DNA of 64,000 nucleotides from positions 62,001-126,000 of the forward strand of contig WIXG01000010.1 of assembly GCA_009869945.1 (NCBI GenBank), in the 5' to 3' direction. This DNA comes from Mesaphorura yosii. Lineage: Eukaryota > Arthropoda > Collembola > Poduromorpha > Tullbergiidae. Below the pieces are notes generated by a model that did not search any database, was not told the origin of the DNA, and saw only the letters and a program-made list of their open reading frames with translations. The translations under genes were made by a program, and so were the position numbers. This document shows positions 1 to 64,000 of this stretch, in pieces; position 1 is the stretch's first letter, and each line of letters opens with the position of its first letter.

Positions 1-3000
1 CTAATTGTCTCTGGTTATTGTTGTATTCATTCACAATGTGGTCAGTGGCTGCTGCATTTCTCTCCGTGTTTGTGCTCGAGCTGGGGTTGCTGGAACTTGT
101 CAGAAATGAGAAAGGCGAGAAAGATGAACTCGAACTCACTGGCGACGGTGAAGTGGAAAAACTTGCACTTTCACCACTGGCGAAGGGATTCAAGAACCGC
201 GTTGTTGAAGCAGAAGGCGAATTTGTGCTCGTACCCGTGAAAACTGATGCTGCTTTCTCGCTGCTCCCGTCCAATTTCACCATTTTCACGCTTTCGTGCA
301 TGCGAATGTCTCAAATTATGAAAGCGTCTCTTGTTTCATGAGGAGGCTCGTTGATTTATGAGTGGGACGACCACGACTACGACGCACTAAGCTTTCACAA
401 TTTATGCCACTCAAGATTTATAATCTCCTCGTATTTGAAATTATAATCTAATTTTTCAGTTTTGTTGAAGGTTCAGTGTCTCATTTCGCGTAAATTATGG
501 CCAAGGAGCTATTCACTCACTCTACGAAGATTTTGTGGCAAAAAACCGGTGCCGGAATTGGAACAGTTTCACTTAGCCCACTGGCGTAGTTGCATTCGCG
601 ACAAGTAACAGCTAACAACTGTTTATTCTTGGCACGGCGCACGGACAATAATTACAAGTGTACTATTTACTGCTTATTCTTCCAATGTCATTATTTACGT
701 CCCACAACACGCGTGCGTATTTTTAGAACTCGCCTTCGTCCGCGTCTTCGCGTAGTGGACCAAAACGAGTTTGATTTCGTGTCTCAAGTTGAAGGAGAAG
801 GAAACTGAACCTCGTTGCGCTGTGATGAATGATTGTCATTGAGAAGTCCACGATCACGACCACAATGAAACAACCGTAAAATTGATCCCACACTGCTTCG
901 GCCTCAGCTCAGCAGTGCAGTTTTACTATGAACCGGATTCTGATTCTAGACTTGCGCTGCGCTCCTAATAAACTGGCATTGGCAAGCACTTGAATCCGTT
1001 CTTTTCCTGTCTCTTGCCTTGATCGTTGATCGCTTGTTACTGTCCTTTTCGTTGCCAATTCAGAGAATCAAGCCGTTAATCAAGTGTTCGATGACTTTAG
1101 ACCAGCAGACAATGAAACGAAACGCAAACGTCTCTTAACCGCACGCACTCCAGCACGAATATGATAATTTTGACTTGTGGTTGACTTGTCATTGACTTGT
1201 CACTTGGCATGCAGCAAAAAATTGGTCAAAATAGGCTCATTAGTCTCGACACTCAATTCGCTTGATAAAAGAGTTTACTAGGCGAGTAGACCAGGCCACG
1301 AGGCGTACAACATTTTGCCAGCTCGAATGGACGAAGTGAACAGTGAACAGTAGATTGGAAACATGAACTCTTTGAACTTTGCCAGTTGAGACTTGTGCAA
1401 GCTCAAATTGATTTCATCCGCTCAGGCTCACTCGGCTCTGATGAGATATTCGGGTTCGGAGATCTGGTGAGTGCAAATGCGAATTGTGACGACGATGGAA
1501 ATAGAAATTGTATGTAATGAGAATTGATTAACAATTGATTAAGGATTCGTACAGCAAACGGTGAATGGCGAATGTACAACGACAAGACTAAGAATTTATT
1601 GAACTTATCTCACATCGTTGAATTCTTGACTCTCGCACTTACGCGTTTTTACACGAACCGCAATTGCCTGCCCACATTTTTTGCATCCCTGGCAAGTGTT
1701 GGATGACTAGTGACCACGATTATGACTTCATTAAACACGACACTTGCACTACAATACGATTTCTTTTATTTCAATTCTCAATTCGGTTGACAACAACTCT
1801 TTTAATGAAGGGTATTTTCCTCGTAAAGTCATTGTTCTTGTCCTTCTCGTTCTTAGCTGCTCGTGTTTACTCTGGAAAGGAAAACCACAAAGAAATCACA
1901 TCCACGAAAACCGGTGTCTATCACCACGCACCGGACTGACGCTGTGAAACTGCAAAGTGAACCTGCACTGCTCTCGTTTCTGTTTGTATGAGTTTGAAAG
2001 ATAAAACCAGACTGGCCGAGACTGGAAAAGAAACCAGGATCAAAAGTCTTGTGGTCAGAGGAGTTGGAGTTGAGAATTTGAGATGCGAAGTGAAGCGATG
2101 TGAAAATCGAGAAAACTGAAACCCAAACGCCAAACCCAAGCCATTCGTTCTTCCGGAGCGTCGGAATTGAAAGAGGAGTCTAGCTGAGTTTTAGCTTGAA
2201 TGCGTGTGGCCTGGCCAGGGCTAAAAAGAAACGTGTACAGGCGTCTGTGTGCAAATAGGCAAATACAAGCCCATTGGCAACGAGATCGGGAAAAGTCTTA
2301 ATCTTAATTCAGCTGTACCCAAATCTTAATGTTTTGTTTATGTTCGCATTGCAGAATTTCTAAGAAACGATCTCGATATTTGTAAACAGTATGAAGTATG
2401 AATTCTCCAAGCACCTGAAAGCGATTCAGCAGACAAAATCCTGTGACGTAATGTAAATTATGCGAATCGGGCGGATTTTACCCGAAATTGACGAACTTAT
2501 TCCGAACAGATCAAGAATGCGCTTGGGCTTGGCCTCGGATTTGTTATCAGACTCTACGGGTTCTTATCGCTAAAGTCGCAGACATTATGATTGATGCCCT
2601 TCCTATGAGGTGTAGTTGGGTGAAATGCTGATGCTGTGATGTAAAGTATGTAAAGAGCATGTCGTGAGATATGAAATTGGAAGCAGCGAATCACAATCCT
2701 AACCATTATTGAAAGAGTAATCTCACAATTCCACTCGAATCTTACATTATTGACAGAGTACCAAATTCGACTGCGAGACCTGAATACTAATTCAGTGCTC
2801 AGGGGATTTTATTGACTCGAACTCGAATCACACCTAAATCTCACCTACACGTAAGAGCATGTTCTAAATTTTTGAACATACGATGTGTTTACTGTTTACC
2901 TTCGCCAACACCGACAGGAAGTGGGACGAAGATAAGCGACATTGAATATCGAAACGTCTTACGTGCTTTGGCTGGCGACTCTTAAATCTCAATCCTCCGA

Positions 3001-4446
3001 TTTCTTCAGGCAAATCTCCCATAAGCTCAGCAAACCGTGTACAAATTTAACCTGGGACATGATGATTGCTCCATGCATGTGGTGGCGTGGCGTATTTGTG
3101 GAGTGGATCGGAGCCACAGTCACAATAAATGTTTTCGTCTGAACCGTCTGCACTCACTGAGTTTATCCATTTATTACCGACTTCTCTGGCGCTCACAAAT
3201 GAAACTATCTTACTCTGATGATTGGTAATGAGATTCAGGAACAGGACACCACAGAACAAGAACAAATAACAGCATGGCATCACATCACAGAGCATATTAG
3301 ACCTAAATTTGATCTTTGATTTAGGTCAATATTGCTTTATAGTACTTTGCGTAGAGCATTTCATTAGCCATTTGTTGTACGAGGCTGCAGACTTAAAATC
3401 TTTTACTTGCTTTCACTCTATTTCTGGTCATAAAGTCCAGTGTAGAGGATGCGGACGGATGGATGATCAGATGATCTGTGAACTGTGAAGTAATCCTACT
3501 TAAGTGCACCATAAACCCTGCCTGTATTCGCTTGTGCTTGTGCCGTATCTGTTTTAAGACCCCATGTTCAGGATTTTATGAGTTTTCTTGCTGAGTGCGT
3601 TGAATTTCTTTATTAGCACAGAGAACGTTGTGTCGTGGTTGGTTTAACCCCTGAAACTGATACAATGTTGCGAACTGCAGCAGAAATTCATTCGAACTCT
3701 GTTGTGAACGTGAGGACCGCTTTCTTCTTTCCTAATGTCATTCATAAACGAAAGCAATTATATTTTTAATTAGAGGGGCCATCAGCCGGGGAAGAGCGAT
3801 GAAAGCTGAACTATTTTTGCATGGCAGTAAATGTCAAGAGATAAAAACAATAACAGCGACATAAAATGGGAGCCAAACGCATGCGGGACGGGAAGATAAA
3901 TTTGCTCGTAAATCTGAGAGCTTTCTTCATCTCTTCGTGTGCGAGTACCCGGCCAGGCTGTCTTAATCATCTCGATATTAATCTGTTAACCTAATTCCCA
4001 GCCTGGCTGCTCTCAATTGTATTCCGACCCAAAGACTAAAGGCATTAATAGCATTTCCTTTCAGCTGCAAGTTCCAAGATTCAAATCAATTCCACTTCGG
4101 CAAAAGAGAGTTTTTGGTACCTTTGCCTACAAATTGATAAAGAAATTCTCGCCAGAAATTTCAAATGTCGCCTCACCAGGTTGCACTCGGTTGCTTTGTT
4201 TGCAATGACTTCCGCAATTGTCGGTGTGTCGTGTGCAAAGTGTGTTAATATATTTAGTGTCAGACAAGTGCCGGGATCACAACCAAATTTTTCTGAACAG
4301 TGATAAGTTTTATTTCAACGAAGCACAGAATCCAAAATTATCATGCAGTTGTAGAATTTTCATTGACTGCCTGTCGTATAAATTCTCTTCTTTTTAACTT
4401 GACTCAGTATTCCGGGGTTCACTTGCTGATGCTGAATAATGCGACA
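1..4446. other. Gene-poor stretch, no supported gene
   Basis: I see no exon here with recognisable protein similarity. Open frames are short and lack splice-consistent continuations. The longest, at 18-341 on the plus strand, begins with a hydrophobic stretch but has no homology I recognise. The only internal structure noted is a short 12-bp-period repeat at about 1168-1207. The last 200 bases before 4446 probably carry the 3' UTR of the minus-strand CREB3-type gene. Confidence 0.5.
1168..1207. repeat. Short tandem repeat of TTGACTTGT, 12-bp period
   Basis: The nonamer TTGACTTGT occurs three times at 12-bp spacing, with variable three-base spacers. A half copy (CACTTGG) follows. It is a minisatellite-like cluster; no function can be assigned from sequence. 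Confidence 0.6.
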
Positions 4447-7159
4447 TCACTCAACATCGATGTCATCAAGGAACTGGAATGTAGCCGCTTTCTCTTTGAC
4501 CCCGAACTCCCCGTTCATCTTCTCCCCGCCCATTGGCGCGATGAACTTGCCACCGCCGACTCCAGCCCCGTTGTAGCCATTGTTAATGGCTTGGTTCTGG
4601 GCGAAAGAGAACCGCGGGATCTTCACAAGCGGCTCGTCTTCGTCCCATTCCTGAAGTTGTTTGATTGCTGGCACAGAGCTCATTGGCTGAGCCTGGGTGG
4701 TCATTGTTCGCGAGCGCATTCCTGGAATTTAAACAGTGATACTTAAGTATTGTTCCAGAAGTGTTACCGTTGGGCAAGCACTATGGAAATTCCCACTCAC
4801 CCGCTAACGAGCCATTCCCCATGCCAAATCCAAATCGATTGGACACTCCTTGTCCCAAACTGGCAAGAGCTTGACTTGCACCCTTGCCCCCGTTGTTGCC
4901 GTTCATGGTGCCCGGCAAAACGACCAACGCCAGAGAAAGAATGAGAACAAGCAGTGTAGTCGCTGTTGGGACAACGTGATTTGGAGCCTGTTCATTTGTG
5001 GTTCTGCACAAAATAGAATTCCACAGTTAGCAAGATAGTTGACAGAATTCACCGGTTGAACTCAATGCGTCTTAACTTCGAGCTTACCTTCCATTTGCTG
5101 CCGATCTTGCTGCAGCCTGCAAAGCCTGTTGCAATCTTTTGACTTGTGCGCTTAACTTCCCGTTGGCAGACTCCAAGATTCGAACTCTCTTTACCAGACC
5201 AGCCTTCTCCTCCTCGATTTCAGTCACTCGAGCTTGAAGCTTGTCCAAGTATTCCTTCTTCCTCTTCCTCGAGTCTTGGGCCGAAATTTTGTTTCTGATT
5301 TTACGTCTGATACGTTTCAATTCCCGCTCCTCGTATTTCGTCAACTAAACAAAAAGATAGCAAAAACAATTAACCACTTAAGCTTTTAATGCATTAATTC
5401 GTCCATTTTTCCAACTTGATACAGCGTAACTCATGCACAGTGTAACAAAGAACAAAGCAATGCAAGCAATGAACTTTTGCTCTTTGTTCGCTTTCAGTAT
5501 TATGAAGCACGACTTGTTTTGCTTGTTAAGTTATGAGAACGAGAGCGCAGACAGACGAACTTCGTTTTTCATTTTCATTCGGTGTTCGTTTCAGTGCCGA
5601 ACAGACTACCAATACCAATACGATCCTCAGTTTAAAGAAAGCCAATTATCAGTTTACAAAATTTTTCAGTCGTTAAACTTTAGTAATGTGCCATTATTTA
5701 GTATATATAAAATATGGCTAAGCGTAAGAGTCCATTTTTGATCGAGGATGGAAACGACACGGATTCGTCGGAAGAGGCAAAGAAAGAAACAGGGTTTAAA
5801 GAAAAGGAGGTAAAACTCGAGTTTTCAGGGTATTTTAATTGCAGCAATTATCATACAATGAACTGAATTTATGTTTCAGAAATACTTGAAAAACAAGCCC
5901 TACAGATGCAGAAAACTGAAGGACGGAAGACAATGCACTCCCATTTCGCGACTCAGAGTAACCTCAATAAACATACGAAACGGGTAAGTTATTCATAAGA
6001 ATTCGTATCAACACAATGATTGATCCCGGCAATTTCGTGCATCTCTAACTATTTTTAGGTGCACGAAAATGATGGGGTCGAATGCCCATGGCCAGGCAAG
6101 TTTTCTTGTTAATTAGCTTACTGGATAGTGTGAAGGAAGAGTGATCCCTTCTTTTGTCAAGAGACGCTTCTCTTCCTCAGAAAGCTTCAACGGAGCAGAT
6201 GTGTTTGTGTATGAATCAGTTGAAGATGAAGAATCCATCGCAGCATCTTGTTGTTGCTCTAAGTAGGAATGAGTTGGTGGAGAATCTTCACCGCGTTGAA
6301 TTAATTGAATCGTCTGTTAAAGTATGGAACAATAGTTTAGATTTTATGATCCAAGTATGCAAACACGTCAACCTGGCTGGAATAAAGCAATACCTTGCAA
6401 CCAGCTGGCAAAATTCCGACAACCTGAACCACCTTGATGTTGTCAAAAGTAGCACCGGATTCTCCTGAGACGGATGACCCACGGCTTGAACTATTTGGCG
6501 ACAGTACGTATTCCTCCTCGAGCTCTTCGTACTCGTCCGTGGCGGTGGGAGTGCAGTCGCCTCCGGAAAAAGGCGGGCTCACATCTTCATCAGCAATAAG
6601 TTGGTCCGAAGAGGAGTTTGTGGAGTTGTCATCCGAATTGTCATTGTCATTCATTATTAAGTGATCTTGAATGAAAGTGTCCGGAGATGATGTCCCATAT
6701 CTGATGGACTCCAAGAAGTTGTCATTATTATCGTCCAAGTACCACGACTCCGAAGGGTCCTACGAATAAAAGCAAGAAATTGTATGCACATTACAAAGTC
6801 AGCCATTTTGTTTCAACACAGTAGATCGCGGCATGGGACGATGTAGCTACTGCGCATTTATTGTGGAACCATAAACCTGATAAGCCCAACAAGTTACTAG
6901 TTTCGTTAAATCATTGCGTAACTTCGTTGTTATCAAACAAGGCCGTTGAAAGTTGAATCTCACGCACGTGTTATGAAGTACACGTACCGTCACGTACGCA
7001 TTGTAAAGGATTTCGTAATGGCGACTGGCACTACTTAATTCTTTATAATAAACTTACGGTTTCCAGTCCGAAGTTGAATGCCTCTTCATCTTTCAGCATT
7101 GCTGAAGCTGATTTTGCATTGTTGAGAAAGATGTCCAATGATTGGTAATTAGAAGTCAT
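4447..7159 (-). CDS. CREB3-like: CREB3-family membrane-bound bZIP transcription factor
   Basis: CREB3-family factors sit in the ER membrane; regulated proteolysis in the Golgi frees the N-terminal bZIP part, which enters the nucleus and activates secretory-pathway and stress genes. Five exons join in phase: 7159-7058, 6759-6394, 5344-5088, 5003-4801, 4721-4447, giving 400 residues. Residues 1-156 are acidic and Ser/Asp/Asn rich, as expected for an activation domain. The basic region near 157-185 has the family core [18 protein letters not shown], followed by a leucine zipper to about 235. A transmembrane helix follows at about 257-273 ([17 protein letters not shown]). The luminal tail of about 127 residues has no clear RxxL site-1 protease motif, which is unusual. 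The order bZIP then single membrane segment separates it from ordinary CREB/ATF. Whether it is the CREB3 or CrebA/CREB3L1-2 branch cannot be decided by eye. The start is the first ATG of the most upstream in-frame exon and could lie further 5'. Confidence 0.9.
5714..6266 (+). pseudogene. Nested C2H2 zinc-finger gene with a frame break
   Basis: This lies entirely inside intron 2 of the CREB3-type gene, on the opposite strand. Exon 1 (5714-5809) encodes a charged N-terminus starting [13 protein letters not shown]. Exon 2 (5880-5983) begins [19 protein letters not shown], the first half of a C2H2 finger. The second half, [16 protein letters not shown], reads in a different frame across exon 2 into exon 3 (from 6059), so one base appears to be missing near 5938-5945. 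Exon 3 continues [13 protein letters not shown], the start of a second, TFIIIA-like finger. A possible last exon (about 6160-6266) reads [19 protein letters not shown] and ends at TAG; joining it needs either a GC donor (AG|GCAAGT near 6097) or a weak GT donor. In the uncorrected frame, translation would stop at 6115 without any complete finger. It is either a decayed gene or a one-base sequencing error in a live one. The Cys spacing (C-x8-C) is longer than usual. A TATATATAA stretch sits just upstream of the ATG. Confidence 0.45.
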
Positions 7160-10100
7160 GTTGCAGTTCTTCCTGTTAAGGAAAGACGGTAAACAGATTA
7201 ATGGTAATGAAATTAGAAGAGAACGATGGTGCAGTTACACAGTGACCGTCGTGGCGATATCAAAAACACCCAAATGTTCCTACAAGCGCACATCGGGCAA
7301 CAGGCCGAGTTTATTGAGTCATACGTCAATTGCAGATTCGTCACTCCCAACCCGGCTATTGTTCTTAATGCAATTTCTTACCTTTAGCCTTGCTGATTAT
7401 GTTACTGAGACCAATAATTCACTAGTTGAAGACGGGTGGAGTTCTTGACCCAAAATTGGCTACCCAGACCTCAATATGGTCACCAATCTGGATTTTGGGA
7501 CGAGAGGAAAGAGACAGCAGAAATTATCTGTCTGTCTGCTATTCCAGATGTTTTGATTTGTGGTGTGGTTCTTTAAAACTGCAAGCAGGCAGCATGCCTA
7601 CACGTACATAGAAAGGCCAACAATATGATAACGATGAATTTGGTAGTGTATGAAGGGATGATGGGAATGAGGTAGCCTGGCGAGTAACGAGTAACAGAGC
7701 ACCAACCCATCGCTTCAGCCAAGACATCTATCGTGAGCTCAGCTGTGGTTTTCGCTACGCTCACCACGAGTAATCATTTAATTGAGCCGTTTAAACTTAG
7801 AGGAGGCGCATACCACCACTTGTGTTCCTAAACAAGTTGATAAATTCATCAATTTTGTGTGGTATTTCGCATTCACATGGGGCCGCAGGAGTCTCAATTT
7901 GGCGTGAGGCGTCGATCGTCGATGAGTTCTGGGGAAGTTGAGACTAATCGACGAATTCGGAGTTGAGTTGAAGAACTTGGATTAGAAATTAGTACCTCTT
8001 GCATTTGACGGATATCATTAAGAATTTTCTAAGTAAATTAACAAAGGCGCCACATCATCTCGTTATGTCATCCGTAGACTGGTCGAAGTGATTCGCTTCG
8101 AGGTTTATTAGATAAGAAAAGGCTAAAATACTAAATTCCTGATGCAAATCGCTCAGGTATGAGTAGACTAGGGTGGCAATTGCAATTGGTTGGAGTTAGA
8201 TGGGTGATAGGCATCTCCAAACTACGCGTGTATGCGTGCGCATTCGTTTCAAAATTCGTCCTTGCCCTTGAACATAAAATCCAGGTGCGTTGCTCAGAAT
8301 TGTTGCATTAACGCATTTTATTCTATGCATGATTGCAACAATTCTCCTCCCGAGTCCCAAACTTGCAACGCCATAAATTATTCAGCGCATAGAAGGACTA
8401 GAAACTAAATCAGCCAGCCTCGTGGCATTCTTCGTAACAAACATGCATGGCTAGGCTTATTCGTCCATACACGGCGAATAGCACGAGGAAACTTTGTGAA
8501 ATGATTTTTTTTGTTTTATGAAGAAATCGAAATTTCGAAAGCAGCGTTGAGGTTCCAAGACTGACTTTGATTGTGGTCTGAATTCTAAATCAAAGTACTT
8601 CAATTTTATCCCATTTCACACCTCAAATCGGATCTGAGTTGTCAACTCTCAAGACGTACGCAATTCGTTGACGGACGGACTTGAATAATTCATTAATTCC
8701 ATGCAAATCTCAGCATTTATAAATAATTTCGTGGGTACTCGCCTCAGCCCTACGTGGTTCATCCGTTTTGCAGTTCGTTAAAATTCATTCGACTCATTCA
8801 AAACAGCGAACGTTCGGATGTGACCTTTGACCTTTGGACTACATTTGTGAATAAATATTAGTATTACAATTGCAATGGATGCGTGAATTCACAATTCCAC
8901 AATCCATTAACGAGGACGCATGGGGCACAAAGTGTTTACGTATGGCCTGAAAGAGCCGAGAGCGGTTTCCAGTTCCCAGAATTCCCAATGCTTGTTGCTC
9001 GTCCTTTGTGAATTGGAATTGGGTGGGTTGCGTGCTGCGTTGCTTTCCTCCAGGCAGTTTGTGGCCTTTAATTAATGCAAAATGGAACATTTGCTATTTT
9101 AGACTGAAAGACGATTCCTCCACTCTGGTTATTACGTATTTTGATTAGCATAATGAAGTACGCGCACTCCTACATAATCACTTTAATGCCGAACCGCATT
9201 TTGCACAGCGTCACAGGAGGAATTCAATAATTTCTCCCGCAACCTACATAATTCTTAGAATTCTCGCCCTCTTAATTAGTTGGATTTGATTTTATGTTTG
9301 AGCGCCTGCAAAATACACAGCCACAAAATAACATCAACATTTAATAGTAAGAGATCATTCCGTCCTAATCTGCAATCCAAAACAAGACTGACCTTTACAG
9401 GAAGGCCAGCATTGATAAGAACGTCATTTTTTCCGTAAGGATTTTGAGAATTTCTATATACAACTTGATGAACATGAGTCGCAGATAATCGTACAGTGTG
9501 CGAAATCTCATTTGTGAGGGCGTAAGATTTTACGCATTTTCGGGAAGTGACAAGTGTGAACTTTGACGAAGGTTATCAAGTTATGGTTATGGCATTTTGC
9601 AGACTTGGGCTTGAGAACTTGACTTGACCGACTGAGTTACCGTCAGTCTGTTGTCGCTCGCCAATCGCCAAATCTCTGTTGGTAAACAAATGTAAAGTAT
9701 CCCCTTGAAATCGTAACTGTACATGTGCACATCGACACAGTCACGCAATTCGAGTTTGGATCCTGAATCATTCGCAATACCGCAATTATACGTAGTCGTG
9801 GGCCCTGAAACTCATTTCCTGTCGTCTTTTACCGTCTGAGGCCACCAACGCAGACGAACTGACAAAAAGTTAAGGTAGGAGAGCACTGTAGAACGGTCAA
9901 GGAGTTCAAGATAATAAGGAACACGTGCGTGGGGTAGTCAACGTACCCGTAAGTCATTAATTTTGACATCATTCATTGCCGCACATTCGTGCGAGTCAAT
10001 TATTCCTCGATTGTGTCACCGTTTCTCGAATCCCAGAGGTGTAGCACAATAAATTGTTATGTTGTGCAGTTATTAAAGTGACCTTTGGGTAAATTATGGC

Positions 10101-10768
10101 ATTGGCATGTGCCGCTTAAATGTATGAAGGTTAGGAAGTAGCACAGGTAAACAGGAACAGCAGGCAACGGTCAGAACTAAAGGAGTTCAGAGTCTTGGGC
10201 CTGGGCTGCAATTTGTCATTGAATGTATTTGTCTCTTTTTCGCCTCGAGTCGCGGTGGATCTTCTGCGTTAGTATTATTTTGAGTTCCTTACAAGTGACC
10301 CCGATATTTCATTTTCGCAACATTATTAAGGACGCTCGAGCTCAGAACTGCGAACAGTTGTCAATTATGTAACCATTAAATATTCTTACATTGTCCACCG
10401 TCTTCCTTCTGGTCTACAATGCACTCTGACTTTTTTGAACGCAAGAGGGACATGTGCAAAATGCGAGGTAGCGTATTCCTGGAGAGAATCCAGCATAAAA
10501 ATAGTACACCTCCAGCAGCTGTTCATATTTCATTTGTTCAGACCATTATAGTGGCTGCTATATAGCTGATGCCGAGGCACCTGGAGCGATGTGTGGCTAG
10601 ACATGCATCTTAAAAGCATATATCAAGATGTAAGTTGATCTTGCCCTACAACCAACTGCTAAAAGTTCTTGGGTAACAATTTGCATTCTAATAAGAATCT
10701 GGCGTGGTCAAAACTATAAGTCATATTCTATATGCTTTGGATTCTTTAATTCGTACATCATTTAATTT

Positions 10769-10937
10769 GATGATCCATGTGGCCGTAAATATTACGTGCT
10801 TCCAGGAATTCGGTGTGCATACTCGTTCCATGATTCATAGCTGAACTATTTATGGTGAATTGCCTATAACATCGCATTAAAGATGATCCATATGGCTGTA
10901 AATATTTACGTATTGTTTATGGTGAATTTGCTATAAG
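10769..10937. repeat. Imperfect direct duplication with internal deletion
   Basis: The first copy (10769-10870) begins GATGATCCATGTGGCCGTAA and ends TTTATGGTGAATTGCCTATA. The second copy (10882-10937) begins GATGATCCATATGGCTGTAA and ends TTTATGGTGAATTTGCTATA, lacking about 45 bases from the middle. Both edges match well, so this is one duplicated unit, possibly a remnant of a small non-autonomous element. No terminal inverted repeats were recognised. Confidence 0.6.
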
Positions 10938-13900
10938 TACTGCTATAAAATTTTCCCAATTATGAGGCCTACCATTAGCGAAGAAGCGCTGCTTTCCAGC
11001 CAGGTGTTAAGCACTCTTTCAGTAGATCCAATAACAAAAGAATCGGATGACTCAGGAAAACAAACTCTAAACTCTGCCCAGACGAATGAATCCGCCTGCA
11101 CAAACAAAATTGGCGTGGTCTGGAATTGTGGCGTGGAATTGATGACTCCCGCTGATTGTGCAGCGAGGTTTGCGTATTTATTCCATAAATCTAATCTGTT
11201 AAAGTGGCAGAAACAGAAAACGACGCGACAAAATAAAACGCACTCATAACCAGACCATCAGCGCCGTAGCCAGCCATCAGTTTTAATTAACGGTTCCACC
11301 AAAAAGGACAACCCGGCAATGAGTATTTGACAGTATTAATTACAAAAACTTGTTTTCGGACTTTGTATGTAAATCAGCAAATGCTTCGACTCAAATGAAA
11401 GCAAAAGTGAACTTTAGTTTTTGGCATCTGTTGTGGTTCTGACTAAACATGTGGTCGCTCGCAGGTTGACAAAGCACAAGCCCTACCTGACTGGTCCGTG
11501 ATCTGCACCTGAGCGATTGCTTTGCAGATGTTGACTGGCTGAGTCAGACGGGCTAATACTCTTTATTGACCCAGATACTAGTCTCCTTTTAATTCCTGAT
11601 TAATTAATCATCTGCCTGCACTTTAGACCAGACCAGACCAGGAGGGCAAGCCAAAACGCAAAAATGGCAAAAGGACTATGGTCACACAAGCGCGAGATGA
11701 AAGTGAAAACGAAGGCGGAAGGATAATGACTCTTACCCCGGCAGGGTAGCATTTCAGAGCCCGTGGTTCAATTACCTGACCACTTTCGGATTCAGGCGCA
11801 GCGCAGCCAGGCTGTCTGATCTGCCAAAATTGAGCATTTGAAAACTGAGTGGTTCTCATTAAAACGCCGACTTCAGTGCGCAGATGTGCGGAAATCAGCA
11901 ATTATACATCAACATCTGCGAATTTTCGAATGTGATAGCATTGAACTTTCGTGTAAATAAACACGACCCATGATTCAGGATTAGGATCATGCGTCCAGTT
12001 GAAGATCAACATAACGCAGGCAAAATGACAAGGTGACTACCTCGGAAATCGCAATGCGCATATTTTTTCAGCTGAGTACAAAAATATTTTTCCGAATAAT
12101 TCGCGGACATGTGCAGATAGTGTTCGTGAGAAATTTCTGAAACACAAAGTTGCGACATGTGAATAATTTGCAGCTGCGCATGCATTCTTTAAAATCTACG
12201 AAAACATATCGTCTGATTTAATCTGAGCTGATCTCACTCAAATGCAGTCTCAGCCTGAGTCATAAACCTGCCAAGATCTTGCACCCGATCCGGAGATCAA
12301 AATTCAGCCTTCAACCGGCTGCGCATGCCCTCAAGAAAGGCAAGGATTAGCTGAAAGCAAAAGTGAATGACTCCGACCAAGTGAGAAATACAAATACACT
12401 CGATCCGAATTGCAATGCAAATTTGATTGTAATCTCAACCAAGTTTTCTTGACAGATTACATTTTATCAACCATGCAGCATTCTTACACACGATGCTGTT
12501 AGGCATCGTGCGGTATTATTGCGGTATTTGTACACACTTTCGACGTCCCGACCTGCAGAACGGCTTTTCGAATGAATTATGCTATTGCTGTGCATGTGTC
12601 TGTCCTCTCATCTTGAGTTCAGTCAACCACAGTACAGCAGCAGCGCAGTGCGATTCACAATTATTTACTTGTTATCCACTTGTTCATGTCACCGTACTTG
12701 GTGAAATGGCGAAATAAGTCTCTTTCTTCGACAAAATTCAACTGCCTTCACATTGCAGTTTAATTTTCAACCCAGGATTGCCAGGATTCAGTTTCTTAAT
12801 TCTTGCTTGTGCTGTGCAATATTCTGTATAAAATGGCGATTGGCGAGACAAAATTCAATAAAATTTTGATCATTTTCCTCGTCCCTTGTTAGAGTGTCTT
12901 CTACTTCCGCCTTTTCGTCGGAAACTTCGACAAATTGACCTTAATGGTAATGGCCTTGATGCTTGCTTCGTAATCTACTTGACAAATTCCGCAACAAGTT
13001 GCAGTGCAGCCCAAATGAGGGCAAGAGTTTACACGACGGCATAAAAATAATCATCCATCATGAATGAGTCTCTTGAGTGTTTGCAGTTTGTAGTACTTTG
13101 GGCTCAATTCCCCGGCCTTATTCAACATCGTGCACAGTTCGGGTTTTTGAAGCGGACAAAATTTTTCCGACCTCTCCATTAGTAAATTTTTTTATAAATT
13201 GCAATTCAACTATCAACTGAAACTTCCAGGACATGGCAGTGGCGATTATTATTCATTTCCCTGGACTACCTTGCATGCAATGCAATCTATTTTTACCTGA
13301 ATCCATTCATTTCGAGACAGACTTCAGAAGAATTGTAGAACAGCTGTTCCTGCTTTCATTCTAGTTTTGCTAATGCACATTGCGTTGGCTGAACAAAAAA
13401 TGATATCTTATCCACAATGGCAATTCGCAGACGCGCGATTATGATATTCCATATTTCATTTCACCAGAATTCAATAAAGCCGGGATTGTGTGGAATTGAT
13501 GACGCCTTCAGATGAATTTCATTCTTCAAGTGTAGAATTGCGCGCATCAAATTCTTAATTCATTTATTATTTACGCTCCGAGTACGTTTAATGGCTTAAC
13601 AAGAATCCAAACAGGGTGAGTTGGGTACACGTAATGAATTCTGAATATGCTACAATTCCTGAGTGCGCGTGTGCACGCTTAACGATAACTTCATTTCATA
13701 ATCTCATTGGCACAGAATTTGTTTCTGGTATTTATTCATTTTAATTGACTCGTCGTATCAGTTCAAGGGAATGTATGTCAAAGTCAATGCCGATGAGGCA
13801 GTGAGGCAATCTGCCTTCAATCTGCTCACAACCTTACATGCTCAACAAGATACAAATTTAACTTCCGTGTTTACATTGCGTTTGCTTAGTTGGTTGACGA

Positions 13901-16306
13901 TATTGTGCCAGCTGAATGAAATCGCTGCTGTACCGCTGATCTGTCAACTCGACGCCGGTATTTGGCTGCCTCGACCTTTGATATACTACGGCATATGCTA
14001 TGCATGCCAGAAGTGAGGAAATCCCGTGCCGGAGCCGTAAATTCGAGAGCATTCCTTCCATTTTGCAAGTGCCAAGTGCCTGACAAATAATGATGACACT
14101 CAAAAACCAAAACTAAACCATCAAACCACGTTATTCTATATTTATTTATACTTATGCATAAAAATCCCATGATCTCAACACTTCACAATTTAACAAGCGC
14201 TCACGTACGAGCAATTCGAAAAAACGTCGGTAACATGGTCATTGTCATTGACTCACTCACTTGCTTGCGCATGCGGCTTGTATTTGCATCACTTGAACTT
14301 GAGACTGGAATCATGCATAAGGAAGAAAGGAGACTGACCTTTATACTTTGACCATATAAAGTCTTATGATTCTGCGGGCTGCGTGCTGCACGCACGTTGG
14401 CTAATTTTACCATCACGTTCAAATTACGTCCCGTACATCATGTTACTTGCTCGTACTTCTTCTGATTGAATGACATTCCAAAATAATTACGAAGCCAGAC
14501 TTCGCAATTCGCACCTTCTCTCTTCGGAGAGCAGACGGAGAGACAAACATCCGAAACGTCTGTCGCTTGTCGGCCCGGCCAGATCTACCATTCATGTTCC
14601 AATCCAGAATATCAGATTACTCACTCAGAGTTCCAAGTTTTAAGTCCAAATCTTTTCGGTTACGATTCTTGTGAAATGCTCTTACGCTAACGCTTACACT
14701 CACAACTCGGAAAAATGACTTGGCATTTTTGCGGTTGTGACGTGCATGCTTTCGCGTTGCATGACTAAGCACCCTAGCATTCACTGTACGCGGGCCTGAT
14801 CTGGAGTAAAAAATAGCACACGCAGTTGAGATGATGAGAAATTATTATGTCTATCCTCAAGATCATCGTGATCGTGCAAGTGCGGGTATGTGAGCAAGGA
14901 GCAAGAACCAAAACATTACATCATTACGTTCGTCTTGTGGGGCTTTTGTATAGCAGGTCATGCTGTTTGCTGTTTTTGTTGCACAGCGCAGCGGACTGCG
15001 TGAAGCATGGAGTGTCATAATCATGTCCATACTGCATAGTACATGGCCTACTTGATAATTGTGGGAACAAGAACATTGAATACGTTTCTCGTTGTAGTGG
15101 CCATAGTAAATACTAAGAATAGTAAGATTCTATTAATAACTAGATTCATCCTAGGGCGGCACGGCGCGGTGCAGCAGACGAACGGAGAGGAGGTGAGAAT
15201 GAATGATCCACTTAATTTAATAAAAGAAATGCAAATACAGTCATAAGATCGGCATGCGAATTTTGAGCCGTGATGTGATGTAGTTGTAGGTTGTAGGTGG
15301 ATGTCAGTTTAGTTCACTGTTGGCTATTAATAATCATTATTATGAGGCGGAGAGCAATTTTCGTATAATTGTCTTAGTCAGCACTTACGTATTACCACTG
15401 AATTGCCTGCAATTTTCCGCGAATTGCACTGACGTAAAAAGAATTTCATGCACACATGCCGCAATATAACACCTTACCAGAATTCTTTTCGTGTCTGAGG
15501 CTAATCCTTTACGCAGGGAGAAAATGATCTAATGCGTTAGGCAGGTGGAAAATACTTACGTTGTGTAAATATTTTCGTAGGCCAGCTTCTGGCCTCCATA
15601 CGTGCAGGTAATGGAAGCAATCCGGCCATGATCTCAGCTTATACTCACAGGATTAAGGCTAACCTCTGAGTCTTATGGTCATTAGATGAAATGGACTTCT
15701 TGAATTAGAGCAAGAACGCGTGAGATAACGAGTGGCCAAATTTTCTGTCCAAATTCCAGTCACAATCACAATAAATGAATGAAATGGCGAGCCAAGGCAC
15801 AAATTCTGTTGATCATTGCGACAATGAATTGGTAATTAAATCTTAAATGAATGACAGTTCAGCGGATGAACGGCATGAGAAAAAGATTTCCAGTGGATTA
15901 CATTTCAATTACATCTCCGCAAAATCAAATGATAACGTCAACACGTGGGCCTGAGCGCCTGAGCCTTCACTTTCCCACTCGCAAGAATTTGAGCCCGTGC
16001 CGGTGGTCGTGCCGTGTGGGTGACGCCGCTCGGTCTCGTCAGCGTGATTTCTAAAACGAGTTCACGGGGATTGGATGACATGGCTTGAATTGAATTAATT
16101 TTTCAGGACGAAACTTTGCTTTCAGTTTCAACAACTTGTAATCCCCTGCGTCGCGACTCTCGCTTGCTTTGCAAGGGGAAGAATTTTCTCCATGCAACTG
16201 CTGGCTGCAGCTTTCCAGTGCGTAGGACTGGCAAGTGGGACAAAAGCAGGACAGGAAAGAAAGTGCTCTGTGAAAGTATGTGCAGCGAAATGAGCAGAAC
16301 AGAGGC

Positions 16307-16315
16307 TATAAAAGG
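16307..16315 (+). promoter_or_regulatory. Possible TATA box without an assigned gene
   Basis: TATAAAAGG in a GC-richer context (GAGGCTATAAAAGGACCGCG) is a near-ideal TATA element. A TTCATA sequence lies about 30 bases downstream where an initiator would sit. No recognisable coding exon follows, so this is only a candidate promoter for an unknown transcript. Confidence 0.2.
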
Positions 16316-19300
16316 ACCGCGAAGACAAGCCGGAGGTTTTCATACTACGAAAGGAGCTTTGGCTTTGCTCTGTCTTCTCCTTCGGAGACAAACTCCGAAG
16401 TCGTAAGTCTCAAGTCGGGCCTCCACGAAATTTCATTCAAACGAGTCAACTCGGTAATTAATGTGGTCTATAATTAAATATTCATTTTTCCATTACAAAA
16501 GGAAAAGTGCATCGCTTGAGGCCAAAGCCAATTTTAATATTTAATGAGTTTTAATTCATTGCTGTGCCCTTCCGTGGTGTAATGTCAAAACATGTGACTT
16601 TGTAAATTCGTATCCTGGAGCATGAAGCAATCTGGTTAACTACCGTCACAGTCCCCGTCTCCTCGTCGTTTTAATTCAGCAGACGCAACAGGTGCATCAG
16701 CGTCAGCGGCAGGTGTTACGTAAACCATAAGCAGTCCCAGCACTTCAGTGACAGGATCAAAGTACTTGACTGGCACCCAACAGCAAGTGAAGCCAATAAG
16801 CAACAGGTGTTTTCTCTTTTTCTGAGAAAAAAATCTGCATGCGGTGACGGTTTTGTCCGCCGAGTCTAAAGGCCCACGAGGTAAGCCACCAATCCTTTCA
16901 ATCTTTTTTGCACAGATTTATTAGCACCTTAGAGAGTAACATGTTTGTAAGCGCCGTGCCGCCGATTTGTCACTTTCAAATAATTGAGGGCAAACAATCA
17001 GTTCCTGAAACAGACAGACCGCCACGATACAAACTCAAGCGTGTGGCCAAAGCCAAAGCCCCAGCAGACACAGATATCACATGTTGCATGATTGGAAATA
17101 GGTCGACGGGTGTTATGTTATATACTAGGACATATTAGGACCATTGTACCCGCGTGCTGTGGGTGCTTCAAACCGATGCTAGCTAAGATCGAGTACGTAA
17201 GCAGAAAATATTGGACGGGAATTCCATGCTGGGATCCAGGATCCAGAGTCCAGGTAGGATTTATAATATTTGTATGGATCTCAAATAAAAATGGATTTAT
17301 GACGGCGTTGCGACTGAAGAGCAATCAGACGTGTTTTGCAAGTTAATTAATCGGGGTGTGATCTCAATCCTGTCAATCCTGGTGGATTAGCGTCATTCAG
17401 ACACTCTGAAGACAGTCACTCACACCGTGAGGACATTGGCAACGTACGTACGCAATGATAAATGATTGATATTTCTCATAACCCACATCGAAAAGAATCT
17501 CGAAAGACGTTATTAAATATTTAAATCCGCAGTTCACCTGATCAATCACTCCACATTGCATCGTGAATGGGCTGCATTAATGTGTTCACTGTCGTAAAAG
17601 TCCACTGACCAAATGCGTGGTCGAAATCCGGGCTCTGGACTGAATTGAAGTGGAGTATAAAACGATACATAACAATAAGAACCAGCTGGTCACGTTGGGT
17701 GCAAGCCATGCAAGCTTCGAGCCGAAACTCAAACTAGGAAATGAAGTCAGAAAGTCATAAGTTCAAGTTTTTTGCGCTGCTGTTAGACGCGTTGGGCGTA
17801 GGCGATTCGCGTAGGAGCCTGATTCGAGATTAAAAAAAAATAAGCGACAGGATATTAATAGCCCACGTTGAGCATGGGAAACGTGGTTGAGTACGTTGTC
17901 CCGAGCGTGTGAAAATCACCGCATGATATGGCGAGTGCGTGGCCTGGCCAAGTCATATGCTCAACTCGACGTCGACCCGTCTTGGTCACGATCGCGATTT
18001 GCTTTGCAGCTGCAATACCTTTAAACTATTGCCAACGCGAATTTTATGTCTCATGACTTTTATTGGGACAAGATCGTAAAAGAATACGACAGAAACTGGA
18101 TGACCTTAGAACGCAAAGAAAAGAACAAGTTTCTTGCTCTCGTGCCTTGCGATGAGGAAAACTTGCTGTCGTTGTCGCCGTGGCGTGAGACTTGCTACAC
18201 AGCAGCAGCAGCCTTCTCCAATTATATCGTAAACTGCGAACTGCGTCGTGCAGTTACCTTGATTGCCGAGCTCAAGATAATCACACGAAACATAGGTCAA
18301 CGCTGACCGAACTTTTGGTCAATCCAATTTGTCATTGATGCATCCTTGATGACATTCTGCGAATCAAGTGACGTTGATGCAAATGTTTATGCCTGTGGTC
18401 TTGCATAGAATTGCAAAATCATCATGCTCAACTCAGATGAACTTGATCTGTCTGATTTGCGCCTATCACTGATGTCAAACTAGGATTAAACTATTCCTCA
18501 GCTCTTGACACGTTTGCACATGAAGGCGACTTTAGTGCTTTAGACAGAGTCGAGCCGAGATTTACAGTAATTCGTTGGTCTAGCGAGCGTTTGATAGTTT
18601 CGTGTGAACTTCTGTACCCAGTTCAAAGTTTGAAGCATTCTCATCAGTCGACCCATCTTAGAAAAGATTTATGTCGTTGTTATTGTTCAATGGTCATGGG
18701 TCATAAGGCCAATTCATAATTCTTAAAGCAGGCGCGGGCTTTGATCGTCCAGAATACTTTGCTAATGCTGTGAAATATTAATACTATCCATGTCAGGCAT
18801 GTCAGCGTAAATTACGTAAAAGTAGCACAAGACCAGAGCACACGGCTCGCTTGTCTTGTCAGGTTTAATCAAACTGGAGGAACACGAGACGTACAAATTA
18901 AAACTGTCAGAGCGCGACGTTTGCGTTTGCTTCCGCAAATTATATTCAATAATCTTCTTGTCTTTTCTAGCCTGACAATACACGAATCATGTTCTGAACT
19001 AAACAACGACTGCTGCTCCCTGGGTTCTTGGTCCCTCTTTATTGAGGTTATCCACACAAGTGAAAACGAATATCACAAACGCGAGTAGTTATTATTAAAT
19101 GCTCTAATTTCTGTAATCGACGCTGTCTTTTTCTAGTCGCAGTCCAAATCGAGTCGAGCTTGTTCAATTCCAGGAAGTTTTTCTTCCATAGACGACTTCC
19201 ATACTGCTATCGTACTAAACCGCGCACGGAAACGGGGAAGTAACCTCGTCTACTCTGTTCGCCAAGATTAGAGTAAATTCTGTAAATATTACGCACGTAC

Positions 19301-22300
19301 GACAAACGGGACCACACCACGCCGTGGAAATCCAGAATTTAATACGTGCGCACGGAACAAAAAAATTGGAATCGAATATAGACAACAATTAAGATCTTTG
19401 AACTCTGCGTCAGCGACAGTAAGTGGTCATGGTCTCCCAAGTGACAATGCAACGGAACAAAAAGTAACAAAGAGACAGGTTTACAACACTGTACTCCTAA
19501 ACAGTGAAGACAGGATCAGGAATGTGATGATTATGGCATGGCTAAAGTTGTCTTAGGCTCTGCTTTGCACTACGCTGTCGCTGTGGCCGTATAAGGAAGC
19601 AGGAAGAAGACCTGCTTCAGACCAGTTCAGCGCGCTGGGCGCTGACAAGTGCGCGTATAGTTTTAGTTTTTGTTCCTTAGAATCGAGTCATCGAGTGAGG
19701 CTCAAGTGCGCATTTGGAATCGGGAAATCGTAAAACCAAAACCTCAATTAATACGCAAGACGATCTATAATTACGGAGGTGGGTTACGGAAACAAAGGAC
19801 AAAGAGAGACAAAGAATTAAATGGGTTGGAATTTACTGGAACTCGAACCGCAGCCGTGAAGAATGTATGGCATGGCATAAATGCATAATTAGATGCTGAG
19901 ATCATGCAATGCAGAATATTGAATGCCAAAGCGTGTAATGACAGGTGACGAGTGGCTGGCTGCCTACAAAGTTCTTGGAATTACCACCAATGAATTAATA
20001 ACGACGAGAACTGTAGCACGGTAGCGGTAGTAAGCAATGACCGAATACGTGCGTAGTCCGTCCGTTTACGTTAGAATATTAGATCACTGGCCTGGCCAGC
20101 CAGGTGCTCCTTCAGTTCATGACATAGGGAATACGATACTATTACGTCGCCAGACGCGTTTAGCATTTTGAAGTCCAGACAGTTTTTTGGCGGTTTTACT
20201 ACCTGCGAACGAATACGAGCTGCCCCCACACATGACTGTAACCGTGGATTGAATGAGTGAGCAAAAATCACATGCATCGAAGTCCACAGCCAAATCAAGC
20301 CAGAAGCTAAATGATGAGTCAATGCATTAGGAAAGACTCAATTGTGCAAATAGTCAGGGTATTACACTACATGCATGCGAAATTTGTGCAGAAATCGTTC
20401 CTACGCGCTTACACCTAAGCTAGCAAGCATGTATGCTCATTGCACGCGTACACTGCACGACATATACATAGAAGAACCAGCAAAAGGTATAAAAACTGAA
20501 CTCGTTCCGTGTCTCGGCCTTTACTAACTCGAGTATTATTGTGGCGAGTCAGCCGACAGACGCTTACAAACTTGAGACGCGTAATCCGACGCTGTGATAC
20601 TCTGAAACAGTTTTACTCTTTGCATCCCAGTCCTTTCTTGATAATAGTGAGATTCAAGTTCAAGTTGATATTATTTTTACAACTTTACACTTTTGTCTTA
20701 CCCAGTGAATTTCGTCCATAATTCAGCGACTTTTCTCCGTCATAACAGCCAGAAGCCAAACCAAGCCTGAAAGCGCAGATCTCGTTTTGGAAGTCTCAAA
20801 GAAACTTTTCTACGTATCATTTACAAAGTAGAAACAGACGCAAACCTTCAGAAACACGTAAGTTTTCAACTCCTGACCCTCAGATTGTTTGTTGTTTCAT
20901 ATTTCGGTATTTCGACTTGGATTTTCATCATAAAGTGCACACACGGGTAAAATGTGCACAATAATTACACACCGTGTCCTCGTAACGTCATGCGAAATGT
21001 CATCGTAATTTTTGTCTCACATTTCATCTTTCTCTGCTCTGCAAACTAGTTCCTTCCAATCCCACCGCGTGAAATGAGACTTTCCATCTCGCGTCATATT
21101 GAGAATGTCGCACCTCGTGTTTCTTCTAAAGTAGAGAATTAGCACATGAGACATTATTTTGACACCTGTCGCGAAGTATGTAATCTTTATGATTATGGCA
21201 TAGGGCAAGTGGGCAATGGGCAAAGTAATGTCGTGCGCGTGGCCCAATTCTTATATTTGTGCAACGCCGGTAAAAACCTAGAGTATCATGAAACTGAAAG
21301 CTGAAACTCAAACTGGGCTTAAGTATAGGCTTCAGTCAGCGTTTTTCGACTAAATTCGGCTAAGTAGCTAATTATGGGACAACTTCATACGAATTTCCAT
21401 TTAATTCGAATCTTCGCATTATTGGATGCAGTGGCGAAACTTTTTAGCAGGCAATTCATTAAGTTAATTAGGCCGCCGATTCGATTTCGGTTTCCGCGTT
21501 GCGTCGTGAGCTACGTGCAACTTGTCAAAAGTGAAATTGACACTCAGTTTTAACCACTTCACTCGACTCGGGCGCACGTACGAGTCATCAAATTCGTTGT
21601 AGACTCATTGTGACATGACATAATTTCATCCGAGAACTATTCTCGCCTACGTAATTGAGTAACTGCACGCGTGCACTGAATACGACTTGAATCCACATCA
21701 CATCGAAGCTTGGTTTTGACTTGACTTTGGTTTGACGGTTTGGGGACGCGCATTTCCTGAAAAATCCCACTCGTGAAAACGAAGGACAAAATTGTCTGTT
21801 GTCTTCAGAGAATGTGTCAAATGAATTTGTCCTACATTTTGAGTAAAGTCAGATCAAATTTCCAAACCCGCAGCCACCCGCGCATCCTGAGCTAAATGTC
21901 AACATAATTTCGTGTAAAAATAGAAGCGTGTGGCTGGAATTTGTGTCAACTTCCAAAACCGCTTTGACAAAAAACCTGAGATTTAATTATAAAAAAATAA
22001 TTGAGAAAGATGAAGCAAACTTGTTCGAGATACAAGGAAGTTTGTTCTGGAATGTTAAGCACGCAGGAATTATGCAACATATGTCATCCATGTATATGTT
22101 ATTTACCGAGTTAATCATCAGCAGTCACGGGCCACGTGTGCAAGATAAGTTTCGCAGATACAAACGCCTGGGCACGAGAATCACGTATCATCAAGGTTGC
22201 GCATGCCCATGCAGACTGTCGTCATCCACCTAAAACAAGACGTGCGCCCCTTGCCTGCCTTGCCAAATTATTAGGCGGTCCAATTGAGACTGAGGAAAAG

Positions 22301-25055
22301 TGAGCCGAAAAGCGAAAGGGCTCGGCATACGATTGACTAACGAATAAATTCTATTTTTGCACGATTGGGTTTATTACGTAACCTTCCAGCTGCCCGGCCT
22401 GCTCAGCAGTCGGCTAATGAGGTTATTTGTCGCTACTTCTTATCTTTAGCCAGTTTTCCAGACGATTGGCTGCCTGAGTCAGCTGCCTTTATGAGACACT
22501 CATTCATACAAGTGCCGTTTTCAACCGACCACGTCTCCGACTCTCCTACTTTCATGTCTGAGCGAAGAGCGAGACTTGACATTGGCGAGGCAGGGCAGGA
22601 ACACGCTTATCAGCTGTGATAATTCGAAGGAGAGACAGTCGAGTCAAATGCACACTTGCACTTTCCTTTGAATGGTTTAGCCTTTTACTCGTTTGCGCTT
22701 CTAAACCGCATTTCTTGTCTTTGTCTCGTTGAAAGTTGAAAACGTCAAGCGCATGCTCGAAATGGCAATAGTAAACGCAAAACACGCTGAGTCAGACAAG
22801 TATAAACAATTTATAGCCTCTTACATCGTAAATTTCAACCGGTACCTGATACAGTGGCAAGACAAAGCCAGCCGAGTGCATCGCAGTACCGGTATAAAGC
22901 ACATGCTCCAAACTGCCCTCGAATTTTTACTGCCGAGCATGGCTTTGCACTCTAAGCAGCCGATTTTACCCGTGCGGTTGTCAACCTTTGGTCACACTGG
23001 ATCATGATTCAGCAAATAAAGTAGCGTCGACTAGATTTTAAACCGCATTGCACAAAGGAAATTTCAAGATAGACATGCATTCTGCATACATGCACGACAT
23101 TACTCAAGTAAAGAAAAATGCACTGAATGTTGCAGCTACTGCGTTCTTATCAGTTAACTTACTGGAGAATTGAACTTTGGCTTCTGTAACAAGAAATGAC
23201 AGTGGAAGCATTGATGTACGAGTCTTATTTATTTTAAAATGAAATTGAAATTATCAGGCACTAAAATTAAGAGCGCATGACCGAAGTTCATCGCAAGTAT
23301 GCTTTCTTTGCCACTGATTTCACTTTCCATACGCCCATTCCATTAAAAAAGATAGTATAGTTTGATTGTTTTTTAAACTTGAACTTTCTGAAACTCCTAC
23401 GCACCCATCAATTATTATGCATAATTTATGGTTGTCTTGAAAGTCCATACCCGTTTCCAGTACTTGACCATTCGAAATTAGGGATCAGGAAAGCCAGCCT
23501 TAACTTTGCTATTTTTGGGTGACCACTGACGTTAATGATCTATTATTTATGAATGTGCAGATTGAATTTCGATGAACTGAACTTGAGCTCAAAATTAATT
23601 AGCCTGCATTGAATTTTAGCCATTGTGCTCCTTTTCAGCCTGTCGCCCGTCAAACAACAAAGAAAGTTTCAAAGAATGATTCAATTGCTAGTTTTTCTCG
23701 TCGTGGTTATTCGCTTCAAACTAACTGCTGATCTTGCACGTCTGAATTTTTGTTATTGTGCTGAGAAAAATATGGAATTACATAACAGAAATAGCAGGTT
23801 AGAACGGGAAAGATTACGGCTTATCACGAAAATAAAAAGCAGAATAATAGCTCATAAAAATGAGAGATGCACAATTTTTTGCTCTTATTTTGACGAGACT
23901 GATCCCTAGACGCTAATTCGTCCTATCGCTGTTCTGTTCCTCGTGTCACTTTTCTCACCCCAGAAAAGGTCAGCCCATGTCCCATATACTCAAAAGACAA
24001 GCTACGCACATTCAACACTTGTTTTACTAATCAGCATATTTACCATTGCCATTTGCGATTTTTTCACTTGCTAAAATTAAAGATGATTGCGACGAGGAGT
24101 GGAGTACATGCCTCCATCTCGTCATCCACATCTTTTACACCACAGGAATTCATGATTGCTGCGACCATTTCGGTGACTTAACAGTTGAATAACAAAATTA
24201 TAAATCAAGCATGCTGCCCGTACACTTATCTATCTGACTTTTAGACGATTCACGTGTGCACCGGCTGGCATATTCAGGATTGGCCAATAAAAACTCTTAT
24301 TGAATACCTAGCAATAGCAATTTGAGGATACCTCAGCTGATAACAGGAAACGTAGAAAAAGCCAAGAAATATGTTTTGCTAATGTAGGTAAGGATTTTCC
24401 AGAGTTAGGCGCACGTTCTAGATTTAAAACGCAATACGGGCAGCGCGTTATGTCAAGAATTTTACATGACATGCGTGCTAGGATGCTCAAGTTACACGGA
24501 TGGCTTATTAGCATCATCTGCTCAAGATTAAGATGACGAGAGGCAAGGGTATCAAATTCAGTTCAGTCCTGCTTAATGAGCCAACCGATCTTGAACTCCA
24601 GTCAGTCAAAATAGAACCTCGATCGTGACAGTGACAGGCAGCTGTAGGCTGATTCTGATTGTAAAGTTGAATTAGACTGCTTGACGTAGGAAAGTGACCG
24701 GAACATGATCAGCGCACAAGAATTCCTTTCTTGAGACTGCAATCTGTCTCCTGTCTCTACGAACTTTCCATTGAACTTGAAATCTGGTCTCAAGACCGAT
24801 CATCGCTGACGCAAATCGAAGAAATCGTGCTTGGCAAGAGGTCATAAAAGCAAAGTGCCAAGCACAGAGAGTAACTTGATGTACAAACGCGAAACGCAGT
24901 TTGACATGCCTGACGAGACGGTTATGGTCACTGTGATAATTGTGCACACTTGCAACAAGTCGAAATCGAACTCGAAACATTACAGCAACAAAGCTGCAAA
25001 GCGTGAAATTGGTGGAATTCTTACGATAAAAGTTACCTTGTGCTTCTTTTACAGA

Positions 25056-25567
25056 ATGGATCTTAAAGTGATTAGCATTCTTGCCCTTGTCGTCGTGATC
25101 GGTTCCTTCATGAACCTGCACACAGTCGAGTCCAGACCTTCATACAACGCTCTACCACTCTACCACAACAGATTGGACACGGAAAGAAGATCACAGAATG
25201 AGTGTGAAAATTCGGTAAGTGCAGAATGATAAAACGACAAAATGAGAATGCAACATTTCTTCTTTCTCCTTTCTCCTGCCTTAGGGGCAAAGTGAAACTT
25301 TCTCCGCGTTCGCGTCATAAAATCTCTGCCTGAAGGCGCAAATTAATCACACTGACTTCTCATTACAATTCGTATTTGTATTTGCAGCCTGAAGTCCGTG
25401 AAGTCTGTCAACGTTGTGCCAAGGCCATCAAATCCCGCTACGTGTACCCGATGTGCTGTGAGAGGAAGGAGAATACGAGAGAATGGTGTGACAAGTTTCT
25501 AAATTTTGGCCTCTCCTCGTCGAGTAGCAGTAGTAGCGGAGGCAGCAGTAGTGTCTCTGTGGACTAA
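25056..25567 (+). CDS. Small secreted six-cysteine peptide, unknown family
   Basis: Two coding exons, 25056-25214 and 25388-25567, encode 112 residues. The ATG sits one base after a TTTTACAG acceptor, so there is also a 5' UTR intron. Residues 1-26 are a clear signal peptide ending near VES|RPSY. The mature part has six cysteines spaced C-x9-C-x2-C-x12-CC-x9-C, including SRYVYPMCCERK and REWCDKFLNFG, followed by a serine/glycine tail of about 20 residues. The first cysteine is on exon 1 and the other five on exon 2. The size, signal peptide and compact Cys pattern suggest a secreted peptide hormone or a defence or structural peptide. I do not recognise the family: it is not trissin, neuroparsin or insulin-like by Cys spacing. 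There is no dibasic-flanked amidation site. The adjacent CC pair and NFG element are the features to search with. Confidence 0.8.
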
Positions 25568-26754
25568 TTAATAATTTATAATTATCATTATGTTGAAATA
25601 CTATAGTACTATCATTATTATTTCAGTGTGTTCTCCAAATAGACATATGACTATATATTTTGTACGTACACAATACAATAAGCTACGAAATGTGAAGAAG
25701 ACATTTATGCTAAGTTAGGTTTAAGGCTCCAGGCGTAGGAATTAACTAAGACGAAGGCGCACATGTGACTTGAATTGATGATGGCACAATGCAAGGCGAA
25801 GGCGAAGAATTCTACCTCATCATCCTCGTCCCAATCGCACGATCAGTTAACATCTATTCAGCTGCTCCAGAAAGACTTCCTGGACTGCGTTCCAGTTTCA
25901 TTCACCGATGCATTGTCCAAGAAAAGAAAAGCGAATGCAACAGCAACCCTGTCCATAGCCAAAAGAAGAAACACATGAGACTTGATCGACAAACTTAAAT
26001 ATTTAATCTTAATTTACTCCTGCAACGTGTACGACTTCTCTCTCGATAGTGCAAACCACTTTTATTTATGAATTTCACATTTTTTATTTTTTTGTTTTAG
26101 TATTGAGTACTTAAAATAAAGTCCGTAACAGTTTTGCATTCCATTTTGTAAGATAAATAAAATGTCCACACACTTTCTCCTAAGAGAAATTGTTAAATCA
26201 TTTTAAGCTAGGATTTAGTGTTCGTATTCATGTCAGCGTGAGTCGGTGCGTGGGTGCTGAATGCTGCTTTGAATGCAGAAAGCGAATGAGATGACGCATG
26301 ATCGAGTGTATTGTAATTAAGTTACTGATGAGAAGGCCATGTTCCCTATTTATTTCACCTTCACCAAGAATTGTGTGAATAAATTTTTTAGAAATTTTAA
26401 CTGCAATGAAATACAGTCGTTTGGATTTCCTGTGATTTATTGAGAAATGTGTGCGAGTACTGAAGCGATCTGAAGAGCTGGTGTACACTGTCATGAGGAT
26501 TGGGCTGGGTTCAAGTGGCTATCAAAAATTGAACGCTGTTTAATTTAGCACCGAGTGCTTAGCTAATTGCAATAAATTGTCCACTCGACTGTTATCTTTG
26601 CTTTTACTGAGCAAATTAACAACTTGCCGCAAAAAGCATTGATCAACAAAATCAGACTGTGTGGATTCCCTACTTTTCAGACTTCATCATTGTTTCGTGC
26701 TCACACTTCATAATTATTTCACGTTTCACCTGAATCTTGATCGACCTGGGCTCA
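25568..26754. other. Intergenic, peptide gene 3' UTR and GH130 upstream region
   Basis: AT-rich sequence with no supported exon. It probably contains the 3' UTR of the secreted peptide gene, with AATAAA-like signals such as the one near 26116, and the promoter of the GH130 gene. The plus-strand frame at 25775-25978 is rich in Ser and Lys and shows no recognisable similarity. Confidence 0.5.
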
Positions 26755-28049
26755 ATGAAGGCGTTTTACTGTGTTCATCTCACCCTCACAATAATCGGGG
26801 CCTTTCTTCATGGAGAAGCACTCGGACAAGGTAAGCCTGAGATAGATTGAAATTCACTGGCCACTGGTGGGGAATTTTGTTTTGATGCACTAGAGTCTGG
26901 ATTGCAATTGCAATTGTCGTATCAATTTCAGAGGAGTGGCAGCTCGGTCCATTCATCAAGCAGGACAATGTTAATCCAGTCCTTGATAAGCTAAACACGA
27001 CCACATTCCTGTGTCCGATGCGTGAGGAGCTCGTCTACTGGGAAGCCAAAGATGTGTTCAATCCGACGGCACTTGTGCGAGATGGGAAAATACATTTGCT
27101 GTACAGAGCCGAGGACGAAGTGGGCGAATTCCACGGCACGTCACGCATTGGACTTGCAATCAGTGAAGATGGCCTAACATTTGATCGCGAAACAGAGCCG
27201 ATATTTTATCCAGCGAATGACACACAGGAAATTTACGAATGGGAAGGTGGCTGCGAGGATCCGCGAATTGTTGAGGATGAAAACGGGACTTACTACATGA
27301 CGTACACGGCGTACGATGGAGTCGTGGCGAGGTTACTCATTGCGAGCAGCGAGGATCTTCGAGTTTGGGTTAAGCATGGACCAATTTTCAAGAGCACGAA
27401 CAGCGAGAGTTTTATTGACCTCTGGTCCAAGTCCGGATCTATCGTCACAAACCTTGTCGGTGAGAAATTCGTAGCCACTAAAATACAAGACAAGTACTGG
27501 ATGTACTGGGGAGATACGAATATCTACTATGCGACATCAACTGATTTGGTCAACTGGACTCCTGGCACCAACGAAGCCACGCATGAGCTGGTGCCTGTAT
27601 TTGGACCAAGAACCCGTATGTTTGACAGCGACCTGGTTGAACCTGGACCACAGGCCATCATGACAGACGACGGTATTCTGCTCGTTTACAATGGACGCAA
27701 CAAGGCAGAAGAGCAAGGCGGTGACCCAACACTTGCTGAAGGAACTTATTCTGCTGGACAGATTCTGTTGAACAAGACACACCCTTGGCTTCCGATTGAG
27801 GGCAAGCGGTCTCAAGAGTACTTTCTGACGCCGGACAAAGACTACGAGATCATTGGACAAATTGGCAATGTTGTTTTCCTCGAAGGACTTGTTTATTACA
27901 AAGAAAAATGGTTTCTGTACTACGGGACGGCTGACTCTCGAATTGCGGTCGCAGTTTCAGATTCTAGTTGGCTAGTTACACCATCTCAGTTTATTTTCAA
28001 TCTTTACTGTTACTTTGTGCTTTCCTATTTTATTATGTATAATGATTGA
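26755..28049 (+). CDS. Secreted GH130-family glycosidase/phosphorylase
   Basis: GH130 enzymes are five-bladed beta-propellers that act on beta-mannosides, most by phosphorolysis and some by hydrolysis; they are mainly bacterial. Two exons (26755-26830 and 26932-28049) encode 397 residues. Exon 1 is almost exactly a signal peptide (MKAFYCVHLTLTIIGAFLHG), so the product is likely secreted, probably in the gut. Family hallmarks: NPTALVRDGKIHLLYRAED near 69-87, RIGLAISEDG near 97, GGCEDPRIVED near 131-141 (the DPR segment carries the likely catalytic Asp), FDSDLVEPGPQA in the second half, and LYYGTADSRIAVAV near the C-terminus. The last 25 residues (hydrophobic, ending FIMYND) go beyond the usual family end. 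Together, a bacterial-type family, a dedicated signal-peptide exon and a GTAAGC..TTTCAG intron suggest acquisition by horizontal transfer followed by eukaryotic adaptation. Phosphorylase versus hydrolase cannot be decided here. ATTAAA at 28053 may be the poly(A) signal. Confidence 0.88.
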
Positions 28050-28133
28050 CAAATTAAATGTATTGCATTTTGTGCTAACAGTCCAAATTGACATAAACAT
28101 ATCTGAATCACTACCAGAATAATCTAGTATTTC

Positions 28134-29713
28134 TTAGATTGTGGCGGTCTTGAACGTGACAAACATGTTAAACGTCAGTTGAAAGCAGTTGCTGATGCTG
28201 ACGAGCACGATTGAGTTCTCGAAGCTGTACAGCGACCCCGCCATGCATTTCAGGACGCTACACGACTTGCGGAAAGTCTTCAAGTAAACTCGCTCGTATT
28301 TGTCGCTGACGTGGTCAATTTCCCGATCCCACTGAAGTAAGTAATTTTTGCTCTCCTTATTGATGAGACCACCAGCTCCCAATGCGGTTGACGCTTCGAA
28401 AATACAACGAATTCCACAGAAGGGAAAGACGATGTACGCAAGGAATGGGAGTGCCGTGTAACGGATAGTTCCAAAGAACAGCATGCCGGCAATCGTAAAA
28501 AGAATCGACGGGAAGAATTGCAGATAGAGCCTGAATGCGTCGTTGATGACGGCAACGAGTGTCTGGATGTAACGGTAATGCTGGGCAGCAGTGTCGAAAT
28601 CCAACGGCGCCCTTTGATTTGGTGGAATATTCCTACAATGAGAATAAAGCTTGTATTAGCAAAATACTTAATTTCTATTTGGCGTAGTTTTACCCTTCAA
28701 AACGCCGAACTTCCAATTTGATCCAAGTCAGACCCAGAAAGCAAGTTGCCCAGTTAAAAGTCCAGGCGAACATCATGTCCGATCTGGAACAGGTAACAGA
28801 AACAGATAGGAACTCTTAGAAAAACGACACATGACAGAAAATCATGTAAAGTGTTGACACCAGGACGTGTCCCACACTTACATTATCCAATTCTCGAGCA
28901 GCACAAAGAGCCCCTTGAAATGCACTGGCGCCGGATCGTCGGACGGTGTCTGGCATTCGAAGACTAGTGAACTCATGTACTGTGGAGCACAAGGTATATC
29001 AAACAACACGGTGGAATGTGCTGGCGGATTCGTGAACAGTAGGAATGTGCTAATTATTACGAACAGTGACACCCAATCAAAATATTGGCTCTCCGCCGGC
29101 TTCTGAAACTCTTCGATTTCTTCAACTGGATTTCTGTCAGCCTTTTCTTTCATCGGCGACGCGGGTTTCTTCATCAGAGGCTCTGAAAAGCATAAGATTG
29201 TACAATTCGCTAGAAGATTTATCACTGAAGTTATACATTTGTTCCCCCAACCTACCAAGTTTGGCCTGAAAAGAGCCATTCATTCCCGAATAAACTGAAA
29301 ATAACCTGCTGGTCCTAACCTTTCTGATCGCGCTGAATCTGTTTCGGCTTACTTCTTGCCCTCGTTCTGTCTAGCTCATTCATAAGCGCATTTGCGAAGA
29401 ATAGAACGGCTCCACGCCGAATTTCGAATTGGATGTTGCACATTACGACCAAGCCGTAAGCGGCGACCCAAATGATGTTCATGATACGGATTCTTGATGA
29501 CATATCTTGCTTGAGTGACGAGACCAGACGGAATAGCATGAACGAAAATGTGACCAGGACAAAATAACGCCTGATGTGGTACAGCACCATGTGCCAGACT
29601 GAAGCTGGCTTCAAACGAAATGCCCTTCGATCCCAAGCGTAGGGATAAATTTTCATGAAGCAGCCACATGCCATAATCAAGTCGACCGCCTTCCTGCCTC
29701 GTTCAGACAACAT
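28134..29713 (-). CDS. Multi-pass membrane protein A, receptor-like (tandem paralogue)
   Basis: Four exons join in phase: 29713-29320, 29182-28882, 28783-28694, 28632-28134, giving 427 residues. Hydrophobic segments suggest about seven membrane passes: two in exon 1 (around YFVLVTFSFMLFRLVSSL and IIWVAAYGLVVMCNIQFE), one or two in exon 2 (VSLFVIISTFLLF; FVLLENWII), one in exon 3 (FAWTFNWATCFLGLTWIK), two or three in exon 4 (ILFTIAGMLFFGTIRY, FLAYIVFPFCGIRCIFEA, and the C-terminal segment). A short polar loop separates the exon 1 and exon 2 halves. Conserved with paralogue B: the exon 1 start (M-x-SE-x-GRKA), GIRCIFEA-x-TAL, QWDREI, VLKCMAGSLYSFENSI. It lacks the TY-xxxxx-QF ending of insect gustatory receptors. 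I think it belongs to a large springtail family of receptor-like proteins, from recall only; ligand and function are unknown. Its stop lies 84 bases from the end of the convergent GH130 gene. Confidence 0.82.
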
Positions 29714-30563
29714 TTAGCTGGGGCTGCACTTGAATTTCAATTAATTGAAAGAAAAATAAGAAATGAGGAAAGAAAGCACAAAGCCAAAGTCAGTGTCGCA
29801 AACTGATGAGCGCTGAAATCATAAATCGGGTCGGGAATCTTTAGAAAGTCAAGAAGTCAAAACTCCAGATCGTGGTGCATGTTTATATAACCTTAAGACT
29901 CACACAAAGAGTAAAGATGCCTTCATTCCAATTAAATATTAAGTGCGTCTGCAAGGTTGGTTGAGCCTAACAATTGATAATCACGTAATTGGCGAAGGAG
30001 AGAAGAGAAGACATCGATTAGAATTAGACAAGTAGCGTCTTCAAACTTCACACAATTACAATTTCTCAAGGCTAAGCTAATGTGGTGCGAAACATAACAT
30101 ATAATTAACATTAAAGTTTAATTTTGTTAATACTGAATAAACAAGCCAGCGAGCCTTTGACGAGCGTGTGCTTCCAATTTCGGTCCTGTCTTTTTATTCA
30201 CGACGGTCGGGCGAGTAATTAACGAATTTTTGGGACAAGCCCGAATGTGCATGAGTTTGACCCTGGTTCTTAAATAGACAAAAGTGGGCAGGACAGGAGT
30301 TTAGTAGACAATCATACCGAATTAAGAAATACCCTGCGTGACTAACGATTATTGAGAAAATTGACGAGTTGATGCATGCACTTCATTTCTCAAAGAGACC
30401 ATTAATTCGAGTTGAATAATGCCATTTTCTCTGGTCAACTTGCACACTTTCAGGATTACATTAATTGCGAAATTACTACAGTCACTGAATTACTGAATTT
30501 ATTATTGAAGCGCCAATACTTGCTTTCTATTCAACTAGGCTACGTTCATAACTTATGAAAAGC

Positions 30564-32055
30564 TTAAATTCGGCCTAATTGACCATCACCTTTGAAAGCA
30601 ACACACAAGTTGAGTGTTAATTGTGCGCAGTTGGTGAGACTCACAAGCAAAATGGAGTTCTCAAAGCTGTACAGTGATCCTGCCATGCATTTTAGGACGT
30701 TGCATGATTTACGGAATGATTTCAAGTGTCTTTTAGCATCCACATCCTTTGCCTGGTCTATTTCACGGTCCCACTGTGTCAGCCAACCTTTGCTTGCTTC
30801 GTTGATATGTCCTGCAGCCCAAAGCGCAGTGGCCGCCTCGAAAATGCATCGGATTCCGCAGGCAGGGAACACGATGTACGCATGAAACGGCAGACTGACA
30901 TAGCGAATCATTCCAAACAGGAGCATTGCAGCGATGCTGAACATGAGTGTCGGGAAACAGCCAAGATACAGCTGAAAAGTGTCGTTTAGGACAGCGACTT
31001 GAGTTTGAAGGAAACGATACTGCTTCATTTCATCGTCCAGGTTAAATGGCTCCCTATTGTTATGAGGTATTGAGCCCTCGAAATGTACCTCACGCTTGAT
31101 CCATGTTAGTCCCAAAATACAGATGACCCAATTGAATGTCCAGACGAAGAGCATGTCTGATCTGGAAAAGCAAGAAGAAGGCAATCTTGAGTACACGAAT
31201 TGACACTTGGCAAAATATTATTGTAAATTGTCGTTCATATTTAATACATGATCCAGTTTTCCCACAAGACGAAGAACACTTTCCAATGCGTGGGCACCGG
31301 ATCGTCCATCGGCGTTTGGCAATTGAAAATGGCCGAAGTTGGGTAGTGTGGGGCACAGGGTATGTCAATCACAATCAATGAATGGACAGCAGGGTTTACT
31401 AGCAGGAGGTATGTGCCAAAAACGACGGATTTGGACACCCAATTAATGACGCCTGCTTCATTTGTACCCACAACTACTTCTTCTGCCTTGTTCGCTTTCG
31501 TTAGCGTTGGATTTGAAAGCTTTTCTTCATCCAATCTTTCCATTGCCAACTCTGCTGCTGCTGCCGGTTCCGGTTTCTGCTGCTTGCCCTCTTCTTGCTC
31601 TTCATTCTTTTGCTTATATTTGCGGTCTAACACAAATGGACAATGAAAACATGCTTAGCTCGGAACGATTAACAGTCATTAACGCAGTTACTTATTTCAG
31701 GTCTCGTGCCGTCAAGCTCGGCCAGTACGGAGTTGGCAAAGAACAAGATGGCACAGCGTCTCTTCTCAAATTGTACGTTACAAATGACGAGGAGACCGTA
31801 AGCCAGCGCCCAGATGATATTTGTGACACGAATCCTTGATGGTACATTCTGATGCAGAGAATAAACCAAACGCAGTGTGATGTAGACGAAGGTTATCAGC
31901 GCGAGGAAGCGTCTGCAATGATACAGCGCCAAATGCCATGATGGTGCTTTTCTTAGGCGGAATGCTTCATTATCCCAAGTGTACGGGAAGATTTTCAAGA
32001 AGCATCCGTACGCAAAGATTTTATTCAGTGCTTTCCTTCCTGTTTCGGAGATCAT
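30564..32055 (-). CDS. Multi-pass membrane protein B, receptor-like (tandem paralogue)
   Basis: Three exons in phase (32055-31692, 31626-31248, 31161-30564) give 446 residues. It aligns with protein A along its whole length: start MISETGRKALNKIFAYGCFLK, IIWALAYGLLVICNVQFEKR, LWENWII at an exon end, SDMLFVWTFNWVICILGLTW, GIRCIFEAATALWAAGHINE, QWDREI, VLKCMAGSLYSFENSI. Introns 1 and 2 match A in position and phase (1 and 2). A's third intron is absent: the FEGSIPHNNREP region is continuous. The loop between exon 1 and exon 2 is longer and rich in Glu, Lys and Ala. The ATG at 32055 is preferred because it aligns with the start of A; the frame is open upstream to 32214. The gene is divergent from the gustatory receptor gene, about 600 bases away. 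Function is inferred only as chemosensory-type. Confidence 0.82.
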
Positions 32056-32656
32056 GGTCGAGACGAAGAAATTCTTGCCTGGGAAAAATCGGACTGTTAA
32101 ATGAACACATTGGCAGTCAAAAGCGATGTGAATTCCTAAAGGTCGAAACTCTTGACGTCTTCGTCTCCGTCCGGGCCTGGGCTTATGTCGATTTCTGGAA
32201 GTACTTATCAACATTAATTACATGCCGCCACGTTTTCGTTTCAAACATTTTCATTCAAAAACCAAAATGGAATTTATAATTGTTTACTTGTGCTTTAGTC
32301 AATTAAGCGACAACAAACGTAGGGCTACATTCCTGGCAGAAACGGAGAAAGAAAGAAAGATGTCATGCTCGTGTAACGAGTCACGAGAAAAATTACAACG
32401 CACGAAGCCATGCAATTATAGGCTTCGAGTTATGAAAAGCTTCCAAGTGCCAACTGCCACCCGCCCACTAAATAAACAATTAGTACGAATTTCGAACGGG
32501 TTATCGATGAAGCAGGAAATTAGACAAAGTAATCATCTTAATTTGCAGCAAAGACAAATTCAACCATGGCCCACAAAATCCAGACCATCCAGAAGGTGAT
32601 ATTTAAGTGTCTTTGCGTCTAATTTGACCAGTTTAACGATCCTTCTTGAACAAATC
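32056..32656. promoter_or_regulatory. Shared upstream region of two divergent receptor genes
   Basis: The minus-strand gene B starts at 32055 and the plus-strand gustatory receptor at 32657. The 600 bases between them must hold both 5' regions and contain no supported exon. No specific element was recognised. Confidence 0.4.
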
Positions 32657-34224
32657 ATGGCAAAACTACGAGAGATTTTCAAAGCATTAAAATCATTTAC
32701 AAATAGTGGCAATTTCACCTGCAACTCTTACCTATACTACTTTATATTTCCAATAAACTTTAGCTACTACACATTTTTGTCTCCAATTCGAATTCGGCAT
32801 GATCCTGTGACGAAAAAGTACTGCTTGCAGTCTGGGAGACTTCACCGGGTTCTGTGCCGATTCGTATTGTTCTTCATGGTGTTTGAGCTCTGCTCTGCGA
32901 TTGTGTTCGTGTTATTGGACCGGAAAAATGGCGAATCAGAATCAGGACAGACTGGAAGAGAAATTTCACAGATTTTGCAGCGCCCTATGCCTCATTACAA
33001 TATCATGATTCGTGGCTTCGAATTTCTAAACTATGGGGCGACGCTTTGGTATGGCCTCTGCTTCGCGTACACATTTTGGAAACCAAGTCACTTCAAGCAG
33101 TTTCAGCTGGTGTTGATAGTTGCTGACGGGCTGCAATTTCGACACCAAAGTAAGCGCAGAGGGCCGAGCCTGGTGAGTCTTCCTCTTTCGCAAATGCCCC
33201 TAAAATGAAATATCTCACATAAAGTCTTCTGCCAGATTCACGTCTTTGGAATTTTGGCCCCGTGTTTCCTACTTTCGATGGACATAGTCGACCTGATCTC
33301 GCCAGACAAGTTGGCCACAAAGATCCACATGCACAGCATGTTGGAATATTTGCATGAGTTCTTTACGGAGGCACAAATTCTTTATTTATTCCAATCGGAG
33401 CCGATTCAATCCGTGTACGAAATGCATTCGCTGCACGGAGTGATATACACGAGCTTCACTCTCTTTCTAACCGGTATTCACTTTCTAATTGGAATTCCGC
33501 TCTTCTTCTTGGATCAATTGTGCGATTTGGTCATCATCTTGACAACAGTCGCTGTCTGGTGCTTTGTAAGAGAATTTGAGCATTACTACCAGGAGGTCCC
33601 GATTACTAAACTGGATTCCGTAAATTTGAAGTTTGTAAGTATTAAGTGTGACCCGTGCATGTACAAGTCTCAGTTTCAAGGCATTTTCTATCCTCAGGTG
33701 CTTATCCAATACGAGAAGGTGCGACAACTTGTGCGAACCGTCAATGAGATCATGAGCACTTTATTCCTTTGCTACGTGACAGTTTCGGTGCCTTTTTATG
33801 TAACGAGGCCGGCTTCTTATGCTCTTGATTATCACCAATCAGGATTGATCTACATTTGCGTATATTTCGTGTATGTGCTTATTTTCTTCCTCGAACTCTG
33901 CATTGCTGCTGACATCAACTCGAAGGTAATGTGAAGCATCGAGCATCGGTCGAGGATCTTCACCTCAGGGTCAATAAACACCCGTGACTAATTTTAATGC
34001 AGGCAGGTAAATTCTACCGCTGGATATCCGACAACTTCAGGTGCGTCGAGTCACGCCAATTAATCTCAATACAAATGGACATGAGCACGAGCCAAATTGC
34101 TCTGCGTGGCGGTGGCTTCTTTTCTATTACCGACCAGTTTCTTGGAACCATGATGAGCATACTTATTACATATTCCGTCTTGGTTATACAATTTAACAAT
34201 GTCAGAATCTTTACGAGCACGTGA
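32657..34224 (+). CDS. Gustatory receptor (7tm_7-type chemoreceptor)
   Basis: Arthropod gustatory receptors are seven-pass, ligand-gated cation channels with a cytoplasmic N-terminus. Four exons, all phase 0 (32657-33172, 33236-33634, 33698-33925, 34003-34224), encode 454 residues. The protein has about seven hydrophobic segments, among them LCRFVLFFMVFELCSAIVFV, FGILAPCFLLSMDIVDL, IPLFFLDQLCDLVIILTTV, FLCYVTVSVPFYVTR and YICVYFVYVLIFFLELCIA. The last exon ends with the family signature: ITDQFLGTMMSILITYSVLV then IQFN, which is TY followed by five residues and QF. YEKVRQLVRTVNEI resembles the intracellular loop before TM6. The intron at 33635-33697 is 63 bases with no in-frame stop, so unspliced RNA would encode 21 extra residues. 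A donor at 33173 (CTG|GTGAGT) is used rather than the upstream GTAAGC, because only it keeps phase. ATTAAA at 34229 may be the poly(A) signal. Confidence 0.87.
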
Positions 34225-34672
34225 ACTAATTAAAGATAATCAATTTCGTACGAAGCATGGTCATTGCTCTGTGCACAGCGCGCTGCGCTGGGTAGCGGAG
34301 GCTCATGATCTCATGATTCTCACGAGTACAGCAGTGCAAGAACACTCGACCTTCGTGCTATTGACTGCACTCGTCTGGTTTACGTTTGCGTTTCCTCGTC
34401 TCGTTTCTGGTATTTTCCGTGCTTGGCGAATGGTGAGTGGGATTATTGCATTTGACTCTTCTGCCTTTCTTTTCTCGTCCTCGTTCACTTGTGTAACGGC
34501 TCGAGTTTGTCTATCAGTCTATTAGGTTAAAAGTTTCCAGAGCCTTCAGAATTTAGAAACTAGTTACTTGTCCAGATTTGCAGTAAAGTTTGCCTGAGAT
34601 TGGAAAGTCGGCTCGTGATAATTCAAGGCGTGTCTTCATATTTATTGAATTTGTCGTCATAAAACCTGAATC
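34225..34672. other. Intergenic between gustatory receptor and UBE2G2
   Basis: No supported exon. It contains the receptor 3' UTR and the UBE2G2 promoter and 5' UTR. A plus-strand frame at 34199-34525 is hydrophobic in part but has no recognisable similarity. Confidence 0.4.
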
Positions 34673-35539
34673 ATGGCTGGAGCTGCACTGAGACGTCTAA
34701 TGGCCGAGTACAAACGTAAGACACTCTGTAAACTAGCGACTAGCGCATTGATTGAGTTGCAACCTTGAACATCTTTGGTTTGTTATCTTTCATTTCAGAA
34801 TTGAGCTTAAATCCACCTGAAGGAATAATGGCAGGTCCTGTGGACGAAGAGAACTATTTTGAGTGGGATGCCCTTATCACGTAAGTTGAACTGAGAGATT
34901 CTTGTGAAGTGACAGGTAGACAAGTTCACTGCATGCAGTATGCTTGAATTTATGCAGTGGCCCGGAAGGAACCTGCTTTGATGGAGGGGTCTTCCCGACT
35001 AAACTTACATTTCCAACTGATTACCCACTGAGCCCTCCGACTATGAAGTTCACTTGCGACATGTTTCATCCAAATGGTACGTTAGAATTTTACTTGTTCC
35101 ACCAACCACCAGTTAAATTATATCAGAACAAACTGTTGATAAACTATGATCTATTATGTTGTCGAATGTTGCAGTTTATCCTGATGGTCGTGTTTGCATT
35201 TCAATTCTTCACGCTCCTGGTGACGATCCTACTGGCTATGAGTCTCGAGCTGAACGTTGGAGTCCAGTACAGTCCGTTGAAAAGATCTTGCTCTCAGTTG
35301 TCAGTTTATTGGCAGGTAAAGTAATTTTGTAACCTATTGATCGTGATGACTACGGTTTGGATAATAAATGTTACATCGCAAAGTGCAAAGTACAATCTCT
35401 GATTCTGTTTCACCCAGAACCAAACGACGAAAGTCCAGCTAATGTCGATGCGGCCAAGATGTGGAGGGATGACCGCGCAGAATTCGAGAAGAGAGCCATT
35501 CGACTCGTTCGGAAGACTTTGGATCTACCTCTTCCATAA
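34673..35539 (+). CDS. UBE2G2: Ubiquitin-conjugating enzyme E2 G2 (Ubc7 type)
   Basis: UBE2G2 is the E2 that works with ER-membrane ubiquitin ligases in ER-associated degradation, typically building Lys48 chains. Five exons (34673-34715, 34799-34880, 34958-35076, 35175-35315, 35418-35539) encode 168 residues, close to the usual 165. The start [16 protein letters not shown] is nearly identical to the vertebrate protein. The catalytic cysteine is Cys89 in [18 protein letters not shown], after the HPN motif (FHPNVYPDG). The acidic-loop insertion that marks the Ubc7/UBE2G class ([12 protein letters not shown]) is present, as is [16 protein letters not shown]. The C-terminus (KTLDLPLP) is slightly longer than in vertebrates. 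AATAAA at 35702-35707 is a good poly(A) signal. Confidence 0.97.
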
Positions 35540-35701
35540 ACCCTGGAGTCTGTAGTTTCACTCTGTGTCTTTGTCAGAACTGGAGAGGAAATGTGAATTG
35601 CCATCAAATTAAGTACGCATTGGCCTCCGAAGAGTCTACCGCGTTCTGCATCCCTGCATTTACGCGAGGAATTTTTTTCAATATTGTGTGTCAAGTCTAA
35701 G

Positions 35702-35707
35702 AATAAA
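35702..35707 (+). terminator. Poly(A) signal of UBE2G2
   Basis: AATAAA lies about 160 bases after the UBE2G2 stop, in AT-rich sequence. Confidence 0.6.
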
Positions 35708-35739
35708 ATATTTTCGAGCATTATTCTTGGTGTATCTTG

Positions 35740-36656
35740 TGTTATTTATTACACAGTGGAGCAACGAGCAAAATTACATTAGCAAAGCATTTCGAACTCG
35801 ACGGCGCGGCATTCGAAGTAAAGCATAAGTGTAATTCATTTCCACAAAAATACTTGTCACTCAAATATTAAACCTGAGTTTCGATGAGAATGTGCGAGTC
35901 AGAAAATACTGCACACATTAATTAAATATTGCTGTTCTATCCTAACTTCCTATGAGACTTCAGAAAATATTGTTATTTAGTGCATAGACAAAAGTATATT
36001 GCCCTCCATCAAATCAATGCGGTGGTAAATGCTACGCAAAATTGTGACAGAACTTGAATGCGTCGAATTTGCATTTTGCAACCCCGAAGACGAAGACTGT
36101 CAGTAGATAAAACCTCTGCCTGTGACGTGGCGCAGTTCATTTACAAGTTTACAATCCTGAGTCTAGTCTAGTCTGATTCACTAACAGCGATTATTAGAGT
36201 GCGGCTGCGCAAACATGACAAAAAATAGCAACTTCATTACCATTCTAATTTCTCCTTGTTAGGAAGCTAGGCTTGTTACGCTACGATAGACTTGATAGAC
36301 AAGAAGGAAGATTCCACAATATAGAACACCCTGAGCACAAGAATCTGTGAGAAATATTTGCATTGCACTTTGCATAGCTCTGACATATTTGTCATTGTAA
36401 CTTGTCAACTCGAAACCGTAAATCAAAAATAAGAAAATGACACAATTAACCAACAAGAAAAATGGTTAGTAGTAAAGTAAAATACTGTACAGATACAGAC
36501 TACACTGTACTGTACATTAAAATTGAGTTGGCTGACTACTGGGTAGGAGCAAAAATGCAAAAACAAAAAGTGACCTCATAACTGTAACATTAAACAAAAA
36601 CGCCGGGCTGGGCTTGAAGCGGAAACTTTCATGCGGTTGGTTGTGAAGTTCCGAGT
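35740..36656. other. Convergent intergenic region, UBE2G2 / SOCS
   Basis: This sequence lies between the 3' ends of two convergent genes. I see no supported exon. It probably includes a long SOCS 3' UTR on the minus strand; the hydrophobic minus frame at 36259-36456 lacks splice-consistent partners and recognisable similarity. Confidence 0.4.
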
Positions 36657-39027
36657 TCATGTTGGCTTGTCCTCGAAATAGTAATGTGGTGCATGTAAGT
36701 ACTCCAGCAGCGGATTGGGTAGTGGGAGGCTGTTAATCAGGTCGCAACGAACTTGTTTCAAAATTGCGAATCTGTCGAAATTGGAAAGAAAATACTTAAT
36801 TATAACAAGTATTACTCTTTGAGATGGCAATGCCCGGCCCGATTAGCTCATGGAATACGATACACTCACCTGCACATGTGCTGCAACGATCTCATATGCC
36901 GGAAGCGACTGTAAGGATGAATCAACTGAACCCGCATAGGACCTAGGACGGGGCGCCGATGCAGAAAGAATAAATATCGACCAGATCTTGAATGCGCAAT
37001 GGCTTTCTCCACAAAGTCCATGATTGTGCTGGCTTTGAAGCGGGTCATGGGCCCGAAACTGAAGTTGCCGTGATCGTGTTCAATGCGGACGTGGCGCACT
37101 AAGCCGTTGAGCTTGAAGGTCAGCGAGAAAATGTAATGCGAATCACTGCTATCACGAACAATGAACGACCCATCGGGTTCACCACGCAGCAAATCTTCTG
37201 CTGCTTCACTTGAGAGAGGTCCCCAGTACCATCCGCAATCTTTCACTTTTTCTATGCTGGCTGCGATGTCACTGGGTTCCAAAGGACTTGAGTGAACAGA
37301 TGGGTCGCCTATCTCCTCGCAATGGAAATGAAGCTGGTCCAAAACTTCCTCATCAACATATTTGCAAGGAGTTGGAGGTAGAGCCCGTGACGCAAGTGGA
37401 GCTTCCATTGCTACACTGGGTGAGGTTTCGGCATGCCTGAAATTATAAAATTACACGAGAAATTATGAGAATGATGAGCCTTTAATTGAAATCTTACTCG
37501 ACTAAAGGTTTACTGGTCACTTACTTTGGTTTTGTTTCTTCTTCTGGAGCTGCAGAGCCGCCCGCCAACAAAGATTTGCCTTTATTGTGTGAACGTGGTT
37601 TTCGGAAAAGACCCAGCAGTGCATCCCCAATTGTTCTCTTGGGCTTTCCAGACGATCGCGTTCCAATCGCAATGGTTAAATCTGTGCTTCCTGATTGTCC
37701 CCGCTCTTTCATACTCTCAGGTACTTGGTTTTCTTGATGCTGACAGTCTGCCTCCGTCGAGCTATTTGTTCGCCTGCGCTTTTTCTTCGTACTTTTAGCC
37801 TTCTGCACCCGGTTCGGTTTCTTATCAGTCTTGTCGGAAGCCCCTTCTTCGTGGGTGAGATTATTATTCGTTTCTAAGCATATCGAGCCATCGGCGGGTG
37901 TTTGCTGCGTTCTCATTTTGGTTGACGCTGAATTCCTTGATTTAATTTCACCTGGCACAGCTTTGCCTTTCGTGACATCAGCGACGCTCACCTTTTGAAC
38001 ATTGATGTTGTTGCTAGGATTCGTCAATCCATGTTTAAATAATTTCAAAGCTGAGGTGCGTTCATGATTTGACACGTTATCATCGGAGTTTTTCCCTGTT
38101 TCAGAGGACGTCGTTAAAGGAAATGAAGCGGTACACGCTGTGCTGTTGGGAATATTGTCCACCGGTAAGGAGTAACTTGCATCACAAACAAGAGAGGAGG
38201 CCACAGATTCTCCTGGTCTGAATAAAGGACTTTTGAGATCTATTGGTGGTGTTTCTTTGGTGTCGGCGCAGGATTCGGAAGAAGCTGAAGTTTTTGGTAT
38301 TGCATTTCTGTCGTTTTCCCTTAGTTTGCAGGATTGACAACTGGGTTCAGTGTTCAACATTTTTGAAGTAGACTGTATAGACTCATGTCCGCCAAGTGGT
38401 CCACTTTGCAGGTTTGGACTACTCGGAGCGAGGCTAAATGAATCTAAAATGAAAACCAAAACGTTTTACGTATTTTACTGCTACATAAATGTCGTTCGGA
38501 TTCTAAAAATAAAGAAAGCGTCAATATTCACCTGGAACCAAAGTAATGCGACTCTCTTTGCCCACTTCCGACGGCGGCAGTGGAGATTGACAATCTCCTT
38601 TGAGCATCTGAACTTCCTGCTTCAGGAATTATGGTCGCAATGATCATAGCCTCATTCAGAATGTTGAAAGAAATTTTATCAGCGAAGGTGCACAGGACGT
38701 CCCTCTCTTTTATGAATGTGTAGATAAAGTTCTCATCAATTGTTGGGGTGAAATCACGAAATGGTTTTGGTGGAGGAAGAGTTGTCAACGATGTGCTTTG
38801 AGTTGGTGATGGCGAAAGAGATCCTTTTGCTTGAATGACCACGACACGATTACTAGAGCAGGGATTGTTATTTTGCGGACTAAAATCTTGAAACTCTGTA
38901 AGAACGCAATAGATCACTTTATGAAATGATGACCACTCATTAAATGGTCAAGTTGAATATGGAAAAGGTTTAGCCAACCTGGTGGGGGTGAAATGCTAGA
39001 AACAATTATTTCATCTTCTCTTCTCAT
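36657..39027 (-). CDS. SOCS6/7: Suppressor of cytokine signalling, SOCS6/SOCS7 type
   Basis: SOCS proteins bind phosphotyrosine through SH2 and recruit an elongin B/C-cullin 5 ligase through the SOCS box, dampening receptor tyrosine kinase and JAK/STAT signalling. Five exons join in phase: 39027-38979, 38895-38532, 38433-37525, 37436-36870, 36771-36657, giving 667 residues. The long N-terminal half is polar, rich in Ser, Pro and Lys (PPPKPFRDF; a basic patch KSTKKKRRR), as in SOCS6/7. SH2 spans about 509-605: GWYWGPLSSEAAEDLLRGEP, GSFIVRDSSD with the phosphate-binding Arg535, and HVRIEHDHGNFSFG. The SOCS box follows: SLQHMCRFAILKQVRCDL and LPLPNPLLEYL. The exon 3 acceptor is a tandem pair (TTTTAGATTCATTTAG|C); only the second keeps the frame. 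The first exon is 16 codons and rests on phase and context only. SOCS6 and SOCS7 cannot be separated by eye. Confidence 0.92.
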
Positions 39028-40451
39028 AATTTGTTAGCAAACAATCGGACCAGTCACGGAGGCTAAAGTTGGAATTGGAAGGACAGGGATTTCCGCCTAG
39101 CCATTTTCAGAATTACTAATAAAGACGAATCCAAACTAAACAGCAGAAATCTATTGATGAATGAATGAGAGAAATTCAATATTAGTATTCTACTTGACAC
39201 GAAAATTGGGAATGAATTTCTAATGGACTTACGCGATTTACGCGACGATTGCGATGAATGGATAAATAGGTATGGCCAAATTCGATGTACCAGCGCTCGA
39301 GATCAGGATTCACTATATACCAAGTTAACCTCCCAACAAATTGTTAAAGCCCAAATTAATTAAATCCGCCTCTAATGTGAAATGATTTTGAATTAATGAC
39401 ATGAAATGCGAACTTTCAGCAGTAAACTCAAACACGTAGACTAATTAAAGCAGGGCAATGTTTACTTTACCATTGAGTAAATGCGTACTACGAAAGTGCG
39501 TATTTTAATGCTGTGCTTGTGCAGTTGAATTGTGTTGCGTTCACCAGCCAAGCCAGGCAACAATTCTGGCCCACTAAATCACACTACTGCTGCGCTGCCT
39601 CAAGACGAGCTTTCTTTCAAGGACCACACATGAATGTAGTTTGTAGTCAACTGTTTTCTGTATTCTGTGTCATCTCGTCTCACCTTCTGTCTGGGCACCC
39701 AGTGCAAGCAAGCTTCGCTTTTGAGGGGAAAGTTGCAGCAGCAAAACTCTTTCTTTCCCAGGGCAGGTAACTTTTCTAGCTTTTCTGGGTCACGGTCAAG
39801 ACAAGACCGAGCAGGAGTTTTACAACCAAGATTTGATGCAGATGCGAGACACCTTTATCATGGTTCCTTTCAATATTTCAATGCAGATTGGACATTTCGA
39901 GCGACAGGCACGATAATTGGCCATTAGGGCGCTAGACCGAGCAGAAAATGTGAGCCCAATAAATATTTCCATTTATTAACAAGTCAATAAATGTAAAATA
40001 ATTTTGACAAAACGATTTCACATTGACACACAACAAATATAACCCGTTCGAATTGATAGGAACAGGAAGTCACAATTTTTCTCCAAAAGCAAAAAGCTTT
40101 TTACATTTGCTTCATTAAACACGGTACCGGTACGGAAAAATTGTAAGAATGTTTTCGAGTAGATTGTCCAGTGGTCACAGTCCACACAAAATAAACGTCA
40201 CGTCGACATCAAACTTCAAAACTTACTTCTCAAAAGGCTACTGCTACACTGCTCTTCTGCGAAAGGGCTCCTAACTCTTAAGCAATGTGACAATTCTTAT
40301 TCCACCGATCTAGCGTAAAAAAATTCGCATTAATTAACTTTCTATGAAAATATGAAAGAAAGTGAATATCCTGACGACCAATAGCTTAAAGCGTAAAGCG
40401 CACCACGTTAAACAGTCCAATTCGCATTCAGTGCTAATCTAAAGCCTTAGC
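39028..40451. other. Intergenic, SOCS 5' side
   Basis: No supported exon. It includes the SOCS promoter and 5' UTR at its start and the 3' UTR of the next minus-strand gene near its end. Plus-strand frames around 39513-39927 show no similarity I recognise. Confidence 0.4.
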
Positions 40452-43207
40452 CTAGTTTTTGTATGTCGACCGTCTCCTAAGATTATATCGCTCACCAGTA
40501 GAAGCAGATGCTGACGTTGATTGAATTGGCTTCGTATTCGCGTCGGCGTGCGTATCTGTTGCCTTCTCTTGCCTTTCTTCCCCTTCGGCTGACTCGAGGA
40601 TTACTGGCTCAATATTAAGGCCCACTTTTGCCTTTTTAGGAGTTGACCGGACGGCTGTAGACCCATAGACATTTCTTGTCCTTTTGGCTATCGGCAGCAC
40701 CTTAGCCGGTGACGAAGAGTCAGCACGGGACGAACGTGTAACCCTTCGATTTATTTCGGCCGGTGGTAATTCGGAAAGCTTGTTCCGATTTTCAATTGCT
40801 GTATTGGAGTTGAAAGAGTCTGTGTCGACAACGGGAAGTTGAAGATCAGGTGCAGGAGCTTTAGGAGGAGCGTCGTGTAAGGCAGACTTGCGGCCATTCC
40901 TTGCATTCCTCGTCCTTATTTGCTTCTCCGGTGTGGTTTTTTTCACACTTGATCTTCTGGTTGGAGATATGGTTGAATTGTTACTGGCGCTTCTATCGGG
41001 AATCTTGCCCTTATCTGTAGAAGACTTGGATTCAGTTTCTGTCTTCGAAGATTTGTCCACCGCTTTGGCAGCCTCGACCTTAGGTGTAGCTCTCCTTGGA
41101 CTAGCACGAGTCTTCACGTCATAGTGACCTTTTTTCAATGCTTCCACAGGTTGAGCCTTTGCCCTCGTTCGTCGCACAGGCGCTTGCTTCACATTTTGCA
41201 GAGGCGTTGTCACACCTTGCCGGGAAGAAGCTCTTCTTCTCCTGGGCGAAATTTCATCCACAGCTTTTGCGTTGGATTTTGCTGTCGCTGACTCAGTTGA
41301 TGCCGATGTGTCACCCGGTTTTCCTGCTTTATTTAAACTAGTCGCTTTCCCTAATTCGGGAGAACTTGAGCTAGGCCGTTCCCGCGTACTAGATATTTCC
41401 ACTGTATCTGTGCTGCTGAGACTGTCATCATTTTCATCACGGACATGACTCGGCAATTGTAGGTCGGCCTGATCGTTCTGATTATCCGAAGCTGAACCCG
41501 AATCTTCTTCAGTTTTTAACTTCTCAGCATTCTTTCTAATCCTGGTCACGTTGAGCTGAACCGTGTCATCACTGCTAGTGCTTTCTGCGTCCGAGTTGCC
41601 GTTGTCAGACGCCAATTCTAAGTCTCCATAAACTATATTGTCTTTTTCTTGCATCAATTCTGAATGCTCCTCTGCCGAGGTATTCATGTTGGCGAAAGCG
41701 TCTCCGTCGAAATCAGAATCAAGCTCCAGTAGAGGAATTTCTTCGTCAGATTCAGGATCTGTGACCACTGCATTCTCATGATTTTCATCGAAGTCAACAC
41801 CGTCCCCGTCGAATCGTCCTTTGGTGTCATACGTATCATTACAATGTTCAACTGCGTTTTCAATGTTTTTTGATTCGTCTTCACTAAATTCACTAGAGTT
41901 GTCACCATTTACGAAATTTGTAGAATCGTTGTCATCCGACAGTGCAGAATTGTTCAACTCATCGCGTTCATCATTTGATTCTAGAGATGGAGACTCAGCT
42001 TGTTGCTCGTAAACACTATTGGTTGAACTCTCTTCTGCGTTAGCGCCAGCGTCCTTGGGTTTGCTCGCTTTCATTGTTGTTGCTGTCGACTCTATGCCGG
42101 ATTGAGAATGCAAATTGAAACCTTCAGTAACGTCCATGTCCGAACTCACTTTATTTTGAATTTCATTGTTCCCCGCATCGATGAAGAATAAGGATGTAGA
42201 ATCCATAAATTCCAAATGCGACGATTGGTTATCTTCGGATTTTTCCAATCCTCTGATAGAAAGCCTAGATTTACACTCCTGTAATAAAAAACGTATTTTT
42301 ACTAGCTCAGATTATTCATTACCGGATTCAATGATTGCAAACTGAACATTTACCCCAATAACGACTTCCGGTTTGATTTTAGATAGAACTGCTGGCAAGT
42401 CGATATCATCAGTCTTCACCTTCATAAGCAATTTTTCACGCAGATACGCAGGAAAATCTTTTGGATAAGCGGTCTCAAGGAGAATTTTGCGAATTTTCTT
42501 CTCAGCAATTTTGCCTTCCATTAACAGCTTCAGCAAAGTCAAAAACTTGAAGAATGTTTTCGAATCATTTTGGTACTTGCTCTTGTCTTTCAGCACATTT
42601 TTGAAAAGTTGGATTGTTACTGGATTAGCATCGGAAATGGTATCTTCCCCAACTGCCAGAACGGCATCCAAAATGAACTCTCGTGATGGCTCCAATACAA
42701 CTTGTACAAACGAGTACAAATTATTCGCCATCTCGGATGGGGCTTCTCGATCTAATCTGTGTTGATAAAAACTCTGTTAATTTACAGTGACGAGTAGCAT
42801 CATTTAGCAAGAAGTATTCTTACAGTGACGACGATTGAATTAAGTGGACGTAATGCGTTGCAATTAATCCCAAAGCTGACAGAATGCTTTCATCGTTTTT
42901 AACATCTGCTGCATACTGTATTAACTTTAAACTGCTAATCAGACTCTTCAAAATGTGACTGAATTTGGTTGATCTCTTTGGCTTTGATTTCAGTTTGATT
43001 ACTTCGGCAGACACAGAGCTAAAATGCGAAATAAAAAATCATCATTCATTTGATGTTCCTGAATGATGCAGTTTTTTGCAGATGTTTCGCAATGTACCTT
43101 TCAAACTTCTTCAGGAGTTTCTTATAATCCTCACTGGTGCAGCATAAGCTGAGCCTCTTCAGCTGACTGCGAAGGCTAGTTACCCATGGGAAGTGGCTTT
43201 CTGGCAT
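40452..43207 (-). CDS. Large nuclear protein of unknown family
   Basis: Four exons join in phase: 43207-43098, 43018-42824, 42756-42354, 42278-40452, giving 844 residues. Residues 1 to about 240 are predicted helical and globular (FSHILKSLISSLKLIQYAAD; FKNVLKDKSKYQND; FFKFLTLLKLLMEGKIAEKK). The last exon is 609 codons and looks disordered: first a long acidic stretch rich in Asp, Glu, Ser and Asn (such as DPESDEEIPLLELDSDFDGD), then a basic Ser/Pro/Lys tail with repeated proline-directed sites next to basic residues (SPRRRRASSR, SPRRATPK, SPTRRSS, STPKKAK) ending YNLRRRSTYKN. The charge layout and possible CDK-type sites suggest a chromatin or chromosome-associated factor. I do not recognise the N-terminal domain. 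Start: the first in-frame ATG of the most upstream exon found. In the 41-42 kb stretch the minus frame is the only long one. Confidence 0.8.
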
Positions 43208-44744
43208 CTTCAGAGTACTTCTAGCTCTCAGGCTTTGTATTATAGTGTTTTAAATGACTGCCACCTTGTTCTGTCAAAAAGAAAGAAGTGAGAATCACCA
43301 TTTGATCATACCCTAATTTCGCCATGTATCAACTTTGTATTATTTTCTGTTTTCAGTGATTTAAATAAATCTTTGATGCTGTCAATAAATAGCCTCTCAT
43401 ACGAACGAGACAATTATCATCATAAAATATTGTAGCTTCTTGCCACACATATTCAGAAGAGGAAACATGAAATGACCATACCATGAACGACTAACTCCCA
43501 GAATTTCCTGAGTGTTTTTGTAAGCGTGGTATGGGCAGCCTGAGCTCCTGGAACCTGGGAAAGTACGAGTTGCAAACGCATAATTAGCTTCACTTCTGAG
43601 GAAACATGAAACTTGATATATTCGAAGGAAGGTTTCAGAATATATTGATAATAGGGAACAAGTTTTCTTCATAAATTATCAAAGCGAGCTGAGAATGTCA
43701 TCATGAGATCAAAATTTCGATATCTATGTTGTACCATATGCACAATAGCTGAACATACCCGTCAGAGTACTTCTTGTCGAGTTGTCAGTTACAGGCCACA
43801 ATACTGTCTAAAATTAAAACGAAACGCTGATTAGGCTTCCACATTCAGCCATGCCAGGCACACGCCTTAGCACAGAGAAGCCAATTATTGTGATCTCAGA
43901 AAAGAGTTAATAGGGAACAAGTTTTCTTCATTCTTGTCAAAGCGAGCTGAGAACGTCATCATTTGATCACAAACCAACTTGGCCGTTAATTGGAAGATCA
44001 CAAATTGCAGCAGAACTTACCTTTAGAGTCGAAACTTCTCGCTTCCAGTCTATCTTAATCAACCGAAACAGGAAAAACTTGAACGAAAGGATTTAATTTT
44101 AATGTCTACGATCTGATGCCAGGAATTAATTGGTCGTAAAATTTAGAACGCGTCGAAAGTGTGGTGACCACGTTTCTCAAACTCGCGTGGCATGATCAGT
44201 TTCCCGGAGCTTTGTGCATTGATTCCGGCGCTTTATTTACATTTTGCTGCTGTTGCATTGGTCTCCAACGCCAGGATGGACTCTGCTCGTATTCGACTGT
44301 GCATGATGGGTTTGGCAGCTGAAATCTTGCTACTCGAGTCCAAGTAGCTCTGGCTTGCCTCCGCTTTCAATGAGGCACGTATAGGTGGTCCGAGCATAAG
44401 CCGCTGCTAGTTAGTGCATTTTACATTGCCGTGAACAAAGTGGCTGTGGCCTTTCTGTGGACTGGCCTGGCCTACAATATTTACACAAGATCTTTCTGTC
44501 TGGTGTTTTTCCTATGGTATCTTGCTCTACTCTACGGTCCATGTGGGCCATGCTGCACAACAGCCATTGAAGAAATGCGACCTACGTATGCTCGCATCGC
44601 ATTGCGGCACGGCACTTCAGTTGGGAATCGGCAGCCAGCAGACAGCAAGATCACTGGAGCAGATTTCGTCTTTTGGAATTAATTTGGAACAGCAACACTA
44701 ATTGACTGGCGTCAATTAGTTAATTTCACCAACCCTTCGTCGAG
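43208..44744. other. Intergenic between two divergent genes
   Basis: It holds the 5' regions of the minus-strand nuclear-protein gene and of RpL41, plus the duplicated segment at 43651-43972. The plus-strand frame at 44431-44682 is open and hydrophobic at its start but has no recognisable similarity; it may be a 5' leader artefact. Confidence 0.4.
43651..43972. repeat. Direct repeat of about 60 bases, two copies
   Basis: Copy 1 (about 43651-43712) and copy 2 (about 43910-43970) share ATAGGGAACAAGTTTTCTTC and TCAAAGCGAGCTGAGAA-GTCATCAT, with a small indel and a few substitutions. They lie about 200 bases apart in the non-coding region upstream of the unknown nuclear gene. This is a local duplication. 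Confidence 0.7.
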
Positions 44745-45055
44745 ATGAGAGATAAGGTAAGTTTTAGCGGTTACTGATTACACGAAATAGTGAATTAAGA
44801 CAGAATTTTAGGTGCTCGCCGGCAGCGTGCGTGGCTGCTAGCAAAAAAATGGCGATGATGCAGTGCAACCAGTGCATGTGGGCTAGATTAAACTTTAATT
44901 GCGGTTAGCACTGGGTGTTTTATACATGATACGTGGAATGATGGAGAGAATGTTAATTAGTGATTGTTGTGTCTTTTGTGTGTTTTCAGTGGCGTAAGAA
45001 GCGTATGCGTCGTCTCAAGCGCAAGAGGAGGAAGATGCGTGCAAGGTCCAAGTAA
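44745..45055 (+). CDS. RpL41: Ribosomal protein eL41 (RpL41)
   Basis: eL41 is the smallest ribosomal protein, a single basic helix at the subunit interface, about 25 residues in all eukaryotes. Two exons, 44745-44756 (MRDK) and 44990-45055 (WRKKRMRRLKRKRRKMRARS then K and stop), encode exactly 25 residues. The only clear differences from the vertebrate protein are Asp for Ala at position 3 and Ala for Gln near the end. The intron is GTAAGT..TTTTCAG and splits the gene after four codons. The gene is far too short for ordinary ORF finding. AATAAA at 45123-45128 is a plausible poly(A) signal. Confidence 0.97.
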
Positions 45056-45122
45056 ACGGTGGTATTCTGACGTGCAACAACCTGGATCCATTTAAGCAAG
45101 TTGCTAACTTTAAAAATTTCCA

Positions 45123-45128
45123 AATAAA
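45123..45128 (+). terminator. Poly(A) signal of RpL41
   Basis: AATAAA lies 68 bases after the RpL41 stop, within AT-rich sequence. Confidence 0.6.
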
Positions 45129-45745
45129 TTGTAATACTGAATACTGAGTTGTTAAGTTTAGAGTCCAATAGAATACCAACATCATTAACATTGTTCTTTT
45201 GTCTTTTCTAAACAAAGAATTTATTTGAACCGTCAGAATAAATATGGGGTTCCTCAACATCTTCGAACCCCAAAACAGGAATGATTTAATTATCGACTAT
45301 TCGAACGAAAACGTGAAGAGAACTATTCATTTTGACTTGACATAGTTTGTTCAGGGTAATTGGATTCATATTCATTACAACTAAGTTTCGCTGGCTGGCT
45401 GGCTCCTGTTTCTAAAAATCAGTTGATCTTTGCTGCTGCTGCTGTTTCGGTTCGGTCGAGTCGTTTTCGGCGCGTGTTGTCCGTTGTCGATTGGTTCATA
45501 AGTAGTCTCGGTTTACATCTTTCGATTCCGAATTCATAAGATGATAGAGAAAACACTCACATATTAAAATATGATAGTAAGCAAAGTGGTAGTAGTGTGT
45601 ATAAGTTGAAAACATGTATATAATATTCTTTAATCTTATTACTCTTAATTACGCCTTTCTGAACTTTCCCTGCTCTTTGATCTCTAAAGCGACTTTATGA
45701 TCCACACATGCAACGGTGAAGTATGTACTTGCTTGACGCTTAAAT

Positions 45746-47300
45746 TCATTTACAACAATTAGGGCTCGTTCTCGGTTGCCCAGCGTTCTCCAATCGTGTT
45801 GCGCCCGTTGACGGTGCAGTTCCTTGCTCACCCTTCGGCAACTTCTTTGCTGCAAATCATAAATGAAACCTGAATTAGACCTCAATCATTATCTATGATC
45901 CGACCACTCATCACACTGCGACTGAAGCTACTGCAATCCCCATTAGAAAAGAAACATCAGTTGAATTCTTCATTACTTTCACGAAAACAATTGCGCGACA
46001 ATAGGATCTCAACTACGCTTGAACCGTCATCGTTAGTTAATTTGAAGATGTAGAAGCCATAGCAGAAGTCGGAAGTGCTATTTCTATACTCATGTGGGAC
46101 TAGTTGGACTGGACTCTTGGTTATGTGTGATATAATGTGACAAAGATGGATGACTCTTTTTGTGGCATGTTGCACGTGGCACTCTGGCGACTCAGGGCAG
46201 ATCAGGACAACTTAAATCTAAATTCTACGCGCAAGGCGTGCTCAAATGGTTTTAAGCACAAGAGAATAAAAGCGACTTGAAGTGTAGGAAGGAAAAGATA
46301 GTGAAATGCTCTGATTACTGATTTCGAAATCACTGCGCATCAGTTGAACCTATACCCATTCTGCATTCTACTTTGAGCCGTTGATAATGAAGCTCACGTT
46401 CGCTACCGTTCGGCCGTTCGCATGCCAAGAAGTAGTACCCCGTCCAACTTGCGCTCAACCTACCGATTTCGAGGAAGATGTCTGTGACATTCATTGCAGT
46501 TTTAGCAGATGTTTCCATAAAAAGTAGTCCATTTTCTTCCGCATAGGTCAATGCTTCGTCATGATCAACCATTCGCTTTGCAGCCAAATCTGATTTGTTA
46601 CCAGCTAGAGCAATCACAATGGATGGAGATGCTTGTCTCTGCAGTTCTTTCACCCAGGTCTTTGCTCTTGCAAACGTTTCCTGTTGTACAGAGAAGCAAA
46701 ATGTCTAAAAAATACTGTGGCTTGGAATTTGGAAGTAAAGTAACTGTGATAATCGATGACGCCAACGCCAGCGTGATCGGCTACTAACATCACATGTGAC
46801 GAGACGCCGACACGACGCAATCTGACTAACCTGGTTTGTTATGTCGTATACGACAATGGCTGCCTGTGCTCCACGATAATACATGGGAGCGAGTGAATGA
46901 TACCTTTCTTGTCCAGCAGTGTCCCATATTTCGAATTTTACAGTTGTGTCATCTAACATTACCGTCTGGGTGAGGAAAGCGGCTGAAAGGAAAATGACAC
47001 GAATCAGTCAATTAAATTATTGGCCAGTCCATTGGTTCAAGGTGCGGTCAACTCTCTTGTCGACTCAACGGCCTTGACCCTTTGTGTGTTATGTGACTCG
47101 GAGCCACGCGATCGCTTACCTCCTATTGTGCTCTCCTGATACTCATGGAATTGTCCCTTCACAAACCGTAATACTAAACTAGATTTTCCGACAGCTGATT
47201 CGCCTAGCAAAACCAACTTGAACTGACAGATTTTATTTTGCGTGGCTCCATTTGGATTTGGTCTCTGCGCTCCTCCAGTTGTTGGTCTTCCACTGGCCAT
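45746..47300 (-). CDS. Rab5: Rab5 small GTPase
   Basis: Rab5 controls early-endosome fusion and entry of endocytic cargo. Four exons in phase (47300-47120, 46982-46831, 46680-46464, 45849-45746) give 217 residues, the normal size. P-loop [19 protein letters not shown] at about 33-51; switch I ESTIGAAFLTQ across the first junction; [24 protein letters not shown]; and [11 protein letters not shown]. The last exon gives [10 protein letters not shown] and ends PNCCK, the double-cysteine prenylation site found in Rab5. The effector-binding and Rab5-specific residues [10 protein letters not shown] and [20 protein letters not shown] leave no doubt about the subfamily. The final exon is about 600 bases from exon 3 and was found by frame and the CCK ending. 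Confidence 0.97.
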
Positions 47301-48691
47301 CGTCAGATAAAAATTCTTATGTTAGGGTTCACGCTTACAGCTATACTAGTCTTGAGACTTTTGTGTCAGGTGCAAGTTCGCAATTAATCACTAAATAATT
47401 AAAAACTGCTCTGCAATATCCAACCAATGAGTTCGTCAGCTCTGCCCGTGCTTGTGACTTGTCTGATTGCAGGATCGAGCTGATTATGCACTAATTCACT
47501 CGCTGATAACTGACGAAAAACGCTATCAAATCCACCCTCAATTTAATAATTAGATACTTTACTTTTGCTGGCTGATTCATAAATTATTATATAAACGTCA
47601 TCAACTTTCATTCCATTGAGTTTAAACAAATGAGCCAGAGATGGGCTTGGCTTGAGTCGGAGCATCTCTGCATTTCATAACTAACAAGCTGTGATATTCC
47701 GCCAAGCGGTCTTTCCTTTATAACATCAATAAAATGAATTTCAGTGACTCCAGTTAAGTATTAAATGGTTCGCCAGTTAGTTTCTGGTCATGATCGACCC
47801 AGCTGGGTAGTATTGCCATTGTAGAGGTCAAAGAGAATCCGCTAGAAGCTCGAGTTCATTGCGAATCTCCCAAAGAGAAATCTGCTCACCTCTGCCAGTA
47901 GTACGAGTTCTAAGTACAAGCATGTACTGCTAACTGCTGGTGCTACATATTGAACTGAACTACTGAAACTGAACAGAAGACGAGTGCAGTTTCCTCGTCC
48001 AACTGTGTCTTCCTCTATCGTACAACTCGAGTAAAATAAACCCCGACCTTTGTTAAATGTATGCCTGCCTGTGTATGTGATTATGGATTCATTTCATTTA
48101 ACTGGAGCTCGCGTTCTCTTCTCGTCACACCCTGACTGACTAACTGACGGTCTGGCAGGGAGCATCATGCATTGAAATCATAATTAAGTGAGTGGTGGAT
48201 GGGAATTAGGAATGCCTTGAAATGTTCTAATTAAGAGCACGGCCACGACCGTGAAGTGCAGGCTTTTGTTCGACTTCGATTCGAGTCTCACACAGACACT
48301 CACATTCCATTCCGAGGAGAAACTCATTAGAGTCTGGCACTGGATGTGGATGCTGTTGGTCTGCTGGAGCTTCTTCTCTATAGTTACTCAACTACAGCGT
48401 AGACGTGGAAGACAGGCCACCGGGTTATTGAAGTAACCATGAATGAATAAATGAATGAAATAAATTGACGATTGACGGACAAATGGAAATAATTGCCGAG
48501 TACTCAGGATTCATTTAGTTCATATCTAAGATCGGTCCGTCAACCCCAGCTTCAGCTACTTGACAGCCAATTCAAGGCTAAAGTGTCTGTAATTTCATGT
48601 CTACAGATTATTGCTTTCCTCGGTTTTTTCCTGGAATCCAATCCAGCGTCACATGATTCCACTCTTCTCATTAACTCTAAATTCATTTCAG
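47301..48691. other. Divergent intergenic region and unresolved EFHB 5' end
   Basis: This lies between the starts of Rab5 (minus) and EFHB (plus). A plus frame at about 48513-48600, after a TACTCAG acceptor-like site, may be an upstream EFHB exon (DSFSSYLRSVRQPQLQLLDS), but I could not join it with certainty. The frame at 48251-48436 shows no similarity I recognise. Confidence 0.4.
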
Positions 48692-51600
48692 AACCGGATC
48701 TGTTGGTTGTAAACAGGTAATTCAATTCACGGTTGTGTCGAAGTGCCTCGTGCCTAATTATCCTCTGCGGCTTGCGGTTTCTCTTCTCTTTTTCATGCTT
48801 TACCCAGTTTCAGGTTGCGTTTCATAAATCCAGATCCGGCAAACGCTAAGATGTCTTGCTTTGAAGGCTCGACGGCCGCCATGTGTCCGAAAAATTGCTA
48901 CCCACTCATCACGACACAAATTCCAAATCAATATAAATGTCATTTACGATGCAAGCCGATACGTGATGGAAATCCATACTCTTGTTGTAACGGAGAACTC
49001 GTGTCGAGGTCAAAATGCTGTCAACCAATGGGCAACAGTGCTGATGCGATAACGAACAATCCTGATGATGAGCCAACAATGAAGGTAAAACAGCCTAAAT
49101 CGCTGTAGAAATTGGAGAACAGTATTTATGAGCGTATCAGCGTGCCCCTCGCACGTGATTCATGCCATTCGCTTTGTATTTTTCAGGGAATTCCTCGCTG
49201 TGATACCACAAATTCACCAGCGACTGGTTACTACGATTTGTCGACAGGTCATCAGCGTCAATGCGAATGTCAGTCGTGCTTAAATATTCGTGAGGTGAAT
49301 TCACATAAAATTAAATCACGTAACCTCTAGCACTATTTGAGTCGAGCATTCCCGTTTTAGGTTAACCTTGATAAAGAATGTCCTCAACACGCTGAAGGCA
49401 ATCGCTGGCATGACCTTCGCCGCAAAAGCCACGACCCGGTCATCCAGGCAATTCGCGACAAACTGAGCAGCTCAGACGGTGTACGAGATTCGATCAAATG
49501 GTGTCCTGACGATGAGTGGCATCGCAGATTTCGGCAGGCCAAACTTGGATACCTTGGTCAACCTGTCGTTCATTATGGTGCTGCACAAGATTTCGACTTC
49601 CCGAAAGAACTTGTGCATGGAGTTGTGAACGAGGACACTGAAACTAGGGTACTTGCACATTTTCATTTGTGGTGTCAAAATTAATTTGGTGCACAGGACA
49701 CTACAAATAATTGCGCATTGTATATTGCTTGCATTGCAGGCAGTCAATTTAATTTGGCCTAGGCCATTGAGATCTGACTTACAAAAATTTAACGTCGATT
49801 TAGCTGAAGGCATTTATGAGTCCAGTCGCGAGAAACCGCTGGGAAAGTCTCACGATCAGACAAAGAATTTGCCACCACAAGTGGATCCTGATGAGACAGT
49901 GTTTGGAATTCGTACGGAGAAAGGTTGCTTGCATATTCTCTGCGTCTGCAAACTGTAGCGTCAAATATGCTCGAAGCACTCATTTCGATCATTTGTTATC
50001 GCCTTGCTCAGGTATCAGCGCAGCAATGATGATTAACCCTAAAAAGACTCGTCACGAAGTAGAAGCGGAATCAAACTGCTATCGGCCTCTGTACCGAAAA
50101 ACACACGGAAATTACAATCCTGGAGAACAAATCTGTAGAAAGTAAGAACCGGTTGTGACGTAGTAATTAAAATGGAGTGGCAGAATGCAGAAAAGAAGAG
50201 CAGAGAAGCAACCGAATTTGATAATCCATTGTTTTGTTACTTTCTTATTTCTTTAAGTTATAAGCAGCCATTCAGCTACACAGATACATTTGGGGATTAT
50301 ACCCCTCACGACACCGCGGGTCGGTTCAGCCAGAAAATCATTGGCTCTTGGAGATCATGCAAATCGGACCCGCCTTTCGTGAGCAAAGTGTACGCTGATC
50401 ATCTGGATCAACGTCACCCAAAACTGGGCATTCCACAAGATCGGCTCTGCGTCGGAAAAGCTAATGGAGATAAGTAAGCAGAAGTAGACAACTGATTGGC
50501 ATTTGGCAACGGAAGCCCCACTTAGATGAAATTGAAATCTCAGTTTCACATACGGCAAGAGAAGCGACTCGGAGAGGGAACGACCCATACGAGAACTCAT
50601 ATTCAATCGCTGTCCGAATGACGGTACTGATAAGGCGCAACGGACAATGCGACACATAATTTCATGGACTAACGGAATACGCAGAAGTTTTAAATCCGAC
50701 CGTGGGGCTGACATGGAGTCATTCTACGAAGAATTGCAAGCTCATGACAAGGTATGGGAGGAAGTCGAGAATTTTATGTTCATTGCTTTCAGCACTAAAG
50801 TGTAATCTTATCGCATCACATCGCAGGAATGCAATGGAACAATTGACTGGGAACAATTTGTCGAAGCTTTGAGAAACCATCGTCTTCCTTCGATGAACAC
50901 ACAGGATTTCATGGAGGCTTTAATTTACGCGAACGTCTTTCACCCGTCGCCGTGCAACAGAGTCAATTATTATGCGCTAATGGATTTAATTCAGGGGCAT
51001 CAAGATCCTAAATTCCACTGCAAAACTACCAGTGAGTCGCATTTAGACTTGACTAATTATCTGGCAATGGCCCGAAAGTCTTGCCCTTTCACGATCGTTT
51101 GAATGTTTCTTTTTAGCACTGAAGACGTACTATCTTCCACACTCCAACAGCTGCATTCATTTCCGCACAACGTACGCCGATCAGACAGCAAACTTGTGCA
51201 CTCCACAAACTTGTATCCAGCACAACAAAGAACAGCGTGTTCATGGAATACCGAGCGTTCGAAGTGATCGCAAACCCCATAAAACTCGGAGCACAAAAGA
51301 TACAACGAATTATGGAGATGACGGAGACGCGTACAGTCTGCTTTTCCCCAGCATTTATACAGTTCGTGGCGTCACGTGCCGCGACGCGTTTCACGTACGT
51401 CATTGTTGGAAATTAAGTTGCTAGACGTGGTCTCTGCAAAGTTATCATGCACTCCTTTCATTTACTATATTGCTTTGACAGGAATTGACCCAAAACCAAA
51501 TGCTGAAGGTTTTGTGCCGAGCTGGAGTTGAGATATCGCACGAAGGGTTTCAATATGTTTGGGAAATGGCGAAAGAATTGGACCCGGAAGGGAAAGGACG

Positions 51601-51870
51601 AGTTTGCTATCAAATGTTTCGTCAAGCTCTCTGCCAGGTAAGTTTTGCCAGCCGGAAAAACCGGCTTAAAGAGTTCCGACTTTAGAAGAGGCTTCTAAAC
51701 TTCTGGCACCGACTATTTTACAGAAACGAGAAGAGGACAATCGTAGAACCGGATACATGGAAGAAATGCAGCTTACTGACACGTTCTACGAAGAGCAGCC
51801 CGACTGTTATGGTACAAGGCGCCAGCACAAACCAAATTCGTGCGCTGGAGTTGACCCTTATAATATTTGA
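48692..51870 (+). CDS. EFHB: EFHB (CFAP21), axonemal EF-hand protein; 5' end unresolved
   Basis: EFHB is a microtubule inner protein of ciliary and flagellar doublets, expected in sperm of this animal. Twelve exons join in phase: 48692-48716, 48814-49084, 49187-49294, 49361-49648, 49740-49923, 50012-50141, 50258-50473, 50544-50751, 50827-51031, 51117-51394, 51482-51637, 51724-51870; about 738 residues are covered. Diagnostic blocks: RLRFINPDPANAK near the start, DETVFGIRTEKG, AAMMINPKKTRHEVEAESN, YTPHDTAGRFSQKIIGSW, HPKLGIPQDRLCVGK, then a degenerate EF-hand (loop DKECNGTIDWEQ, Gln for the usual final Glu) and a second (LDPEGKGRVCYQMF). It ends GVDPYNI. The true start lies upstream of 48692 or is an ATG in exon 2; the human protein is about 830 residues. 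Most exons are 100-290 bases with short introns. AATAAA at 51937 may be the poly(A) signal. Confidence 0.85.
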
Positions 51871-51936
51871 ACAAATATCCCTGGCGTGTTTTCTGATCTG
51901 CATTGTCAAACTTTGTTGAAAGCACACAAACAGTTA

Positions 51937-51942
51937 AATAAA
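51937..51942 (+). terminator. Poly(A) signal of EFHB
   Basis: AATAAA lies 66 bases after the EFHB stop. Confidence 0.6.
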
Positions 51943-52039
51943 TGGAAGTCGATTTTAACTGTAATTTGCTCCATCTTCATTCTTCACCGTATTATGGTTT
52001 TTTTTCTATCGGATCCTGCTTAACTTTACACTTTCGAAA

Positions 52040-52175
52040 CAATTGATTTTCTGGAAACAATTTTTCCGGAACAATGCCTAGAAATAATTTTCCGGAAAAA
52101 ATCCTATGAAAACAATTTCTCTGGAACAATTATTCGGAAACAAATGGCCTGGAACAATTTGCTTGAAAATGGTTG
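52040..52175. repeat. Degenerate tandem repeat of CCGGAA/CTGGAACAATT units
   Basis: The motif (C/T)(C/T)GGAA-ACAAT recurs about seven times at irregular 14-20 base spacing (TCTGGAAACAAT, TCCGGAACAAT, TCCGGAAAAAAT, TCTGGAACAAT, TTCGGAAACAAA, CCTGGAACAAT). It lies in the gap between EFHB and the eIF2B gene. It looks like a decayed minisatellite. Confidence 0.6.
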
Positions 52176-52719
52176 TTGTCTAGTAACTTGTTAGTCTAAC
52201 AAACACAAACCTAAAGAGGCATCAGGTAATTCGATTTGTAGCAATCAACTACGAAACTGAAACCTCTTTGCTCAAGCCATAAAACCCTGGCACAACATGC
52301 CCTCTTGACCTAGATTCACGACTTGAAATCCCATAAGTTGAAACACCAAAATGATGACATTTATTTCACCGTTCAGACAGAGTTGTTTCACCTTGAAATC
52401 AATAATTATTATTTCCACGAATCGTTTGACTCAAGGGCAAGTCTGTCCCAGAAATGCAACAAAGGTTTCATCTTGCATCACGATGCATGAAGCATTCTCA
52501 GGCTGGCGCAATAAAATGCTGTTTTGAAACTCCTGACTTGAGTGTACAACCTCGAGGTAAGAGTGAGTCACAGAACTGTTCCCTTATTTTTTATTTAGCT
52601 CGATTTCCGAATTTTTCAGACGTCTGCAGACGGCGTAATTACAACCAGTGACCAGAGACTTAGTTGGTAGTTGCAATTAACAGTGTTAAATTGGTACGCG
52701 AAGGACGTGGATCCAGAAT

Positions 52720-54194
52720 ATGGACGCGATCAAAGGTAAGATGTCCCGTAATTTTAAAAGAACACAGGCTAAGATTAGCTCCTGATTATGAAATCATGTT
52801 TACGCTTTACCTTCTTCAGAGAAAGAGAAACGGGTCTTGCTCAAGTACGAGGAATTCAAGAAAGTTTCCAAGGCTGGCAGCAAAAATGAACCACCCACTG
52901 CATCCCATAAGACATCGCGAGCGGCGACTGCTGCAATTAGGACTTTTCTCCATTTCATTGAAAACAACAAAGGTAATTCAACCAATTGCTATTGTAGTAC
53001 TAAGAGAGGTTTTTTGTTGAAGTGATAGGTGTCCTTATCTTCGTCTTTTCCGTGATGCAGGAACGACCGTCTCGCATCTTGTGGATGAGTTAGCAGACGT
53101 TAAACGTGTTCTGTGCAGAATTACTGGAAAATCCAAGCTCGGAATAATTTCCACCAGTGAGCAATTCATACGATTCGCCACTCTGCCCTTGGCGACAATG
53201 GAGACTGAGGTATTGGATATGGGCTTGTATCAACGAAGTCCCAGACTTCAACCTGAATCTTGAACTCATGATGCTTTCTAGGATATGATGAAATGTAAGG
53301 ACAGAATGATCCAAGAAGGCGAGAAATATTTACGAAGGTGTGAAGACGCGCTAGAAAATGTTATCCAGTTGGGTTCAAAATTCATCTTTGATGGAGCTGT
53401 AAGATTGAACTAATGAAACCAATGATGAGCGGTTTATAAGATGCTGTTATGAATGTTCATAATTTGTAGAGACTTCTAGTGTATTCAAATTCTGATGTGG
53501 TAATAGATACTTTAAAGTCCATACCAGAAAGTATCGAGTTCACAGTTTTCGCGACAATTGACCGGGAGCAGAACAAAAAGGAAACAAATATACAGTAAGC
53601 ACCAGTCCATCGATTATCTATGAGTTAAACACAGTTTCACAGCAATAATCACGTCATGTAGGAATCAGCTAAGAGAATGCCGTAACATTGACCTGCGCTT
53701 GATCAGCGATTTGGAGATGGCCTATCACTTGGAAACCATTGACTTAATTTTTATGGGAGCGGAATCTGTGCTTAAGAATGGAGGAGTGGTCAACAAGGTT
53801 TGAGCACCGAGCTCATATATATCGTTCATGCATTTAATTGCCCCATTCGTTCAGGTTGGATCTCTCGGACTAGCAATCTGTGCCCATGAAATGAATAAGC
53901 CCGTGTACGTGCTGGCAGAAAGCTTCAAGTTTTCTCAAATCTATCCTCTCAACCAAAGCGACTACCCAATGGACCTACGGGTAAGATAAGTCTGTCCTTA
54001 TCATGACTGACATGACCCAGGAATGTGGTGTTTAATGGTTTGGCTTGTGTCATGTTCCAATTTTGTAGTGCAACGAAGAAGGACAAGTTCGAGTCGACTA
54101 CATACCTTCGAAGTATCTAACATTGTTAATAACCGACCGTGGGCTTTTAACATCAACGGCCGTTTGCGAAGAACTAATGGATATTTATATTTAA
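52720..54194 (+). CDS. eIF2Balpha: Translation initiation factor eIF2B subunit alpha
   Basis: eIF2B is the guanine-nucleotide exchange factor of eIF2; the alpha subunit is regulatory and mediates the response to eIF2-alpha phosphorylation. Eight exons in phase (52720-52735, 52820-52972, 53061-53209, 53282-53398, 53470-53594, 53662-53797, 53855-53980, 54069-54194) give 315 residues against about 305 in human. Recognisable blocks: ATAAIRTFLHFIENNKG, RMIQEGEKYLRR, FIFDGARLLVYSNSDVV, DLIFMGAESVLKNGGVVNKV, GLAICAHEMNKPVYVLAESF, SQIYPLNQSD, and the C-terminal YLTLLITDRGLLTSTAVCEE. MGAESVL-x-NGG-x-x-NK is the sugar-phosphate-binding-like site common to this subunit family. The N-terminal third is more divergent than usual. 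The first exon is just 16 bases. AATAAA at 54238 may be the poly(A) signal. Confidence 0.93.
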
Positions 54195-54237
54195 TATTTG
54201 CCTTTTGTTACATTTTTCTTAATGAAGCTAAGAATCA

Positions 54238-54243
54238 AATAAA
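54238..54243 (+). terminator. Poly(A) signal of eIF2B alpha
   Basis: AATAAA lies 43 bases after the stop codon. Confidence 0.55.
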
Positions 54244-57200
54244 AAGTGGATGAATAGTGCACTGAAGTCTGGGAGGTTATTCGTGAGTTCAGCAGGTGAT
54301 CAACGCGCCTTCGCACTGTGTGCTAATTGCAATGCGCAGTGGTTCATGGTTGTTGTCGAGGATGAAGTGTAAATATTGGTGTCCTCGTCCTGGAGAAGTT
54401 TGTTGTTGTAACTTGTAAAGCAAATCATTCGTGAAAATCTCATTAAGAACCTGACGCGCACAGCGAAAGAAAGTGTTCAGGAAGTGAGCGTGAATGCCTT
54501 TATTCGGAACTGAAGCAAGCAAAGCAAAGCAAATTGAATTTTACTCATTTTACGCAAAAATTCCTTTACACAACGCAAGAGGTACGTCGGAGATTACAGA
54601 ATCTTCAGATGTGCGAACGCTAAAGTATGCGTGCATGGTTTGACATTCAGCGTCAGCGGTCGGCTCCAATGTCAAATGACAAATCCAAATCCACGTTAAC
54701 CGCATGGCAATTCGTAAGTATATTTTCCATATCAAGTCGAGCTTTTATGAGTGTTTTGTTTACCTCATCCGTCTGCGCGACAAATGTGGTCTGGAAAATT
54801 CCATCATAAAGTTTATTGCTTTATTGCCTGCCAAGTCACAGTACGCACACTCAGCGTCTAATTATGATAATGGAGTTTTTATTTGGGCCAATATTTGATT
54901 TGTCAAAAATGTAGTCGTGACCGTAGTTTGTTAGACTCAAGACTAGACTACACACTGCAGAGTACGGCAGGCATTTATTCTCACAAACTCGTGAGGAGGA
55001 AAGAAAGCGTGGAGCAAGAGAAAGAAAAATGATGTGTGTATGTCTAACGCGTACGCGTTCATCCGCATGAAGCCTTATAACTGTTTCTTGAAATCCCACA
55101 ACTTTTGCAACAATTTGCTATTAGCTATTATCATCGTACACTGTAAGTCGTGCGTTGTGGAAAGTAAGTTACTGCTGAATGAATGACGCGACATTTATCC
55201 TCACGTTAGCATCAGGAAAGATAATATCTACCAAGAGTAAAAGGCAAGACGCTTGACACTTGCGTACGTTCAAGGCAATGGAATACGGACATTTGAATTA
55301 AGGGTCACTGCACACAGAACAAGTCTAGAATTGGATTCCCGTTGAAAGAAATATTCCAGTGTGCTCCGTCCGTCTCCGTGTCCACTTTGCATGGCCGATC
55401 TGCATGGTAACAGGCGCACATAAATACTTGATTACAACAAACTTCCTTGCTGAACCAAAAAGTATGAAACACTTTTAATGTGATGATCGCTCTATTTGCT
55501 TGCTATTGTTGTGCACAATTTCGTAAAGAGGTTTACGTGGAAGACATCAGACAAACCACAGAAATAGTCACTAATTGCTAATTCTGTGAAACAAACAGTC
55601 AGACGACAAATTACTTTAATTTGTCCAGCTTCAGAGCGGAAATTAAGTTACTAGGACTTTGTTTTGTGCACAAGGCAACGTTCAATTGTGCATTGAGAAA
55701 TTGAGTAAGAAACTAAGAACCAGAAGTACGGAAAATAATGGAACACGTTCCAAGAAGATAACTGTAAGAAGTCTGGGGTGAGTGAAAGCTCTGGAAATAA
55801 AGGTCTTTGTACATACACAATGGAAGGCGCTCCTCATGCATTTGTGAAATTGGATATGAGCTGGAGAAAGTGACAGCGTAAAGCGAAAAAGAAGACCTTC
55901 CCAAGAAGAAGAATGTCAAAAGAAAACACTGGAACAGGAACATGAATCTTTGACCGCTCACGATCAATCAGCGTGCTGTATTCTTTGAACTTTGACCCAT
56001 GACGCGGAAAATCTGAAAAAATTCGTTTCGAGGAATCTACGCTTGGAGTCAAAACATTCCGTAAATAATTGGCTTTGCCCCCAATGACGAGAAGTCCAAG
56101 TTTAGATAAGCAGATTTGGCTCTTCTGTTTTTCAGCAGGATTGATCCGATTTTTTGAGCTAATGAATTCACATTTCAATTTTACTTCCTTTTCACTGAAA
56201 GCAGGTTTAACGAGACAAATCGCTTCTGTCATTGGTCATTAATGAATGTTCTGTTTGACTTGTTTGCGATGAATACGCATCATCGTCAATCGTCAACTTC
56301 TTACAAATATAGTAAGTGTTTATACCCTGCCGCACCAATGACACAATTTTCTGCATGAAAGATGGATTCGCACGGTAATAATAGTATCTGTCTGCTGGAG
56401 ATACTGGGCAACGAATCGTGCGTTGAAGTACTGTTGAGTTCATCGAAGAAAGTACATCAATTATGCATGACCGACTCACTCCACGTTAAATCTTTAGCAG
56501 AAACTGAGAACGGCTTTTACTCTTATTGTAAGAAGTTAAGAGGGTTATGTGAATGGAAGATGAAATGAAAATGGTAAGATGGTTAAAAGGTTTTGTAGTC
56601 TGCCGTGGTCTGATCCACGGGAGTGTGTGAGTGTGATCACTGACCATTTCTTCTTTGTGGTTCTTGTACCTGAGGGCTTTTGAGCCACCGCTGTACAAAA
56701 CTGAAACACGGCACGGCAAGATGCAAAACGCAATCCACATTTTGAATGTTGGGATGCTGGTACAACTTGAATCATGGCACGGTATGGGATACGTAAGTTG
56801 ATGAGGCTGCTGTGGACATATTGGTGTTATATTGCTTAGCACAAAACACAAGTTATTGCTTGACCTAGAAAGAATGCTGTAAAGTTAAAATCACAATCCG
56901 CTGCTACTGCTACCGCTGATCGAGGGATTGAAAGAATAACCTCGTGTTGTTTCACAAATTAAATCCAACTGCTCATAACGCAATTCGTATACTGTACTCT
57001 CTACTCCGACCACTGCAGATTACAGAAGGCTTAGCTTCAAGAGTCGCGAAGATCGCAACCGCAACGTCGAAGTCGAAGTTGGCTTGACGAAAAACTAGCA
57101 TTCTCATCAAGTTCATAATTTCTTTAAAAACGTGAAGTCTTCGGTGAGACTCCATTACACCGCAATATCCTATCGAATCTTTCCAAGCTCGAACTGAAGC

Positions 57201-57547
57201 GTTAACTCCGCTGAGGCCTGCCTTTCAGTGTCGGCTTGTGCATTCCTTCTGCCTTGTCATTGGAAACCCATCAGCTGACTGACCCAGTTTTCGTTCACCA
57301 AGGTATGTAATTCTCCGAATTCTGTGTATTCGAATACAAATATAGCTACGCAAGATTTACTCGCTGGCTGCCAGTTACAAAGAATTCTTTCAAATAAAAT
57401 TTTAGAATTCTCGTTTCTTAAAAATGTCCAGCAAAAATAGCATGAACTAGAAGCGCCAACGAACGAGCTCTGTCAGCTAGTGCTAAATGCATGCAAATTA
57501 AAAGTCTGAATTTACAATAACCTCTTTACATTCAGGGATTTTCGTCA
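54244..57547. other. Gene-poor stretch
   Basis: No supported exon in about 3.3 kb. Minus-strand frames at 54289-54522, 55834-56232 and 56486-56851 are open but lack similarity or consistent splice partners. Confidence 0.4.
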
Positions 57548-57581
57548 TATATAATTCTTGGAATTCCGAATTCAATTCAGT
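57548..57581 (+). promoter_or_regulatory. TATA box plus initiator of the cysteine-rich gene
   Basis: TATATAA at 57548-57554 is followed by the arthropod initiator TCAGT at 57577-57581. The spacing is 31 bases from the first T of the TATA box to the initiator A, the textbook distance. The next ATG in good context, about 50 bases on, begins the cysteine-rich protein gene. Confidence 0.6.
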
Positions 57582-57631
57582 GAACAGAACGCTGTCACGC
57601 CACCCTACTACCCAACCTCATCAAGATCACA

Positions 57632-58102
57632 ATGGTCAGAAACTCTACTGCGGTCAGCATGTTACTCGTCACTTCCATGCTTGTGGTTTTGGTTCTGGTG
57701 CTCTCGTCTTCCGTTAGCGGACAAACAACGTACAGACGCTACAATGAAGCATGTGATAACGATTTCGGACGCTGCGAGCCCAACAAGGGTTACATGTGCA
57801 AGGGCAGTCGCTGCGTGTGTGGAAATGGATTCTACAGCGCTTTGAAAGACAAATGCGTTGTCAAGTTTGGTCAAGGATGTTTCGCTGGCTCTCATGATCG
57901 TTACTCTGGACTGGCTGGCGTCCACTTGGACTGCGACGATTCATTCGCGTACTGCAACCAACTCACGAGCCTTTGTGAGTGCCGACGAGGATACGACTGT
58001 AGTTCTGCGGCTGCGACAAAAACTGCAATAAGTTTCACGAATTTATGCGCTGTTGGGTTTGTGTCTCTTTCGTCACTTGTCTACTCCTTTTATTCGACTT
58101 AA
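57632..58102 (+). CDS. Cysteine-rich, probably GPI-anchored secreted protein
   Basis: One uninterrupted exon encodes 156 residues. Residues 1 to about 30 are a long signal peptide (MLLVTSMLVVLVLVLSSSVS then G|QTT). The mature region has twelve cysteines; EACDNDFGRCEPNKGYMC, SRCVCGNGFYSALKDKC and LTSLCECRRGYDC resemble the C-x-C-x(2)-G-(F/Y) pattern of EB or EGF-like modules in arthropod secreted proteins. The C-terminus is a hydrophobic segment (LCAVGFVSLSSLVYSFYST) after a small-residue stretch (SSAAATK), fitting a GPI-attachment signal, although a short membrane anchor is possible. It has a clear TATA/initiator promoter just upstream. The family and function are unknown to me; cuticle, gut or immune roles would all fit. 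A single-exon CDS among intron-rich neighbours is worth noting. Confidence 0.8.
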   Translation: MVRNSTAVSMLLVTSMLVVLVLVLSSSVSGQTTYRRYNEACDNDFGRCEPNKGYMCKGSRCVCGNGFYSALKDKCVVKFGQGCFAGSHDRYSGLAGVHLDCDDSFAYCNQLTSLCECRRGYDCSSAAATKTAISFTNLCAVGFVSLSSLVYSFYST

Positions 58103-61100
58103 ATTTAAATTAAATCTCTGCACAAGTGACACGCTAAGGCCAATACCGATGTACCTCTTCAGACTCACTGTGAATCCAATACCAATTACTTCACGTCCTC
58201 AATCTTTAGCTCAAGGGTTACATAATTCTACATAATAATCTGTTAAACCGTAAGCATTTACATGAGACCTTGTGTTCAAGATATGTTAACGGGCTTGATC
58301 CCGTGTTATCTACTAGCTATGATAGAACAAGAATATTTTGTATACCAAAGTTTTAAAAGTTCGAAATTCAAGCTGCCTGTTTAATTTTAGTATTTCGTCA
58401 TCAGATCTGAGATATTTCGTGTAATGTTTGTGCAATTTAGTAAACAATCAGATTTCGACCAATTAATCGTGTGCATGCAGACATCTTTTCGAGAACTTGG
58501 AGAAGTTTTATTTGAGAGATGCTTCATTTTGCAATATCTTGATGGATGTGCTCCTTTGTTCAAAAATAGTTAAAATATGGCTCAAATGACAGTTTTTGTA
58601 AAGGAAATGGCAATAACACACTGACGGTAACGATTAGGAAAAGCCCGCCACGTGGAGTAAGAATTACGCTGTAGGTGCTCATTACAGAAATGGATGGATG
58701 GATGCTCTTGGTCACCTTTAATCATTCAAAAAGCGGATAAAATTCAAATCCAACACTGCCAAGATCGAACTGGATTAATTCAATCACAGGTACCATCAGA
58801 AGCAACCTGCTGCTGCTGGAGCTGCTGCTCTCCTTGTTGCTAGAGCCGAGAGTACTTATTTTTATGCTATACTAGCAAAATGTAAGTTCTAACGTCCTAA
58901 TCTCAATCGTTCTAAATTGGTAATACAAGCATGACAAAGTGGGCGCGTTAGCTTAATGGCCGAAACTAATGACCCACACGCATTAGCGTAATATTTCTGA
59001 CGTAAGCCATTAATTTAACAATGTCATCGTCTCGCCAGCGCTCATGCAGAGATATTAGTAGAGTTCTCCGCAAAAATAAATGCGAGCACTCACGCTTCGA
59101 GATAAGAAAATAAGCGAGCGCACGTTGACTTTTGCTGACATTTTCAATTACAAGTCATGTCAATTTACCTATTTGCTAAAATTACCCAGCACACTTTCGC
59201 CTTTCGCTTATCGATCCCGTTGCTTAGCTCGACTGTCATTATCGTGTCACTTCTCTCTGAAACATTGAACGGCTCATCTCCATGAAGTTCTCTATCTTTC
59301 CTTGCAAGCGAGTACAATTTTCGCAGAAATGTAGCAGAAATCTCTTGGCAAATGATGACAGACAGCATCATTCGACCTTTCAATTATCCAGTCTATAATG
59401 GCACTGCTCTCATTACCTTTTTATTCTCGGATTAAATTACAGTTTCGTGAAACCATTCCGTATAATAATGAACTAATGAGAAATACACTAGAACTGTAAC
59501 GGAACCAATCTGGAGCGGAACTATTTTGTCCAACCGTCTGTGCAGCAGTGAAGGGCAACGTTCCACTTTTGTGCAGTGAGACCATCGATTTATGTAAGGA
59601 TCATTCGAGACAAGTCTGTCAGAGTCAAGCCAATTTGTCTTTCTCTCATCTCCGGGACAGTCTCAAGTTCATCAATAAATTATCAAATGCAAACCATGCT
59701 GAATACTGCGTTATTTTGACGTTCAGATCATACGTTCCGTTCCATTAGTGTCCGCACATTGCATTGACAGGAAGGAAGGAAATGGAACGGGTGTACGACG
59801 ACTACGAAAGGACAGCACACAACTTGTTGGATAAACAAGGAACGGAGGCAGACGCAGGCGAGTGATCACCATTTTCATCAATCAGCTTCGCGTCCGTCCA
59901 AGTAGATCTTGTTACTTGTTATGAAGGTTTCTTTGCTGACGCCCTGCAATGCAATAAAACTCTGAACACTCATCCTGCGTATTACGTCATATGGAGACAC
60001 ATTTTATTGCTGTTCCATTCAAACTGCGTCCTTTTCCCGTTATCTTCCTTTGCAGCAGCCCGAAAACAATGTGTTTAATCTCTCTCGCCCGGCTTGTTTG
60101 GCTAAGGACTTAAAACAATGAATTTTTTCCAGAAACAGAAGGCAGGCAGGCAAGATGCACGGAGCGCGGTGAAGTGGAATCAAGTGTTTCTCTTCAAGAA
60201 TTTGAAACCCGTCCATCCAACTACCACCTACACAAAGCCAATTATTTAGGCGTTATTTTCTTTATCGCTCCCGTTCTCTTGTCTTGGCTGCGAAAGTGGA
60301 GACTTGACTTTGAAACTTCTCGTTTGCATTCTTAAGAGTTTGTTATTTTAAATAGAGCGGGGCGAGACGGGCGGATACGTTAAACAACAGCGATAGTTTC
60401 TGGAGAAGCTTGACTTAGTGTGGCTTGGGTTTGCAATAACAACATGACATCGCTATAAATACACAAGCACGAATGATGATGTATGAGATGCGATCTCACT
60501 TTGACTGCTGGAAGCCAATTTCCTAATACAAATAGTGCAATATGGGCACACATCGACCGAGTCCTGCCACTACGAGACTCTTGCTTGAATAAATTCCAGT
60601 TCTCAGGATCCGTTATTAAATCTTGTTACCGTTGCCTGAGTTGGGTTAGAATTACTAAGAATTCAATCGTATTGAGCATCGGGTCACCTCCACGGGGCAA
60701 ATGCAGTAGCAGACAATCGCAATTGACGTGAGCAATTACTGGAATTGCTCAAGTCATTAGTAATGAGACATTCAAAGTGTCTTTGACATATTTGATAGCA
60801 GCATAGCATTAAAGCTGTAATCAAGGAGCTCCGAACTCCTGGATCACTTTAAAGCTCAAGTTAAGAGGCTTACAATTACAAACAGCAACAGCTTCTTGCT
60901 AAAGTTTTAATGACCACCCTTCTCGAGAAAAGTGCTTGTTTATTTGTGTAACGTATCCTGTTCTAAAATTATAAGTGGCGCGGTTGGGTTCTTCACTTCC
61001 ACGCTCAAATATCTACATCTCAAAGAAGCTACATCATCAAGGGCAAGAGATGCAACGTAACACTCCATGACTCCCTGTTAAAGCGGTAGCCATCCTTTCC

Positions 61101-63201
61101 TGACGACTAAATGAACACTCTAGAGAATGAATGTCCGATTCTGGCTTGACATTTTTGCAAAATAAGCAAGATAAAGATTGTTATATCTCAACAATCTGAA
61201 AAAGAAGGACAATGACTGACGTTCACAGGGTGTCAGATGTCGAATTGATAAAGTCATTAACCAAACACACATTAATCATCAAATCATGTTAATTGACATG
61301 ATCATCCTCACATTTGTATTCGTAGACTTTGACCTAAACGTTTCCACGAACATTCCCTGGATTACTAGCATAAATCCCGTTTGCGCATCTCTTCAGAGTT
61401 CTCCGCATTAACCACACTCAATTGAGTTGACAGCTTCCGTGAGCGGTGACAGTGCTTTCAAGGGTCCGGATTTCACCTTTTCTCGAGAAAGCTGGTGTGA
61501 AAGTAATAAAGCATAAATAAAATATAAACGAAATCGAATCATTGTCTTTTGTATTTCGTAACACGATTCCTTCAAGTTGCGTACAGATTTTTACGAGTAG
61601 CAACTTGTTGACAAGAATGCAGCCTTCAATCTTTTCGTAATGCATGCGCGGTGTGCTATGCGTCCGTTCGTTCCAGGCACCCGAGAAAGCGTGCGGAAGA
61701 TTTTCCGTCTCATATCAATCACTCACCTACGCGTGAGTTCAGTCGAGGCTTCGACTTGGAAGAGGAAGCAACACTGCGTCGCGTCGTTGCTGTCCTGTTA
61801 CGCTTTCGCTCGACCTGCTGCAGCAGGGAATTTGAGGTTTACTCTTATTTTGGTTCTGCCCTTGAGAAGCTATTGAATTTGGGCTCGATACAACGGAACT
61901 TGTTACTTGCTCCAATGGACATTTCAACAATAAAAATAAACCAAAGCACGAACTTGATTTATTCTCAGAATTTCCAAGTCAAGAGTGAAAGTGAAAGTCA
62001 AATTTTATTTCTATACCTGAGACAACGCGCGCTTCACTACTAAAAAAATGGAGACAAATTACACGGAAGAAGTGACGGAATCAAGCGAATACGAGGACGA
62101 CGAGTTTCGTGGTAAGTTATGCCTTATTGCACTTGAAGGAACTGCAGAGGTCACAACAATTTTTGTCTTAAAGAAGTTTCTTCAGGAATTCTTGTGGTTT
62201 CGGCGTTTCCGAATCCTGGCAAATAAAAGTACAGTCAAGCCAGCCGCAAGTGCTGAGTTTCTCCAGTAAGAACTTTAGATTCAGAGCAGCTTCGAGTTTT
62301 AAGACGTCGAACATACTTGCGAGGGCACGTGGATCATTTAATCCTTCTGAATCAAACGAAGCTTCCGAAGCGAAACGAGGCTTTCGTAATGTGTGACGTA
62401 TCATTGAGCTATTCTCTTGAGTTTCTTCAGAAATTTTTTGAAAGTACGCTCGAGGTAGTGGAAATCAAAAAATTTGATATGGTGCACGTAGACCCCATGT
62501 CATATGACTAAGTTCAGTGGTTAGACTCAATGGGTGCCTCCGCCATGGGCTGGAGGAGGGGGTAAGGTAGTTTTTTTTTTTTAATTTTTGGCCGTTTTGA
62601 CCCGGATGTGGATGGCTTAATTACAGATTCTCGTCCTGGGACAGAATCTCTCAGACTGTAGTAATAGTTGCTCTTGGCCCTGAGCTGCAGCTAAGCTTAT
62701 GAGCTGAAAGAGTAGAAAGAATGAGAAAAGGATCTCTAACTTCTCATGTATTTCCAGTTTGAGATGCCACTTCTTTACTTCCACATTTGGCAAACCATCT
62801 TAGTCCAATAAATTATAATGATGCACGCATGGTACTTTTCGTTTCATTTTATCCGTGGTTCTTTACAAGCAGTCAGCTGTTTTCCGTTGACAAGAATTAA
62901 TTGGCATTCGAGAAATATTGGGCATATTAACTCTGACAGAAACGTTATCGTCTGCTTGATGAAGATGCACGGTGTACGTGTTGTTCACTTCGTAATTAAG
63001 TTTGACTTTGACGAAATCGCTCAAGTGAGAATGCAGTTTAATTGGAGACTACCACCTCGAGAGACGACCAGTGAAGCTTAGGTGCGAAGTTAAGCGTGAC
63101 TTGTTGCCAATTATGGAACAAATCAGAAACATTTTAAGGGGAAAATGTCGTTCACAGGAAACTGACCAAAGGCTTGATAATTTATGCTTTACTGCACACA
63201 G
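58103..63201. other. Gene-poor stretch with unresolved 5' exons of the last gene
   Basis: No confidently supported exon in about 5 kb. A short plus frame at 62048-62113 (AAAATGG start context; METNYTEEVTESSEYEDDEF) ends at a GTAAGT donor in phase 1, the phase required by the acceptor at 63201, so it could be an upstream exon of the last gene. It would then lack a signal peptide, so the link is uncertain. A poly-T run is at 62572 and a (GGAT)4 run near 58690. Confidence 0.35.
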
Positions 63202-64000
63202 AATCAGATCCGGACCCGATACGTTTCTCACTTCCAACAAAGTGCCCAGATGGCAAAATGTGTTATGGCGAGACGGCGTGCAAGCAAGGGTGGAATAACA
63301 CGTACAGCTGCATGTGTTGGCACACGGCGCTGCCTCCACGGAAGGGATGGGTCTGCGACCGAATTGTGGGTAAGTACTGACTGCCTTAAGTATTCTGCCA
63401 ATAGAATACGAAATCAGATGGCCACACCCAATGCCGATGTGTTTTAGTGACCGACGTCCCAACTCCGTGGTCTCCGTTCATAGGTGGTCACACCAACTCA
63501 AACGTTGAACTTCAAAATCAGGCTCATGTTCCCCGCTCGCAGCCAATTCCAGTCGTAAGCTCCATATCAAGTGAATACTATTTGACTCATGAGCATATTG
63601 AGGAATTGATGGCAATTTTTTAGTATATCGGACATCACCCTCGAGACATACAAGCAGCGTTCAACGCCAACTCAAATAGTTCATCTGCTCCGTTTGAAAC
63701 GCTAACCCACAGTCCCGCCCCAGGATACTTGGGAGTCGATAACCAGCTAGTTATACCGATTGTTTCACTTGGCATCATACTGACAGCGTTGTTTTCATTT
63801 ACACTGTGTTTCTTCAAACGGAAATCACTCGTTGCAGGTTTCCGCAGGAAGAGATTGCGTAGAAAGGTGAGCAGTTGCGATAAGCTTGCTCGTGCTACAT
63901 AAACCTAGGCAATCTAATGGTCATTCTATTGCCTGCAGATTGATGAACCTTCAATGGACAACCCGCTGTCCCACTTGGGGCAGGGATCTCGGCTTTTGCC
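63202..64000 (+). CDS. Single-pass membrane protein, 3' part, continues past window
   Basis: Four exons join in phase (63202-63369, 63448-63554, 63624-63866, 63939 to the window end). The first encodes a cysteine- and tryptophan-rich extracellular segment: TKCPDGKMCYGETACKQGW, TYSCMCWHTALPPRKGWVCD. The second and third are polar and Ser/Pro/Asn rich (a stalk). A transmembrane helix follows (VIPIVSLGIILTALFSFTL), then a strongly basic juxtamembrane segment (FFKRKSLVAGFRRKRLRRK), which predicts a cytoplasmic C-terminus and type I topology. The last exon begins IDEPSMDNPLSHLGQGSRLL and is cut by the window end. The N-terminal exons, including any signal peptide, are not identified. I do not recognise the family. 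Confidence 0.7.

Follow-up and report, generated by a model that had tools for sequence, protein, structure and literature searches.

In the gustatory receptor (GR, 7tm_7) BmGr9, the pore-helix motif reads 436-TYLVILIQF-444 (PMC9643425, PMC11100771; here and below, statements on cited papers refer to excerpts of their text). The closed gate is hydrophobic and made up of F444 and I440; when the channel opens, Q443 rotates into the pore, T436 being the fulcrum (PMC11100771). The substitutions I440A and I440Q raise the resting current, which the authors read as constitutive conduction, and the matching Orco mutant behaves alike (PMC9643425). The Drosophila Grls are GR-like proteins, nine of ten of which are restricted to flies (PMC9998090).

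According to the Campodea paper, collembolan GRs are partially annotated, in one of three genomes (PMC6938034). We found one springtail GR repertoire in the literature, from Holacanthella, with 18 GRs reported under the rule that a C-terminal T/SxxxxxxQF motif is required (PMC5644144). The text of the Folsomia genome paper does not mention gustatory, odorant or chemoreceptor terms. Among titles and opening parts of abstracts we found no description of an inverted motif in the last membrane segment (TM7), the feature to which the genes analyzed here drew our attention.

Results

Gene arrangement at the locus

The window (the whole stretch of DNA analyzed, 64,000 nt from the springtail Mesaphorura yosii) contains two intact genes on the minus strand between positions 28134 and 32055. 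Gene A (427 aa, four exons) spans 29713-28134 with its stop at 28134, and gene B (446 aa, three exons) spans 32055-30564 with its start at 32055. Both fit exactly within the interval that the first-pass annotation had assigned to a tandem receptor-like pair.

29320..29713, minus strand: gene A exon 1, N-terminus, TM1, TM2 and PYAW motif (splice model and GT-AG)
28882..29182, minus strand: gene A exon 2, cytoplasmic linker, TM3 and extracellular loop 2 (splice model)
28694..28783, minus strand: gene A exon 3, TM4 (splice model)
28134..28632, minus strand: gene A exon 4, TM5-TM7 and stop (splice model)
31692..32055, minus strand: gene B exon 1 (splice model)
31248..31626, minus strand: gene B exon 2 (splice model)
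30564..31161, minus strand: gene B exon 3, TM4-TM7 and stop (splice model)

All five introns of A and B have GT-AG ends and are 61-137 bp long. Exon lengths give the phases 1,2,2 for A and 1,2 for B, and phase 0 is absent. Introns 1 and 2 had been described as common to the two genes. This is correct for intron 2, which occupies the same place in the same phase (2) inside ENWI/ISDM (slash, intron). For intron 1 it is likely rather than demonstrated, because the phase (1) matches but the position falls in a cytoplasmic linker that could not be aligned. A third intron is present in A and absent from B. The proteins are identical at 244 of 425 aligned residues, and the motifs GIRCIFEA, QWDREI and VLKCMAGSLYSFENSI, which had been singled out before, were each found in both. 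A dN of 0.32, together with a dS that was not computable and that we read as saturation, suggests that the proteins are constrained.

Head to head with B, the starts being separated by 601 bp, lies a third gene, C, with three phase-0 introns (0,0,0) and the motif TYSVLVIQF at 34168-34194. In Pfam its last exon matched Trehalose_recp (1.3e-5) and 7tm_7 (0.0015, under the 7tm_7 cut-off).

32657..34224, plus strand: gene C, canonical GR, 455 aa (exons 32657-33172, 33236-33634, 33698-33925, 34003-34224)

The surroundings hold several further frames. Beside gene A lies a glycoside hydrolase family 130 (beta-1,4-mannooligosaccharide phosphorylase) frame at 26886-28049 (+; Pfam E 3.5e-47), with a short exon upstream (~26757) that by eye has the look of a signal peptide; such a frame in an animal genome is a candidate for horizontal transfer. 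Also by eye, a small multi-exon gene at ~34676-35540 (+) resembles a UBE2G-type ubiquitin-conjugating enzyme, a frame at 36866-37450 (-) looks SH2/SOCS-like, and a short two-exon gene at ~25065-25567 (+) appears to encode a secreted peptide that contains cysteine and has a tail rich in Ser/Gly.

Family size within the genome

With A as the query, the 93-Mb genome gave 42 exon matches at a threshold of E 1e-3. Seven of these are the exons of A and B, and the other 35, on different contigs, reach 6.8e-129 at best. Searches started from the relatives C471, one open frame of 529 codons, and C1041, with 482 codons, yielded 40 and 46 matches, respectively, at E 0.01, self-matches counted. A readable TM7 of the A/B type occurs in twelve genes (A, B, C464, C1032, C1041, C471, two on C254, two on C541, C7 and C27), a count taken without separating haplotype copies. 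Additional family pieces are C878, C20, C836, C476 and C494, several of them with stops or at contig ends.

Elsewhere in this genome, C759 carries a 362-codon 2-oxoglutarate oxygenase in one frame (874-1962, -; PDB 9ovh match 7.6e-140), which is a candidate for a contaminant contig or a transferred gene. The DIOX_N profile had 12 genome matches; the one compared with the PDB, this frame, scored 469.5 bits for 9ovh against 94.5 for isopenicillin N synthase. Beta-lactam genes are a springtail hallmark. Searching the genome for COX1 gave no match.

Relationship to the gustatory receptor superfamily

Pfam returned no match for gene A and a single one for gene B, to 7tm_7 (E 0.14; 11.8 bits against a cut-off of 26.6), colinear with profile positions 174-349. 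Neither protein reached the 7tm_7 gathering score. For 7tm_6 there was no match for A or B, and none genome-wide, where the control was silent too. The first-pass annotation had named a strong transporter or enzyme match as evidence against a chemoreceptor; Pfam showed none for A or B, and a transporter or enzyme identity was rejected on this result.

That annotation had been unable to tie the pair to a described receptor family. For single sequences this stands, but profiles do link the family to the GR superfamily. A profile of A, B, C471 and C1041 detected arrays on C95 and C99 as well as genes on C701, C939, C81, C68, C567 and C584. Widened by one HMM iteration, it reached C703 (49.5 bits), C862 (46.1), C410 (34.2), C275 (29.0), C303 (22.0) and C182 (19.7). 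These six are full-length proteins also matched by 7tm_7 (C862 just below the Pfam cut-off), and the reversed-sequence control gave at best 9.1 bits with either HMM profile. The family HMM searches covered 2188 ORFs from chosen stretches and the window, and their E-values hold for that GR-enriched set. One tandem relative, C99:35712-36215, itself exceeds the Pfam 7tm_7 cut-off (28.7 bits).

In profile-profile comparison, the family with its relatives scored 94.1% against canonical GRs of its own genome and 94.2-96.4% in four further comparisons. The alignments were colinear and in register across 150-375 columns, and none of the controls, which comprised reversed alignments, 100 block permutations and five rhodopsin-like GPCRs from this genome, exceeded 0.4%. 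The profile of close relatives alone scored 82% against one canonical alignment and 5% against another, in register both times, and at most 19.5% (C182) against 17 single canonical sequences. PDB sequence searches with A and two family profiles found no GR, which is uninformative because a single canonical GR finds none either; an 11-sequence canonical profile reaches solved GRs, with TM7 in register in the alignments shown (8zdz, 8jm9, 8x82). At the sequence level, this in-register homology via intermediates, together with the clean controls, places A and B in the GR superfamily as divergent members, a placement that depends on intermediates from this genome.

Membrane topology and extracellular loop 2

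Hydropathy analysis of A gave exactly seven segments. Its Lys/Arg counts per loop are 8/4/15/1/6/1/9/1, that is, 8, 15, 6 and 9 in the inside loops and 4, 1, 1 and 1 in the outside loops, a predicted pattern that fits an N-in/C-out orientation, the GR topology. For B we obtained nine segments, seven strong ones like those of A and two weak ones (-4.4, -3.0). The earlier description of both proteins as about seven-pass is thus exact for A and for B agrees with the strong segments. The proposed receptor or channel nature of the pair finds support in profile homology to GRs and the topology of A; the lineage-specific and chemoreceptor parts of the proposal are putative.

The N-terminal PYxW resembles the PYK of the canonical proteins C303 and C182. 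An AlphaFold model of the last exon of B, aligned with that of A (two sequences only), had a mean pLDDT of 41 and was unusable. Extracellular loop 2 contains two Cys (DxPCA...C), conserved in all 13 close segments spanning the loop and possibly joined in a disulfide.

28953..29000, minus strand: extracellular loop 2 of gene A, DIPCAPQYMSSLVFEC
31319..31366, minus strand: extracellular loop 2 of gene B, DIPCAPHYPTSAIFNC

The pore helix

As noted in the first pass, TYxxxxxQF is absent from A and B and present in the neighboring gene C. Its place is taken by two related motifs.

28152..28181, minus strand: gene A pore-helix motif QLTFNMFVTF, replacing TYhhhhhQF
30594..30623, minus strand: gene B pore-helix motif QLTLNLCVAF

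We compared TM7 in 51 hand-named segments aligned without an inner gap, comprising 12 close, 23 wider and 16 canonical rows grouped partly by motif. The start of TM7 (GSLY/GxFF) has equal spacing to the motif in A, B and canonical GRs. The register is supported by relatives on C99 and C68, in which TY or SY still stands where expected (TYTINMLISF, TYTLTMAITF). From the sequences, a register off by one is possible, in which case the Asn would fall on position 439 and the terminal Phe would be retained.

All 12 close rows, those of A and B included, have Asn where BmGr9 has I440. Of the 23 wider rows, 22 show S, T, K, N or R there, and the 16 canonical rows all have V, I, F or L. The position of Q443 is occupied by V, I or L in every close row (12/12), by I, L, V or C in every wider row (23/23) and by Gln in every canonical row (16/16), six of these being without F444, which is kept in 10 of 16. 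The A/B side hence has a polar residue at the I440 position in 34 of 35 rows and Gln443 in none (0/35). With rows grouped partly by motif, the combined tally is 34 inverted, 16 canonical and one neither (C857b), and both polar residues together occur in 0 of 51. Here C275, C303 and C182, which match the family HMM, were counted as canonical for keeping Gln443, and the 7tm_7 matches C703, C862 and C410 were counted among the wider rows. C909, present in the first tree, stands outside the tally, with F and S at the two positions by eye. In A and B, Gln/Leu take the place of Thr436/Tyr437. The terminal aromatic residue is displaced outward by one position in all 12 close rows and in 10 of the 23 wider ones. 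Segments were dropped where the ORF ends before TM7 (e.g., C344, C608, C161, C834, C97) or TM7 was unreadable (C836, C476, C494, C20, C878).

As a separate observation, tandem GR-like arrays (C99:30500-37000 and C95) bridge the A/B family and canonical GRs; in the three rows of the C99 array that were read, TY or SY is kept and QF is lost.

Phylogenetic analysis

Two trees were computed, with and without the TM7 columns, and in both the root was set on C581 by choice. With TM7 and this root, the close and wider rows nest inside the GRs, A and B belong to a starred group of 10 rows, and gene C falls on a separate GR branch; the deep branches are long and partly open. Omitting TM7 gave nearly the same split as the motif-based grouping. 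All 12 close rows form one branch (99/98, starred) and 14 of 15 canonical rows another (83/96), C581 joining a long wider row, and bootstrap support for a branch that sets the 15 canonical rows apart is only 4%. C611 and C241 entered the TM7 comparison and were too short for this tree once TM7 had been cut off.

Discussion

We consider it rather likely from these sequences that the tandem genes A and B belong to a divergent 7tm_7 subfamily and that their products serve as cation-channel subunits with a rebuilt pore helix. Judging from homology and BmGr9, they would be seven-pass subunits of a tetrameric channel with the N-terminus inside; TM7b would line the pore, and the ligand would bind within the membrane bundle, covered by extracellular loop 2 as a lid. 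In their predicted pore helix, the gate residue I440 would be replaced by an invariant Asn and the gating Gln443 by an aliphatic residue. Because the helix is rebuilt in this way, with a shifted aromatic residue, A and B probably gate differently from a standard homotetrameric GR, either through a gate that may be leakier or placed elsewhere, or by serving as ligand-binding subunits beside a motif-bearing GR. By analogy with the BmGr9 mutants, the natural Asn would most simply mean that the gate of the channel subunit is weaker or otherwise altered. A genuine gate change would provide a natural experiment on GR channel opening that is comparable with the BmGr9 I440 mutants.

It is possible, if tentatively so, that A and B are ordinary GRs working as standard homomeric or heteromeric ligand-gated taste channels, the TM7 changes reflecting neutral drift in a rapidly evolving family. 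Divergence and intron loss do occur in GR families, as in Daphnia Gr42-46, which lost all three phase-0 introns (PMC2680840), and variant TM7 motifs exist in Drosophila Gr36/Gr59c/d and Grl36a/Grl43a (PMC9998090). The change is, however, not scattered: Asn is found in 12/12 close rows, a polar residue in 22/23 wider rows and neither ever with Gln443 (0/51); the invariance of the Asn argues for selection. A more doubtful idea is that A and B may be ligand-binding subunits teamed with, and needing, a motif-bearing GR, by analogy an OR/Orco-like division of labor that evolved separately. The insect complex has an OR:Orco ratio of 1:3, and its pore opens when only the OR subunit moves (PMC11235583), and the canonical gene C starts 601 bp from B in head-to-head arrangement. 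Yet gene C sits on a separate GR branch, the adjacency may be chance, and the genome gave no 7tm_6 match in a search without a positive control.

A non-chemosensory function of these GR-like proteins, such as one in development or in internal tissues, appears unlikely. Cnidarian relatives in the superfamily do act in pattern formation (PMC5644144) and GrlHz is broadly expressed (PMC9998090), but the A/B family is tandem and expanded, with at least 12 genes, and contig C939 holds wider-type and canonical GR frames within 7.6 kb, which makes the wider group at least mixed with GRs. Tandem, expanded multigene families are more typical of chemoreceptors. The drift, partner and non-chemosensory readings are all sub-readings of our best explanation, and their probabilities overlap. 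An unrelated, new seven-pass membrane family that merely resembles GRs is very improbable: no single sequence matched above the cut-off and the close-relative profile was weak, but the in-register homology via intermediates and the clean controls largely refute this origin.

Beyond A and B as divergent 7tm_7 channel subunits, a bolder extension, which we regard as quite unlikely, is that this genome holds a large GR branch with an inverted pore helix, polar at the position of the hydrophobic gate residue I440 and aliphatic at that of Q443, whose channels could be either open at rest and closed by ligand, or obligate partners of motif-bearing GRs. Under the BmGr9 mechanism, an inverted helix would present its polar face at rest and its hydrophobic face when twisted. 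Obligate partnership with motif-bearing GRs would mean that an OR/Orco-like split was reached independently. Under the motif rule used for Holacanthella, A and B would be filtered out together with every one of the 34 inverted rows, and if the branch exists in other springtails, motif-filtered GR repertoires are too small.

Comparison with known systems

A and B resemble arthropod GRs in length, seven passes, N-in orientation, a PYxW/PYK-type N-terminal motif, profile homology and a TM7 that begins with GSLY/GxFF at an equal distance from the motif. They differ in scoring below the Pfam cut-off, in lacking TYhhhhhQF and in having two invariant Cys in extracellular loop 2. The ancestral GR introns are in phase 0, whereas those of A and B never are. 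Insect odorant receptors with Orco belong to the same superfamily and likewise have divergent subunits with a relaxed TM7 motif; unlike them, A and B have no 7tm_6 match (the control being silent too) and no evidence of Orco. By description only, Daphnia Gr42-46 are similar as a divergent GR subfamily in which all three ancestral phase-0 introns were lost (PMC2680840).

The closest precedent is the fly Grls, which are GR-like without the defining sequence features of GRs (Benton and Himmel 2023, PMC9998090). A and B answer to the same description, having GR size and topology and no GR sequence signatures, and Grl36a, like them, adjoins canonical Gr genes (PMC9998090). The likeness to Grls is by description only; unlike the Drosophila proteins, the A/B family is tied to GRs by sequence profiles.
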